64,000 nt of DNA. It comes from Hexactinellida sp. DTS-2022 (Eukaryota > Porifera > Hexactinellida). The notes beneath the pieces are model-generated. The model saw nothing but the letters and a program-made list of their open reading frames with translations. It was not told the origin of the DNA and made no database searches. Numbering within the stretch: the stretch's first letter is position 1; every line of letters starts with the position of its first letter. Position numbers and translations under genes: made by a program. Shown one piece after another: positions 1 through 64,000 of this stretch. Location: assembly GCA_028753945.1 (NCBI GenBank), contig JAPNXP010000005.1, forward strand, positions 2,976,001-3,040,000. The letters are read 5' to 3'.

Positions 1-2
1 AT

Positions 3-209
3 TCATCTAACCTCCTCAATCTCATAACCTCTACTTCTACTTCGGAACCAAGTCTAAACTCACAAGAAAACATTGAAGATCCCTCAAATCCCGAAATACT
101 TGAGAATACAACCAATGAAACAGATCCTTATCAACAACCAACAAACGATAATGAATTGATCAAAGTGATAGATGAGAATCGGACTACAGACAGGAAGTTA
201 GCGAATTGA
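3..209 (+). CDS. Open frame cut by the window edge, C-terminal part, product unknown
   Basis: An uninterrupted frame enters from the left edge and ends at TGA 207-209, giving 68 residues. The peptide is rich in Ser, Thr, Asn and Glu (it contains ENIEDPSNPEILENTTNETD), so it reads as a disordered acidic tail rather than a folded domain. No start is visible and no family is recognised. It could be the end of a host exon or of a transposon protein. Chance openness in Ser/Asn-rich AT sequence is possible. Confidence 0.25.
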   Translation, partial: SSNLLNLITSTSTSEPSLNSQENIEDPSNPEILENTTNETDPYQQPTNDNELIKVIDENRTTDRKLAN

Positions 210-1274
210 AGTATCAAATAAGAACAGAAGACTCAGAAAATAATCTTTGACCGCAAAGTAAAAGGAAACAGGTTAGTTATGTAATCATGTTTACATGATT
301 TACTATTTCTTACATTTGCGTCATTATGTGATATACATTTTTCTTTGATTTTACCTATTGCATTAATATGTTATTGTGGGAATTGGCTAATAGCAATAAT
401 ATATTGCCAGTAAGCTACTTCGCGTTTAATCAATGCTGATTCCGCCTTATAGTAGCAAATTCGGTGCCAATCTACTGATTACACAATCAGAATTGAAACC
501 TTCACAAAAATAGTTTAATTGCGACTTGCGACTTAGTATGGTATTATAGTAATTATACACTGTATTGCAAGAAACCTGATAATAATATTCACACTACAAA
601 TAATACTGCTTACTCCTTACATTCCTCGATCGGAATTTGAAGGGAACCAAATACTTGTACACAACATAAACGACTCCCCGGAACTAAGAATGCAAATAAA
701 TACTAAGGGCCTTATTTGGTAGAAAAGGTAACGCCAAGCCACATAATTGCACGAAGAATACCACCAGCAAGACAAATAAGATACCAATTTACCTATCTAA
801 AGTTCATCATGAACGCAAACAATAAATATTTAAGTTATTCCTTGGTATTTAAATATTCATTAATTCAGTAATCTATACTGTGTGCTGGAGTAATTTATAT
901 ACAATTTAAACAAACATGAAAAACGACCTTCAACTTGACATCAACTGACGAAAACGATTCACTTAGTTAAATTAAATTATAACCCTGCTCTATTTGTTAG
1001 CTATATACGTATGTAGTATCTATCAATCATAACATTATGAAATTCAACTGCTTTTATACTATACCGTGAACTACGAAATAAAAGGACATGCCTCTGAATT
1101 AAATAAATGGACCATGGATATGTTAGAAGTGCCAAATAGCGTTCATTCATTTATGTACAATTAATGCTGTTCGAGTATAAGTTTTATAGTAACTGTCCAA
1201 GAAATGGTTTTTCATGAGTTATGAGATCATTTATTAATGAATAATACTCATCAAAACACAAATGCATGAAATTT
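210..1274. other. AT-rich stretch without recognisable gene
   Basis: About 1.06 kb of AT-rich sequence with stops in all frames. I see no coding similarity, terminal repeat or tandem array here. Confidence 0.5.
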
Positions 1275-1735
1275 ACAAGTTAAAATTCATTTTTCTATGG
1301 CAAATATGCTATCCATTAAGCTTGCATCACAACCTATATAGTACTTGAATAGATGAGTACTTGTATTTTTAATTTTGCGATTTTCACTGTTTGAATTTGC
1401 AAGTTCTCTGAGTCTTGAGTTAACATTCCTGACTTTATTGGCTAGAATACAGTTTGCTGCAACTGATATTATTGTACGGAGATAGTCCATCCTTGTTGAT
1501 TACAGGGTCCGCAAGTATTTCTCCAGCTGACACATGTGTATCCTCTATGTATGTAATAGCGAGTTGTATTAATATCATTCTTGAAGGTGTGGCCAAAATC
1601 TGCTGCATCAAGTTAAAATCACCTTCTATTGTTATATAGATCTTCAAAACAATAATAATAGCATCTATCACAATATGTGATGGCCATTTGAGGGCACCTC
1701 GATCGATAAGCTGAATGAATTTGTAAGTATCCTTT
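1275..1735 (-). pseudogene. P-superfamily transposase remnant, C-terminal end
   Basis: Read on the minus strand from about 1735, the peptide opens FIQLIDRGALKWPSHIVID and continues to about 1640. It matches the C-terminal part of the intact copy in this window (LIDLVDRGSLKYPSRCVVD, encoded near 9330-9260). A frameshift near 1450 moves the match to a second frame, which carries ANCILANKVRNVNSRLRELA, matching SNCILSKRVQNYNTVVLKRD of the intact copy. Only about 140 residues survive, with no catalytic residues, no THAP domain and no visible terminal repeat. It is a dead fragment directly next to the pogo-type remnant. Confidence 0.7.
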
Positions 1736-1849
1736 TAATCCACAATTTCTAGCTCTTTATCTTGTGTCAGCAAGGACAAACAAGCTTTGCACTTACTAGA
1801 TTGTTTGAAATACGTATGGACTGCTAAGTGTAAATGCATTAGGAGAATT

Positions 1850-2772
1850 TGAGTGACCATTTATTATTGGCCACTCTTTAAATCATAGATGCTTCAAGAA
1901 TATTCCAACATACCAATTACCTGTGACCTATCGTGCTAACAAGAAAGATTGGATGACTAGTCAGCTATATCACGAGTGGCTAAACGTATTTGACACAAGA
2001 ATGCGTACACAGGATCGGCATATCTTATTATTCTTGGACAATGCTCCCTGCCATCCTCCAAGTTGATTTCCTAACCAACAATAAATTAGTATTTTTAGCC
2101 GCAAATACTATGTCCGTTCTACAGCCACTTGATCAGGGTATTATCCAGAACCTGAAGCTACACTATCGGAAACTGCTTCTCCGGCTTGTGATTAGTAATA
2201 TTAACGACAAAAATTCCGCAGAAACAATTGCTCGAATCCTGGATGCTTGTCGATGGATAGCAACTGCTCTCAAAGAAGTACGTCTCATTACTGTGCAAAG
2301 TGTTTTTCAAGATGTGGGCTAAGATTCGACCAGAATAACGCAGTACATAATGATGAAGAAGATAAAGACATTGAAACAGTTTGTGAATTGCTCAAACTAG
2401 CCAAGTACCGAATATCTGCGATAATATCTTTATAGATCCCCAGGTATATGCTTGAATTGAGGAAGAAATTCCAATTACGGATAATTTAGAAGGAGATTGG
2501 GAATCACGCATTCTGGAGAATTTGACACGAAAGGAAAATGATGAGAATTTTAGCTCTGATGAAGAAGAAACAATCCAACCGCCAGAAATTGAGAAAGCTT
2601 CATTGGAGATGCTTTGTCTTGAGTCCAAAATAACCAATATTTCTTAAAAGAGCAATCTATGACAGAGGAATTTAATGTAATCGCTTATCTTGTAGACAGG
2701 ATAAATCAAAACGCTATTCAAGTATTCACAGAAAATTGTAAACAATCTAAGTTGGATTCCTTTATGAAATAA
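1850..2772 (+). pseudogene. pogo/Tigger-type DDE transposase remnant
   Basis: Two frames together carry the C-terminal half of a Tigger/Jerky-like DDE_1 transposase. From 1853 the first frame has HRCFKNIPTYQLPVTYRANK, then MTSQLYHEWLNVFD and the signature FLDNAPCHP, which contains the second catalytic Asp. The frame breaks near 2060. The next frame continues with NTMSVLQPLDQGIIQNLKLH, another family hallmark, to the stop at 2322. An acidic tail with further frame changes runs to about 2772. The N-terminal helix-turn-helix and first catalytic Asp are missing; the 5' part abuts a P-superfamily fragment. Members of this family move by cut and paste at TA sites. This copy is inactive. Confidence 0.85.
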
Positions 2773-2835
2773 TTAAATTAATAATATTAAATATTTTATA
2801 ATTAATAGGCTAGAAATTTTAATAAGTTTCAGAAA

Positions 2836-2904
2836 TACGAGCACCCCGAAATTACGGCCATATTTTTTGGTCTCATGGGTGGTCGTAATTCTGAGGTTCC
2901 ACTG
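2836..2904 (+). repeat. Probable 3' terminal repeat of the pogo/Tigger element
   Basis: The segment ends with GAGGTTCCACTG followed by TA, the mirror of the CAGTGGAACCTC ends seen in pogo/Tigger elements, and it lies 64 bp after the transposase remnant. No matching left end was found upstream, which agrees with 5' truncation. Confidence 0.6.
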
Positions 2905-3600
2905 TAATTAATTGTCAATACATAAATGACATTTCTCAATTAGATTAAATATTAAAAGATATATTTCTGCTCATTAAGCTAATTAGATATTTAATTTATT
3001 TACAGTTTACTTAATAAATACCCATGATAAATAAATAAGATTGGAAACGCATTTGGACTAGTCGAAACGCGTTTCGACTAGTTGGAACGCGTTTCGACTG
3101 GAAACGCGTTTGGACTGCAACAAATATACTAATATATTTGACAATTGAGTTGAATTATATAATATAGTCAATTAATTTGTTGATGATGCATTAAAAATTA
3201 TAAAAAAATATTCAGATCTGAATTTCTAGCCCATTATCAACTAATTTTTGGCAATATATGGTAACCACTGAAATATTTGTGCTTATTAGTGTTAGTTCAT
3301 ATATATAAAGTATTTAAGTGCACGATATAGTACATATAAAACCTAGGAATGTCAATTGCGAAGTTAAAAAAGCTGAATCATCAATAATGACGTCACCAAA
3401 TATACGTTTTGAAGACTTTGCAGAATATCTTTTCAAAAAATTTCACTTCTCACATAATTTTATGATATATTAACTTCATTTCACAGTATAACTCGCATTT
3501 CAATTTTGTCACTAAAAAACCTAAAATTTCACTCGAAGCATCCTTAATTATTCCCTCAACCCTATTCCATCTATACATCCTTCGTATATTTCTAAAAGCC
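2905..3600. other. Non-coding AT-rich stretch
   Basis: Nothing coding is seen. The only structured part is the palindromic repeat at 3041-3120. Confidence 0.5.
3041..3120. repeat. Palindromic ACGCGTTT repeat
   Basis: Variants of GAAACGCGTTT(C/G)GACT occur four times in 80 bp, two of them as a near-perfect palindrome centred on ACGCGT. A related block ending in the same GGNCTGCAACA tail lies at about 52150-52235. Confidence 0.6.
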
Positions 3601-6000
3601 AATCAGTTATTCCCATCAGAGTGCGTATGTCTCCCAAACCACATGTTTTTCAAAAAGATGAGCTGTCTCTCTTTATGGATAAATATACAGTAATTACCAA
3701 GGAAATGTTGTCTCCTATATGAATAAGTAGCAGATGAATACCGGAACTTCCATGTTGATGTTTCAGAATTTGGAGTCACTGCACATCGAGTCAAAAGATA
3801 GACTCAGGAATAGCTGTGATTCAAGAGTGTGTACATGTAACAAATGATTTGCAAGTTATACTCAGTTTTTAATCATCTCCTATTCCCATTCCTGACTACA
3901 TATCCACAGCAGCTGGATGCAAATTGACTTCCTTAGACATATTCACTAACCTCCCAAACTACTGTAGAAATGCTTCACACAACTACCATATCGAAGTAAT
4001 CAAAGAGTTGATAAAGTTGAGTTTTTATCATCCCCGTGGGCGTCACTATCCTTCAGTAGTTTTAATATTTTCTTTACTGCTCCGGTATACTTCTAATGCT
4101 GCTTACAAACTTCTGAACAAATTTATACCTTTGCCTAGTGAACGTTTACTCAAAATGCTTAACTCACACACAATCGATAGGAATAAAGCTCTCTGTACAC
4201 TTAGAAATAAATCACTAATTGGAAATGACGTTGTTATCCTACTAGATGAGATGTACCTCCAAACTCAAGTCCAATTCGATGGAAAAAGTTAACTCACACA
4301 CAATCGATAGGAGTAAAGATCTCTGTACACTTAGAAATAAATCACTAATTGGAAATGACGTTGTTATCCTACTAGATGAGATGTAACTCCAATCTCAAGT
4401 CCAATTCGATGGAAAAGTGTAATCGGTTGTGACGGTGATCTAAACATGTTCAAGAGTATATTGTGCTTCATGGTCGTTTCGTTGAAGAAAACTATTCCTT
4501 ATGTTATAAAAGCAATACCTATTGTTAAGCTTACTTTCCTTGATGTTTACAATGGAATTTTGAACTGTATTTCAATCCTAAACGAAGGAAAATTTCAATT
4601 CGAGGAGTAATTGCATACAACCATTCTACTAACATGAAAACATATACTAGAGTTTTAGTAAAGAATTTCCCTCTTGATAATAGAGAATATTGCATCAAGA
4701 ACCCTTCTAATTCTGCTCAGCATATTTTCTTGATGTTCGATCAGTACACTTAGTTAAGAATATTCGAAATAATCTTATATCTTCCCGATTTTTCCAGGTT
4801 CCACAATTTATCTTTAACCCACAAGATACAGTTTTCAACATTCCTCCAGGCTTCGTTATTTGGTCACATCTTCACCAAGTACACACCCATGATTTAACCA
4901 TGAATGCTCATCTAAAGAAAGCGCCAAAGTTATCTTATTCTGTTCTCCATCCTGGAAACAATAAGCAATCAGTGCCACTTGCCTCGCAGTATTTGAACCA
5001 ACTACCACTTCTGCGATTCGTAGTTATTTACCCGAAGAGTATACAACTATCGCCTTCCTCGAACTTATCAATGCCTGGTGGTTAGTGGTTAATCCTAAGG
5101 AACGTTTCCACCCAACGCGAATAGGAAACGCTCTCGTATCGAATGATAAAATAGATTTTCTTTGAGCAATTAGTGATTTGCTTGAAACTTGGAATTCCAG
5201 TCAATTCATCGGACTTACCAAGCAAACTTTCAAAGCTTTTACATTCACTAATCGTACCATTGCTGACTTAAGCTCTGACCTACTATCAGCTGGATATCAG
5301 TATATACTAACAGGCAGATTGCAAACCGATCCTCTTGAGAGGAGATTTTCTCATTACAGACAGATGAGCGGTGGTTGATTTCTGGTTAGTTTAACTGAAG
5401 TTATGCACTCCGAGTCTATAATTTCCTTAAAAACTATTCTTAAGAATGAATTGAGAGTAGAACTAAACTCCTCTGAGGAATTGGACGACGAACAGGTCTC
5501 AAAATTCATATCAGAGGCTCGCTTTGAAGACCATGACCATATTTTATTATCGAACGATACCGCAGAAGTTATCACTTATGTTGCAGGATATATTTCCTAT
5601 TCTTTGCTAAAAAAGTATGTTATACTGAATGTGTCGGAAAGCTGAAGCAGGATCCTGTGACCAAATACTATGTACAATCACTAAACCATGGCCTTACATT
5701 ACCACCATCTGCTCTCAACCATTACACTTACACTGCTTTCGCTATATTGGACACATGAATCTCAAATTCGAAGTTTTAAAGTTCCATGGAAAATCTTGGG
5801 TCACAGGTTGCTCAATGAAATCTCGCAGAATTGGGATGTTCATTTTATTTGCTCTGCACTCTCAAGTAAATTTCGCTCGATGATTAATACTACAATCTCT
5901 AACTTTTACTTCTCCAATCTAGCAAGGTGTATCTCTGAAACCTCGCGAAAAAAACAAATTGACGCTAAAGAAAGGGTGATGAATTGAAGCAATTCAAGAC
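3600..6000 (+). pseudogene. P-superfamily transposase remnant, divergent subfamily
   Basis: A decayed transposase spread over several frames. The 5' part (about 3630-3880) carries KPHVFQKDELSLFMDKYTVI and IAVIQECVHVTNDLQVILS. From 3924 there is a clean 122-residue frame containing GRHYPSVVLIFSLLLRYTSN and VVILLDEMYLQTQ, whose Asp fits the first catalytic position of P/THAP9-type transposases. Around 4760-4810, in broken frames, a VKNIRNNLISSRFFQVP stretch matches the HxxK-R-N region of the family. At 5178-5378, LTGRLQTDPLERRFSHYRQM carries the DxxE catalytic pair, continued in another frame by VSLTEVMHSESIIS. The MSGG motif here, against MSGSHYQIS elsewhere in the window, marks a separate subfamily. 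No ends were found. Confidence 0.8.
4159..4417 (+). repeat. 130-bp tandem duplication inside the P remnant
   Basis: Bases 4159-4288 are repeated directly at 4289-4417 with only a few substitutions. The duplication lies at the first catalytic region of the transposase and adds an out-of-frame second copy, so it alone would inactivate the gene. Confidence 0.85.
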
Positions 6001-6479
6001 CCGACAGCGAATTATTGAAATAATTCACCACGATTAATGTAAATTCGTTACGTAGCTCATGTGATAATATTGCTACTATAAACATCGAAGTAAGTAATTT
6101 AACATATTTTGGTAAGTAAGAATATCATTAAAAATAGAAACTGGCCTTCTATTTTGGCCTTGTATTCGGTAAGTTGCACAGCTGTATATATAGTAGGCTA
6201 TGACTCATGTGATTAATTTATAAGTAATGAGTAAATCCTGTACGAAACACGACAACAATCAAGTTATTTTAACTTATTGCTATACCACGGGGAAGAAAGC
6301 TCCTAGCTGAACAACTCTTCAAGGACTCGCTTCCAGCTTTAACACTTGCTCATTCTTTAGATACAATATGGAATACATTTTTATATCTATACTCGTCTGC
6401 TTTACCTAGTCGCTACTGCTAATCGGAAAGACGTGAAACCATCCTATTTAAGATCAATAAAATTCAAGCTTTCTCTGAC
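6001..6479. other. Non-coding stretch
   Basis: No gene or clear repeat is seen between the P remnant and the LINE. Confidence 0.45.
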
Positions 6480-6958
6480 AGAGAAATCTTCTTGTTAAAT
6501 ACTCTTCCTCGAGTACTAACATCACTAGACGATGTAAAATCACAGATACTACTTCAGAAATTGGAACTTTTAGATATTTCTAAATCACCAGCCCTGATAA
6601 TATGCATCCCAGATTACTGAAAATGTTTACCGATCATTTTTCTTTCCTACTAACGATCCTGTTTTCAAAAAGTATCCTAACAGGTGTACTACCTAGTGAC
6701 TGGAAGAATGCTTACATAATTTCAATTCATAAAAAACTCCAACATCATGCAAAATAATTTCAGGCCCACATCAATCACCTCAGCAATTATAAAGATATTA
6801 GAATCTATCATTTAACCACACATTGACAATCTGATAAGGAATGACATTATCCATCCTGACCAACATGGGTTTGTTCCCGGCAGATCAACCGTGTCTAACC
6901 TACTAGAATCCCTGGAAAATTGGATACTATCCCTGGATAACAAGTTATAGGTAGATAT

Positions 6959-7101
6959 CATTGGCGCCGATTTATTTTGATTTCCTCTAAAATTTGGGCG
7001 GGTCCATCTCAGATTCTGAGCCATAGGCGCCGATTTCTTATGATTTCCTCTAAAATTTGGGCGGTCCAGACCCGCCCAAATCGGCACTATCGGCGCCTAT
7101 G
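6959..7101. mobile_element. 143-bp MITE with 8-bp TSD inside the LINE
   Basis: The ends are CATTGGCGCCGAT and the inverse of CATAGGCGCCGAT, flanked on both sides by GTAGATAT (6951-6958 and 7102-7109). Removing it rejoins the LINE frame at VDIVYIDFEKAFDK. The interior repeats a block with TTTCCTCTAAAATTTGGGCG twice. The 8-bp TSD fits hAT or P-type insertion. Confidence 0.85.
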
Positions 7102-7313
7102 GTAGATATTGTCTATATTGACTTCGAAAAAGGCCTTTGACAAGATACAGCATTGTATTCTCTTGGATAAACTAGATTATGTAGGCATACGAGGTAAACT
7201 TTTTACTGGCTTGAATCTTTTCTGATAAACAGGAAACAGAGTTAAATTACAGGAATCTCTTTCTAAATGGTCTACTTTAACTAGTGGAATTCCACAAAGA
7301 TCAGTACTAGGGC

Positions 7314-7815
7314 CAGACCTGGGGCTGATTACTAGTGAGTAATTACGATTACATCCTTCAGAAAAAGCTTGATTATGATTACGATTACGATTACAGGAAA
7401 AGTTGTAATCGATTACAAACAATTACAATCGATTACAACTGATTACAATTTCATTTTCTTCACGATCCAATTACGATCGTTCCGATTAAGCCCCGGAGTT
7501 TCATTCGCTCGAAAAATAAGGCCCATGTGCATGGGGGTGGGCCGGATATAGCTTTGGGGGTGCAATAAGATCAGTGAACCCTAAAACTATATCCTTATTT
7601 AAAGTTATTGTGGAAAATTTTGGGGGGGGGGGCCGAGTGAAAATTTGGGGGGGCCTGGTGCCATATCTGGGGCTGATTACTAGTGGGTGATTACGATTAC
7701 GATTACAATTACATCCTTCAAAAAAAGCTTGATTATGATTACGATTACGATTACTGGAAAAGTTGTAATCGATTACAATTGATTACGATTGTAATCGTAA
7801 TCAGCCCCAAGCCTG
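7314..7815. mobile_element. hAT-type MITE rich in GATTAC, 8-bp TSD
   Basis: Ends CAGACCTGGGGCTGATTAC and the inverse of CAGGCTTGGGGCTGATTAC are flanked by exact ACTAGGGC duplications (7306-7313, 7816-7823). The interior holds two blocks of degenerate GATTAC/GTAATC repeats (about 7330-7460 and 7670-7805) around a G-rich centre. Inserted in the LINE reverse transcriptase. Confidence 0.85.
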
Positions 7816-8518
7816 ACTAGGGCCCATCCTTTTTTAAATATATACATTTGACATCCCATCTAAATCTTTCTATAGCAAACCTCAGCTTGATAATAGTGTT
7901 TATATTTCTTCCTTTGCTAATGATACCAAGTATTATACTGATGCGCACTTGGATAACAACTGCCTTAAACTCGAATCTACATTAACCTCGCTACTGAATT
8001 GGTCACAAAGAAATTATATGTATATCAATATGGATAAATGTAACTTACTTCACCTTGGTAAAGGACTACACCAAAATTACTCATACTCTATCGACACAAT
8101 TATTCTTCACCAGACTTCACTAATAAAAGATATGGGTTTATTGATGGATGACCAGCTCACCTTCACAGCGCATATTGCTAAAATATCACTTGAAGGAAAT
8201 AGAGCATTGGGTTTAGTTAAGCAGACTTTTGCCTGCATAACGCCAAATATATTTAAAATAGTATATAAATCTCTGATTCGTCCAAAACTCGAATATGCTA
8301 GTCAGATCTGGTCACCCTTCCTCATTAAAGAAACTAGAAAAAATCCAACGGAGAGCCACTAAGTGTGTCCAGGGCATGAAACATCTTCCCTACCGTGGTC
8401 CGTGTTAGGCTGGAATTATTGGGTTAACTTGTCTAGAGATAAGAAGGAAACGTGGTGACTTAATTCTTATGTGGAAAATTGGAAATACATAATTAGCACA
8501 TCCGGCATTAAGTTTAGT

Positions 8519-8602
8519 CATAGCAATCTATATACTAAGGCAATGATAGTCCATTGAAAATATGGACCATGGACAGCGAAGTATAGCTAATTTTCAAAAA
8601 TA
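8519..8602 (+). repeat. Left TIR of the P-superfamily transposon
   Basis: About 84 bp that match the reverse complement of 12821-12904 with only scattered differences. Confidence 0.85.
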
Positions 8603-8952
8603 CTAAATTTATAACGCATACACTCCAGTTATAAATACTTTCTATTCTAGTTCAACTAAAGATGTGCTACACCTTAAGCAAATCTGAGCTATGTTCTAGA
8701 TATATATTAGTAGAGAATTGATATTTTAATGAGCATTAGCAGCAACTAGTACATTCATAATTAGGTATACGTGAATACATAACAAAGAAATACAAGTAAG
8801 TATGAATACTCCTGGATTGGACTTGTAAACAAACTACTGGACTGAAGAAACAACTATAATATTAGAGACTCCGGGAATTGTATACTAAGTATCTCGCCAT
8901 TATCTAAACTCTTGGACTGAACTTTCGAGGTTGAATTATATAAAGGAATGGT

Positions 8953-11900
8953 TTAAAAGTTAATTGTATTTTTCAGTTTGGTATTATCTCTCTTCAGAAC
9001 CACAGTATTATAATTCTGGACTCGCTTTGATAGGATGCAGTTAGACCATGTTACGCATAACTTCTTTAGGATATCGCAGTTCCAAACATTACACCGACAC
9101 CAATCATTCCACATATCACTATATTTATCTGTAATCATTTTAATAGAAAGTTGTACCAACTTGGTTCGACATTGTCCCAAATAAAACTCTTTGTTCAAAG
9201 TACTACAGTTATCAATCTTGATAAAAATTTCATACAGGATACAGACACAATCTACTACACAACGAGACGGATATTTGAGAGAGCCTCTATCCACTAGATC
9301 TATCAACGTATATTGAGAACCTACATCATTGTTTACTTCAAGTGATTTGTCTGTCGTTAAGAAATCTTGACAATATGGACAACCATTAGATTTTTTAAGA
9401 TAAGAGAATACTGCATAGCCTGCAATATATACGAGACAATCAATTTGGCCAACATCAATTTCTGGACGAGAAATTTCATTCAATAAATCTATATAGAGTT
9501 CTATTTCAAAATCAAGTTGTTCTTCAACATCATTGTTGTCACTAAATTGGCTAATATATTCTTTTAGAGAGACTGGCTTTTCGTCTGAAGTAACTTGGCA
9601 TTTAATAGCAAACACCTTTAAAATGTTAGAAAGCTGAAGTCTACGTTCACTTTCTAAAATTTGAGTAAATGATATCTGATAATGAGACCCAGACATTTGC
9701 CTATACAGACCAAAGTGGTGTTCTAACGCATCATTTTGGATTCTTGAAGTTAGAAGATACTGGTATCCACAGTGCTGAGTAAGTCGGTTAACAAGCATTG
9801 GTAATGCTTCACAGGTATGTCGAAAGCTTGTAAAAGTTTGTGGTGTTAACTTCCCATGTGCAAATGGCTGATGTATCCAGCTATCCAACCAAGAGACAAC
9901 ATTTCTTAAAAATTGCAAACGGAAATCACCTGGACAAATAGGAGCTAAATAATCATCATTGAATCGAATATCTTTTCCTACCCAATTGACATTGAATGTT
10001 TTCCAAACCTGATTTATTAGATTAAGAAATTCGACCGTTTGATTAATGTTTACGATGTTATTCTCCATTTTCCAAGATAAAAGCCCAGCGGATGTTGTTT
10101 CATGAAAGATTTTTAACGCAAAGCTAACATTTTGTCTTTCTAATGTGGATGGCCAGCACGCTTTAGCTGTTAATCTTGGCGCTCTTTTCAAGATATTACA
10201 CTTATCAGATGTGAATAAATTTCGAATATCTTGGAAAGGTGCGTAACACAGTTCTGGATAAAGTGTCTTGGAAGTGAAATGCTTAGTTGAAATGTTGGCT
10301 GTGGAGACTGAGATAAAAAGAGTTTTACTAGCTTTAATAGAATTGATACACTTTTCTCCTTCCAATAGACACTCTTCGAATTTCGGAAAAATAAATGTCC
10401 TTTCATAATCCTTGAGATTTAACCAGTTATTACGGATGCATTTAATGATATGAACGATATCAAAATACAAAATTAGACTTCTTTCTGGGTTGCATGGGTG
10501 CGTTACTTTTGGCACAAGTGTATTATCAGCGGAGAACAATTTGTATAAACGAACGTTTAAAGGGTAATTATCTGTACAGAGAGCTTCAACAAACAGATCG
10601 CAAGCTTCGATATCATAAATAGTTGACTTGATAATTGGATATAATTTTTCTGCTGAAGAAGAGCCCAAAGGGATTAACCGTACAATTGTGGAAAACTTAG
10701 CGGCTAAACTTGAAATCATTATTGAAAAAACTGTCGTGGGTGGATCTTCAGGGTTATCAATTGACCCGATTACTCTTCCTCCCTTATATGCTGCATCGCT
10801 ACGAATATGTACTTCATCCATTTGAAGGATGACATGTCGCTCTAGGTGTTTAAAAGTGGTTGCAATTTCTTTGATGATTTTTGTATACTCACTCTGTAAG
10901 CCGATGCTGTTTCTAATTCTTAATAAGTTACGCTCATGTGAAGAATTAAACAATTAGAGGACTGAATAAGACGATAGGAGGCTGGTGAAATTCCTTGAAG
11001 TTTTAAACAAAAAACCTGAGTAAGAATGCTAAAACGACGAGAATATTTATCAAGGATTAAGTATTTGAGCTGATCTAACAAAAAATTTAGACGAATTCGC
11101 ATATAATCTGTATTCCCGGTTTCGTACTCAGTAATGGGATTATTACTGGGCTCTAATTTATTGATAGCACTAGAAATTTCCATTATTGCATTCTCAACAT
11201 GTGTATTAACAGGGTTGACTGAAGAACTGACGCTTTTTATTTGGGCCATTTCAAATATCTCAACTTCTTGAATGATTTTTTCCAATAACCTCATATCATT
11301 CAGTACATTATAAGATAGTTGAATTTTATGTGTCTCTTTATATAAAGCCTTACAAATTAAGTTTTGATCTATAATTATGGAGCGATCTATTGTAGTTATT
11401 TCACCATAAAAATGAATTTTTAGGAAAAGGATTGTAGATGGGTTAGGTCTGTGGCAAAGCCAATTGTTAGTGAGTTCAATTTGGCTCAATTTACTAATTA
11501 TACAATCAAGAGTAGCAACAAAAAACTTAGCATCATTTTCTTTGCTGTCTCTAAGACTTTCTTTATACGCCGATTGCATCATCTTCTCTTCCTTATCAGC
11601 ACGAGAAAGTCTTTGGGGTTTTACAGTTATATCTGTCAGGTATTCTGGACAATTTGGGAAAATACTTGGGACTGCATATTTGTTCAAACTGATCTTTTTC
11701 CTGGGTACTTCCACCATTTTAGTACCATCAAAAAATTCATAGTTTCTCTCTATGTCCTCATTCTTGAAATGGATAATACAAACCTTTAGATAAAGAATAA
11801 ATTATAAACTATAAATATTTCGATTATATTGTTTGATGATCGTAGTAATACTATATTATATTATTTAAATTTATAAATTTAATTAATTAAGTTCTAAAAA

Positions 11901-12321
11901 TAAACGAGTATCAAGTTGTAGTTCGAAACAAAGAAAGTGTTGAAGTAAAGAATTCAGAAGTCATAGGAAACTAAAGCAGTGTCAATGAATTCTTATATTG
12001 ATAATCCTATGACAGTGCAACTTCGATTATCCGAACTCTTTCTAAAGTGTAAATATTCATTGTTTTGGTGGGGAGAACAAATATTTAGGTTGACAAAAAT
12101 ATGGGATTTATAAATTTCACCTTATAAAAATATACCCTAGTAGTAAATTTAAAAGTTAATCTTACCTTCAACTGTTTGTGCGTCTCGTAATCTTCTCTCG
12201 GCCTAGGTATAGCCCGGAACCATTTCTCACGAATATCCTCATCAATAGGGAAAGAGAAAACAGAAGTAAATCCACTCTCAGAATGATAATTAGATTTACA
12301 ACCTGGCACCACACATGTCAT
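8953..12321 (-). CDS. THAP-domain P-superfamily transposase, two exons, one frameshift
   Basis: This is a cut-and-paste DNA transposase related to the Drosophila P transposase and THAP9. Exon 1 is 12321-12166 (52 codons, from ATG) and ends AAG|GTAAGATT. Intron 12165-11784 ends CTAAAG, and exon 2 runs 11783-8953. Joined in phase 0 they complete a C2CH THAP zinc finger: CVVPGC in exon 1, then VCIIHF and YAVPSIF in exon 2. A helical linker follows, then an RNase H-like core. In the frame opening near 10953 the acidic residues are in QMDEVHIRSD, CTDNYPLN, YFDIVHIIKCIRNNW and QNDALEHHFGLYRQ. The frame shifts once near 10940: an expected ILPHERN is broken, and the copy at 39380-39658 keeps LPH at that point. 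One missing base explains it. Total length would be about 995 residues, in the usual range. Activity is unproven. Confidence 0.85.
11784..12165 (-). other. Intron of the P-superfamily transposase gene
   Basis: 382 bp, GT (12165-12164) to AG (11785-11784), splitting the THAP finger between its second Cys and its Cys-x2-His pair. The donor AAG|GTAAG and an acceptor in AT-rich context are canonical. Frame is phase 0 on both sides. Confidence 0.8.
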
Positions 12322-12820
12322 GTTGAAAAGAAAATCGTATAACTATGATAAAAGTGAGACAATGACTAAAAGTCGATGAAACGATGATTAATAGTAATAG
12401 AGAATACAAGTATTATCGATATTGTTGAAGTTGTAATAGATTCATAATTTATTTATAAGTTCGTTATCTTATAATCAATTTTGTAAACAATAATTATGGG
12501 TGGTTATAATGTGACACCTATTACACGTTTCTTTGATAATAAGTGTGTATGTAATCAGATAATAGCACACTAACCAGGACTATTTACATCAGCAAATATA
12601 ATAGTGGTAGCTGAAGATGATATAAACTTATTAGAACATTCATTCGCTCATATTTATAGGGGATATACGATCAGTTTTAGATTTAAAATCCAGCTACTCA
12701 ATAATGCGAAATTTAATATTCGTCAAAAATGTTCTTAAGTAATGTTATGAGGTAGGAGGGTGTGAATTGAGTATAAATATATAAATCAAATCATAGACAA
12801 AGTTAAAATAGCCACGGAAA

Positions 12821-12904
12821 TATATTTTGAAATTAGCTATACATCGCTGTCCATGGTCCATATTTTCAATGGACTATCATTGCTTTAGTATATAGATTGC
12901 TATG
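12821..12904 (-). repeat. Right TIR of the P-superfamily transposon
   Basis: Inverse copy of 8519-8602, ending GATTGCTATG before the target duplication. Confidence 0.85.
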
Positions 12905-12912
12905 GTTTAGTC

Positions 12913-13500
12913 AACCGAATCTATTCAATCCTTTAAGCGGTTATCTCCGTGGTAATACTTTATTACTCAAGTGTGTGTACCTCTTTTAACACTGGGCCAC
13001 GTTGTGCTTCTCAGATCTGTTCACGGGCCGCTATTCGGATACTTTTCGAATCTTCAAATTTAGATTAGAAGAAAACATTGTTTAAGTTTTGAATAATTAG
13101 AATTATTAAGTGTTTTGACTAAGAGAAATATTGTCACAAAATTATAATAATGTCACAAGGTCACATATGCGTTCCTTAGTGTGAGATCTTTGATTGTTCA
13201 GGATTGCTTCGCTGGCCGCAGAACAGCGTTACGGGTCGCATTTGGCCCGCGGGCCGTAGATTGCACACCCCTGCTTTAACTATATTACCACCTTCAAACC
13301 TGCCGCCTAACACAAGAATAAGGGGTAACTTTTCCACTGAAAGAATTGTGAGTATTTGGAACAAACTACCAAATGAAATTGTTAGAGCTCCGTCTATCCA
13401 CATTCAAAGGGTAGACTGGACAGTCATTGGGAAGAACCCGAAACACTTCCCCCTGCTCCTGTTACAAACCATAAAATTAGATTAAAATTAATTTTGATGT
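12913..13500 (+). pseudogene. CR1-like LINE, C-terminal tail after the P insertion
   Basis: This is the end of the same reverse transcriptase protein. LSGYLRGNTLLLK near 12930-12975 is followed, after a MITE, by a frame at 13270-13485 with RIRGNFSTERIVSIWNKLPN and EIVRAPSI. That is the conserved W-N-x-L-P C-terminal motif of CR1/jockey-type LINEs. No poly-A tail or 3' microsatellite end is obvious. The gap to the 5' part is filled exactly by the P-superfamily transposon. Confidence 0.8.
12990..13273. mobile_element. hAT-type MITE in the LINE tail
   Basis: The right end GGCCCGCGGGCC...CACACCCCTG and the left end CACTGGGCCACGTTGTGC resemble the GGCCCG-bearing ends of hAT MITEs. The flanks are near-identical: CTTTTAAC at 12983-12990 and CTTTAACT from 13274. 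It interrupts LINE coding sequence. Confidence 0.65.
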
Positions 13501-13611
13501 GCATAAGCCCACTTACTGGGCAGTACTTTTATTTTCATTAACTTCATTCTTGTGAACCTGCACTAATTAGTATTATTAAGATTATTTCAACTGATAACTA
13601 TTATTTATTCT

Positions 13612-14469
13612 ATGAATAGTGATAATCTAATTTTATTTTCTCATTACTTTGTTGAATTTTCAATGATCAACTCTCGTGATCTATCTAATGTACACGTTCC
13701 TTTTGTACATATCGGACAATTTGGTGAACCTTCGAGAGAATTTCACCAACCTCGTGGAATTTGTGTTGATCACACTTGCGATAATATTTATATAGTTGAT
13801 AGATCAACAAAAGATGTTCAGATTTGTACAATTAATGGAGAACATGTTAGACAGTTTGGGGGTGATTTTTTATATAATCCGGATTCTATTTCGATACTCA
13901 ATGGTTATGCATTCATATCTAATTCAGAACCTTCTTTGATTTTGAAATACAATTTGAGAGATTACTCATTAGTTTCAAAGGCCGACGATATAGTTCACCC
14001 GTTTGGAATCGCATGTAACGAACATGAAGTTTTTGTATGTGAAACTGATTCAAATCGTATATCAGTATTTAATACTCATCTTTCAAAGCAACGTGTTCTA
14101 GATAGTGTACAATTATCATGGTGTTGGAGTATTCAAGTAGAGAAGGATATTATACATGCTCTCGAGGTATATAAAAACTGTATCTTACAAATACATTCAG
14201 TTAGTGGTCATTTAATTGGGAAAGTAGTAATCAATCAAGATGGAATGTCCTTTCATCATGCCTATTATTTTTCAATTGATGAGTTTTCTAATTATTACAT
14301 AACTGATTATTCTAACTATATCAAGATATTAAATCCTACTGGTGAGCTCATAAAGTTGATTGACACTAGTGCTGTGAACTGTTTTCTTCCTCGTGGTATA
14401 GCAATAAGTAAAAATAACTTAATTGTTGTTGTGTTTCGTACAGGATTTTACTCATTACTTATATATTAA
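13612..14469 (+). CDS. NHL-repeat beta-propeller protein, probably host gene
   Basis: The single frame of 285 codons has no interruption. Six NHL-like blades can be read at about residues 35-82, 83-121, 122-161, 162-205, 206-250 and 251-285. The first has the classic GQFGEPSREFHQPRGICVD, then IYIVDRSTKDVQI. Later blades keep the pattern PxGIAxxxxxxxxVxDxxxxxIxVF, for example HPFGIACNEHEVFVCETDSN. Six blades would close a propeller by themselves. There is no RING, B-box or coiled coil as in TRIM-NHL proteins, and no signal peptide or membrane segment. ATG 13612 is the first in frame; Met-18 is an alternative start, and the frame could be a last exon of a longer gene. NHL propellers usually bind RNA or protein. 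It lies between the LINE and a hAT MITE. Confidence 0.75.
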   Translation: MNSDNLILFSHYFVEFSMINSRDLSNVHVPFVHIGQFGEPSREFHQPRGICVDHTCDNIYIVDRSTKDVQICTINGEHVRQFGGDFLYNPDSISILNGYAFISNSEPSLILKYNLRDYSLVSKADDIVHPFGIACNEHEVFVCETDSNRISVFNTHLSKQRVLDSVQLSWCWSIQVEKDIIHALEVYKNCILQIHSVSGHLIGKVVINQDGMSFHHAYYFSIDEFSNYYITDYSNYIKILNPTGELIKLIDTSAVNCFLPRGIAISKNNLIVVVFRTGFYSLLIY

Positions 14470-14589
14470 TCAAGTATTAGCCAACAATTGGATTTTTTAA
14501 TGGATGGGTTCTTAATTGTTCAGAATTGGTTTTGTTTATTTTTAATTTTTATAAATTTTTGGATTGTGTCAATAATGTACTATCGAAGT

Positions 14590-15112
14590 CAGTGGTATTC
14601 AACCTTTTTTGTACTACGGAGCCCCTAAATTGTTTGTAGCAGCACGAGGAACCCTACACTTCTAATTTCTCTACGAATATATTTATAACAAATTTCATTA
14701 CATTTATTTATTAACTTTTATTGTCTGGTACAGTTTCAATGTGAAATCTGTGATTGTTTACTTTTGAATATTTCTTTTATTCGTGGTCTGATAGTCAATA
14801 AGCTGCTAAAGATTGTATTTCAGATTGACTATTCTGAGTCTCTGATCATGATTTCATCCATCAAAATTTTCTACGCGCCTAGATCAAGTTTGAGCTCGCT
14901 CACACGCGCCTAAAATACTCAATTAGAATTACGTCTATGGAAGCATCTCACAGTTTTAGCGCGCCTAGAAAAATATCCTTTAAATTTACGCGCCTACAGG
15001 CGCGTTGCATACGCCTGGATGAAACCAAGTCTCTGATGTATTTACATCGATTTGCCAATAATCCCGCGGAACCCTTGAAGTTTAGTCACGGAACCCCGGT
15101 AGAAAACCACTG
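14590..15112. mobile_element. hAT-type MITE downstream of the NHL gene
   Basis: Starts CAGTGGTATTCAACCTTTTT and ends with the inverse of CAGTGGTTTTCTACCGGGGT. Flanking 8-mers ATCGAAGT and ACCTATGT agree at five positions only, suggesting age. A secondary block rich in GCGCGCCTA (about 14860-15030), bounded by CATCCA and TGGATGA, may be a nested insertion. Confidence 0.7.
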
Positions 15113-15384
15113 ACCTATGTTACTCACAGCAGAAATCGAAAATTGATTTTTTTCCAAACTATCCACGACATATTAAGGAGTATGATTTTTGAAAATATTA
15201 AGGGAATTACATTGGACCAGTCAGTTGTGTTCGGATAATCGAAGGTTTCATTTAATCGAGGTTATGTAATTCTTTACTTAACCGTCTGAAACTTTCATAT
15301 ATAGTACATGTATATGGGTCTTCGACCATTCGTTAAACGACAAATAGCAACTAAATACTGATTAGATTGGTTGATTTAATATGA

Positions 15385-15620
15385 AAATAAAATTATTCTA
15401 TGCCAAACAATTAATATTAATATTTGATTTAATTAGAAAATAACATGACAATATCCAAATAATTAAAGTAATTCCCTAAATACAAGACTAATTAATAATT
15501 GATACATTAGGAGTACTTAACACAAGTTTATAGTTAATATCTGTACAATAAAATATATCCGGACGGAGGTAAAATTTGGGACGGACGGGGATGATAAACA
15601 AGTTATTTATTTTATATGAC
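15385..15620 (+). repeat. Interspersed repeat, copy 1 of 2
   Basis: About 230 bp including TTTAATTAGAAAATAACATG and ending with a GGACGG-rich block and GATGATAAACAAGTTAT. The second copy is at about 60290-60545, where both ends of an inverted-repeat element can be seen. Confidence 0.7.
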
Positions 15621-15789
15621 CTAAATGATTTAAGTGACATTCCAGCTCATAATGAGAGTACGAAAAGTCGATGAAGATACTATAAAATGTTAAAATAGAC
15701 CACCCAAAGTTTTATAATAGAATGTTGTGTTGAAACAATTCTAGTTCAAAGAATCGTTTGACATTGCATATTTAAATGAATATGCCTAC

Positions 15790-16089
15790 CAGTGCGAGAC
15801 AAATTAGGTGGTTTGGTGGCGCTAGCCACCAAAAATCTTATTTAAGCCACTAAATTTTGCCTTTGGTGGCTTAACTAATCTACCATAAATTGTAAATTAT
15901 TTGACTTTGTGTAGATTATATTTTTCGCTGCATCAATTGTTATTAACATTAGTGGTGTTTTACGACATCAGAACTTTGTTAAGTTATCTGTCGTTTGTTA
16001 AACTGTACTTTGTTTATTATTAAGCCACCAGAGAAAGTGAGGTGGTGGCTTAATTAGCCACCATCAAAATTTCATTTTATCGAGCACTG
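15790..16089. mobile_element. 300-bp hAT-type MITE, exact 8-bp TSD
   Basis: Ends CAGTGCGAGACAAA and the inverse of CAGTGCTCGATAAA, flanked by ATGCCTAC on both sides (15782-15789, 16090-16097). The interior repeats GGTGGCTTA/TAAGCCACC. A second member is at 37294-37592. Confidence 0.9.
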
Positions 16090-16156
16090 ATGCCTACCCA
16101 AAGTAAACTGTAATAATCAATTGAAAGTCATACTCAAAGAATATTAATTTCGTATT

Positions 16157-16314
16157 CAGTTGAAACCGGATATTTTAACACCGGATATTTTTAACAATCG
16201 GATATATTTAACACATTTTCTTGTAAATAATTAATTATTGTTGTTGTTGTAAAATCGGGTATTTTTAACAAATTTTCGTTAAAAGAATGTGTTAAAAATA
16301 TCCAGTTTCAACTG
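16157..16314. mobile_element. pogo/mariner-type MITE
   Basis: Ends CAGTTGAAACCGGATATTTT and the inverse of CAGTTTGAAACTGG-like sequence form terminal inverted repeats. The right side is followed by TA, while the left is degenerate (TT). The core repeats CGGATATTTTTAACA. Confidence 0.7.
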
Positions 16315-16339
16315 TATGTGATCTAAATATAAACATGTA

Positions 16340-16848
16340 TCTATACTATTAAAACACAAGCCTGGGTGGGTGTGTGTATATATATATATATATTTGTTTG
16401 TATGTTACGAGTTGATTGAAGAAACTGGACGTTTCCAAATGTGATTTTTGGCATATAGGGGTAACTTTTGGCACCCGACAACAAGTTGAGGTTTTCACTC
16501 AAAATTTCTCACATCTTGACAAGTTATGACGTCATTGTCACATTTTGAGAACCCTGAAAATTCACTTAATCGCACATAATTAGCGCCCTCTAAGAGATAA
16601 AAATATAAAAATTTAATAGAACATGCACATTAGTGATGCGGACACGTTGGTCACACCAGATTGCGAATATGCAGAGTCATCGCATGATGACGTAATCACT
16701 AAAATTTCACATTGTTATATTTGACTATTTAGGCCTATTTACGCTTTATAATCAATATTAGGATTATATAAACCACACACTAACCGCTTCGCGGTTGGTG
16801 TGTGGTTGTGTTCTGCCGCGAAGCGACCTAGCAAGCGAAGCGCGCTAG
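16340..16848 (+). mobile_element. Non-autonomous Helitron, family 1, complete
   Basis: Starts TCTATACTATTAAAACACAA after an A and ends with a GC-rich hairpin (two GCGAAGCG arms) followed by CTAG before T. These are the standard Helitron ends, with insertion between A and T and no TSD. Other copies: 16849-17046, 48225-48423, 54803-54999 and 61523-62050. Confidence 0.8.
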
Positions 16849-17046
16849 TACTATTTAAACACAAATGTATATATTTGTTTGTTGTTCCGAGTTTATTGAA
16901 GAAAGTGGACGGTTTCCAAATTTGATTTTTGGCATATTGGGGTAACTTTTGGCACTCGCCAACAAGCTAGGTTACCACTCTAAATTTATCACACCTCGAC
17001 AAGTTATGACGTCATTGCCACATTCTGATAAGCATGAAAATTAACT
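16849..17046 (+). mobile_element. Truncated second Helitron, head-to-tail with the first
   Basis: Begins TACTATTTAAACACAAATGT at the CTAG end of the preceding copy and follows the family sequence to about 17046, where it is cut off. The arrangement is tandem, same orientation. Confidence 0.75.
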
Positions 17047-17164
17047 TAACACAGGAGCAGGTGCGGCCTCGCCCGCACCAATAATTTTGGTGACCACATA
17101 AATGATTTCAAATGATATTCATTGATTTTCCTTGAATAATATCTATTATATTCTGTATTGGCTC

Positions 17165-17490
17165 TGTTGCATGATATTTTGAGACGTCTGAGATTCTGAA
17201 ACGCCTATGTGATACACTCTATACACCATGGATGTGCTATTACAAATTAGACAGTGATATTTTGAGACACTATAAAAGGAATTTTTGGCTTATTTTTACT
17301 TTTTATTATGAATTTGATTCAAGAATGAGACGCGTGAGATTTTGAGACATTTTATTAGCAAACCATGGATGTGCTATTAGAATTTATACAGTGATATTTA
17401 ATACGCTGTAAGAGGAGTTTTTGGCGTATTTTTATTTTTATTATGAATTTAATTCATGAATACTTATGATTTTGAGATATAAGTAACTTA
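17165..17490 (+). repeat. Left long TIR of the Transib-containing composite
   Basis: Matches the reverse complement of about 24920-25276. It has two subrepeats, each with GAGACGCGTGAGATT-like and GTGCTATTA blocks. A solo relative is at 58560-58685. Confidence 0.75.
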
Positions 17491-17689
17491 TTATGTGCAT
17501 TGATTGTAACTAATAAACAATCAAATCCTTTCTTAATTTGAAATGAATCCAAAGGAATATTACGAAATCATTCACTTTATTTCCGAAGAAAAATATCCTG
17601 AGGCATCTCAAGCTTCACGTCAGACAAAATGAAACTACAAAAGAAGATTGTCTTCCTATTTTATTGGAGATACCAACAGACTTTTCAAG

Positions 17690-17860
17690 GTAATATTCCA
17701 TTGCAGTTTGAGCTGGAAGTTCCATGACCAAGTCGGTCATCCCGGAATAAATATGACCCTACATTCAGTTCAGCAAAGATACACATGGACAGGCGATTCC
17801 CAAGACGTTAAAGAATATGTGAGTTTAATTATCCGGTATACTTTCCTAGGTAGCACGTGG
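17690..17860 (+). pseudogene. Retroelement integrase zinc-binding fragment
   Basis: In the frame opening near 17648 the peptide HDQVGHPGINMTLHSVQQRY, then WTGDSQDVKEYV, matches the H2C2 zinc-binding N-terminus of Ty3/Gypsy-type or Ginger/KRBA2-type integrases. The second half of the finger is lost. No LTRs or other domains are nearby. The catalytic core of a similar integrase is at 51540-51880, but nothing shows that they belong together. Confidence 0.65.
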
Positions 17861-18027
17861 TCGGTCATGGCCGGACCACTTGCCATTCACAGTGACATTA
17901 TTATAAAGGATAGTCCATCTTTGTACGGACCACTTCTGTATTTTGTTCATTCTTTATAGAAATTACCTACCTATCTCGTTTCAGTTGAACATTCTAAACA
18001 ACTGAAGTTTTATTCCTGTATTACAAT

Positions 18028-18358
18028 ATCATACTTGCCAACCGTCCCGCTTTTAGACACTTTTGTCCCGCTTTTTGTACCCTGTATTTCATTTTTTGTG
18101 ACAATAACAATAAAATATAAAGATCTGAGCATTGCTTCTTCCAATTAAGTAATAAATGTGTAGAATTGACTAGCGTCCCGTTTTATTAACGGGACGTCTT
18201 GTTTTATGCAATTGGAGCAAGGTTCCTTCCGTTGAGATAATCAAATTATTACAATTACATGGACATCCGTACAAATAGTAGTACTACTTCACTTATTTAT
18301 GTACTAATTTTCTTTGTCCCGCCAAACTTCCTTATGTCCCGAAATCCTTAGTATAGAT
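18028..18358. mobile_element. MITE with GTCCCG-rich inverted ends
   Basis: The left part is ATACTTGCCAACCGTCCCGC and the right part, inverted, is ATACTAAGGATTTCGGGACA. The body has further GTCCCG/CGGGAC blocks. It cuts the Transib frame just after SQLASILRI and supplies a foreign tail. No clear TSD. Confidence 0.6.
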
Positions 18359-19044
18359 GCAAGTTGAGAGTGAATTATAGAGAGGGCTGGTCTATGCTGA
18401 TCTTCTACCACGCTTAACACACATTCAATATATTTAGCTTCAACTGAAAAAGCTTTTTGGGCAACGTTACCGGTTGATGATGTACCTCCTTTAGGATCTG
18501 GTTGATCTACTTTAAGCCCTGTTTGGTCCTGAATTAAACCACGAACAAATACCATAGATTGTTTTATATGGACAGAGGTTGGAGACCATTGATATTTCCA
18601 GAGTTTAGGTTATACATTAACAAATTAAACCACCTAAAAACACAAGTATAGGAGTGAAGTGGTGATGCTGAATTGATATCAATTGTTGAAATGGGTTCAT
18701 GTGTTAAGTTGAAGCGTTGGTTGGAGGGAAGTGAGAAAAATGATTCAATGTCTTCCATTTCTCCAAACATCTCAACTGCATCTGAAATTCTCCTATTTAT
18801 GGGGAATCCTTGAACAACGAGTTCACGGTCTTTAAGATCTTTGTGAGTTGCGGTGCACATTTGACAACTCGCTCCTCCAGCCCAAGAAGGTAATGCCGAC
18901 ATCTTTCCATCAAACATAGATCGTATGATGTTGATATTGACATGATCACCATTCGCGAGATCTATTCCACTTTGCTTCATAGTTTCTGTGTCTTTGTTTA
19001 TCAATTCATTCTTGAAAGTACGAATGGTTTCCTCACACTCCCTT

Positions 19045-21972
19045 CACAGTGGGCGAGAATGACAATTTAGGGGAAATAGGCATTTTAGTAGCAGATAGCC
19101 ATTCATGAAGTATTATTGACATATAGGTTATTGATAGCTGGGAATTGAATGGCATCATTGAAAATGATGTATGTTGCCTCCTAAACGTGGTTCTAGACAT
19201 TTAATGATAATTCAGTCAAAATAATATTTTTGGTTTGTTAACAACATTTTATTATTCACCCATGATTATTGGTTATATTACTTTGATCCGGTTATATTAC
19301 TTGATCCGGAACTTCGTATTGTTTTATAAATTCTTCAGTAGCAAATCTTATCGATGAGTGAGTATTTAAGAATTCAAATCCTTGCTTATTATTCATTCTA
19401 ATAATCAATTAAAATGGATGTATTTAAATAATGGGAGTCTATAACAAATATATTATTCCATTTAATGAATATGTCGAAATCTAAGGCCATTTACTTACCA
19501 AAATATATGGTCACCGTCGCGCCTTTTCGCGGGGCTGGAATTTATTTTTTAATATAGTCTGTATATAAATGTATAATATAAAAGTTTAAAATTATGTGGC
19601 CACAACTGGCCACAGCAAGTTTCAACACTTTATAATGAGGGGATATGATGTCCGAAATGGTAGTAAGCTCATGAATGTCAAAATGTTACGCCAACGAATA
19701 TTTTAGCAAGTAGATTAGCTAATTACTGTTATTCAAGATGTACTACACATCTCATTCTATTACTGAAAATTTGGAATCTATGCGCCTAATACAAAAAGAG
19801 ATTTATAAGAAACATTGGCTAAGTGATTTCAACCACAAATATGGACAAATTAAATAACATTTCAACGTTACTAAGTTATAGCCTAAGGGAGTGTGGTTAT
19901 AACACAAATAAATCTCCAATTGACATGCTTTCTATGTTTTCGATGGTGCTTATTCTGATTAACTTACTTTTGAATTGATTTGAACAACTTGAAAATAAAG
20001 CCGATTTCCCGTGTCAATCCACTGTGCCCTTGCTGCGCAGAGAAAAATGGGTCTTTGTGCGAAAGAGGAATTTGGACTCCAATTTTGCCAAACTATGCAT
20101 GCCACAGTGGCTTAACACATGGAAATAGGAAAATATTTGTGGTTATCAAAATGCCTCTAAATGGTATTAAATTAAAGTTAGATAGTATACTAACATTCAT
20201 ATAAATTTCAATTGACTTGAACACAATCTACGCCGATAAATATATTTTTGAATTATATCAAATGTATAGTTCCATTTGTGGTTTTCAGAATTCTAAAAAT
20301 ACAACATATTTCATTTCACTAGGAATTATATTGTATAAGGAATCGTGGTTATTTTGTATTCAAATATATACAAAATTAGTATGCTAAATAATATTTCTAT
20401 ACTGATTTACTGTTACACTGATGCATTTTAATTTTAACAGGGTGTAAAAGCTCTTATGTCCAAAATTGTTCAAAATTATTAAAATTGAAATCTCAAGTAA
20501 GCGTTAAAAAAATGTTCATCAAACAACAGCGAGAAATTTTTACAGATTATAGATTAATGTTGTAAGAATTAATTATGGAAATCTTAGCTCCCGAAACAGT
20601 GCGCAACTTTGAATATTTTAGCGAATTCCATTGTAGAGGTGAGCGTCGTGTTGAAATTTGACTTTTACACTAACACGAACACGAAACATATGACACGAAC
20701 ACGACACGAACACGAAATTCGCCACACAAACAGAACACGACACGAACACGAAACACGAAACACGAACACGAAACACGAAACACGAAATACGAAACACGAA
20801 TATCAATAAAAAACTCGAAACTCGGACACCGAATACATAGTTTTGAAAAATCAAATTAATATATATAAATTAAGAAATCATAACATTCATAATTATATTT
20901 GAATGTAAATAAGTCGAAGCGTGGACCACGGTCTAAGTTATGAACGCAATATGGAAGAATTGTCTCAAATACTAGTGACAATATAAGAAAGCAATTGTGG
21001 TTGAACAACAATTTAACGGGAACACAAAAGTGAAATAGGAATACAATACAATAACTTGAATACCACAAGTATTGTATAATTTTAATAACAAAACCTCGAT
21101 GAATTTTAACACAAATACACACGAAGACGATCAAGATACATGAACTTTGAACACGAAAACGACACGAACACGAAAGTTTTGGCACAACACGACACGAACA
21201 CGACACTAGACATAAACCTTGAACACGAACACGACACGAACACGAAAACTTTGGTCTAACACGACACGAACACGAATTCGTGTCGTGTCGTGTTCGTGTT
21301 CGTGTCGTGTTCGTGTCTTGTCGCTCGGCTCTATTCCATTGTCACTTTGTGTTGCTATGAAAATTCAAAAACTAATTATTCATTACTATTCAGTGATATA
21401 TGTTATTGGTTACGCAAATGTATGGCAATTATTGTATAATAAGAACAACTGAGCACTTAAGGACAATTTCATCAATCAGCGCAACGCGCTATGAACTCAT
21501 ATTGGATTTTTGAAATTGAAGGAAGTTAGTTTTGTACAATTCGGAGGTGATTTAGTGTGATGCGCCAGAGACTGCTATGCTAGAAAAATTGATCAAAGTG
21601 TTCTATGAGTTCTAATACACATTATAATTACTTTTAGTAAACATATACCACCTTTACATGAGTGTATAAATCCTTTTATTCCTTGGGAATTGGACTTTTC
21701 TGAAATCTTCCCCATGTTCAAGATATATGAACAATAATCATGGGTGAATATTAAAAGATTGTTAACAAACCAATTTTTTATTATTTCATTGATTTACAAT
21801 AAATCACCCAGAACTAAACCTAAGAGACTGCATACATCATTTTTGATGATACCATTCAATTCCCAGCTATCAATAACCTATATGTCAATAACACTTCACT
21901 TTTGAGTACCTGTAACCCAAATGCCTATTTCCTATAAACTGCAGTTTTAAGCCACTGTGCTATGTGTCCAGA
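19045..21972. mobile_element. Long-TIR non-coding element (hAT-like ends) inside Transib copy A
   Basis: About 230 bp at the left (CACAGTGG at 19045 through AATAGGCATTTT, TTATTGACATATAGGTTATT, TGATAGCTGGGAATTGAATG and on to about 19275) recurs inverted at about 21735-21972. A 20-bp stretch in the middle is identical. The CACAGTGG end is hAT-like, but no 8-bp duplication is evident. The interior has no transposase and carries a MULE-like insertion. A solo copy of the TIR lies at 57430-57695. Confidence 0.75.
20635..21332. mobile_element. MULE-like element with ACACGAAC tandem repeats, 10-bp TSD
   Basis: Ends AGAGGTGAGCG and the inverse of AGAGCCGAGCG are flanked by exact ATTCCATTGT copies (20625-20634, 21333-21342). 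A 9-10-bp duplication is the Mutator signature. Both ends consist of arrays of ACACGA/CACGAACACG units in opposite orientation (about 20670-20810 and 21150-21325). The interior is non-coding. Confidence 0.8.
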
Positions 21973-22323
21973 ATGCGTAGTAATAGATATTGGCTTGAAA
22001 CAAAACAATATGTAATTCTTAGTTGAGTTGTTAGTAGATACTTGGTTATAGATAGTGTGGCTACCGGAGCCATCTAATCCATCAGCCATTTTGAAAGTAA
22101 GAGGAAACTCTTCTGCAGATGGCGGACTAATTGCGCTTAGTATTCGCTCAACGGTTTGTTTAACAAATGAAATATACGAAGTACATACACCAATTGGTTT
22201 AGACGGATTAGGATAGATGTGAATAAGATCTCGTAAAATCAATGAATCCCTGAGTTCAGCGAGCTTTTTGAAGGCAGGAAAGTTAACTCCACAAGGGATC
22301 AACAACTGACGTAATTAAGTATA

Positions 22324-22497
22324 CAGTGGATGCCGGTTATAAGCACATCGTCGGGAACTGCACTTAAGGTGCTTATAACCGGCATGTTCTTATAACCGAC
22401 ATAAATTATACAGGGTAGATGGCAAACGTTTTCCAACACAGTGTGCTTATATCCGATATGTTCTTATAACCGGTGTGCTTATATCCGACATCTACTG
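22324..22497. mobile_element. pogo/mariner-type MITE, TA target
   Basis: CAGTGGATGCCGGTTATAAG at the left and the inverse of CAGTAGATGTCGGATATAAG at the right, flanked by TA. The centre has repeated CTTATAACCGG blocks. A related copy is at 51903-52030. It interrupts Transib remnant A. Confidence 0.85.
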
Positions 22498-23096
22498 TAC
22501 TTCCTTCTTCCTACTTCTAATTGATCGACTAAGAAGAGAGGTTTGTTGATTGGAACATCTTTTACTAATTCTTTGCCAAAGTTTCCACCAAAAGCTATAC
22601 TTTTCGCGGTAGAAGCGATATTACGATCATTGCTTTCATTAGCTAAAAATTGCAATACTAATGAAGCAATTGTAATTGGAAAGTTCCTTCACTCTCTGCT
22701 ACAAGTCTTAACACATTCTAAAACAGATTCTAACCTTGTTCGCTGTTGCTTGATGGTTAGTGATAAAAGATGCTTACGAAATTGTTTAGAAACAGTAAAG
22801 GAAGTAACACTTTCTGTATGGCCAAGGATATTGATATTCTTTCTTGGACATGGTTGCCAGGGTATTTCATGATTCCACCATTTGTCTTCGGATAAAGATT
22901 CAATCGGTTTGTGAGATTTCTTTAGACTAGTGCTTATTCTTTTAAATAGAGAAGTGACTGAGTCTTTCTTATCTTCATCCAATCCAATTGCGTCCAATAA
23001 TTCATTTATTGAATCATTCACATTGAAATGAAGTTTCTTTAGCATGAATGCTAAATCAAGACGTGATTTCGGGTATGTGATTTCGGTTTCAGCCAT

Positions 23097-24909
23097 AATA
23101 ATATTTTGATTATAAACGGATTTCTGTCGATTGTAAATTTGTACAGGTTATAATATGCAATTGTTACTACTTATATTTATAATAATATGATTAATTCTTT
23201 GATCGAAGTTATTGTTCCGGAGACTGAATTGATAGCCTGGAATGTGTAATATTAGAATAATTTTGTAGAAATTCATGCCACAAAAGAGCATATCATATAT
23301 CTGTAATACCACAAGAGTTTATTGTGATGATACATTATTTAGATATAATAACATAACTAAAATTATATCATCTGATTCCCTACAACAGATAGTGTAGAAT
23401 GGAATGTATTATCAACCTATAGTTGCGCTAATTTTCGGGTCCTGAAATTTTTACCATATCTCCAGAATATACTAAAGATCGCCTAGCAAGAGTATTTCGT
23501 TGACCTTTTATGACCTTTTTGCGGACATTTATACTTGTCTAAAAGTTAAAAGTGAGAATCGGACAGTGGCCAATTAAAAATTGCAAAAACAACAAAACTT
23601 GATGACTTTCAAAAAATTAAGTTCAACTATAACGAATAAACCATAACGAAATCACTAGAATAAGTGTTACATGAGTAGTGATGGCAATAAAACTAAAGAT
23701 ATGAAAGAAATGCATATAGGAGAGATTTTAGGATTTCGAAATTCCTAAATTTAGATGCATTGATTGTTTCGCTTAGTAATTCATTTATTCACGAAATAGG
23801 CATTGAATGACTTGAAATTTTGGGTATATCCTCCTTATACATTATAGTATCAATGTATGATATATGATACAATATTTATAAACAGGATTTTTTCTCTATT
23901 TCCTGCTATAAACCACTGTGAAGTTAATCGTTGTGATTATTTCTTTAACCAATTAAATTGGTAGGATAGTAACCATAAGTTGTAATAAATCAAGGAATAT
24001 ATTATTGAAATTCAAGAGAAATTAATGGTTTAAATGATACAGTTTATGGAACGTGCCTGGTGTACCCGCGTGCACACCAGGACTTTCCATAAACTGAAAC
24101 AAACATTTAAGAAAAATCGTTATATTTCTCAACAAATTTTTTTCTATTATTTGTTGATCGTAATCAGAATAGGTAGTGTTGGCTATTGACGTAAATGACA
24201 CTGTGAATTATAATTACGTATGTTGCTATCAAAGTTAATAACTATTAGTAATAGCTAACAAACTAATTAATATGTTACTACTTTATTTACTACTATTTTA
24301 TTTTCGGAAGTGAGAATGGGAGAGGAGGGAGATGGGGGAGAGGGTGTGCCTTTATCAGGGGCTGAGGAGCTCTTTTGAATAACCTTTGGGTAAGGTGGAG
24401 CCTTTGAGAGAGCTACAGTAGCGCTATTTACGGGCTCATGTGTCTCGATAGTACTGATGGGCTGGTTAACAGATTTGTTGCTTTTCCGCTTTTCTACAAT
24501 TTGTTTCGAAATAGGTGGGTTGCAGAAGGGAACATTTTTACTCTACGAGGATTATTGTGGGGGAGCAGGAGGAAGATATTATATTTAGTTTATCTAATTA
24601 GTATTATGTTTCATTTAAAATAAATTAGATTATTTATTTTATTTGTTTGTAATACTAGTTGTTTTTGTTTATAGTTAAATTAAAGTTGTCCCTGCAATTG
24701 TTAGTATTATAACAATTTGCTGAATTGGGAAATTATTAGATTAGGAATAACTAGTCAAATCACATATACACTGGAAATTGGGTTACTGGTATAACTTGCC
24801 TTAATTATCAGTAATTAAATTAATTAATTAAAAAGGGATACATATTGCGGATAGAATATAAAATAGAGTGAAAGACGTTCAAAAGATGTAATCAATTCAG
24901 AAATTGTTA
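23097..24909. other. Non-coding interior of the composite element
   Basis: No coding similarity is recognised in 1.8 kb upstream of Transib remnant A. It contains the hairpin at 24042-24100 and a purine-rich stretch at about 24300-24560 whose frames match nothing I know. Confidence 0.45.
24042..24100. repeat. 59-bp hairpin
   Basis: CAGTTTATGGAA with CCTGGTGT, a short GC loop, then ACACCAGG and TTCCATAAACTG form an almost perfect palindrome. It is probably a tiny MITE. Confidence 0.7.
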
Positions 24910-24919
24910 TATACCAGCG

Positions 24920-25276
24920 TCTCAAAACAATATATATTAGCACATCATGTCTCGATGGTTTATCTATACTATCGCCTCAAAATTGTAAGAATCTTAAATT
25001 CATAATAAAAAGTGATATTAAGTAGAAAATTACTTTTATATTAGTGTCTCAAAATATCACTGTATAAAGTCTAATAGCACATCCATAGTTTGCTAATACA
25101 ATGTCTCAAAATCTCACGCGTCTCATTCTTGAATTAAATTCATAATAACAGTAAAAATAAGCCAAAAATTCCTTTTATAGTGTCTCAAAATATCACTGTA
25201 TAATTTCAAATAGCACATCCATGGTTTGCTAATAGAATGTCTCAGAATCTCACGCGTCTCAAAATATCATGCAACA
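24920..25276 (-). repeat. Right long TIR of the Transib-containing composite
   Basis: Inverse copy of 17165-17490, with the subrepeat duplicated once more, ending ATCATGCAACA. Confidence 0.75.
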
Positions 25277-25281
25277 GCTCT

Positions 25282-28080
25282 TCAAATTTCATAATACTAG
25301 TGATTTCGTTTCTAATAAAGACGCGTATGATACTTTTGTAGCTGACGACAGAGGGATCACTCAATCTGTACAAACTATAATTGAAAAGCGCCATCTTTTG
25401 GAGAAGGATAGCGAAGTAATTCGTTACAAGTACTAACTCCAAAAATCTAGGGAATCCTCCCGCAAAAGAAATGTTTTAGAAACTTGGGAAAATATGGTAT
25501 CTCATTCTATTCATTTACCTGTAAAACATTCTCGAAAGAAGCGAATATCAGATCATTCTGGATCAGATTCAGATGACTTTTCAGTAGTTACACTTCCTGG
25601 TCTCAAAGTTTTTCCCGAATGTATTGAAACGGATTCTAAAAAAAATATCCTAGATTGCAACCTGAAAACTTCACGGAATCGACTTAAGGTACTTTTGGAA
25701 CAAATTAACTTTATAGCCGAAAGAGAACTTATTGAACCAAAAACACTAGTTGCACTAACTTTAGAATTGGTTTCCAATGAGACATACGATCGACATACCT
25801 CAAGAGTATGTAAAGAAATAATTGAAAAGGGCTCATTCAATAAAGTTGTCACTAAAATCTCCATTCCTAAATCAGCCATTTGTTAGACATCTCAGAAATA
25901 GGTTCAACTAAATATTCAGAACTAAAGCAAATTTTGAAAGGGGAAAATCTTAAATTACCACCTTACAAAGTAGTCTCGCTATTTCGTAGAGAAATCTCCT
26001 TAGCAGATGAGATGAGGATAGTTCAAAACCCTGAAGGCTTCTCAGTTGGAATAGCTATATCTTATCATTCAATTCTTTCTCTCACCATTCAACGTATCCT
26101 TGAAAATTTAGATCCCATTTCAGTCACACAATATCCTCTTAATGTCAAAATATCAGATGGACTGGATGGTTCAGGTACTCACCGCATCTAAAATCAAATC
26201 AATACAAATCCAGAATTATCCACTAAAAGTTTTATCTTGTTTGGATTTAAAGTCCTAACCATCACAGATACCAATCATAATCAATTATTCTTCAATAAGT
26301 TTCCCAATTCGCCTTTCTCTTTTAGACCAGTTGCTTTATTAGCTCTGAAAGAAGATTATGGCAATGTTAAATTTAGAATGGAGACTCTGATTAATCCTGA
26401 AACTGACCATATCCTGGAGGATGGGTTTAATCTAGGTGGCGGACAGATTAATGTTAATATAGTTCATTCCCTTTTTGATACTAAGATGGCTGGCCTATTG
26501 GATTGTGCAGGAGGTGCTTCATGTTATCTATGTACTGCGACTGAGTCCCAAATTAAAAGCTTAGAATGGGTTGAATCTGGATTCCCCATTAACAGATTCG
26601 TCAAACATGCACATGACATTTCAGTGAGGTTAATGAAGAAGAATTTTTGAAATTACCTTCTAATCAACGTGTTGGTATAACTCACCAACCAACTTCCAAC
26701 ATCAAACATCATAGCAACTTCTCCCTTACATGCATATCTTTGTGTTTTCAAGTGGTTTATGCTCCTAATATACCATCTGGATGCAGGTCGCACACAATGG
26801 TCGCCATCAAACTCTAAGGTGCAAGCATCGATGAGACGCATTAGGTCAATCATTGAAGAAAGATTTAATATCAACGTTGACATTCCTGCTAGCCGTGGAG
26901 GACTTTGACTACAGGGAATGTTGCTCGTGACTGTTTCATGAACAAGAGAGAGTTCCTCAAATGGGCTACTGTTCAATTGATCCAGTTTTTAAACCAACAC
27001 TAGAAAGAATTCAAACCAATCTATCAGTAATCTTGAGATTGGTCAACAGCGGCGATCAGATCAACTGTGTTAAGTTAGAGGAATCGTGCAAAGGAACATA
27101 TCAATTCGTCATTAGTGAGTTTGCATGGGCAAGCATAACACCTTCCTTGCATAAATTGCTTTCCCATTCTTTCCAAACAAATCATTTTTATAATAGAGGC
27201 TTACGTTTAAAAAATATTTCAGAAGAGTGTTTAGAAGCCTGTAACAAGTATGTTAGGCGATATCGGGAAAATTTGCTCGCAAGACGTCATTTACCGACAA
27301 TATTCGTGATGTATTAGTTCAGTGGTTCCCAACCTTTTTTATCTCGTGAACCCCCTGATACCCGAAAATTTGGTGGTGCACCCCCAGGACATACCTAAGT
27401 CTGAAGGATTATATTGTGTAGGGAATCGATTATAAAAACAGGATGGGGGGTAAACATCATATGATCTCATTAGGATGAAAATCGTCAGTATGTATTAATA
27501 TCAAAAGGGTAATCTTAGTATACATGGATTTATAGCGAGCGAGCGCAGCGAGTGAGAAAAAATTACTGGGGTGAAGAGAATTTTCGAATATCATTGAGTA
27601 TTTACTAACAATTTATGACAACAATATTTTGCTGATTTTAGGGAGGATAAAATTATGAGGTGCACCAATATTGGGGAGGTGGTCGAATGCCCAAAGGTAG
27701 GTTGTTGTTATTGGACCAGTACGGACCAAGCCCTCTTTGAAAAAGCGTCGGGTAACTTACAGAACACAATAGTAATAAATCAATATAGTCGAGTAATCAG
27801 AATTTAACTTGCAGATTATAACTATCTTTTATAAACTTTATTATAAAATGCCCAATATTCACTCCACTCCTTGTCCCGTGCACCCCCGAGACGTGTCCTG
27901 TGCACCCCCAAGGGGTTCATGCATCCCAGATTGGGAACCACTGTATTAGTTCGTATATTGTGTAATAGCGACCCTATACTGGTAGAAAACCGTTTCAAAC
28001 CAACAAAAATATCTAAAGACTCTACAAACTGCGAACAATACACATTATACAATAATGCACTAATAGAAAGTTATCTATAA
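25282..28080 (+). pseudogene. Transib-superfamily (RAG1-related) transposase remnant B
   Basis: Starts directly after the composite element. The N-terminal part at 25380-25885 includes RKKRISDHSGSDSDDFSVV. At 25880-26191, TQYPLNVKISDGLDGSGTHR holds the first catalytic Asp (codon 26156). At 26237-26650, NSPFSFRPVALLAL leads to NIVHSLFDTKMAGLLDCAGG with the second Asp (26476), then ASCYLCTATE. A scrambled middle has TTGNVARDCF near 26920. At 26961-27317, RIQNLSVILRL-type sequence, ITPSLHKLLSH (the HxxxxH zinc ligands) and ISEECLEACNKYVRRYR supply the catalytic Glu (27234). After a MITE, ILCNSDPILVENRF ends at the stop before 28080. All three catalytic acidic positions and the zinc ligands survive, but several frameshifts and stops make it inactive. 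Confidence 0.85.
27320..27943. mobile_element. hAT-type MITE, exact 8-bp TSD, in Transib copy B
   Basis: CAGTGGTTCCCAACCTTTTT at the left and the inverse of CAGTGGTTCCCAATCTGGGA at the right, flanked by TATTAGTT on both sides (27312-27319, 27944-27951). Removing it rejoins the transposase frame before ILCNSDPI. Confidence 0.92.
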
Positions 28081-28278
28081 ATGTTTAGTCAATTAGTCTA
28101 TTTAGTTGCTTTGTTTTGTCTCCAGGGGCATATTAATTTTGTTCATGTTTCCATAAAAAATGTTAACCTATGGTAACGCAGCTACTATATGTCATACACA
28201 GGGGCGTAGCCACGAGATAGAGATTGGTAGGGTCTGGTTATGAGTCATCAAAGGTAGGGATTTTGGGATAATTTTCAT

Positions 28279-28675
28279 GGCGCGCTTGCAATTGGTCGAC
28301 TTTTGTAGGTTTGCAATTGGTCGACTTTTGTAGGTATGCAATTGGTCGACTATTCTAAGGTATGCAATTGGTCGACTATTCTAGGGTATGCAATTGGTCG
28401 ACTATTCTAGGGTATGCAATTGGTCGACTATTCTAAGGTATGCAATTGGTCGACTATTCTAAGGTATGCAATTGGTCGACTATTCTAAGGTATGCAATTG
28501 GTCGACTATTCTAAGCTAAGGTATGCAATTGGTCGACTATTCTAGGGTATGCAATTGGTCGACTATTCTAAGGTATGCAATTGGTCGACTATTCTAAGCT
28601 AAGGTATGCAATTGGTCGACTATTCTAGGGTTTGCAATTGGTCGACTATTCTAGGGTTTGCAATTGGTCGACTAT
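28279..28675 (+). repeat. Left minisatellite TIR of the MULE
   Basis: Fifteen copies of the GCAATTGGTCGAC core. The usual period is 26 bp; two units have an extra CTAAG and the first two carry the TTTTGTAG variant. Confidence 0.92.
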
Positions 28676-28717
28676 TTCATTTTACATTTTTTTAATCTAA
28701 TTATTTTTCATTTAGTG

Positions 28718-28871
28718 CTGGGTTTTTTTAAGGTTGAGACATTGATGTAACTCAGCGCGGCCTTGGTGTAACTCAACACTTCAGCCGCCGCGGCCGACCC
28801 ATAATCGTGGTGTAACTCCAAAAAATCTTGGTGCAAAATTTACACCAAGATCGGCCTTAAAAAAAACCCTG
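28718..28871. mobile_element. 154-bp hAT-type MITE inside the MULE, exact TSD
   Basis: CTGGGTTTTTTTAAGG and the inverse of CAGGGTTTTTTTTAAGG, flanked by ATTTAGTG on both sides (28710-28717, 28872-28879). It lies downstream of the transposase stop. Confidence 0.88.
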
Positions 28872-28951
28872 ATTTAGTGTAAACTAAAGTGTAATAGTTG
28901 AAGTAACTGAAACATGTAAAGAAATGACAAGAAGTAATGAATGTAAAAATA

Positions 28952-30547
28952 CTAAGTAAATATGTTGAATCTATCTTCTATTGTGCACCTGCATATTGGA
29001 CATTTTTCCAAGTGTGTACTGCATTCTTCACAACATTTAGCATGCCTGCAAGGAAGAAAAACAACTGTTGATTCTCTAGGTAATAAGCATACACAGCAGT
29101 TAGCATTTTCGCTGTGTTCCTCATTGTCCTCCTCAAATTCTGACGAAGAGTCGTTTTGAAGTTCTCCATTGAGCGAATCGGTATATATATGAATAGAGTT
29201 GGCTATGGAATAGAGGTAGACAATCGGACTATATTCTCCTGATTCGAGCTTTTGCTTGCAATTTAAACGAAAAGAATCATTTTCTATATCCCTTAGCTTT
29301 CTATTGCGTGTAATTTCAATCCCGTTGCATAGACGCTCTATGTCTAAATCTGTGTCCTGTATCGTATTGTTGAGGATCTCAATAAACAACCATATGCGTG
29401 GATGAGACACTATAATGTCCCTTTTTAATCGACCGTGATAATTCTCTGCCCCATTATTTGTTTTATGTTGGCAGTTAAATATAGAGAGTTCATTGGTAGG
29501 AACTCCATTGATCCACTGTTTTCTCATATACTTCTTTAAGATGGTAAGTTTTGTCATATTATCTGCACTAAGCAAGATATCTTCCAGTTCAAGTTGGTTA
29601 TATGTTGAGAGAATTTGATCAGCAGGAAGGAATGGAAGAGACATAAATGTCCTGATTAGTGCTCGAAATTTTTGATTCGAATGGTAGACATTGGAAAGGC
29701 CTAATTTTTGAACCTTCCGCCAAATACTTTGGGAGTAATGAAAGTAACAACCTCTAAGATAAATACCCTGAAACTGTTTCTTCACAGCATTTCTAGCCCC
29801 CTTTTCCCAATCAGACATCCCATGGATAGGCATTCATTGAGGAATAAGCTCATGAACTTTCGCTAAAATAGCAGTGTAGAGTTCTTCACTCTTAGATGTA
29901 AGGAGACAGTGGATAACTGGTAGCACGTGGCGTTGGAAGCGTGCGAAAATGGTCCACAGTTGATAAAACTGAGATGGCACTGTGTAAAATGTACCATCGA
30001 AATACACGTCTTCTACTTCAGAGAGTATAGTAGACATCTTATCTGAGAAAAAGACTATTCCAACATCACAACCTACTTGTACCTCACCTTTGAAATATAT
30101 ACCGAACGGTGATAATGGTATCATTTCCAAAAATTCGATAGGAGTTCTAGGAATAGGAGGCTCTATTTCCCTTCTTGCTCGATACATTGTAGCCTCTAAA
30201 CTTTTGTAAGACACAAGAGCAGCAGCAGGATCATCGCGGACTACTTGCTTAAATACTTTAGATAATCTGTCACATGAAGATCTCGCCGCGTTTAGACACT
30301 TTGATTTTAATTCGAAAATGTCAGCTTTATAGTGAGAAATTGGATGATTATGAGGGTTTAAGGGTACAATAGTATTAAATTCGGCTTTCAACTTCGCAGA
30401 TCCTTTACATTTACTTGTATCCTTATATAGCACACATCGTAGATATGTAATCTGAGATTTTACTTTATACTGTGTATATTTGAAACCATCCGATGTTGAA
30501 AAGATTGTTCCTCTTTTATGTTTATAATGCCCGCGAGTATATTCCAT
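28952..30547 (-). CDS. FLYWCH-MULE-RING transposase with one in-frame TGA
   Basis: Two abutting frames in the same phase (30547-29834, 237 codons plus TGA; 29833-28952, 293 codons) form one 531-position protein. The start is ATG 30547. An N-terminal FLYWCH-type zinc finger spans residues 18-70 with C39, C47, H66 and H68. The MULE RNase H-like core follows: FDGTF (D184), then MSDWEKGARNAV (D246, seven codons after the stop) and CYFH (C267, H270). TNNGAENYHGRLKR contributes E368. A C-terminal C3HC4 RING occupies residues 484-531 (CCVC, PCRH, CCEEC, CPIC), preceded by an acidic linker. RING modules are not part of the usual MULE transposase. The TGA lies in the core, so the copy is probably dead unless the stop is read through or is a sequencing error. 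Confidence 0.85.
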
Positions 30548-30693
30548 GATGCAATATGAAATGTTATGATGAATGCAGTTTCGAATGAATACTTATTTAG
30601 ATATAAAATATGGATAATAAAACTGGTATTTATATAAAAGAAAGGATGTGTATATTTCACACCCTGAGAATGTATAGCATCAGATTAGATGAA

Positions 30694-31098
30694 ACCTATG
30701 TCGACCAATTGCATACCTTAGCTTAGAATAGTCGACCAATTGCAAACCCTAGAATACTCGACCAATTGCATACCTTAGCTTAGAATAGTCGACCAATTGC
30801 ATACCTTAGAATAGTCGACCAATTGCATACCCTAGAATAGTCGACCAATTGCATACCTTAGAATAGTCGACCAATTGCATACCTTAGAATAGTCGACCAA
30901 TTGCATACCCTAGAATAGTCGACCAATTGCATACCCTAGAATAGTCGACCAATTGCATACCTTAGAATAGTCGACCAATTGCATACCTTAGCTTAGAATA
31001 GTCGACCAATTGCATACCTTAGAATAGTCGACCAATTGCATACCTACAAAAGTCGACCAATTGCAAACCTACAAAAGTCGACCAATTGCAGCGTCCCC
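30694..31098 (-). repeat. Right minisatellite TIR of the MULE
   Basis: Fifteen copies of GTCGACCAATTGC, the inverse of the left array; the two outermost copies again carry the CTACAAAA variant. Confidence 0.92.
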
Positions 31099-31208
31099 AT
31101 TTTCATTATGTTTATTAGAAAAACTAATTCTCGAGATATTATTGGTAGAGCCATGGCTCTACCAAGCCTACCGAATCTACGCACATCATACATGATGTAT
31201 TTTACTAA

Positions 31209-31771
31209 TCTATATATTAAAAGCGCAATTGTTGTGTGTTTGTCCAGAATTAATTGGAAAGACTGAGTCCCAGAAAGCTGAAAACAGGGGTAATTTTGTA
31301 CTGCGAAGAGAAATATTCACATTTAAAGGTGACAAATTAGTTAGCCAATTAAATTCGAGGGTTTGTTAGTATGGATTAGTAACTTATTTAATTAATTAGT
31401 ATAAATATCCTGTGCATAATAGAAATATTTTCTGAGGCTGCAATCTGATTGATTGAAAATAAATTCATCTAACCAGTCAATCATTTGTCTATTCTATTTT
31501 TCTTTAGTATTTTTTGGATTCGAGCTATCGTCATTGTGCAGCTGAAATTTATTGAGCTACTAATGGGAGTGGTATTTGAATTCCCATAACATATTTATTA
31601 CAATGTATATCATTTTATTAAGGAGACTTTATGAGGAATATATTTAATACACCACAGAGATGTATAATTCTAAATGATTAGTTTCAAGCGTAGTAAGGCC
31701 GCGCAGCGGTCGTCAATTGAGGCGCGAAGCGCCGAACCGTTACAAAGCAACCAAGACCGAAGACCTCGGTA
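31209..31771 (+). mobile_element. Non-autonomous Helitron, family 2
   Basis: Begins TCTATATATTAAAAGCGCAA after an A. The 3' part has paired GC-rich arms (GGCCGCGCAGCGGTC, GGCGCGAAGCGCC) and ends near GACCTCGG. Other copies: 36521-36854 and 62053-63183, both inverted. Confidence 0.65.
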
Positions 31772-31929
31772 TCATAAAATACATAGTGATCAATATTAAA
31801 TTATTAATGACTCGTATTAATAATATTAAAAATAAAAATGATGATGTCATTTTCACACATTTCTAGTTAAGTTAGAAATTAAAAAATTGGAATCTACGTA
31901 GTCGATTTCCTACCTGTACTAATGCAACA

Positions 31930-33630
31930 TTTATGCGTACCATTAACGTGAATACCTATTACCCCATAATCGGCCTTTTGCCACACTGTGGGCCTTTCGA
32001 TCATCAACAAAAATTTCAAATACATCTCTCCATGAAGCAAGTTAGTGACATCCGTCAAATTGAGACCCAGTTATTAGAGATAGATTGTTCACCTAGGCCT
32101 AAGAATAATAAAAGTTCAGAAACACCACAACCCATTGTTCCAACTTGTAAATAAAATGCCATTAGTAATTTGGAAACATGTTATTAATACAGATCATGAT
32201 GATTTAGATTTAGATGCCGACTAAGCTATAGATGATAACCTATTAATTCATCAAAATAGGGTTTCATTTGCTACTTGGCAAATTGAAATCGTTGAAAGTT
32301 TCGTAATTTGGGCGCTGATATGATATAATGTTTTAACTCAAGTTTTCTCCCTTAAGGTTCATGGTATTTTAACAGCTTGTTACTGTCTCATTCATTTTTC
32401 AAATTGTTATTTCTACCATATGAGCATAATATCCTCCTATAAAAAATTATATTGGTCTAGATAGCCGTTATTTCAATGTTCTTATAGAGTTTTCATCCAC
32501 ATTTAATGGCAGCGAGCGACACGTAATACTTCAAATGGACGAAGTACACTTAGGTATTGATGCCTGTTATAAAGGTGGTAATATTATTGTCTCTATTGAC
32601 CAACCGGAAGATCCACCTACAACTGTGTTTTGTATGATGGTATCTAGTTTTCTGACAAAAATTTAACAAATTTACGTCGGTTCTAGCTCTGCCACGACCC
32701 TTTTCCCATTGTTACAAAAACAATATCAGATATCAAAACGTATAATATATATGTTGATGCATTATGCACTGATAACTACCGACTAAATATCAGTTTATTT
32801 AATCTTTTTTAGCAGAAACTAAATATATGATACCCATAGTCATACATCCATGTGGTCTAATCAGAGATCTAATTTTATTCTTTGACATCGTGCTAATTGT
32901 AAAGTCTTGAACATTTGGCTCAATTTAAAAGACTACGAAAAGGTCTATATTTTTCAAAAATTTATAGAATGCAAACCTCATGACCACACATATGCCGAAA
33001 ATATAACTCCAAATAACCTGTTTCCATGAATACATCAGAATTTGGTATCGATACAAGTTCATTTTCCAATTCCATGTACCCTACCATATGTTATTCAGCC
33101 TTTGAGGACACAGGAACTTTATTCAATTCGGATAAGTTCAATTTATTCAAGTGGAACCAAATTAACATCAAAAGCTCATAGCCTGGAAAGACAAAAGTCA
33201 AATTAACACTTAGGGTTTTTAACGAATCAACACCGCTGGGACTTTTAGCATATAATTTGGAAAATAACATTGTAGACAAAACCCAAACTGTTGAATTTTG
33301 AAAATTAATCAATGATGTTTTGAAAATGTTTTAATTGGAGAGGGTAGAATATTTGTTTTAATGACGACAACCTTAAGTTTAATCGACTCGCGGATATTAT
33401 TTCTCAAAAACTTTGTTTCTTGGTTAGAGTGCTTGAGAGCTCTTCCTACAGCGATATGAAAATTATTTTTAAATAACTTGAAGGGATTACCCTTACTACT
33501 CGAATTGATTAAACAAAATATGGTTTCAAATAGCTTCTGACATCAAGGATACAAAACATTTGTTTATAACACCATTTGTTTTCTACCGGTAAATGTCAGG
33601 TTCACAGTATCACATTTCTAAGGCTTACAT
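31930..33630 (+). pseudogene. P-superfamily transposase remnant
   Basis: Degenerate copy of the same subfamily as the intact element. SDIRQIETQLLEIDCSPRPK is near 32050, LTQVFSLKVHGI near 32340 and VILQMDEVHLGIDACYKGGN with IDQPEDPPTTVFCMM at about 32525-32640 (first catalytic Asp region). YVDALCTDNYRLN near 32750 has the second Asp and SLILYF-type sequence follows near 32880. A final MSGSQYHIS lies at 33593-33620. Stops and frameshifts are frequent and a large part around 33000-33550 is barely recognisable. No THAP exon or TIR is seen. The end is cut by a CCCGGGATCCCGGG repeat at 33618-33720. Confidence 0.75.
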
Positions 33631-33720
33631 CCCGCACATTTTGCAATCCCTGGATTTCGGGATTGACTTTTTTCTGTTCCCGGGATCCCGGGATTTGACA
33701 AAGAATACCCAAGGGACATT
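33618..33720. repeat. TCCCGGGA-rich repeat block
   Basis: Contains TCCCGGGATCCCGGGATTTG and AATCCCTGGATTTCGGGATT. It terminates the P remnant and looks like a MITE piece. Confidence 0.45.
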
Positions 33721-33849
33721 AATAAACGGGCTCTCGGTTTATTTGTTTATAAAATTACTTATTACTGAGCTAATATAATATATACAATCAGTCATTAGTA
33801 ACCTTTAATCAGATTGTTTATAATAACTAACTATTATCTGAAACAAAAT

Positions 33850-35240
33850 AGGCATCTCTCTGAGTTAACTTCTAAATTTGTCTCTGAGTGAACTTCTAAA
33901 TTTGTTGCAGAGATATGGGCATGATGAGAAAATCCTTTCCGCATCTACAGAAGTTGGCTGTGCTATAAGCAACATATGATAAATTCTCTCTAGCAAGATA
34001 CGTATTTCTCCTATTTGTTCAGCAATGTTTAGTTCATGATTCAAAGAAGATGAAGGAGATTCGTCAGATGTTTGTAGTTTTTCGGTTACTTGAAGCGAAG
34101 CTTTGATTGCTAATTGTAATTTCATTGCCACGGGCAGAGTGTCTGCCTCCTGACTTTCTGATTTCGAATTAGGTATCACATCATCTACATCATTTACTTC
34201 TGTAACTTCATTTGTATCTATTCTGGATAATACTGTATGTATAATAGAATTTCCTCACAACTTTTTTTAAAGGTGGTCATCGGATTGTGTAAGTATGCCA
34301 TGATTACTGAAGCCTCTATGTAGCGTTCTTGAAACTCCTCTGATTAATTGCATCAATAATTATAATATTGTATTCTGTAGTAGGATAGTTTTCTATCTCA
34401 TCAAATAAAATTTATAGTTCCCTCAGCAGTAATGTGATTTCCATCACTTCTGCATTTTGCCTCCACTGCAAACTTAATTGGGTCCAATGCTTGTACGACA
34501 TTGTTAAATTGTTGAAACTCCTCGTCGTTTAACTTAATGTCAACATTAAGATCAAGTAAAACCTTTTGAACTGGTGTCCTTAACTTTACAATTCTCTCTA
34601 GCATGTTCAATAGCATGCTTCAACGAGTCCTGCAATCAATCAAGTATCAGTTGCAATCCATTAGGGACTTTCTCTTTTACATAAGTCTGTAAAATTTCAT
34701 TCTTAAGAGGGGACCTTTTGTAAGTTTTACAACTCTCCGAACTTTATTCAATACGTCACCAATGCTAACATTTCCATTAATAAGGCATTGTCTTGATCTA
34801 TGATAGCTAATCCATCTGTATCTTCCAATTCAACATATTCTTCAGTTTCACTTTAATAGATAGAAATAATCTCATGCTCAGATTGTGTGGTTTGTTTCTG
34901 ATAAAAGATATCATGGATTACCAATTGAAGGCCGTGGGCGTAGCACAATTGATGAAGTGTGGTAATAATCGTCCAACTTTCCTCATCATTGAAGACCCAT
35001 CAGTATTAATAGCAATAATATCTTACTGTTAATCTAGTTCAAATTTAAAGTTTGGAGGATATTGTCTCAATACATTTCTCCGCAGAAAGCTTCCTTGGAT
35101 TCTCACTAATCCAAAAATTCCACAAATATCCAACCCCGTGAATATTAAGCTTTAAGTATTCCTATTTCGTACAGATGTCCATTCATCAAAGCTAAGGCTG
35201 AACTAACACCTTTGGAATTTTTCAGCAATAAATCTCGTTT
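33850..35240 (-). pseudogene. hAT transposase remnant
   Basis: Minus-strand pieces in order. About 35040-34900 holds TDGSSMMRKVG, LCYAHGLQLVIHD and FYQKQTTQSEHEI, the hAT core after the first Asp region. 34616-34401 holds LERIVKLRTPVQKVLLDLNV and ALDPIKFAVEAKCR. 34179-33865 holds the C-terminal dimerisation motif LLIAQPTSVDAERIFSSCPY followed by KFRSSL. Frameshifts and stops separate them, and the BED finger and N-terminus are missing. It is an inactive hAT copy and a plausible relative of the source of the many hAT-type MITEs here. No ends were found. Confidence 0.8.
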
Positions 35241-35785
35241 AACGGTGTCCCCTATGGAGCTTTACTGTCAAACAAGTTTATTTAAGAAAATATTTTTTCA
35301 ACTAAAATAATATGCCAAATATCACCATCTTACAACAACCAGTGAATTTTTTCTTAAAATCATTTTTGAAATATCTATGGCCAATAACACCATTCAAGCT
35401 ACAAGGACATAAATGGAACTATGCCTGTGCTTAGTATTGCACATTTTCCTGCTTGAATACATTTTCATTTTCTAGGATATAATTTTCTATACTTCCAATG
35501 TCAATAAAACATAGAAGTAGCCAAATATCATGTTATACCCATATATGGTGGTCCGGGTTTATCTTGGTGCCTGGCCGGCACTTTAAGGTACCTGCCAGGC
35601 ATCAGTTTTGGTCAAAAAGTGAGTGATTTTAGATTCCACTTAGGTGCCGTCTGTGTGACCAGATTTTCTTGTCCAGAAATGCTTGGATAAAGAACTAATT
35701 GTGCAACATAATAATAATAATAAGAAAAAAAATAATAATAATAATGCTTTTCTAAAGCGCAAATTCCATATAGTCAGTTCGCTTA
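35241..35785. other. Non-coding stretch with hairpin and AAT microsatellite
   Basis: Contains an imperfect hairpin at about 35568-35606 (TGCCTGGCCGG paired with CCTGCCAGGCA) and an (AAT)n run at about 35708-35746. Nothing coding is seen. Confidence 0.55.
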
Positions 35786-36379
35786 ATATCGATTTCGGGA
35801 CACGCTGGACAAAAGCACCAAATTTTGATACGTAATCTTTATGACCCCGGCATCAAATTTATCCGCGGCCCCACGACGAACGGATTAATTTTCGATGTTA
35901 TCTTGGACTTTATTGCGGCTCTCTACTAAATCGCCGGGATTACCCCGAACACTCTAAATCGTTTTTTGATGCTGTTTACGACAATTTCCTTAGTTCTCAT
36001 TACAGTATATTCTCTAATAGTCCACCAGTGGGTAAAAGGACCCAGGTGGACTATTCGAGAATATGTACCATTAAAGCAAATATACTTAATATGCTATGAT
36101 ACGGTATAGTTAAAGTATATTAGTACAAGCAAATATAATCGAGAATATATAGAGTCAATATAAACTAAAAGGGAGTATGAACTGTATGTAAGTAATACGT
36201 AATAAAATCTGGTCTTTACTAGTCCATCTGTAGTTAGGGCCCCATGTGGACGCTAGCTTAAATACCATCGAAACTAATTAAGGTGGGCAAATAGAGAAGT
36301 GGACGTTTAGAGAGAACTGAGTGTAGCTAGAAACAGTCAGGGAACTTAACACATGATGGTGACGAGCAGTGTATTTTAT

Positions 36380-36515
36380 GAGGATTTGCTTAGAGGGCCC
36401 TACCAACAATTAGAGGCCCTCACCCCAAGAATTAGAGGCCCTCAATCTACATTACTTAGCAAGTTAAAAATTAGAGGCCCATTGAGGAAAATTAGAAGCC
36501 CATTTTGGGCCTATA
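36380..36515 (+). repeat. Short tandem ATTAGAGGCCC repeats
   Basis: Four to five irregular copies of AATTAGAGGCCC. Confidence 0.55.
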
Positions 36516-36520
36516 ATTTG

Positions 36521-36854
36521 CCTTAGGTCTCGGTCGCTTTGCGACGGATCGGTGCTACATACATCAAGTCAACGACCGCTATGCGGCCTTACTCATCATC
36601 CTTGCTAAAGCAAAATGGTAGTGGATGTTATAACAAACCTTTCTACCATTTTCCATAGTTTTAACTTGTTTACCAATAATACCCGTTGGAAGCTAACTTA
36701 TAGGTTGATTTTGAATTTTAATTAATTTGTTTATCTACTATAACATTTGGAAGTTAGTTTCTATCTTAATTATAAATACGGTTTCGATTCCCTAATTAAT
36801 ACAATCCGGACAAACACACAAACAAATAAATAACAATCGAGTTTTAATAATAGA
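36521..36854 (-). mobile_element. Non-autonomous Helitron, family 2, inverted copy
   Basis: On the minus strand it starts TCTATTATTAAAACTCGATT after an A and finishes with GC-rich arms (GGCCGCATAGCGGTC, GTCGCAAAGCGAC) near CCTAAGG. It lies in the spacer of the large inverted repeat. Confidence 0.6.
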
Positions 36855-37293
36855 TATACTGGACTAAAACACTAAAATCTTATAGTTAACTTAAGAGTTT
36901 TTAGAAATATTGCTGCTAGGTCCCAACAAATTCCACACTCACGAAATCATATATAGAAAATTGACTGTTCCTGCAGCTGCATGAAGTATGGTTAAAACTT
37001 AAGACGTACGTTCGGATACTAAGTACTCTATTAGCCGATTTTTCTCCTATCTGATTCACTATAAATGATTCGTTTAATACGTACTCAATATGACGTGTCT
37101 CTGATAAGACGTACCAATTTCTATTCCCAAGTAAATAAAATTACTTGTATTTTAAATCGGTAAGTACGTACTCTAGAAAACTATTAGCAGAACTCAGTAG
37201 TAATTAGTTTAAGGCTAAATTCTTGGATGGTCCATGTTCTCTAATAGTCCACCTGGGTCCTTTTACCCACTAGTGGACTATTAGAGAGAATAT

Positions 37294-37592
37294 CAGTGCT
37301 CGACAAATTAGGTGGTTTGGTGGCGCTAGCCACCAAAAATCTTATTTAAGCCACCAAATTTTGCCTTTGTTGGCTTAACTAAACTACCATATAGTGTGGA
37401 ATATTTGACTTTATGTAGATTATATTTTTCGTTGCATCATTTGTTATTAACGTTAGTGTTGTTTCACGGCATCAGAACTTTGCTAAGTCATAAGTGGTTT
37501 GTTAAACCGGCCGTTTTTTATTATTTAGCCACCAGAAAAAGTGAGGTGGTGGCTTAATTAGCCACCATCAAAATTCATTTTGTCGAGCACTG
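37294..37592. mobile_element. 299-bp hAT-type MITE, exact 8-bp TSD
   Basis: Same family as 15790-16089: CAGTGCTCGACAAATTAGGT at one end and its inverse at the other. Flanked by GAGAATAT on both sides (37286-37293, 37593-37600). Confidence 0.92.
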
Positions 37593-37609
37593 GAGAATAT
37601 ACTGTAATG

Positions 37610-37828
37610 TTAACTAAGGAAATTGTCGTAAACAGCATCAAATAACGATATTAGAGTGTCACTATGTATATAACTAGACTCAGATAGCTGATGGGAGTCG
37701 AACAAGGGGTCACTCGATAGGTTTAAGACAAATTTTGATAAAGGAATGTTGTCACATTCCTGAGACATATTTACGTTGATATGGATAAACGATGGGCAAA
37801 TGACCCCTTCAACGACGGGGAATTTCAT
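37610..37828 (-). CDS. Open frame in the inverted repeat, product unknown
   Basis: A 72-codon frame from ATG 37828, with the same frame open upstream to a stop near 37920 (about 100 codons in all). The peptide includes FPVVEGVICPSFIHINVNMS and DTLISLFDAVYDNFLS. The shorter left arm of the inverted repeat encodes a similar FFDAVYDNFLS end, so the peptide belongs to a repeated unit. No family is recognised; it may be a captured exon or transposon ORF debris. Confidence 0.25.
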   Translation of the reverse strand: MKFPVVEGVICPSFIHINVNMSQECDNIPLSKFVLNLSSDPLFDSHQLSESSYIHSDTLISLFDAVYDNFLS

Positions 37829-38049
37829 GTGAACAACGAATCTGGTCTTTAAAAGTAGATCAGAGTTGATTATGGAAAGTTGCCGTTCGGGGTAATACCG
37901 GTGATTTAGTAGAGACCCGCAATTTTAAAAGTTCAAGATAACATCGAAATTGAATCCGTTCGTCGTGGGGCCGCGGAAAAATTTGATGCCGGGGTCATAA
38001 AGATTACGTATAAAAATTTGGTGCTTTTGTCCAACGTGTCCCGAAATCG

Positions 38050-38345
38050 ATGTTAATAAAGTGTCCCTGTATCTCGAGATAAAGGGACGCTTTTTTAATG
38101 TATCTGGATAAATAGATATATAGAAAGAGTATTTTTATTTCACATAAATGGACACTTTTTAAAAAGTTGGCTTTTTTTACAACAAAATTTAGGTAAACAA
38201 ATGCTCGATTCCCTATAAGGAAATTCACCATAAAAGTGTCTTTCATGGAGTATATTGTCTATTTATTTCTAATAACTAGACACTTTCAAACGCCGGCATT
38301 TTACATAGTGTCCATTTATGTGAAATAAAAAGACACTTTCTAACA
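38050..38345. repeat. Inverted-repeat block with AGTGTCC motifs
   Basis: TTTTTATTTCACATAAATGG followed by ACACTTT at 38133-38160 is mirrored at 38310-38342. More AGTGTC/GACACT copies lie between. Followed by a (TA)n run to about 38366. Confidence 0.6.
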
Positions 38346-38374
38346 GTATATATATATATATATATACGTATATA

Positions 38375-38811
38375 CAGTCGAACCTCCCCAATCCGGGCAG
38401 CCTCGTCCGGTGGGTGTCCGGATTTTATAATTTTTCCGGATCTCGGAAATAATCATAATTTCTATTATTTAAACAACTAGTGTTTATTTTCTGATGTCTC
38501 AGTACCTGTTGTCTGACCTGATAGTTGATACGCACCTCCTACATCTGTTCTTGGTATAAGTTTACCCAAAGAGTTCATAGCTATCGAATATAAATCGTAT
38601 ATAAATTAGCGAGATTACCATATGGCCAAATACAAACCAATATTTACCGCCCAGATAAAGGTGGTTCTACTTTAGTACGTAACATGTTTGACATACAAAT
38701 CTGCAAAGATAAACTATATTTGGGACTAATTCCCAAAATGGCCAATGAATTTTGAACTTATACAAAAATCTTGCCCGGTTCTGAGAGGTCCGGATCTGGG
38801 AGGTTCTACTG
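38375..38811. mobile_element. pogo/Tigger-type MITE, TA target
   Basis: CAGTCGAACCTCCCCAATCC at the left and the inverse of CAGTAGAACCTCCCAGATCC at the right, flanked by TA (38373-38374, 38812-38813). The interior is non-coding. Confidence 0.85.
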
Positions 38812-39064
38812 TACACATATACACACACAGGTTTTTGTTTTAATAGTATAAACTATAAATATTGCATAATAGAGCATTTGTAGTTTTTCTTTTCAATTGA
38901 ATACTCTAACTGGTAAATGGGGACAATTCAAATTTTGTCCTCCCATGCTCTCCCACTTATAGATGTTGCAAGAGGAAGTTCTAGGTACCATAATTGTCTA
39001 TTGTGGAACATAGCTATCAGTGGCGGTCCCAACACTGGTTGTTAGCATAATTGCCCCGTATTTT

Positions 39065-39138
39065 CAGGGTTGCCGTGGGTATGGGTATTCCCACATAAAT
39101 CATGTGGGAATGGCAATTCCACTCCCACGGCAACCCTG
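39065..39138. repeat. 74-bp hairpin MITE
   Basis: CAGGGTTGCCGTGGGTATGG and its inverse enclose ATTCCCACATAAATCATGTGGGAAT, so the whole unit folds on itself. Flanking 8-mers agree weakly. Confidence 0.7.
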
Positions 39139-39139
39139 G

Positions 39140-40965
39140 CTATTTATGCTACAAGCTTCAGCCTATTTTAATGGAGACTATTTCCGTTGCCATTCCTGCA
39201 ATTAATGACATCCGACAAATTGAATCTGTTTTACAGGAATTTGCTTTAAAATACAACTCTAGTTCTCAAATACTAAAGAGTCGATTCATTTACCTTGACC
39301 CAAAGATCATATTAGAGAGTTCATCAATGATTTACTACTTTATAATGAACATAATAATGAAACCTCAGAATTAGCGCGTTTGGAATTCATACTCGTTCAA
39401 TTAGAAAATACATTTATTCCCAAGAACAGACGAAGGTACAACATCATAGTACAAATCATGGCGATTACAACTCATTTAATTTCTTCTGCTTGTTATAAGT
39501 ATTTTCAGAGTTTAAACTGTATCCATCTCCCTCATGTTCATATATTAGAGAAACTGTATGCTACATTTGGTCTTGAAAACGATTTTTGTACATATCTTCG
39601 CCATATCACTTCCTGCTATAGTCCAGAGGAAAGAATGTCATACAAGTTCAACCCATAGTCAGGTGGTGGGTCCCATTTTCAAAGGTACACCCATGAAGTA
39701 CCTGGTACTTCATGGAGGGAACGAATCAATATTATTGCGAAATTTTGCAGCAAATTATCAAGAATTTACACTAAGGGTAATTTTTTTGAATCTTATCACA
39801 CCTAAAGGTGAGAATTGCTGACTAATTAAAATTGTCAAAAAGTGTGGTTTGGGAAAAAATGCTCATAGGAGGACCTCGGGGACGAGATCTAATTAACTTC
39901 GTATCAATCCATGCTAATCTGGTCACAGGTGACAACTCCAGAGCTAGAGTGTCACTTGTGGCAAAAGCAATAAATTCGTTAAGTACTTAGTACTTCGTGA
40001 GGGGGTCGGTATGTCCCATTGACATCTCCCCCCTGTAATAACTGGTTAAATAAAAAAGATTTTGATAAAACATTTAATTTTCCAAATTTGGTAAATTTTA
40101 AAGTTGATTATTGTGATTATACCCTTAAACAAACATACACCAGTTTTAGACATAATTGTATTGCCTTACCACAAATTACCAACCATTTGACTCAATCTAG
40201 TGGCTTTACATATGTGTTGTCCTCCTTTCTACAGACGGATAGCTTGGAACACCATTTCGGTCTACCGTATGATGTCGGGTTCAAATTATCACATCTATCT
40301 TTAAATTCTTGAAACCGAGCATCTACTTAAACTTTATAGCATATTAAACATATTTTCTGACCAACAAGACACTTCCTTTCAATCAATTCATTCATTTGTC
40401 AAGTCATTTTCTTCTCTGTATTCCACTACTGATGGTGAATTCAATTTGGAGCCATTTCTTGATGAGAAATTGAGAATCATGACCTTTCAACCATTGACTG
40501 TGGTTCACAGTTGCTTCAAACCTTTATTGCAGGCTATTCTACCATTAATACCTGAAACAAAGAAAACCGTGTTATGTCTGTCTACATATGTCAACAGTTG
40601 ATAAATAATTTCTCCTTGATTTAGACCTGGACTCTCAGTATAAACTTCTGAAGCTAACGGACCGTGTCGGACTTAAATATCCAACTGAGCCAGTTTTGAA
40701 TTCCATACTTGTTTTATGGAAGACCTTTCGTGCCATCGAAAACAAAAAAGAACTGTTGGCGAAGTTTGTAAGTGGACCTTCTAGAAAAATACTAGTTAAA
40801 CTCACATTGATGTATTTGGAAGATAATGATAATCGGGATCAGGTATTTGGAAGTCCACTTGTATTAGCAGTGATGTGTTTAGTTGGAACATCTTATCGAA
40901 GTTCGTCTTTACCGCAGCGAATTGTTTTCTTGCAAATAAAGATAATAATTATATCTCGCTGATTC
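39140..40965 (+). pseudogene. P-superfamily transposase remnant with internal deletion
   Basis: Same subfamily as the intact copy. NDIRQIESVLQEFALKYNSS is near 39200, and the frame at 39380-39658 gives LEFILVQLENTFIPKNRRRY and LNCIHLPHVHILEKLYATFG. After unrelated sequence at about 39660-40020, the frame at 40019-40312 has NWLNKKDFDKTFNFP, TYTSFRHNCIALPQI and LQTDSLEHHFGL, which holds the DxxE pair. 40696-40962 has LVLWKTFRAIENKKELLAKF, the C-terminal region. The first two catalytic Asp regions are deleted. The retained LPH at the place where the intact copy is frameshifted supports a single missing base there. Confidence 0.78.
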
Positions 40966-41395
40966 TTTCAAAAAGTATAGAAAAGCGTATATGAAAGAAT
41001 TCTCTTAATTCTGTGTCTACTTATTTATATTATGTAGTTTAGTGTGTCTAGTGTCACTGCTAGAGCGAGATAGAGAGGGGAGAGAAAAGAAAGCAATATT
41101 TGTGTATTATTTACTAAGTAGAATTAATATTTGAAATTCTACTGTTTGTGTTTATTAGTATTAATAAATTATGAAAATCCAATCACCGTCCTCATTACAG
41201 CTAATACAAATTACGGACTAGCATGGCTGAGTTATGTTTTTTTTAACTTAAAGACGCATAAAGAACTTGGTAGTTCAATATACTCTACAATAAAAGATTA
41301 AAATTTGTCATCTTCTTGTGCATCCCTGGATATCTACTGTCAGACCATATATAGAGTATGCTATGGGTATAATGACTCGCATAATCTATCGTTAT
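40966..41395. other. Non-coding stretch
   Basis: AT-rich sequence with no recognised gene or repeat end. Confidence 0.45.
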
Positions 41396-41553
41396 CAGGG
41401 CCGGCGGAAGAGGGGCACCCTGGGCCGCCCCACCTTTTCTGTGATTTTGTGGTACTCAGAAATTTCCCGGGGGTGTTTTTTGACTCTGCAATCCTAACAA
41501 TGATCATCATAATACAAGGCCGCCCCACCTCTCACTAGGTTCCGCCGGCCCTG
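41396..41553. mobile_element. 158-bp hAT-type MITE
   Basis: CAGGGCCGGCGGAAG and the inverse of CAGGGCCGGCGGAACC, flanked by ATCGTTAT and GTTGTTAT (6 of 8 identical). Confidence 0.8.
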
Positions 41554-41708
41554 GTTGTTATGGAATATATTATCTTAGAATAGAAGCCCACTCGATCTCA
41601 CAAGTTGAATTAATTTAATAATCAAAAGTTAAAATAATAGAATTATATTTAACACTTATAATTGAACTGAAGTGCAAGTATAAAAAGGAAATCAGCACCT
41701 AAATTGTG

Positions 41709-41946
41709 GCAGGTTCTGACCCCAAATTGAAAAATCGTATAAACCTATCCGACGCAAAATTTATGGTAAATCCAAAGGAATAAAAAATAGGTCTTTATTA
41801 TCACAGTTTTTGTGTTATGGCCTAGACAAATTTTCAAAGGTATCAGTGGTATAAAAAAATGGTGCATCAAAGATCTGAGCCGCAATACACATATGGGACA
41901 CCTATGTTATTTTTTTTAGCCCCGGGGATAACAAACTCTGACCTGT
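41709..41946. repeat. Possible old MITE
   Basis: CAGGTTCTGACCCC at one side and the inverse of CAGGTCAGAGTTTG at the other. Flanks are not duplicated convincingly. Confidence 0.35.
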
Positions 41947-42119
41947 AGAGCGGGTACGGAATAAATAAATACATAACCAAGGCAGTCATCTCAATACAAC
42001 GTAGTAGTCGGCACAGTAGAAACATAGCTAAGTTTAAAGAGTATGACTATCACAAATAACATCTAAACCAGGGTTCTAAAAAATGAGTGTAAAAATTAAG
42101 GCGCCTTAATTTTGGTCAT

Positions 42120-42545
42120 CCATATCTACTCGCCTTAGTTTTTTTGGTCCTACCCCCAATTGATTTACTCGCCATAGTTTTTTTTGGTCCTACCCCAATT
42201 GGTTTACTCGCCTTAGTTTTTTTCTGGTCCTACCCCCAATTGGTTTACTCGCCATAGTTTTTTTCTGGTCCTATCTCCAATTGGTTTACTCGCCTTATTT
42301 ATTTTTCCGATCCTACCCCTAATTGGTTTACTCGCCTTATTTATTTTCCGATCCTACCCATAATTGGTTTACTCGCCTTAGTTTTTTTTTGGTCCTACCC
42401 CCAATTGGTTTACTCGCCTTAGTTTTTTTCTGGGCCTACCCCCAATTGGTTTACTCGCCTTAGTTTTTTTCTGGTCCTACCCCCAAATTGGTTTACTCGC
42501 CTTATTTATTTTCCGATCCACCCCTAATAGGTTTACTCGCCTTAT
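42120..42545 (+). repeat. Minisatellite built on TTTACTCGCCTTA
   Basis: Irregular units of about 45-60 bp with GGTCCTACCCCCAATTGGTT followed by TACTCGCCTTAG and a T run. Confidence 0.85.
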
Positions 42546-42659
42546 AATAACCTTTAATTCAATTATATATGTTGATTAACCACAATTTGTTTTATGATAC
42601 TTTGCACAATTACTGTTTACTATATATATAATTATTCTATTGTTATCTTTTTCGTTATA

Positions 42660-43498
42660 CAGTAGAAGCCAGTGATGTTTTCCAGGGGGAACGCGGGGGA
42701 ACGCCGTTCCCCCACTATTTTTGCTGGGGGAACGCCGTTCCCCCAATGGCAGTAATGTTTTCCATAGGGAACGCGGGGAAACGCCGTTCTCCCACTATTT
42801 TCTCTGGGGGAACATCGTTTCCCAATGAGAAAATTCAAGCCCGGAGGGAACAGCGTTCCCCTAAAGATCACTCAGTTGTACAACTGTTTGTTTACGTGTT
42901 GTTTGAACTTTGATGTCTTTTTTAATCAGACGAGACCGTCAATCTAGGGCTCAACGAGGGTTTGTTAATAACATACTTAACAAGAATGAAATAGAATAGT
43001 TAAATTATATGATGCTTTGTTTAATACTAGTGTCATCAATTGTTAAAGGGAGCGAAGCTCCTGTTTAGCCTAATTTAGAAGTTTTGTATAGGATGTCTTT
43101 ATTAAGTTCGTCAATAAGCTCCAAACTTACTTTACACTTGCTGGAAGATCATAATTAGTCGTTGAGAATTAAATTTGGAAGATTATATGGTATATACTTG
43201 TCAGGAAAGTCAAAATTTCCCAAATGCAACCCCTGCAGGTTGCAAAATTGGGCAAACAAAATAAGTGCCTCAAATTCACTCATATTCCTAACCACTTTTG
43301 GATTTAGACCAATTAGAATGACTCACAACAGTACACACTCGAAAATTCGCAATTCTGCAAATTTTAATTTTTTTGAGCGTTCCCCCACTTCAAAAATTGG
43401 CAAAACATCACTGGTAGAAGCTCGCAAACCGGGGCACCTTGGCGTTTCTGAAATATGCCCCACTTTGGGAGAGTGCCCCGGTTTGCGAGCTTCTACTG
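42660..43498. mobile_element. Palindromic pogo/mariner-type MITE split by a hAT-type element
   Basis: Bases 42660-42669 and 43414-43498 join to a roughly 87-bp palindrome starting CAGTAGAAGCTCGCAAACCG, flanked by TA at 42658 and 43499. Confidence 0.85.
42670..43413. mobile_element. 744-bp hAT-type element, copy 1, exact TSD
   Basis: CAGTGATGTTTTCCAGGGGG at the left and the inverse of CAGTGATGTTTTGCC at the right, flanked by GTAGAAGC (42662-42669, 43414-43421). The left 170 bp are repeated GGGGGAACGCCGTTCCCCC palindromes. There is no convincing transposase. Nearly identical to 49356-50143. Confidence 0.92.
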
Positions 43499-43514
43499 TA
43501 TACTATAGAGCCAA

Positions 43515-43780
43515 ATATTTACACGCCTTGATTTACTCGCCTTAATTTTTTACTCGCCTTAATTTTTACACGCCTTAATTTTACTAGCCTTAATTTTTAA
43601 CTCGCCTTAATTTTTTACACGCCTTAATTTTACTCGCCTTAATTTTTTACACGCCTTAATTTTACTCGCCTTAAATTTTTAATCGCCTTAATTTTACTCG
43701 CCTTAATTTTTACACGCATTAATTTTACTCGCCTTAATTTTTTACACGCCTTAATTTTACTAGCCTTAATTTTTTCCATC
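43515..43780 (+). repeat. Minisatellite built on ACTCGCCTTAATTTT
   Basis: More than ten units of 15-18 bp alternating ACTCGCCTTAATTTT and ACACGCCTTAATTTT. Confidence 0.88.
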
Positions 43781-43785
43781 TAATA

Positions 43786-43928
43786 CAGTGGTTCTCAAAC
43801 TTCAATGCTCCGTGGCCCCCCTACCGAGACCTTCAGTACCCGTGGCCCCCTAACCTTCAATAAAAAGCCTCGTGGCGAAGGGCTCGTGGCCCCCCAGGGG
43901 GGCCACGGGGCCCGGTTGAGAAACGCTG
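43786..43928. mobile_element. 143-bp hAT-type MITE, exact TSD
   Basis: CAGTGGTTCTCAAACTTCAA and the inverse of CAGCGTTTCTCAACCGGGCC, flanked by ATCTAATA on both sides (43778-43785, 43929-43936). GC-rich interior with CCCCCCAGGGGGGCC. Confidence 0.92.
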
Positions 43929-44531
43929 ATCTAATATAATTATTTACTAGCCTTAATTTTTTTTGTTTCACTCCTGAATAATTTTACTCGCCTTAATTTT
44001 TAAATTTCGCATTTTTAATTTATTTTACTTGCCATACTATTTTTTCATAAAAATAAAAAAAAGCAAGGCTTATGGCGAGTAAAAAAATTAAGGCGTGTAA
44101 AACCCTGATTTAAACGATCTATAACGACTAAAATCAATTCGTAATATTGATATCAACTCCTTCATTCATACTCCCAGTATACAAATAATGGAGTCATAAC
44201 AACATGAGAACTTAGTTATCTAGGTTTTGCTGAATCCGATTATTTAAATAATTCAAGAGTGTGGGAAAGTATAATTACAGTAATCATAATTCATATGCAA
44301 ATGTTGTGATCCAAAATTAACCAAATTGTTTTATTATAATTATATACCAAATTCAAGATGAAATATAATTTAATTAACAACAAAATGAAACATCTGCATA
44401 AAATAAGTATAACTAATGTTAGTTAACAATATGAAAACTTATGTTAAAACAAATTTTGAGACATTTCTTCGAAGAAAGGAAGCGAAATAATTTCATAATT
44501 TAGGTTAGCTTTTATATTTATTATTTTCAGT

Positions 44532-45254
44532 TTATAATATAATGTGCGTAACCTCAGATTCATGCATCTGAATTGGACAATAAGGACATTTAAAATGACC
44601 ATGATTGCTGCACATTTTCCTCATAGATTCATAACCAATAAGATGGCCACAAGTTAGTCTCACTGGCTGAGAACTTATATCAATTGCTTGTTGTCTGAGT
44701 ATGGGGCAAGCAAATATGCTATGAAACCTCAAGTTCGGTTCGAGATCAATATCAATAGGTAGTTCGTCATATTTTGTCAAGACTTCATATTTTTCCTGTC
44801 TTCGGATAACAATCTTCATCTTGATAAGAGAAGGTATAGTCTGACAGCCTGCCTTCAGGACTGTACTAAGTGAACACTCTACTGGCAAGTTTTTAAGCTT
44901 ATACGCTTCCCTTTTGAAGAGGTCAGCAACACTTTTCCACTGGTTATCAGTAGTCAAGGAGGCGTAAGGGCTATATTTAAAGGAAGAATTCGCGTAAGCT
45001 AAATTTCCTATAATTCTCTGTACATAGCGAGTATAAAAAATAACTTTGTGGTACATGGTATGTGAAAACTGAATAGCAGTATGAACTCCCTCTTCCACCA
45101 ACAACTTTAGAAAATGTAATTCAAATAGTTTCAATTCTAGTTTACTGTTTATTGCACGAAGGCAATCGTGATTTAATTCACACCAGCCTAGAGCTGGTAA
45201 AATATTCTTCACCAAAATAGAACTTGAAATCTGGTCGATGATTAAATATACTCT
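44532..45254 (-). CDS. RMND5/Gid2-like E3 ubiquitin-ligase subunit, terminal exon
   Basis: This is a 240-codon exon with stop at 44532. It matches the C-terminal two thirds of RMND5A/B (yeast Rmd5/Gid2), the degenerate-RING subunit of the CTLH/GID ubiquitin-ligase complex. In order it has the CTLH/CRA helical region (PALGWCELNHDCLRAINSKL, ANQW-like NQWKSVADLFKR), ELPIDIDLEPN and the hallmark HSIFACPILRQQ. LTCGHLIG and KCPYCPIQ follow, which with FACPIL make the RING-like finger (exon residues 181-226). The acceptor TTTACTTTAG before 45254 is canonical and the frame enters in phase 0. Upstream exons with the LisH domain were not found; the next 2.7 kb upstream is a Penelope-like element, so an intron there is likely. 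No frame damage is seen; this is probably a functional host gene. Confidence 0.85.
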   Translation of the reverse strand, partial: RVYLIIDQISSSILVKNILPALGWCELNHDCLRAINSKLELKLFELHFLKLLVEEGVHTAIQFSHTMYHKVIFYTRYVQRIIGNLAYANSSFKYSPYASLTTDNQWKSVADLFKREAYKLKNLPVECSLSTVLKAGCQTIPSLIKMKIVIRRQEKYEVLTKYDELPIDIDLEPNLRFHSIFACPILRQQAIDISSQPVRLTCGHLIGYESMRKMCSNHGHFKCPYCPIQMHESEVTHIIL

Positions 45255-45469
45255 CTAAAGTAAATAAATCATTGTTATATACAACATAGAGTAATGATAT
45301 ATATGCCATTAAAACAAATATATACACGTATATTTATGTTATAATACACAAAGTATATATATATATATATATGCGAAGATCGGATTTAGTAGGTATATTT
45401 TAATAAGATGCAATAGTAAATAGAACTTTCGTATAGGACACATCAGATATTACTTATTATAAGGTAGTC

Positions 45470-48180
45470 TATAAATAATTGGAGAGTTGACTCGAGGTTA
45501 AGGGTGTTAAGAGTGAGTGCAAGCTCCAAGTGGCTGAGGGGAAGGAATTGTAGAAGAAGTCGGTGTCTTGAGTAAATGTGGCTTCTGGGTATTTGGTTTG
45601 GAGGCGAGTGAGCATTCGTATTTCGGGCTCGGTAGATGTTCGGGTGAAGGTGGAGAATTTGGGAGAAAGGAGGAGGAAGATTTGCCAATGAAGGTCATCG
45701 ACGTTGGCGAGAGAGGCATGCTTTAAAACGTGGTGGTTGTGTGGCAGTTGGTGAAGTGGCACCGGTCTGGCCGATATATACCACATTAAGGGGGAGTGTA
45801 AATATGGCGTAGATGCAAAGCATCATTAGGCAAGGGATAATAGGGTGGTGAAGGTGAGTTTCAAATTGAGGTGATATGAAGTGCAGATGAGACATCTTTT
45901 CGGGCAAGCGGTGAACTGTGATGATGGGGAGGGATTAACAAGTGTTAACATGAATTTAAGGGGGCGATCGTTATTATGGGGACCAAGCGGAAGGGAAGGA
46001 GTTGGTTGAGGGTGGGGCGGATGGAGGAATAGGCGTAATTGATGGTATCAATATCGGGGGAGGGGTCTTGAGAGCTAAGGTGGGGAAGAAACACCATGGC
46101 TGTTAAGGCAATTATATCCGCCTATATCGCGGCCAGAAAGTCTCAAGGTTTGAAGAAAACGAGAGAGGGAGACATAAAGGGCTGCGTAGGGGTCTGAACA
46201 AATGGTAGCGAGGCGATGTACTGTTGACAGGTATGATTTAAGAATCATTCGTCTGTGGAGGTGATAAGAATGTGGATGGATGGGGGTGGGGGTTCGGAGT
46301 TCATAGGGGTTGGGGAAGAATTGTTGGAGGTCAGGGTGGTAGCCGGCATCTTGGAAAGTGGTGTCGGGCTCGGAGGTAAACTCGAAGGAAGCAAAGGCGT
46401 GGAGAATATCAATGGGGTCGTGAGATGTGTAGATATTGTCGAAATATAATGTTAGGGCGACAGGGGGCGAATATCAAGGCGGGTATCAATGAGGTACATG
46501 GTGGTGGAGCGGGCGATCTCCAGCGCTAAAGGAAGACCCATGGGGATGCCTGTGGAGCCGAGGTGGTGATATAAGTCATTAGAGACGAGAAAGTTGTAGT
46601 AGAAAAGTAGAGATAATAGGTGATACTCGTCGGTTTTGGTAGGGAGCTAGTGTTTGAATGCTTCTAGAGCTAGGTCATGGGGAATAAATTAGTAGAGTAT
46701 AAGACTTGTAGCTCTGTGTCCTCGAGGATTACGAAGCAGCCAATGCGATCGGTTTGAAGGTTGCGAAGGTGGTGAGGGCGATGTATTTTTTGAAGGATGA
46801 TAGGAGAAGGGAAAATTGTTTGTGTGTTTCACGATGCAAATGGGGGATGGGAAAACGGGTGAGCGGAGGGGCATTCAAATTGGGGTCTAAAATAGTTTGG
46901 AAATGATTGAGAAAGGGGTTGGATTGAGGAGGAGCTGGTCTTTGAAAGGAAAGGCCACAATACATGAGGTTCTGGAATTTGAGGGCTAGGTGGTAAGGGA
47001 GAGAGTTCGAATAATAGACGGTCGAAGGGGAGTATTTGAAGGTGGAAAGGGGTGGTAAGGAGATATGTGGTTGGATACCTTTGGATGGGTGATTGGGAAA
47101 GTTCTCGTAATGGTGACGTAGTGATCTAAGTTTGGGGGTAGGAAGATGCTCGCAAAAAGAACATTCTTGGGTTTGGAAGAGGTATAGGAGAAGTCTAGGA
47201 GGAACTGAGTAAGGCACTCCTAGCCTAGCTAAAAAGGGAGTTCAGTGGTTGCGCGCGCCATGTTATTGGTGAGAGGGGTGATGGTCAACTCATCGAGTCG
47301 CCAAAGGCTAGGTGTTGTATGGATGGGGTGAGTACAGGTACCTTGACGGCAAGCGGGAGTAATGATTGGTGCTTATCAGGGTTAGGGGCGAGGGGGAAGC
47401 GGTTGCGTTCGGAGTGGCCCGGGAGGGCGCAGGTGATAGCCTCGAATATATCGAGGAATGGATTAAGGCAGTGGTCGGCAATTAGGGGTAAATTACCCCT
47501 TTGGGGGTAATTACAGGTTTTCTGGGAGTAACGAGACCTATCCAGAAAGCGATAGATGTCAACTGACACAATACAGCCACAGTTTGTAGATATTATTAAG
47601 GGTAGCAAGTGCCACTTTAGCCATTAGACATGCTACGAACAGAAATAAACTCTGGAGTTTTACTCAGGTTGTCTCGACTATACGTAGATGAAACAGCTTG
47701 TTCTTTGTGTTTATCAATATAGTTTCTGAATTCGGGGTAACGGTGATGCGCTGAGCTCTGAAATGGGGTAATAGTGAAAAAACATAATTGCCGACCATTG
47801 GCTTAAGGAGAGCTTCTGGGAGGTAAGCATCGGCGAATTGGGGGAAGTTTTTCCTTTCGTACATAACTTAATGGCAGCGGTGTAATTCGCTGAAGTGGTG
47901 GTTAGGATGGCAGCGGGAGCAGTGAAAGGTGGTTTCTGGGCGGGTAATAGGTTGGGGGATGCGGCGTGGTTTGCGGCCAATTTGAAGTGTAGCTCCCTGT
48001 TCATGCATAGGAATGTCATATCGGAGTGGGGAGGAGGGAGTTGGGGTCGCGTTCGATCTGAGGTGGGTGGGGTGAGAAGGGGATGGCCGCTGAGGCGGTT
48101 TGCGAGAAGTCGTGTGTAGAAAATGGTCTTCATTTCTTCGGGTGTTCGTGTCAATATAACTGGTCGAGTCGATGGTAGGC
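45470..48180 (-). pseudogene. Penelope-like retroelement remnant (RT plus GIY-YIG)
   Basis: This GC-richer block has long Pro/Ser-rich frames on the minus strand. Near 46560-46510 the frame reads YYNFLVSNDLYHHLGSTGIP then MGLPLALEIARSTTMYLID, matching the G-x-P-M-G-x-P-L-A motif of Penelope-like reverse transcriptases. Closer to the 3' end, about 45830-45770, YAIFTLPLNVVYIGQTGAT matches the start of a GIY-YIG endonuclease. It is followed in another frame by HNHHVLKHASLANVDDLHWQ and EIRMLTRLQTKYPE. RT first and GIY-YIG last is the Penelope order. Upstream frames (48154-47714, 47608-47285, 47217-46729) probably carry the N-terminal part. Several frameshifts and a MITE (47469-47800) disrupt it. 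It probably lies in an intron of the RMND5-like gene, same strand. Confidence 0.7.
47469..47800. mobile_element. hAT-type MITE in the Penelope-like element
   Basis: CAGTGGTCGGCAATTAGGGG and the inverse of CAATGGTCGGCAATTATG, flanked by GATTAAGG and GCTTAAGG (7 of 8 identical). Confidence 0.85.
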
Positions 48181-48224
48181 TTTTATGGCCAAGGTGGGGA
48201 GATTTAGCCTTTAGGATTGGATGA

Positions 48225-48423
48225 CAATGACGTCATAACTTGTCGAGGTGCGAGGAATTTTGAGTGGAAACCTCAACTTGTTGGCGGGTGCCAAAGGTTA
48301 CCCAGATATGCCAAAAATCACATTTGGAAACCGTCCAGTTTCTTCAATCAAATCGGAACATACAAACAAATATATATACACACACACATACACACACCCA
48401 GGTTTGTGTTTTAATAGCATAGA
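48225..48423 (-). mobile_element. Helitron family 1, 5' fragment
   Basis: On the minus strand it starts TCTATGCTATTAAAACACAA after an A and follows the family for about 200 bp (GGCATATCTGGGTAACCTTT). The 3' hairpin end is missing. Confidence 0.7.
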
Positions 48424-48489
48424 TGATATGTGCTGTTTCTGAAATTTCATTATATTTCGCTGCATGTTTATTTAAAGCTGCAGCGGTTG

Positions 48490-50435
48490 ATTCGTCAAAT
48501 ATCCAAAGTGCTAAGTTGTCATTTTGTCTTCCGATTTTGTCTTTCGAGGCCAAAAATATTTACCTGTTAAGCGGTAGGCTCTGATTTTTAGATGTACTTC
48601 ATCTAAATGTAGTGTAACATTCCATTCTTGGTTATTAAATTTAGCAGTAGAAGCCATCGGATAATTTTTCAACAAGCACTCCAAGCTTAAAGTGCAATAA
48701 AGATTACTTAGGGTTGCTGGGTGGGGGAAGGTAGACAATTTAAAGAATGTAAGTAGATGTAGCAAATCGAAGGAATTAAAAAGCATTTTAAAGCTAGCAC
48801 CATAGTAATTACATTGTATCTTCTTCAACTTTAGGAATAAGAATATTCTCAAGTTGTCACAGTAAAACCTTAGCTGGGGTAACAATTCTGAATTATTCTC
48901 TAATGTATAATTTGAAGTTTCTATATTCGAAATTTCACTTTCGATGTGAGCAGTAGCTTCATTAATACTTTTTTCAACACAATCCTTAGTACGTATATAG
49001 TGAAACATCACTGATGATTTCATCGATTTCTCTAATATCGCTGAGATGGTTGATTGAGAGAGGAATTGAATGTTTTGATAGAAGCTTATTGGTTTAAGGA
49101 GTCATTAATTGTAATAGATATTTGTTTTTCATTCGATAGTTATATCAAGTCTATACAAGTGTCCTCTGAAAACCAATTTACCCAAGAAGTCGGGAGATCA
49201 AAATCCGCGAGCTTATGTTTTAATTCCGCTAACGATCTGACACAGAACTTTTTAATTTCAGTGTTATGGATATCAATGCTCAGTTCTAAGGCTTGAAAGA
49301 ACAAGTTAATCTTAATCTTATTACGATTTAAACGTTCAGGCTTAGCGGACTGTAGCAGTGATGTTTTCCAGGGGGAACGCGGGGGAACGCCGTTCCCCCA
49401 CTATTTTTGCTGGGGGAACGCCGTTCCCCCAATGGCAGTAATGTTTTCCATAGGGAACGCGGGGAAACGCCGTTCTCCCACTATTTTCTCTGGGGGAACA
49501 TCGTTTCCCAATGAGAAAATTCAAGCCCGGAGGGAACAGCGTTCCCCTAAAGATCACTCAGTTGTACAACTGTTTGTTTACGTGTTGTTTGAACTTTGAT
49601 GTCTTTTTTAATCAGACGAGACCGTCAATCTAGGGCTCAACGAGGGTTTGTTAATAACATACTTAACAAGAATGAAATAGAATAGTTAAATTATATGATG
49701 CTTTGTTTAATACTAGTGTCATCAATTGTTAAAGGGAGCGAAGCTCCTGTTTAGCCTAATTTAGAAGTTTTGTATAGGATGTCTTTATTAAGTTCGTCAA
49801 TAAGCTCCAAACTTACTTTACACTTGCTGGAAGATCATAATTAGTCGTTGAGAATTAAATTTGGAAGATTATATGGTATATACTTGTCAGGAAAGTCAAA
49901 ATTTCCCAAATGCAACCCCTGCAGGTTGCAAAATTGGGCAAACAAAATAAGTGCCTCAAATTCACTCATATTCCTAACCACTTTTGGATTTAGACCAATT
50001 AGAATGACTCACAACAGTACACACTCGAAAATTCGCAATTCTGCAAATTTTAATTTTTTTTGATCATATATGGTCATGTGGATGTTTCCAATTTTGATTT
50101 TCATGAGCGTTCCCCCACTTCAAAAATTGGCAAAACATCACTGGACTGTAGTTATGTGCTTAGATACTCGGGACGATTGGGGAGAAGACAAGGTCTATAA
50201 TTCTAACGAAAAAAGGGTTGACGAGGAATCTTCTGTATTGAAACATCAGGTTGAATAATATCCACTTCAGTAATTAAATCATTGTCAGCAAAATGTTTAG
50301 AACAGAGGAATATGTTCTTCTGATCTTCAATATCCTCCCTGTGGAGAGCGCGTATCGATATTTCTCTAACGTCTTGAGGATTCCATGTTAATTAGAATTA
50401 GAAAACTGGTGTATACGGCAACCAGGTGCTGAGCA
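48490..50435 (-). pseudogene. THAP-domain P-superfamily transposase remnant
   Basis: The THAP exon region lies at about 50433-50160: CSAPGCRIHQFSNSN, a stop and shift, then ALHREDIEDQKNIFLCSKHF and LLPNRPEYLS, giving the C2CH pattern. A hAT-type element (49356-50143) interrupts it. The frame then continues at about 49355 with SAKPERLNRNKIKINLFFQA and IKKFCVRSLAELKHKLADFD. 49023-48511 carries LPQLRFYCDNLRIFLFLKLK and EWNVTLHLDEVHLKIRAYR with the first catalytic Asp. The rest of the core is missing and a Helitron fragment lies just beyond. It diverges from the intact copy and may be a third subfamily. Inactive. Confidence 0.75.
49356..50143. mobile_element. 788-bp hAT-type element, copy 2, exact TSD
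   Basis: Nearly identical to 42670-43413, but with about 44 extra bp (near 50060-50105) before the right end. Flanked by GACTGTAG on both sides (49348-49355, 50144-50151). Confidence 0.92.
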
Positions 50436-50665
50436 AGTGTTAGCTATATCTTTTAGCTAAATTAGTAATGAAATACGAAATGTAAAGGAATAATATTCGT
50501 ACATAGAAGTAATTATTTGAAGAACAGATAATCAAATAATAAGAACTGATTGTGAACTAAACAAACTAATGTCACATATTGGAGTAGGTATTAATTAATT
50601 TAAAAACAAAAATTTGTCTGTTGATAGTCAATGTTATTACTGTGCCGACTATACTATAGTTACTA

Positions 50666-50853
50666 CAGTCGAAACTGGGTTTTTTTGCCCCCCTAAATGC
50701 ATGGAAAAAGAGGCAAAAAAAACAGACACGCAAAAAAACCCGTATTTAACAATATACAGTTCTATGAGGTTATGAACAAACAAGGAGAATCAAGGAGGCA
50801 AAATAACCCGATAAGGCAAAAAAACCCGTGGCAAAAAAACCCGATTTCGACTG
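50666..50853. mobile_element. pogo/mariner-type MITE, TA target
   Basis: CAGTCGAAACTGGGTTTTTT and the inverse of CAGTCGAAATCGGGTTTTTT, flanked by TA. GGCAAAAAAACCC is repeated inside. Confidence 0.88.
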
Positions 50854-50989
50854 TAGTAGTATAGTGGCCCAGTTCTAATCTCACTGCCTTTATTATATTT
50901 CTCCGTAGACAGTGCACTGACCACACCTTTGTACATAAATAGCTGAAACTGGGAATTAAGGTGCGAAGTGACCGTCTAATTTGCACATG

Positions 50990-51540
50990 GGGTTACAATT
51001 TTTGATTAACAAATTTGGACACATTTTTGACACCTTTCAAAATTTGTCTGGGCATGACTCTAAAAATGTTATACTAAACCCCCAATTTTTCTTTCAGCAT
51101 TGGAATCATGATAAAATTCTGCATCAATTGGGAGAAGACAAATTTTACTAAAGAGTTAAATTAATGCCATAATTAGGGTTTGAAATTTCTTTGTTTATTG
51201 ACACTTCAGTTTCACTAAAACTGTTAAATCTAATTATATTGTTTCAACTTGGAGAGATCGTAAATATAAATTCCTACCTAAACAAGCTGATTATAAATTA
51301 AGTTGTGTATAATACACTTTGTAACTATTATTAAACCTTTGCAACATTAACCAAAACCTATTTTCCTATGTATTTTGTGTCTTGAAATTGATTTAATGCT
51401 TAGTCATCCAAATGAACGAATATTCGAATATTCGTTCGTTTAGAAAAAGACTCGTTCGTTAAATTTCGAATATTCGTTTCAGTCCTAACTCAACTCACCG
51501 TGGATAACATTATAATTAATTAACTATTTATATAATCTAT
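50990..51540. other. Non-coding stretch with palindrome
   Basis: Nothing coding is seen. 51411-51480 holds AACGAATATTCGAATATTCG and related inverted copies. Confidence 0.5.
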
Positions 51541-51880
51541 TAAATTATCAATACATAATGAATGAATGGAGTAGACCTCATAGATATGCAGGCTATTGGA
51601 GAAATAAACTCACCATATAACTTCTTGCTAGTATATCAGGATCATCTCACTAAGTTTCTGGTCCTTCTCCCTCAAAAATCAAAAACCGCTATCGAGGTTT
51701 CATCTATATTTTGTCTCATTGGCTCACTCCATATTTTGCAAAGCGATAATGGGAGAGAATTCAAGAACGTTAATTTAGCCACCATGATAAGAGAGATAGG
51801 GCCCAGCTGTAAGATAGTGCATGGAAAGCCTAGACATCCTCAGAGTCAAGGTTCAGTAGAATTTTATAATATATTATAAC
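51540..51880 (+). pseudogene. Integrase catalytic-core fragment (KRBA2/Ginger- or Gypsy-like)
   Basis: A single frame of 105 codons reads GVDLIDMQAIGEINSPYNFL, then YQDHLTKFLVLLPQKSKTA, ILQSDNGREFKN and IVHGKPRHPQSQGSVEFYN. The D (LIDMQ), D (QSDNGREF) and E (GSVEF) of the DDE integrase core are present, with a short deletion between the first two blocks and an abrupt end after the Glu. The HGKPRHPQSQGSVE wording is typical of the integrase group of KRBA2-like and Ginger elements. There are no LTRs, TIRs or flanking domains, so it is an isolated fragment. Confidence 0.75.
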
Positions 51881-51902
51881 ATAAATTATATAATACAATA
51901 CA

Positions 51903-52030
51903 TTTTATAACCAGCGTGTTCTTATAACCGACATAAAATATATATGGTATATGGCAACCGTTTTCCAAACATAGTGTTCTTATACCCGATATGTTCTTAT
52001 AACTGGTGTGGTTATATCCGACATCTACTG
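51903..52030. mobile_element. pogo/mariner-type MITE, truncated relative of 22324-22497
   Basis: Shares GTTCTTATAACCGACATAAA and GGCAACCGTTTTCCAA-type blocks and the GACATCTACTG end followed by TA. The left terminus is eroded. Confidence 0.75.
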
Positions 52031-52032
52031 TA

Positions 52033-54101
52033 TTACAATACACCCATTCTGGTGAATAAATAACAAAAATCGCGTGATAGAATGAGAAATAAATGCATTT
52101 AATATTAGTGATAAATATAGTACACCCATTCTATTTATAAATTAATTGAAATGCATCTGGCCTAGGCCAAACGAGTTAGGCGTATATTTTCAGGCTAAAC
52201 GCGTTTAGCTGTAAACGTATTTGGCCTGCAACATATTGATTATCAGGTGAAGTATAAATAGTACAATTTTATTTCCGTGTTTTAACTTTTCTTGAACAGT
52301 TTTGTCATGGCGGGAAACGAAATTCAAAATCGCCAGGAAATTATCCCTGTTTAATGATTTCCAAGAGTCATCATGCCCTTAAGCCTATTTCCTATTGACT
52401 GCACAGCAGGATCACTTCACAAATTGTTTTTAGATAGTGAACATTATTTGCCACTTATTGTCCCCTTTAAAGAGCACGGAATTCTTGGAATTACGGAATT
52501 CTTGGAATTATACATTTCTTCAAAAGATTTCCAAGATAAAATTGTTCCTTTGTGAGTTTGGCAATTATCATGTCTTGTAAACTGCCATTTCCCCCAATGT
52601 ATGCTTCCATTCATGAAATCCAATATGAATCATACCTTCCGGTTCCCATTTCACTGAACATTCGACAATAATAATAACAGTAAGCAGCAATCCTAACTTT
52701 TGAATACTCAAACCATGGATATACCTTTACTACTCATTCTTGAATGAACCCATTGTCTTACTAATGTTCGTAGTGGAAATATGATAACTGGCTGTACAGG
52801 GGATTATTAGGGCCAGCAAGTAATGTCTAGAAAAATTCTAGAACTTTTTCTATGGCTGAAGCCTAAGGATGTTGTTATCATGGCGTTTTCTTTTTGAGGA
52901 CTATTTTCATTAGTTTAAATTGCTAGTATGTATATCAGGGTCAATATTTGAATATAATGGAATACTTATTTGGAAACTACCACTTGTATAAGGAATGAAA
53001 ACGGTACCTAACTCCTCAGTTTCTTTGTTCCGTATTCTAGAGCAACTCTCAAAACAGTATATTAATCTCTATGGTTCCGTTTCTATTAAGGGAATATATG
53101 CTACTATACCATTTTAGATAAAATAACAAACACAATTTGGGGTAAACCAAATATTCCCCAATACAGAATTATCTTGTGTTATTCTTAAAGAATGTACTAC
53201 TCCCAAAATATTCCCCTTAATCACCGCATAGCAGCCATTTAATATGTAACATCCAATTCCCTAATTGAGGTTCTCCATGATAACGATATTTTAAAAACAA
53301 TTGGCCGGGCTTGTACCTGGTCAGGCCCACTCTACGTACTTAATAGATAACAGTTACTATAGCTAGCAAACCACCATTTTATATAACACCTTACAAGCGT
53401 ATGGGGGTTGAAAAATAGATTAATGGTGTAAAACGCATTAACTCAAACTGAAAATATAAGCAGCTATACAGACAAATAAGGTACCCATGGGAAGTCTATA
53501 ATTAGTGTAAATACGATACTAATTAGTTGTTTGTTCATAATTCGAAGCGTTGGGCGATCAAATACGAAAAGAACGAAATAAAGATTTACCTGATCATCTT
53601 CCGGAGAGATATTTGTCTCTAAACAAAAGTTGGCAACTGAAAGTGCATAACCATGCCTCAATAGATAGATATGGACTGATCTGTCTAATTGAGCTATTCT
53701 TCTTTCATCTTGGGCAAAACCAGGTGCTAATAGACCGGTAAGTTCATGCTCAAAACTTTTTTCTATTATTTTACCTAATTTGCTAACACTCGGATGAATA
53801 CTTCTGTGTTCTGAAGAAATACAGTTCGTAACCTCCTTAACCTATCAAACGAATAGGACAATAAACTCTAAACAATAGTGTATCAGTCAGAATTAGCCAA
53901 GTCAAAAACTAATTAATGATAAGTGAGTGAGTTAGTTCAAATTTACCCCCTTGGTTTCTTTCCACAGTGTCGACTACAACTACTAATTTTGAATTATTTT
54001 ACCTCCCTTTGTAGTAGTGTTCGTTTTTACAGTGCCAACAACAAATTTTGAAAGCAACGATAAGTGTAATGCGAATAAGTCCTCAATGAACGGTACGGGA
54101 G
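52033..54101. other. Mostly unique non-coding stretch
   Basis: About 2 kb without recognised coding sequence. 52150-52235 has GGCTAAACGCGTTTAGC and a GGCCTGCAACA tail resembling the repeat at 3041-3120. A 61-codon frame at 52373-52555 matches nothing I know. Confidence 0.45.
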
Positions 54102-54440
54102 CAGGGGCGGCGCCAGCACAGCTCCATTGGGGGGGGCGAAAGGGGGGCGGACCAATGCACTGGAGGGGCAAACCCAAAAGTTGTATACATTCCAAAATTC
54201 ACATTCAAACCAAAATCGACATTTTTAATGACAAATTTGGTTAAATAATCTGTCCTATAATAGTATACGGTGGGGCATCTCAGCAAAACAGCTAATTATG
54301 AACTCCCTGTCCAGGACATTTAGCATTTCCGCATTAACTCCTATAACAGACAAGCGAGTTCCCGCCCCCCCTGTGGGGGGCGGATCAAAAGCCATGGGGG
54401 GCGGCCGCCCCCCCCGGGCTCCCCCCTCACGCCGCCACTG
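54102..54440. mobile_element. hAT-type MITE, GC-rich ends
   Basis: CAGGGGCGGCGCCAG and the inverse of CAGTGGCGGCGTGAG, flanked by TACGGGAG and GACGGGAG (7 of 8 identical). G-runs and C-runs near the two ends are complementary. Confidence 0.82.
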
Positions 54441-54734
54441 GACGGGAGTGCTTCTATTAGGTTGGTTTTGATGTGCCGAATATTATGTAGTGGCCCAGTT
54501 CTCAAATCATTGCATTTCTTTTGCATTTTTGTTCTGTATCCTCCCCACCGGACAGAGTTTAATTAAGTAAGAGCAATTTTCAGGATTGACTGGTGTATAT
54601 ACCAGGGGTTTATCAAGAATTTCATGGCCGCCACTCAGTTGTGGAGTTAAACATTTAGGGCACCTTATCACAGCGTGGCAAAATGGCGATTATGGATTAA
54701 TAGGTATTTACTTCAATGGTACCCAGAAAGGTTG

Positions 54735-54802
54735 TATTAATATACCATCCCCTACCAAAAGTATTCGTACACCCAAAAATTCCCATTGGAAATAGCACTA
54801 TA
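54735..54802 (+). repeat. Fragment of the repeat found at 56345
   Basis: CCCCTACCAAAAGTATTCGT and the following 30 bp recur at 56358-56412. It is cut by the Helitron end. Confidence 0.65.
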
Positions 54803-54999
54803 CTAGCCTGCTTCGCTTGCTAGGTCGCTTCGCGGCAGAACACAACCACACACCAACCGCTTCGCAGTTGGTGTGTGGTTTATATACACCCAATATAGAT
54901 TATAAAGCGTAAATAGGCCTAAATAGTCAAATTTAACAATGTAAAATTTTAATGATTACGTCATCATGCGATAATGAGTAAGCACATTGGCAATCTGAC
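54803..54999 (-). mobile_element. Helitron family 1, 3' fragment
   Basis: Carries the GC-rich hairpin and CTAG end (54803-54806 read inverted), then about 190 bp of the family. The 5' half is missing. Confidence 0.7.
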
Positions 55000-56340
55000 C
55001 ACCCGATTTTCCCGATTTTTTTCACCGCCATATGTAAATTTGCATAAATTTGGTTTGGGCGGCCTTGGAAGGGTCAGAAAAGAAATAAAAAGAAATAAAA
55101 CTTATATAGGTTGAGTCTACACTAAGCAGTTTTAATTGTCAAATTGTGTCAACCAAAAGATGCAGCACTTATCACACCGAAAAAATCAGAGATCCCAAAT
55201 TGGAAAAACTGACTAACATTGGTTAGGAAATTGTTTCCAAAAAACAATCGAATCTAAATGCAATCGTTATAATTTCTCAGTCTATAGGCTATGGCATATT
55301 ATAGCATGCAAACTACATCAAATTAGACAAAAGAGCAAAAGGAATGTAGAATAGCAACTTGAACTCGCACATATTTTTGCTGTTTTTCAACAATTTAGTT
55401 GTTATCCGAAAATAGACTTACAAGAAACTGATGTTATCAGGCTCAGGCAATAATTCAAATTATTCAATGGATTGAAATTGCATTTAATTCATCCATTGAT
55501 ATTAAAGGATAACAAGGAAAAGAAGAATTGATTAAATAATCCTGAGAATTTTTTGCAATTACGGAAATTTTCCACACTGTGAAGGCCTTATGTGTATGCA
55601 ATAATACTATATATTCTGTTTAAATAAATGATGTGGCTTTATGTGAATTTGGTAAATTGTACGGAACCCAAATAGGGGTTTATCCTGGAATTTCTGGGAA
55701 AATCGAGCCAGGGACCCAATTCACAAAAATTCTTAACTTAAGATTTGCTTAACTATTTAACCAAATCTTAAGATTTTGCTTAGGTTTTAAGCAGACACTT
55801 AGTTTTCGCTGTAACTCAATCAAAACTATGCCATAACTTAAGTCAGACTTATGTTGGTATCCACGAAACAATACTGAAGCAAAAACTATGAATTTGCATA
55901 ACTTTAAGCAAATTCTAAGAATTTTCTTAACTTTTAGTAAACTTGAGTAAAACTTAGTCATGCCGAATTTTGACTTAACAGTAATTATATTAAGCCAATG
56001 ATCTCAATCAAAGAGTTAATAGAAATAAATCTAAATAATGGTAGATGCATGAGAGTATTTGTTTCAAACTTATCACAGTGGCTTGACAAGAGGATATAGG
56101 GAAAAAAATTTATTTCTCAAATCAATTTTGAAATACTTTCACGCTCTTCAGTATAACCTAAACCTATAAATCTGTAGTTTCGTGGATAAATTGCATTGTG
56201 TTATTATAAAATTACTCTATTGTATGCATTACTCATTGAATTATAAGCATAAAATTTTGTTATGGACTCCTCACGCTATAGCATTCTCAATATTCATAAA
56301 AAGCATTGCAATGACATTTTAAAGTTTAATACTCGTTGGT
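55000..56340. other. Non-coding stretch
   Basis: No gene. 55735-55990 is enriched in CTTAAG/TTTAAGC words in both orientations and may be an old MITE. Confidence 0.4.
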
Positions 56341-56344
56341 AGGA

Positions 56345-56832
56345 ATATATATACCCTCCCCTACCAAAAGTATTCGTACACCCAAAAATTTCCTATGGAA
56401 ATAGTACTATATAACTAATGTATACAAATTCTATGAGATGTCGCCACTTTGGTTTCAGAATCGTATTCTACGCCACCGAATTGACAATTGTAGAAGCTTT
56501 CAACTCCATTACATATTTATTAATTTGAAAATTATCATCCGGTGTCACCATGTACAACTTCTTCCATTTGTCCCCAAGGTATATGTACAAGATGGGAATA
56601 AGTGGTAAATGGTGGCATAGGATGATAATTTCCAACCTAATCAGTAGCTAATAGAGTTCAAAGCTTCTTTAATGTATATTTCGAATGCGTAGATTACGAA
56701 TATTAAATCTAAATTGCAATATTCCATGTATTTAGTGTACAATATACATTATTATTGACACACTATATTACTATTTTCGATGGAAATGCTTATGGAGTAC
56801 GAATACTTTTGGTAGGAGGTGTATATGCTTAT
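56345..56832. mobile_element. MITE with ACCAAAAGTATTCGTAC ends
   Basis: CCTACCAAAAGTATTCGTAC near 56360 is mirrored at about 56795-56820. Outer bases are TATA-rich on both sides; no clear duplication. Confidence 0.65.
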
Positions 56833-56834
56833 AA

Positions 56835-57429
56835 GGAACTGGATTTCCCTAAATAGCTATTCTTTTCAATTTTTGATTCTAATTATCGGGAGAATTTCTG
56901 AACGGAGAATGAATCCTTTATAAATTAAGTGGGAAAACTTAATGTGTGCAGTCGTGGGCAGATGTTTTGCACAATTTTAATTGTTCTAATATATATAGGT
57001 AATAGGTTATTATTAAAAAATTAAAATGGCCCGCACAACCCCGCCCAGAAAGTCTTCCAAAGCATTTTCTTGGGAATAATTTAAATTAGTCCGCACATTA
57101 TTTAATTTGGCTGTTTTTAAATATATAAATAATATAAATCAGATTATGTATATGATCTAAAGGATAATAAGGAAGATCTTGATTTTTTTAACTGACAACT
57201 TTAATTCAGGAAGGCAACAGAGGCGTTTAGGAACGCTTTTTTAAATTCTATTAAGTGATTCTTATAAGATTCTGAGGAAATTAAAGAGATTACCATGAAT
57301 ATTTATAGTCAACTATGCTATAAAAAAATTATCAGGTTCCTAAAAGTACTTGTACATGAGATAATTAAACTTAGTAACCATCTACCGTCTCCATATTGAA
57401 TGTAATTTCATATTTTCCAAGGAAATTAA
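56835..57429. other. Non-coding AT-rich stretch
   Basis: Nothing recognised. Confidence 0.4.
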
Positions 57430-57695
57430 TTGGCTTTAGTTATTTTAACCATGTTAAAAATTTATTATCAATATTATGGGTGACTAATAATGGATTGTTA
57501 ACAATCAAAATAGATACTTTAATGAAATTGTCCGGAATTTCATTTATGAGACTAGATACATCATTTTTTATGATGCCATTAAATTTCCAGCTATTTATAA
57601 CTTATAGGTCAATAATACTTCATGAGTAGGTATCTGCTACCAAAATGACTGTTTCCACTAAATGTCATTTAAAGCCAATGTGCTAACCTATGCAA
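57430..57695 (-). repeat. Solo copy of the long TIR from 19045-21972
   Basis: Contains, inverted, GGAAACAGTCATTTTGGTAG, GTATTATTGACCTATAAGTT and ATGATGTATCTAGTCTCATA, each aligning with the TIR at 19067-19270. The terminal CACATTGGC aligns with CACAGTGGC. No partner end was found. Confidence 0.7.
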
Positions 57696-57859
57696 ACGGA
57701 CATTTAAAATATAAAAATTTATTAATAGCAATTCAATATTTATTATATAATTGCATTCATAACCAAATGACTCTCGAAAAGTCCATATTCTGATCGAAAA
57801 ATTTCCTCCGAATAGTTTAGTTCCTTTTTGTCTTTAATCTAAGAGAAAATGTACCAATG

Positions 57860-58110
57860 ATTCGTCAGCTTAAGTGCTTCATTTATCTTTAAGAGAAGAA
57901 TATATTTTGGGAAGAAGTCGCCTGTAAGTTATCTTCTCAACATGGGATAACAAGAATTAGAGATGAAATCCTTAAGAAGTGGTCTAACCTCTTGAGCAAG
58001 CATAAACCACTAATCGGAGATAAGCTTGTTTCAATTCATAAAACAGGCGTGGTCCCCCTGGAGCTGAGTTAACACCATTGGAAGATGGATTCGAAGCATC
58101 ATGGGCAAGA
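57860..58110 (+). pseudogene. Myb/SANT-like DNA-binding domain fragment
   Basis: Broken frames read EEVACKLSSQHGITRIRDEI then LKKWSNLLSKHKPLIGDK, and shortly after GPPGAELTPLEDGF. The trihelix W-x-x-L-x-x-K spacing followed by a G-P-P-x-A-E-L-T-P segment is typical of Myb/SANT-like domains found in Harbinger accessory proteins and in their host derivatives. The continuation to 58432 has no recognised domain. It may be a transposon accessory gene or a dead host copy. Confidence 0.55.
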
Positions 58111-58559
58111 AGTATTTGAGGGCTTTACTCCTGGATATATATCAGTCTCGAACCTTTACATTCTCAAATTTCTGTTGATTCTGACCATCAGATGCCAATG
58201 AGTCCAATCTTTTCAACTGATGATGATAAGCCAAAGCTGGATTTACTGCCCAAACGAATGTGATAATAAACCTTATATAGTCTATCTCCTAGTGACCTCG
58301 CACAATCGAAACATATTCTCCTCAAAAAAAGAACAGCAGAAATTGGAATCTATGAAGAATATTGAACTTAGCATGGAGAAAGTGAATACAACCCACAGTG
58401 GTAAAATGTCAAATCAGGAGAAATTGATATAAAATGACGTTTTAGAACTATACAGTATATTATTTTTGTATACTATCTCAATCATAAGATGTCGAGTGAA
58501 AGCATCAAAAATGACGTCACTATGATGCTTTCATAAACGAATAATGCCAGTTTTATACC

Positions 58560-58685
58560 AGTTTCGTGATATTTTGAGACACTTGGAATTTTGAGATGCG
58601 ACTATTAGTAAAATGGATGTGCTATTACAAATTCTGCAGTGATATTCTGAGACGATATAAAGAAATATTTTGCTTATTTTCACTG
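58560..58685 (+). repeat. Solo relative of the Transib-composite TIR
   Basis: GATATTTTGAGACACTTGG, ATGGATGTGCTATTACAAAT and GCAGTGATATTCTGAGAC follow the order of 17165-17280. A weaker same-orientation relative lies at 61290-61340. Confidence 0.65.
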
Positions 58686-58704
58686 AGCCAAATTCGCCTG
58701 GACC

Positions 58705-61240
58705 AGGGATAAGATGAAGGGGATTTTCTTATATACCCATAATGTAAATACATATACCGTATACTGTATATATTGATTAAAACTAAAAAATGCTCATCTG
58801 GTTTAGAAATATAGTTAACAAGATTCGTCTGTAAATATTAGCTATTCTAATTACAATTTCTCTTTAATTCAATCATTATTTGCCTTTATAATGCTAGTTC
58901 CTTGTTTATTTATATCCTGGTCTCATGCCCTACTCTTGCTCTGCTCCCAGATGTGCTACTGGATACTATAGTGATCATAGTTGTGTGTAGTATTTCACAT
59001 TCATTCTGGGTCGCAAAACATCGTCCATAAATGGAAACTTTTCTGCATGAGTTGGTGAGTATGTCTTTATACTTGGACAAGCTTAATTAATTACTTTACC
59101 AGTTTTCCTTAAGCTTAACATTACTTACATACTTTAATTTATTAATCATTACGTAATTATGAAATATATGCTAGATCTTCACACAGTGAAAAACATTATC
59201 ATTTGTGCTAAACACTCTGATCCTGATGATATCATTGACACACAAAATTATCTTGACATTGATGGCCAAACGAAGATACGACCAATAAAAGCTACATTGA
59301 AGAAAGGAGCAGTACATAAATACCTTCCTGGAGGCCCTGATCGTCTTAATCACACTCAAGTATCAGCGGCTTGATAGAGACAAAAGGCGCATGATTTACA
59401 GATCCAAGTATGTCAAGTTGTGCTAAATGTAAAAGTTTTGTATTTTAACATGTTGTATGTTGTTATATATAGGCAATGAAACAGTGTTGACTTGCACGAA
59501 GAAGAACAGAGAAAATTCACTGTCTCTAAATCATATGACATTAAGATCCCCAAGGATGGATTTCTGGCACCTTGATACCACATTTATATTTGTCAATATG
59601 ACATCAAATATAGTAGTCATTTCAGTTTCTTCAAGTTAAAGTGTTATAATCGTGGAACCCTTGCGAATCTCTCAATCAGCTGTTCTTTTGAAAACCGATA
59701 GATATGGACATTGATTGATTATTCAACACTCTTGGAAGGAGTTCGTCTCAAGGACCGAAATTACATAATGATGTCAGATTTAATTGAATGTATACTCTAG
59801 TTCGTTGGTTAGAGTCTGGGAAAACTGACCAGTTCATAGGATAAAATTAACAGTTCAAACCTTCGCGAGGTTCACCATTCAAGTATTGCACTGCCTAAAC
59901 TTGTAGAATATTGATCGGCGAATGTGGAATTGTCATCATTTATACAAATTGATCTTATTGAACACGATTTTGGATTATACAATCATTTAAATGTAAACTA
60001 CAATGTTTTGGTTTGTCAAGTCCTGGAAAATGAGAGGGCACTTAAACAGTCAAATATTTTCAAGTTGATAATAGGAAAGATTATGTCCATAAAGATAGAG
60101 ATTCGTTTATGGAATTTATCAGCAGCTTCGAAACCCATGAAGATGATCTGTATCACAGCCATCCTGAGAATTTTGATTTCACATATTAGGCCACATAAAA
60201 TAAATTACTTGTTTATCATCCATATTTTTCGAGAAAATTGGGACGGCGGACGGGATTTTATTTTTATTTTTAATTCCCATTAATATGCAAATAACATCAT
60301 CCTATGCCAAAAATAAAAATAAATATTTAATTTAATTAGAAAATAACATGACAATGCCAAAATAATTAAAGTAATGCTCTAAAATATAGGACCAATTAAA
60401 AATTTATGCATATAGGTACTTTACACAAGTTTATTGCTTATATTTTGTACGATTATGTTCATAAGATAATAATAAAATAGATCCGGACGGATAGTAAAAA
60501 TTGGGGCGGGCGGGGATGATAAACAAGTTATATATTTTATACGGCCTTATGTGTGTGTGAAGTTTTTTCCTGAATTCATACACAAGACAACCTCTTGCTT
60601 TTATCGGAGAAGATGCTGCCTTTCTTATTAAGGAAATTGTCCAAATTCTCAGATTTGTCTCCAATTGTTGTTCAGTAATCACTGAAAATATAGGGAATTG
60701 AATGGAAATTGAAGACCCGGATTTTAACTTTTGTCTTGATTGGCCTTTTTGATCGTGGCTGCTTAAAATGGCCCTTCCAATTACTTGCTAAATGTGGTGT
60801 TTATACCTTGGAAAGTGATTACAATGATGTTTTCAATAGAATTCAAGCAACGCACTCTCCAAAAAACTCGATAGTGAAAAGTGCGATGACTTCGTTGATG
60901 AGTGTATAGATTGCTTAGTACAGAAGGAAAATCAATTTATTACTTTAAATTAACAACAGTAGCCAATTCATACTTAACAACAAGGCAAAGTACCATAATG
61001 TTCTTAGTACCTGCCCCAAAGAAACTCATAAGAAATTCCATTAAATAATTGCTTAGTATTCATAATTTTACTAACTAGTTTACATGTAATAATTTACTTG
61101 AACTTGAATTTATGTTGGGAGACAACTATGAACCATATATACTACTTTGATATGTGTAGTTGATATAATGAGTCTAGTATTAATCAGGTAATTGATTACA
61201 GTTAGAAAAATAAACCCGATTTTATCTTATCCCTGGTCCA
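58705..61240 (+). pseudogene. THAP-domain P-superfamily element remnant with TIR-like ends
   Basis: The outer ends GGACCAGGGATAAGAT (58709) and its inverse (to about 61240) suggest a complete but deleted element. The THAP exon at about 58923-59050 reads YSCSAPRCATGYYSDHS and ends TTG|GTGAGT, a good donor. The second half of the finger at 59200-59375 has IICAKHSDPDDIIDTQNYLD and LKKGAVHKYLPGGPDRL. The core is mostly deleted; 59924-60120 keeps IQIDLIEHDFGLYNHL (the DxxE pair) and VLENERALKQSNIF. 60730-60900 keeps LFDRGCLKWPF and the C-terminal region. An inverted-repeat MITE (about 60187-60550) interrupts it. Confidence 0.75.
60187..60550. mobile_element. Inverted-repeat MITE in the P remnant
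   Basis: AGGCCACATAAAATAAATTA then CTTGTTTATCATCC at the left, mirrored by GGATGATAAACAAGTTATAT and AGGCCT-like sequence at the right. The right 250 bp match 15385-15620. Confidence 0.7.
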
Positions 61241-61522
61241 AAGCAGTGAAATGGCCATTATATAGTAGGCTATGGAATATCATAATTTTGAGATCATAGT
61301 ATTGATCAACCATAGATGTACTATTACAAATCAATTAAACTATTTAAGAAGCTGGATATATGTATCAAATAAATGTCTGATAAACTTCAAATATCATCCA
61401 TTTACAACAGGGTTGGAATTTAACCCGGGTTAAATAGGTTTAGCCGAGTCCAGTGGATTAAATCCGGATAAATTGGAATTGATTAAATCGGTTTAAAGTG
61501 AACACGTAAGTTTTAATAATAC

Positions 61523-62050
61523 AAGCGGGCTTCGCTTGCTAGGTCGCTTCGCGGCAGAACTCAACCACACACACCAACTTCTTCGCAGTACTAGGTATGT
61601 GTGGTTTATATACTTCTAACATTGATTATAAAGCGTAAATATGGCGAAATAGTAAATTTAACAATGTGAAATTTGAGTGATTACGTCATCATGCGATAAA
61701 GAGTTAGCATATTGGCAATCTGGGATGACCAACGCGGTCAACGTGTCCGCATCATTAATGTGCATATTCTATTAAATTTTCAGATTTTATCTCTGAGAGG
61801 GCGCGAATTATGTGCTATTAGGGCTATTAAGTGAATTTTCATTCTTCTCGAAATGTGGCAATGACGTCTGATATAATGAGTCGAGGTGTGAAATTTCGTG
61901 TGGAAACCGCAACTTGTTGGCGGGGGCCAAAAGTTATCCCTAAATGCCAAAAATCACATTTGGAAACCGTACACTTTCTTCTATCAACTCGGAACATACA
62001 AACAAATATATACATAAATATACACACATACAGGTTTGTGTTTTAATAGT
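61523..62050 (-). mobile_element. Helitron family 1, near full length
   Basis: On the minus strand it starts TACTATTAAAACACAAACCT (5' end at about 62050) and runs through the family body to the GC-rich hairpin GTCGCTTCGCGG region near 61530. The 3' CTAG is altered. Confidence 0.72.
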
Positions 62051-62052
62051 AC

Positions 62053-63183
62053 GAGCCTTTCGGTCTCGGTCGCTTCGCGACGGAACACTCTCTCACAAAA
62101 GTCGCGAAGCGACTTTTTTCGTTCTTGTTAGGCACTACGCAATACAATTAACGGCCGCTTCGCGGCCTTTACCTCCCCAAAAGCTATAATATTACTAATG
62201 AGTTCACCTGTGGCTAGTGAATTACACACTATCGCTTAATAACGCGTGGCTAAAATTCATTTTGGGTTGTGATTACTGTAATTTGTTGGGGAATTATGTT
62301 GTGTAATTATTCTCATTGCTCAATAGTTATTAATTATTAGTTAATTAATAGCTCAATAATTCTTAAGGGTAGCTCGTTCAGCTATAATAAAAGGTTAGCT
62401 TTTTAGCTAAATAAATTGAGATCTGTGGTAGTAATTATACGCAATTAATTTATTTCAGTAAATTGTATTGCAAAGTAATTTACTAACTCTGGGTGTAATT
62501 ATTATGCAGAGGTAAATCCAGGGTTACAATATATTTGATTTAATTGATAGTAGTAATAAATATTTATACATCTCACCATAAACAATTCATTCTGCAGGAG
62601 CTGGGTTAGTGAATTATTTAATTTAATTGATTGCAATAATTAACATAATACATCTCATCATTAGACAGAACCTGAATCATAGATGAATAAATAACTTAAT
62701 TTCTTAATTTCAGTATAGGTTAGAATTACGTAATTCCATTGATAGTCTTATTGTAGGAAGCCAATATAGGTGTAATAAATAAACAATGCATTAGAGAAGT
62801 TAACTACTCTAAGCGGATTCTTGTCAAACAAACAAATCAGATCATCCACATAGTGCTACAAATAATAGGACACATTTTAACTAATAACTTTCGCTATGTA
62901 AGTTCTAAAAAAATTGATAATTTTCACAAAGGTGTTCCATTATGTGTTGTCTATTTTTATATAATATTTATACTAATTGAGTCAAATTTGCAAGGGTTAT
63001 TAAGGAAAAGGTTACCGTGTGATGTCATACTCACAAATTTCGCTTAGAAGACCAATAGACACATGTCGCTATAACAAACTACTCATATATACCAAATCTC
63101 AGCTTTCTACTGTTAGTATGGTCTTTTCAATTAATTACGGACAAACATCCAAACACATAACAATTCCGCTTTTAATATATAGA
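62053..63183 (-). mobile_element. Helitron family 2, long copy adjoining a family 1 copy
   Basis: 5' end TCTATATATTAAAAGCGGAA at 63183 (minus strand). The 3' end has strong hairpins (GTCGCTTCGCGAC with GTCGCGAAGCGAC, GGCCGCGAAGCGGCC) at 62068-62165 and finishes at the family 1 copy. About 900 bp of the interior is AT-rich and non-coding. Confidence 0.6.
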
Positions 63184-64000
63184 GTTAGATTAGTTCATTT
63201 ATCCATACATCGAATCGATAATATTAATAACTCATAACTAAGATATATATTTGTCTGTGAAAAATCAATAGCTATGTGGAATAAATCTACTCAATACTAT
63301 TACCAGTCGAAATCGATTGTACCCCTCAATTCACAAATTGAGTGGTAAGTTTTGCTGCTTTCCCCAAGCCCAACCTAATATGGAGTTTTGTTTGGATAAA
63401 GCTAAAATTAGAAAATAACCACTCAAATGAAGCCGAACATACTGGAAGTTTTAGTATACGAAGGGCTAAGTAGCTCAACTCTGGATTCACACTTTTATAT
63501 GTTTTCTTGATGCATAACCACCATACACATGGATCAATCTTTTGGTTAAAGTATCGCTAAACATGGGACTTGGAAATGGCGTTGCCTCAGCTTCAAATGC
63601 GGACAAATAAACTAGTATACCGATCATTTTCTAGAAACCAATTGATGAGCGGATTCTAAGTGTTTTGTAGCCGTACCTCATCATCGATACCTAGGATGTA
63701 GTAAAAATTCAAGAAAATGAAATGTGATCATTGATTGATTGGGTAAAGCGATAATGGATTTTCCCTGATAAGGATATAATAAATCATCATTAATTAGCTT
63801 TAAGTTTAGCCAACAATGGCAGGCGTAAGCTGCTTGAAGAATATTTATGGCTCTAGAAATCGGTTGTAATTGATTAGCAATTGATTTAGCAGATGCGATG
63901 AGCAACCATAGGTAATTAACAAATTATCCACTTCGCACAACTTGTGACGCATCGCTTCCAATTTTACTTTCGTTATGAGTTACAACTCCTACCGTGCGAC
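63184..64000. other. Right edge, no recognised gene
   Basis: A 75-codon minus-strand frame at 63681-63905 has a plausible amino-acid mix (ASAKSIANQLQPISRAINIL) but no recognised family and no convincing splice sites. It is not called as a gene. Confidence 0.4.

Follow-up and report, generated by a model that had tools for sequence, protein, structure and literature searches.

The element at the window locus is an authentic, now defective copy of a known kind of transposon with some new features, a foldback-type Mutator-like element (MULE), and it belongs to a large clade of RING-bearing MULEs in this genome (the window being the whole 64,000-nucleotide stretch of DNA that was analysed). Comparison of its relatives makes it probable that these elements combine an outer docking platform with a plastic inner array, that array order was copied from end to end in the past and that arrays and bodies have been exchanged. 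The striking equality of the two arrays, with 15 units on each side, is most likely a coincidence.

The element spans 2,820 bp (28279-31098) with exact 8-bp duplications on either side. Its features, in window coordinates, are as follows.

28271..28278, no strand: left target-site duplication ATTTTCAT, an exact 8-bp match with 31099-31106
28279..28288, plus strand: alpha tip GGCGCGCTTG, outside the array; the alpha-type tip across two-ended group-A copies
28289..28676, plus strand: left (alpha) array, 15 units of 25, 26 or 31 bp with core CAATTGGTCGAC
28718..28871, no strand: nested inverted-repeat element of 154 bp, with 8-bp duplication ATTTAGTG at 28710-28717 and 28872-28879
28952..29833, minus strand: C-terminal part of the transposase in the same frame as the N-terminal part, with the rest of the MULE domain and the RING
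28973..29107, minus strand: C-terminal IAP-type RING finger, found by domain search
29834..30547, minus strand: N-terminal part of the transposase up to an in-frame TGA, with FLYWCH and the start of the MULE domain
30700..31088, minus strand: right (beta) array, 15 units in inverse orientation
31089..31098, minus strand: beta tip GGGGACGCTG, outside the array
31099..31106, no strand: right target-site duplication ATTTTCAT, an exact 8-bp match with 28271-28278

An earlier note on this DNA had described a MULE with exact flanking duplications, whose ends are mirror-image arrays of a 26-bp unit, 15 on each side, with variant units at the same outermost positions. The duplications are indeed exact, there are 15 units per side in opposite orientation as assembled and each array starts, on the outside, with the same two 25-bp variants. 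Units of 26 bp are present but the units are not uniform, and the mirror image extends to inverted arrays of equal number but not to the unit orders or the tips, both of which differ and rule out an exact mirror image. With one letter for each unit type and the innermost unit omitted, the left order reads DFABBAAACBACHH and the right DFACABBAABACIC; a CA that follows the third unit is found in the right array alone and, deeper in, an AC is present only in the left array, and the totals are equal because these two 2-unit indels compensate. Nor are the two tips, which lie beyond the arrays, inverted copies of each other. The array pattern is not due to chance, since the 112.4-Mb genome searched (18 contigs) has 155 occurrences of GCAATTGGTCGACTATTCTA, 80 forward and 75 reverse, against 0 for the pattern read backwards. 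The window holds other repeats: minisatellite-like arrays of 41-bp and ~15/32-bp units at 42127-42544 and 43514-43774, with TTACTCGCCTTA in both consensuses, and an 80-bp tandem pair (beginning CAGTAATGTTTTCCAGAGGGAACGCG) that appears twice, at 42670-42827 and 49355-49513, ~6.7 kb apart.

A DNA search of the genome returned at least 124 matching pieces and 39 loci (20, 11, 5 and 3) were fetched around DNA and array matches. Seventeen of these, >90% identical where alignable, form group A, in which the window copy is L009, and both ends were found in 13; the two-ended set omits L011 (one end truncated), L040, L041 and L043 (second array not found), and two hybrids, L052 and L053, also lie outside it. 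Here alpha denotes the left end and beta the right, and each of the 13 copies has one alpha-type and one beta-type tip, with single changes in some and a degraded beta tip in L012. Two subfamilies, B1 and B2, are ~72% identical, with tips and units of their own. Among the 25 of 39 fetched loci that were examined for duplications, with boundaries allowed to slide up to 3 bp, 12 had exact 8-bp and four exact 9-bp duplications, six had 9-10 bp with one mismatch, and none was present at L027 or L032, while L025 was checked at one end only. The nested 154-bp element is shared by L009, L010 and L011, whereas L012 lacks it and has a single ATTTAGTG; the stretch that it occupies (28718-28871) has further matches elsewhere in the genome. 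Group-A copy L013, on contig C12, is interrupted by an insertion whose 574-aa ORF resembles, by eye, a hAT transposase. A long, related satellite that is not a simple telomere repeat was seen at four of six contig ends (L045, L046, L048 and L050, on C14, C2 and C1), repeating every 212 bp in both L046 and L050; a different satellite, of 408 bp, stands at the start of C1 (L049), and the start of C2 reads N.

Comparison of unit number and order across copies, which the earlier note had proposed, confirmed tandem ends elsewhere but found counts and orders to be often unequal. The alpha/beta counts of the 13 copies were 15/15, 14/12, 5/5, 10/18, 12/15, 11/13, 11/13, 10/11, 9/6, 7/7, 6/6, 6/4 and 4/4, with 10/18 and 9/6 as extremes. 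Equality in only five of 13 speaks against the proposal that equal number is upheld by conversion or is functionally required. The requirement can be put more strongly, namely that repeat number itself matters and that transposition needs matched numbers of sites at both ends. Those five equal copies do exceed the expectation from shuffles (0.002), and active Muta1 has been described with terminal inverted repeats (TIRs) of nine subterminal repeats (PMC5225508, seen in part). However, copies with exact duplications have unequal counts (14/12 in L010, 11/13 in L015 and L016, 9/6 in L018), L013, whose duplication has one mismatch, has 10/18 and L071 has 16 and 12 units. From the portions of the sources available, the arrays of Tm1 are also unlike between ends (PMC3169594), and the Muta1 transposase moved natural nonautonomous elements of differing TIR length, although no natural one moved as often as an artificial one (PMC5225508). 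A need for matched numbers is thus very unlikely. Still less credible is that the equality is an assembly artefact of collapsed or mirrored arrays: the arrays are of ~390 bp inside contigs of megabases, and each copy has its own unit order, private variants and its own duplication.

Alpha and beta counts are nevertheless correlated over the 13 copies (Spearman 0.84). Among the eight copies with at least nine units at one end rho was only 0.40 (p 0.32), so that the correlation seems to stem from a division into lineages with long and with short arrays. In L012, which is 92% identical and has no nested element, there are ~5 units per end, which suggests that array expansion probably followed the split from L012.

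Whether the ends are kept alike now or were made alike once was addressed by array-order comparisons, from which each array's innermost unit was omitted. One explanation is that gene conversion or foldback copying continuously homogenises both ends, with equal arrays as the steady state. It is consistent with the correlated counts, with a mean within-copy alpha-beta distance (1.93) below that of shuffled partners (p 0.007) and with L019, whose alpha and beta arrays are mutual nearest neighbours. Yet the nearest of the 26 arrays was most often the same end of another copy (16), then the opposite end of another copy (7), and the array's own other end in just three, although these distances hinge on the chosen gap cost and the copies are related by descent. 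Shared runs of units were compared in 13 hand-picked array pairs; the shuffles left the first two units in place, and near variants were scored as the nearest unit type. The window's own ends have a common run of just five units (equalled in 922 of 5000 shuffles), whereas L009 alpha and L011 beta have one of 12, which 0 of 5000 shuffles reached; L009 alpha and L013 beta likewise share a 12-unit run (1 of 5000). The run was of four units between L010 alpha and beta (2126 of 5000) and of six between L010 alpha and L011 beta (258 of 5000). Furthermore, units specific to one end are retained in the B1-ended copies for which units were listed (L022, L026, L052 and L053), so that likeness of the ends is no rule of the clade. 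The nearest-array and shared-run results rule out ongoing end-to-end conversion as the main process, and continuous homogenisation as a steady state is an unlikely explanation. The 12-unit order common to opposite ends points instead to an ancestor in which one end acquired the array order of the other by copying, the two then changing separately. The suggestion that the ends are alike by copying is hence retained for a past event but not for ongoing upkeep, and the suggestion that conversion keeps them alike is at odds with an own-end match in only three of the 26 arrays. Some coupling of the two ends is possible, given the low within-copy distance and the correlated counts.

Nine further loci were examined (L057, L060-L062 and L067-L071, of which L057 is L011, L060 is L023 and L067 overlaps L062). 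All nine have tandem and inverted repeats near their ends, L069 reaching the edge of its stretch, and in L069 and L070 (39 and 37% protein identity) the units are unlike the core; eight of the nine have a RING-like end of the longest ORF, that of L061 stopping before the RING. The consensus cores, picked by eye, are CAATTGGTCGAC in A, CAATTGATCGAC in B1, CAATTGATCAAC in L062, CATTTGTTCGAC in L068 and CACTTGTTAGAA in L071, with 0, 1, 2, 2 and 4 differences from the A core, respectively, and the protein identity of the last three is 56%, 46% and 45%. Across six families the first spacing was 24-26 bp in 62 of 64 tip-anchored ends and the second in 61 of 64, while later spacings fell in this range in 236 of 330 and differed between families, with inner spacings of 26/31 in A, 25/22/21 in B1 and 31 in L068 and L071. 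These last two are the clearest, with 24, 25 and then mainly 31 at both ends. The count omits ends with fewer than four units or no recognisable tip, and eight of the 64 ends (L061, L062, L068 and L071) were started by hand; family labels were loose, the alpha end of L026 (a B1 copy) standing under A and L034, L038 and L051 under B2, which leaves the 64-end total unaffected. Ends within one family are not independent in this count, and common descent rather than selection may account for part of the constancy of the outer spacing. Between A and B1, conservation was 0.87 in the core and 0.41 in the spacer, and between A and B2 0.82 and 0.61 (L012 omitted); since the core itself served to locate the units, the core values are inflated. 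The near-fixed outer spacing suggests that three outer sites form a docking platform, with a plastic array further in. It is plausible that the array repeats are transposase sites, for which the fixed outer spacing argues indirectly and core conservation weakly. A literature search largely confined to work outside subscription found no description of a fixed outer spacing with a family-specific inner period.

Relatives of the element suggest that arrays can be swapped between elements. A body of ~430 bp, lengthened in L020 by an insertion, is common to nine group-A MITEs (L014-L021 and L042) and to the hybrids L052 and L053. The bodies of L014 and L016 are 100% identical over 432 bp, those of L015 and L019 are 99.5% and 98.4% identical to L014, and those of L052 and L053 are ~80-92% identical to other MITE bodies. 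The alpha array of L014 was at a distance of 0.79 from that of the autonomous L009, 1.27 from L016 and 1.82 from L019, and its beta array at 1.14, 1.50 and 2.36, respectively. At both ends L014 is thus nearer to the autonomous copy than to these relatives of its body. The picture is mixed, since the closest array to that of L016 was L019 alpha for its alpha end and L010 alpha for its beta end. In the two hybrids B1 tips and arrays stand at both ends while the innermost unit and the body are A-type. Each hybrid is flanked by a separate duplication, exact in L053 and 10 bp long with one mismatch in L052, which indicates that the hybrids have moved. We infer that they arose when an excised element was gap-repaired from another copy, with two breakpoints inside the arrays, which would give the hybrid structure while keeping the alpha/beta identity. 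The same largely non-subscription search gave no description of a MULE in which MITEs with the same body carry differing arrays at both ends. Arrays that are unlike at both ends of a fixed body could allow a nonautonomous element to follow whichever transposase is current.

The assignment to the MULEs holds, on the basis of the MULE domain of relatives, the 8-bp duplications, the long inverted repeat ends and the MITE derivatives. In the window copy the FLYWCH domain (~30344-30517) scored 24.1 bits (E 4.2e-5) against a cut-off of 23.6, the MULE fragments flanking the TGA were both below cut-off (E 0.019 and 0.036) and the RING (PF13920) reached 36.9 bits (E 3.2e-9, cut-off 27). FLYWCH fell just below cut-off in L010 (23.1) and L023 (21.9) and was not listed for L011, the N-terminus of which is changed, and the MULE domain (PF10551) was above cut-off in L011 (4.6e-9), L023 (7.7e-9) and L010 (5.4e-9). 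L011 has an open frame of 520 aa with a RING at 3.2e-9, and RING and MULE domain lie in one ORF in both L011 and L023. The L011 RING matched cIAP2 (3eb5, E 2.8e-10) and cIAP1 (6hpr, E 1.1e-9), and the match to BIRC7 (4auq) reached residue 519 of 520, so that the short C-terminal tail is included. In IAPs this tail after the RING serves dimerisation and activity. The motifs FDGTF, MSDWE and NNGAENYH, which we take to be a putative DDE catalytic triad, align between families, with a K at the E of NNGAENYH in L011; none of the five transposase-bearing group-A copies (L009-L013) is clearly intact. A dN/dS of 0.22 between L011 and L023 over 520 codons supports purifying selection on the protein, with 0.10 in the RING and 0.37 in the preceding 60 residues. 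For the RING (44 codons) the ratio was 0.19 between L023 and L022 and 0.48 between L011 and L022, above the 0.29 of the 60 residues before it in the latter pair; the two low pairs both include L023 and are not independent. A protein search of the genome gave at least 87 matching pieces (83 of 2377 candidates scored), and among the 87 listed 61 extend through the RING, to query residue 510 at least, and 48 have no internal stop. One scan of viral contigs for the C-terminal ORF returned 10 pattern matches and no relative.

Taken together, a mechanism can be proposed in which each unit core is a putative binding site for the transposase, perhaps through the FLYWCH domain. The outermost three units, with their near-fixed steps of 24-26 bp, would serve as docking platform in transposition, as the fixed outer spacing in six families leads us to read them, and the inner units would be extra sites, growing and shrinking by slippage or unequal exchange, so that equal counts at both ends would not be required. 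An inverted copy of one end's array would once have been placed at the other end, within the tips, and inherited from then on. Because the arrays provide homology for gap repair or conversion, bodies and arrays could be exchanged between autonomous copies and MITEs, with the identity of the ends as alpha or beta kept throughout. A bolder version, in which the transposase of the clade is an IAP-type RING ubiquitin ligase, each end has a three-site outer platform and exchangeable inner cassettes, and an array swap changes which autonomous family mobilises a MITE, is offered tentatively and is perhaps rather doubtful. A transposase joined to a ubiquitin-ligase-type RING would be a testable link between transposition and protein turnover.

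The comparison with foldback MULEs and those with subterminal repeats, also proposed by the earlier note, placed the element closest in plan to Tm1, Phantom and Muta1; it shares the plan of Tm1 and Muta1 but is not Tm1 by its unit or usual duplication. A text search on foldback elements and conversion, largely restricted to non-subscription literature, found no paper. All statements on published systems refer to the portions of the cited papers that were available. Tm1 of root-knot nematodes (Mutator/Foldback) resembles the present elements in its FLYWCH-MULE transposase, its MITE derivatives, and asymmetric short end motifs outside inverted tandem arrays of unequal unit number (PMC3169594); the elements studied here have this composite TIR, an asymmetric tip plus a tandem unit, and also MITE derivatives, and in more distant families of the genome the array ends are built from other units. 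Tm1 differs in its mostly 14-bp units of other sequence in 1-9 copies and in duplications most often of 9 bp, compared with mainly 8 bp here, and its main text has no match to the word 'ring' (PMC3169594). Membership of Tm1 is ruled out by the other unit, the other tips and the mainly 8-bp duplications.

Muta1 of Aedes aegypti and its relatives have long TIRs with a terminal motif and subterminal tandem repeats, and nonautonomous copies with variable repeat number, as seen here; Muta1 has nine copies of 12 bp and duplications of 8 or 9 bp, and was shown to transpose in yeast (PMC5225508). Unlike the present elements it has another, shorter repeat, and the text available mentions no RING (PMC5225508). 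Phantom elements have no finger or a FLYWCH or SWIM finger and duplications of 8-10 bp, and aphid members carry a minisatellite after the ORF, whereas arrays stand at both ends here (PMC6446971); the N-terminal FLYWCH with MULE of Phantom is present in the window copy. Ghost has its RING in a separate ORF (PMC6446971), while here the RING is fused to the C-terminus of the transposase. That arrangement of the most complete published element was not found in L011 or L023, where the RING is in the same ORF, which argues against an assignment to Ghost. This separate-ORF RING was the sole case met in a search, largely outside subscription literature, for a RING fused to a MULE transposase, of which no published example was found (PMC6446971, available in part). 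Rehavkus has a PHD finger, and its minisatellite precedes the 3' TIR (PMC6446971); the domain searches listed no PHD match and a RING instead, which argues against Rehavkus as well.

Outside the MULEs, Galileo of Drosophila has long TIRs that are internally repetitive in some subfamilies (PMC3573991, PMC3688188), and X-E-X chimeras, with the ends of one subfamily and the centre of another, that are like the hybrids found here (PMC3573991). A domain of its transposase was shown to bind within its repeats (PMC3688188). Galileo belongs, however, to the P-element superfamily, with a THAP domain (PMC3573991, PMC3688188), and the domain searches listed no THAP or P-type transposase match, which eliminates Galileo and the P element. 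Tetris of Drosophila virilis is unlike the present elements in its 220-bp repeats, which have spread into satellite arrays, and no transposase was found for it (PMC4079207). Long, internally repetitive transposon ends recur in unrelated superfamilies and their purpose is debated; the present clade separates, within one genome, a near-invariant outer spacing that looks functional from a plastic inner array that follows lineage.
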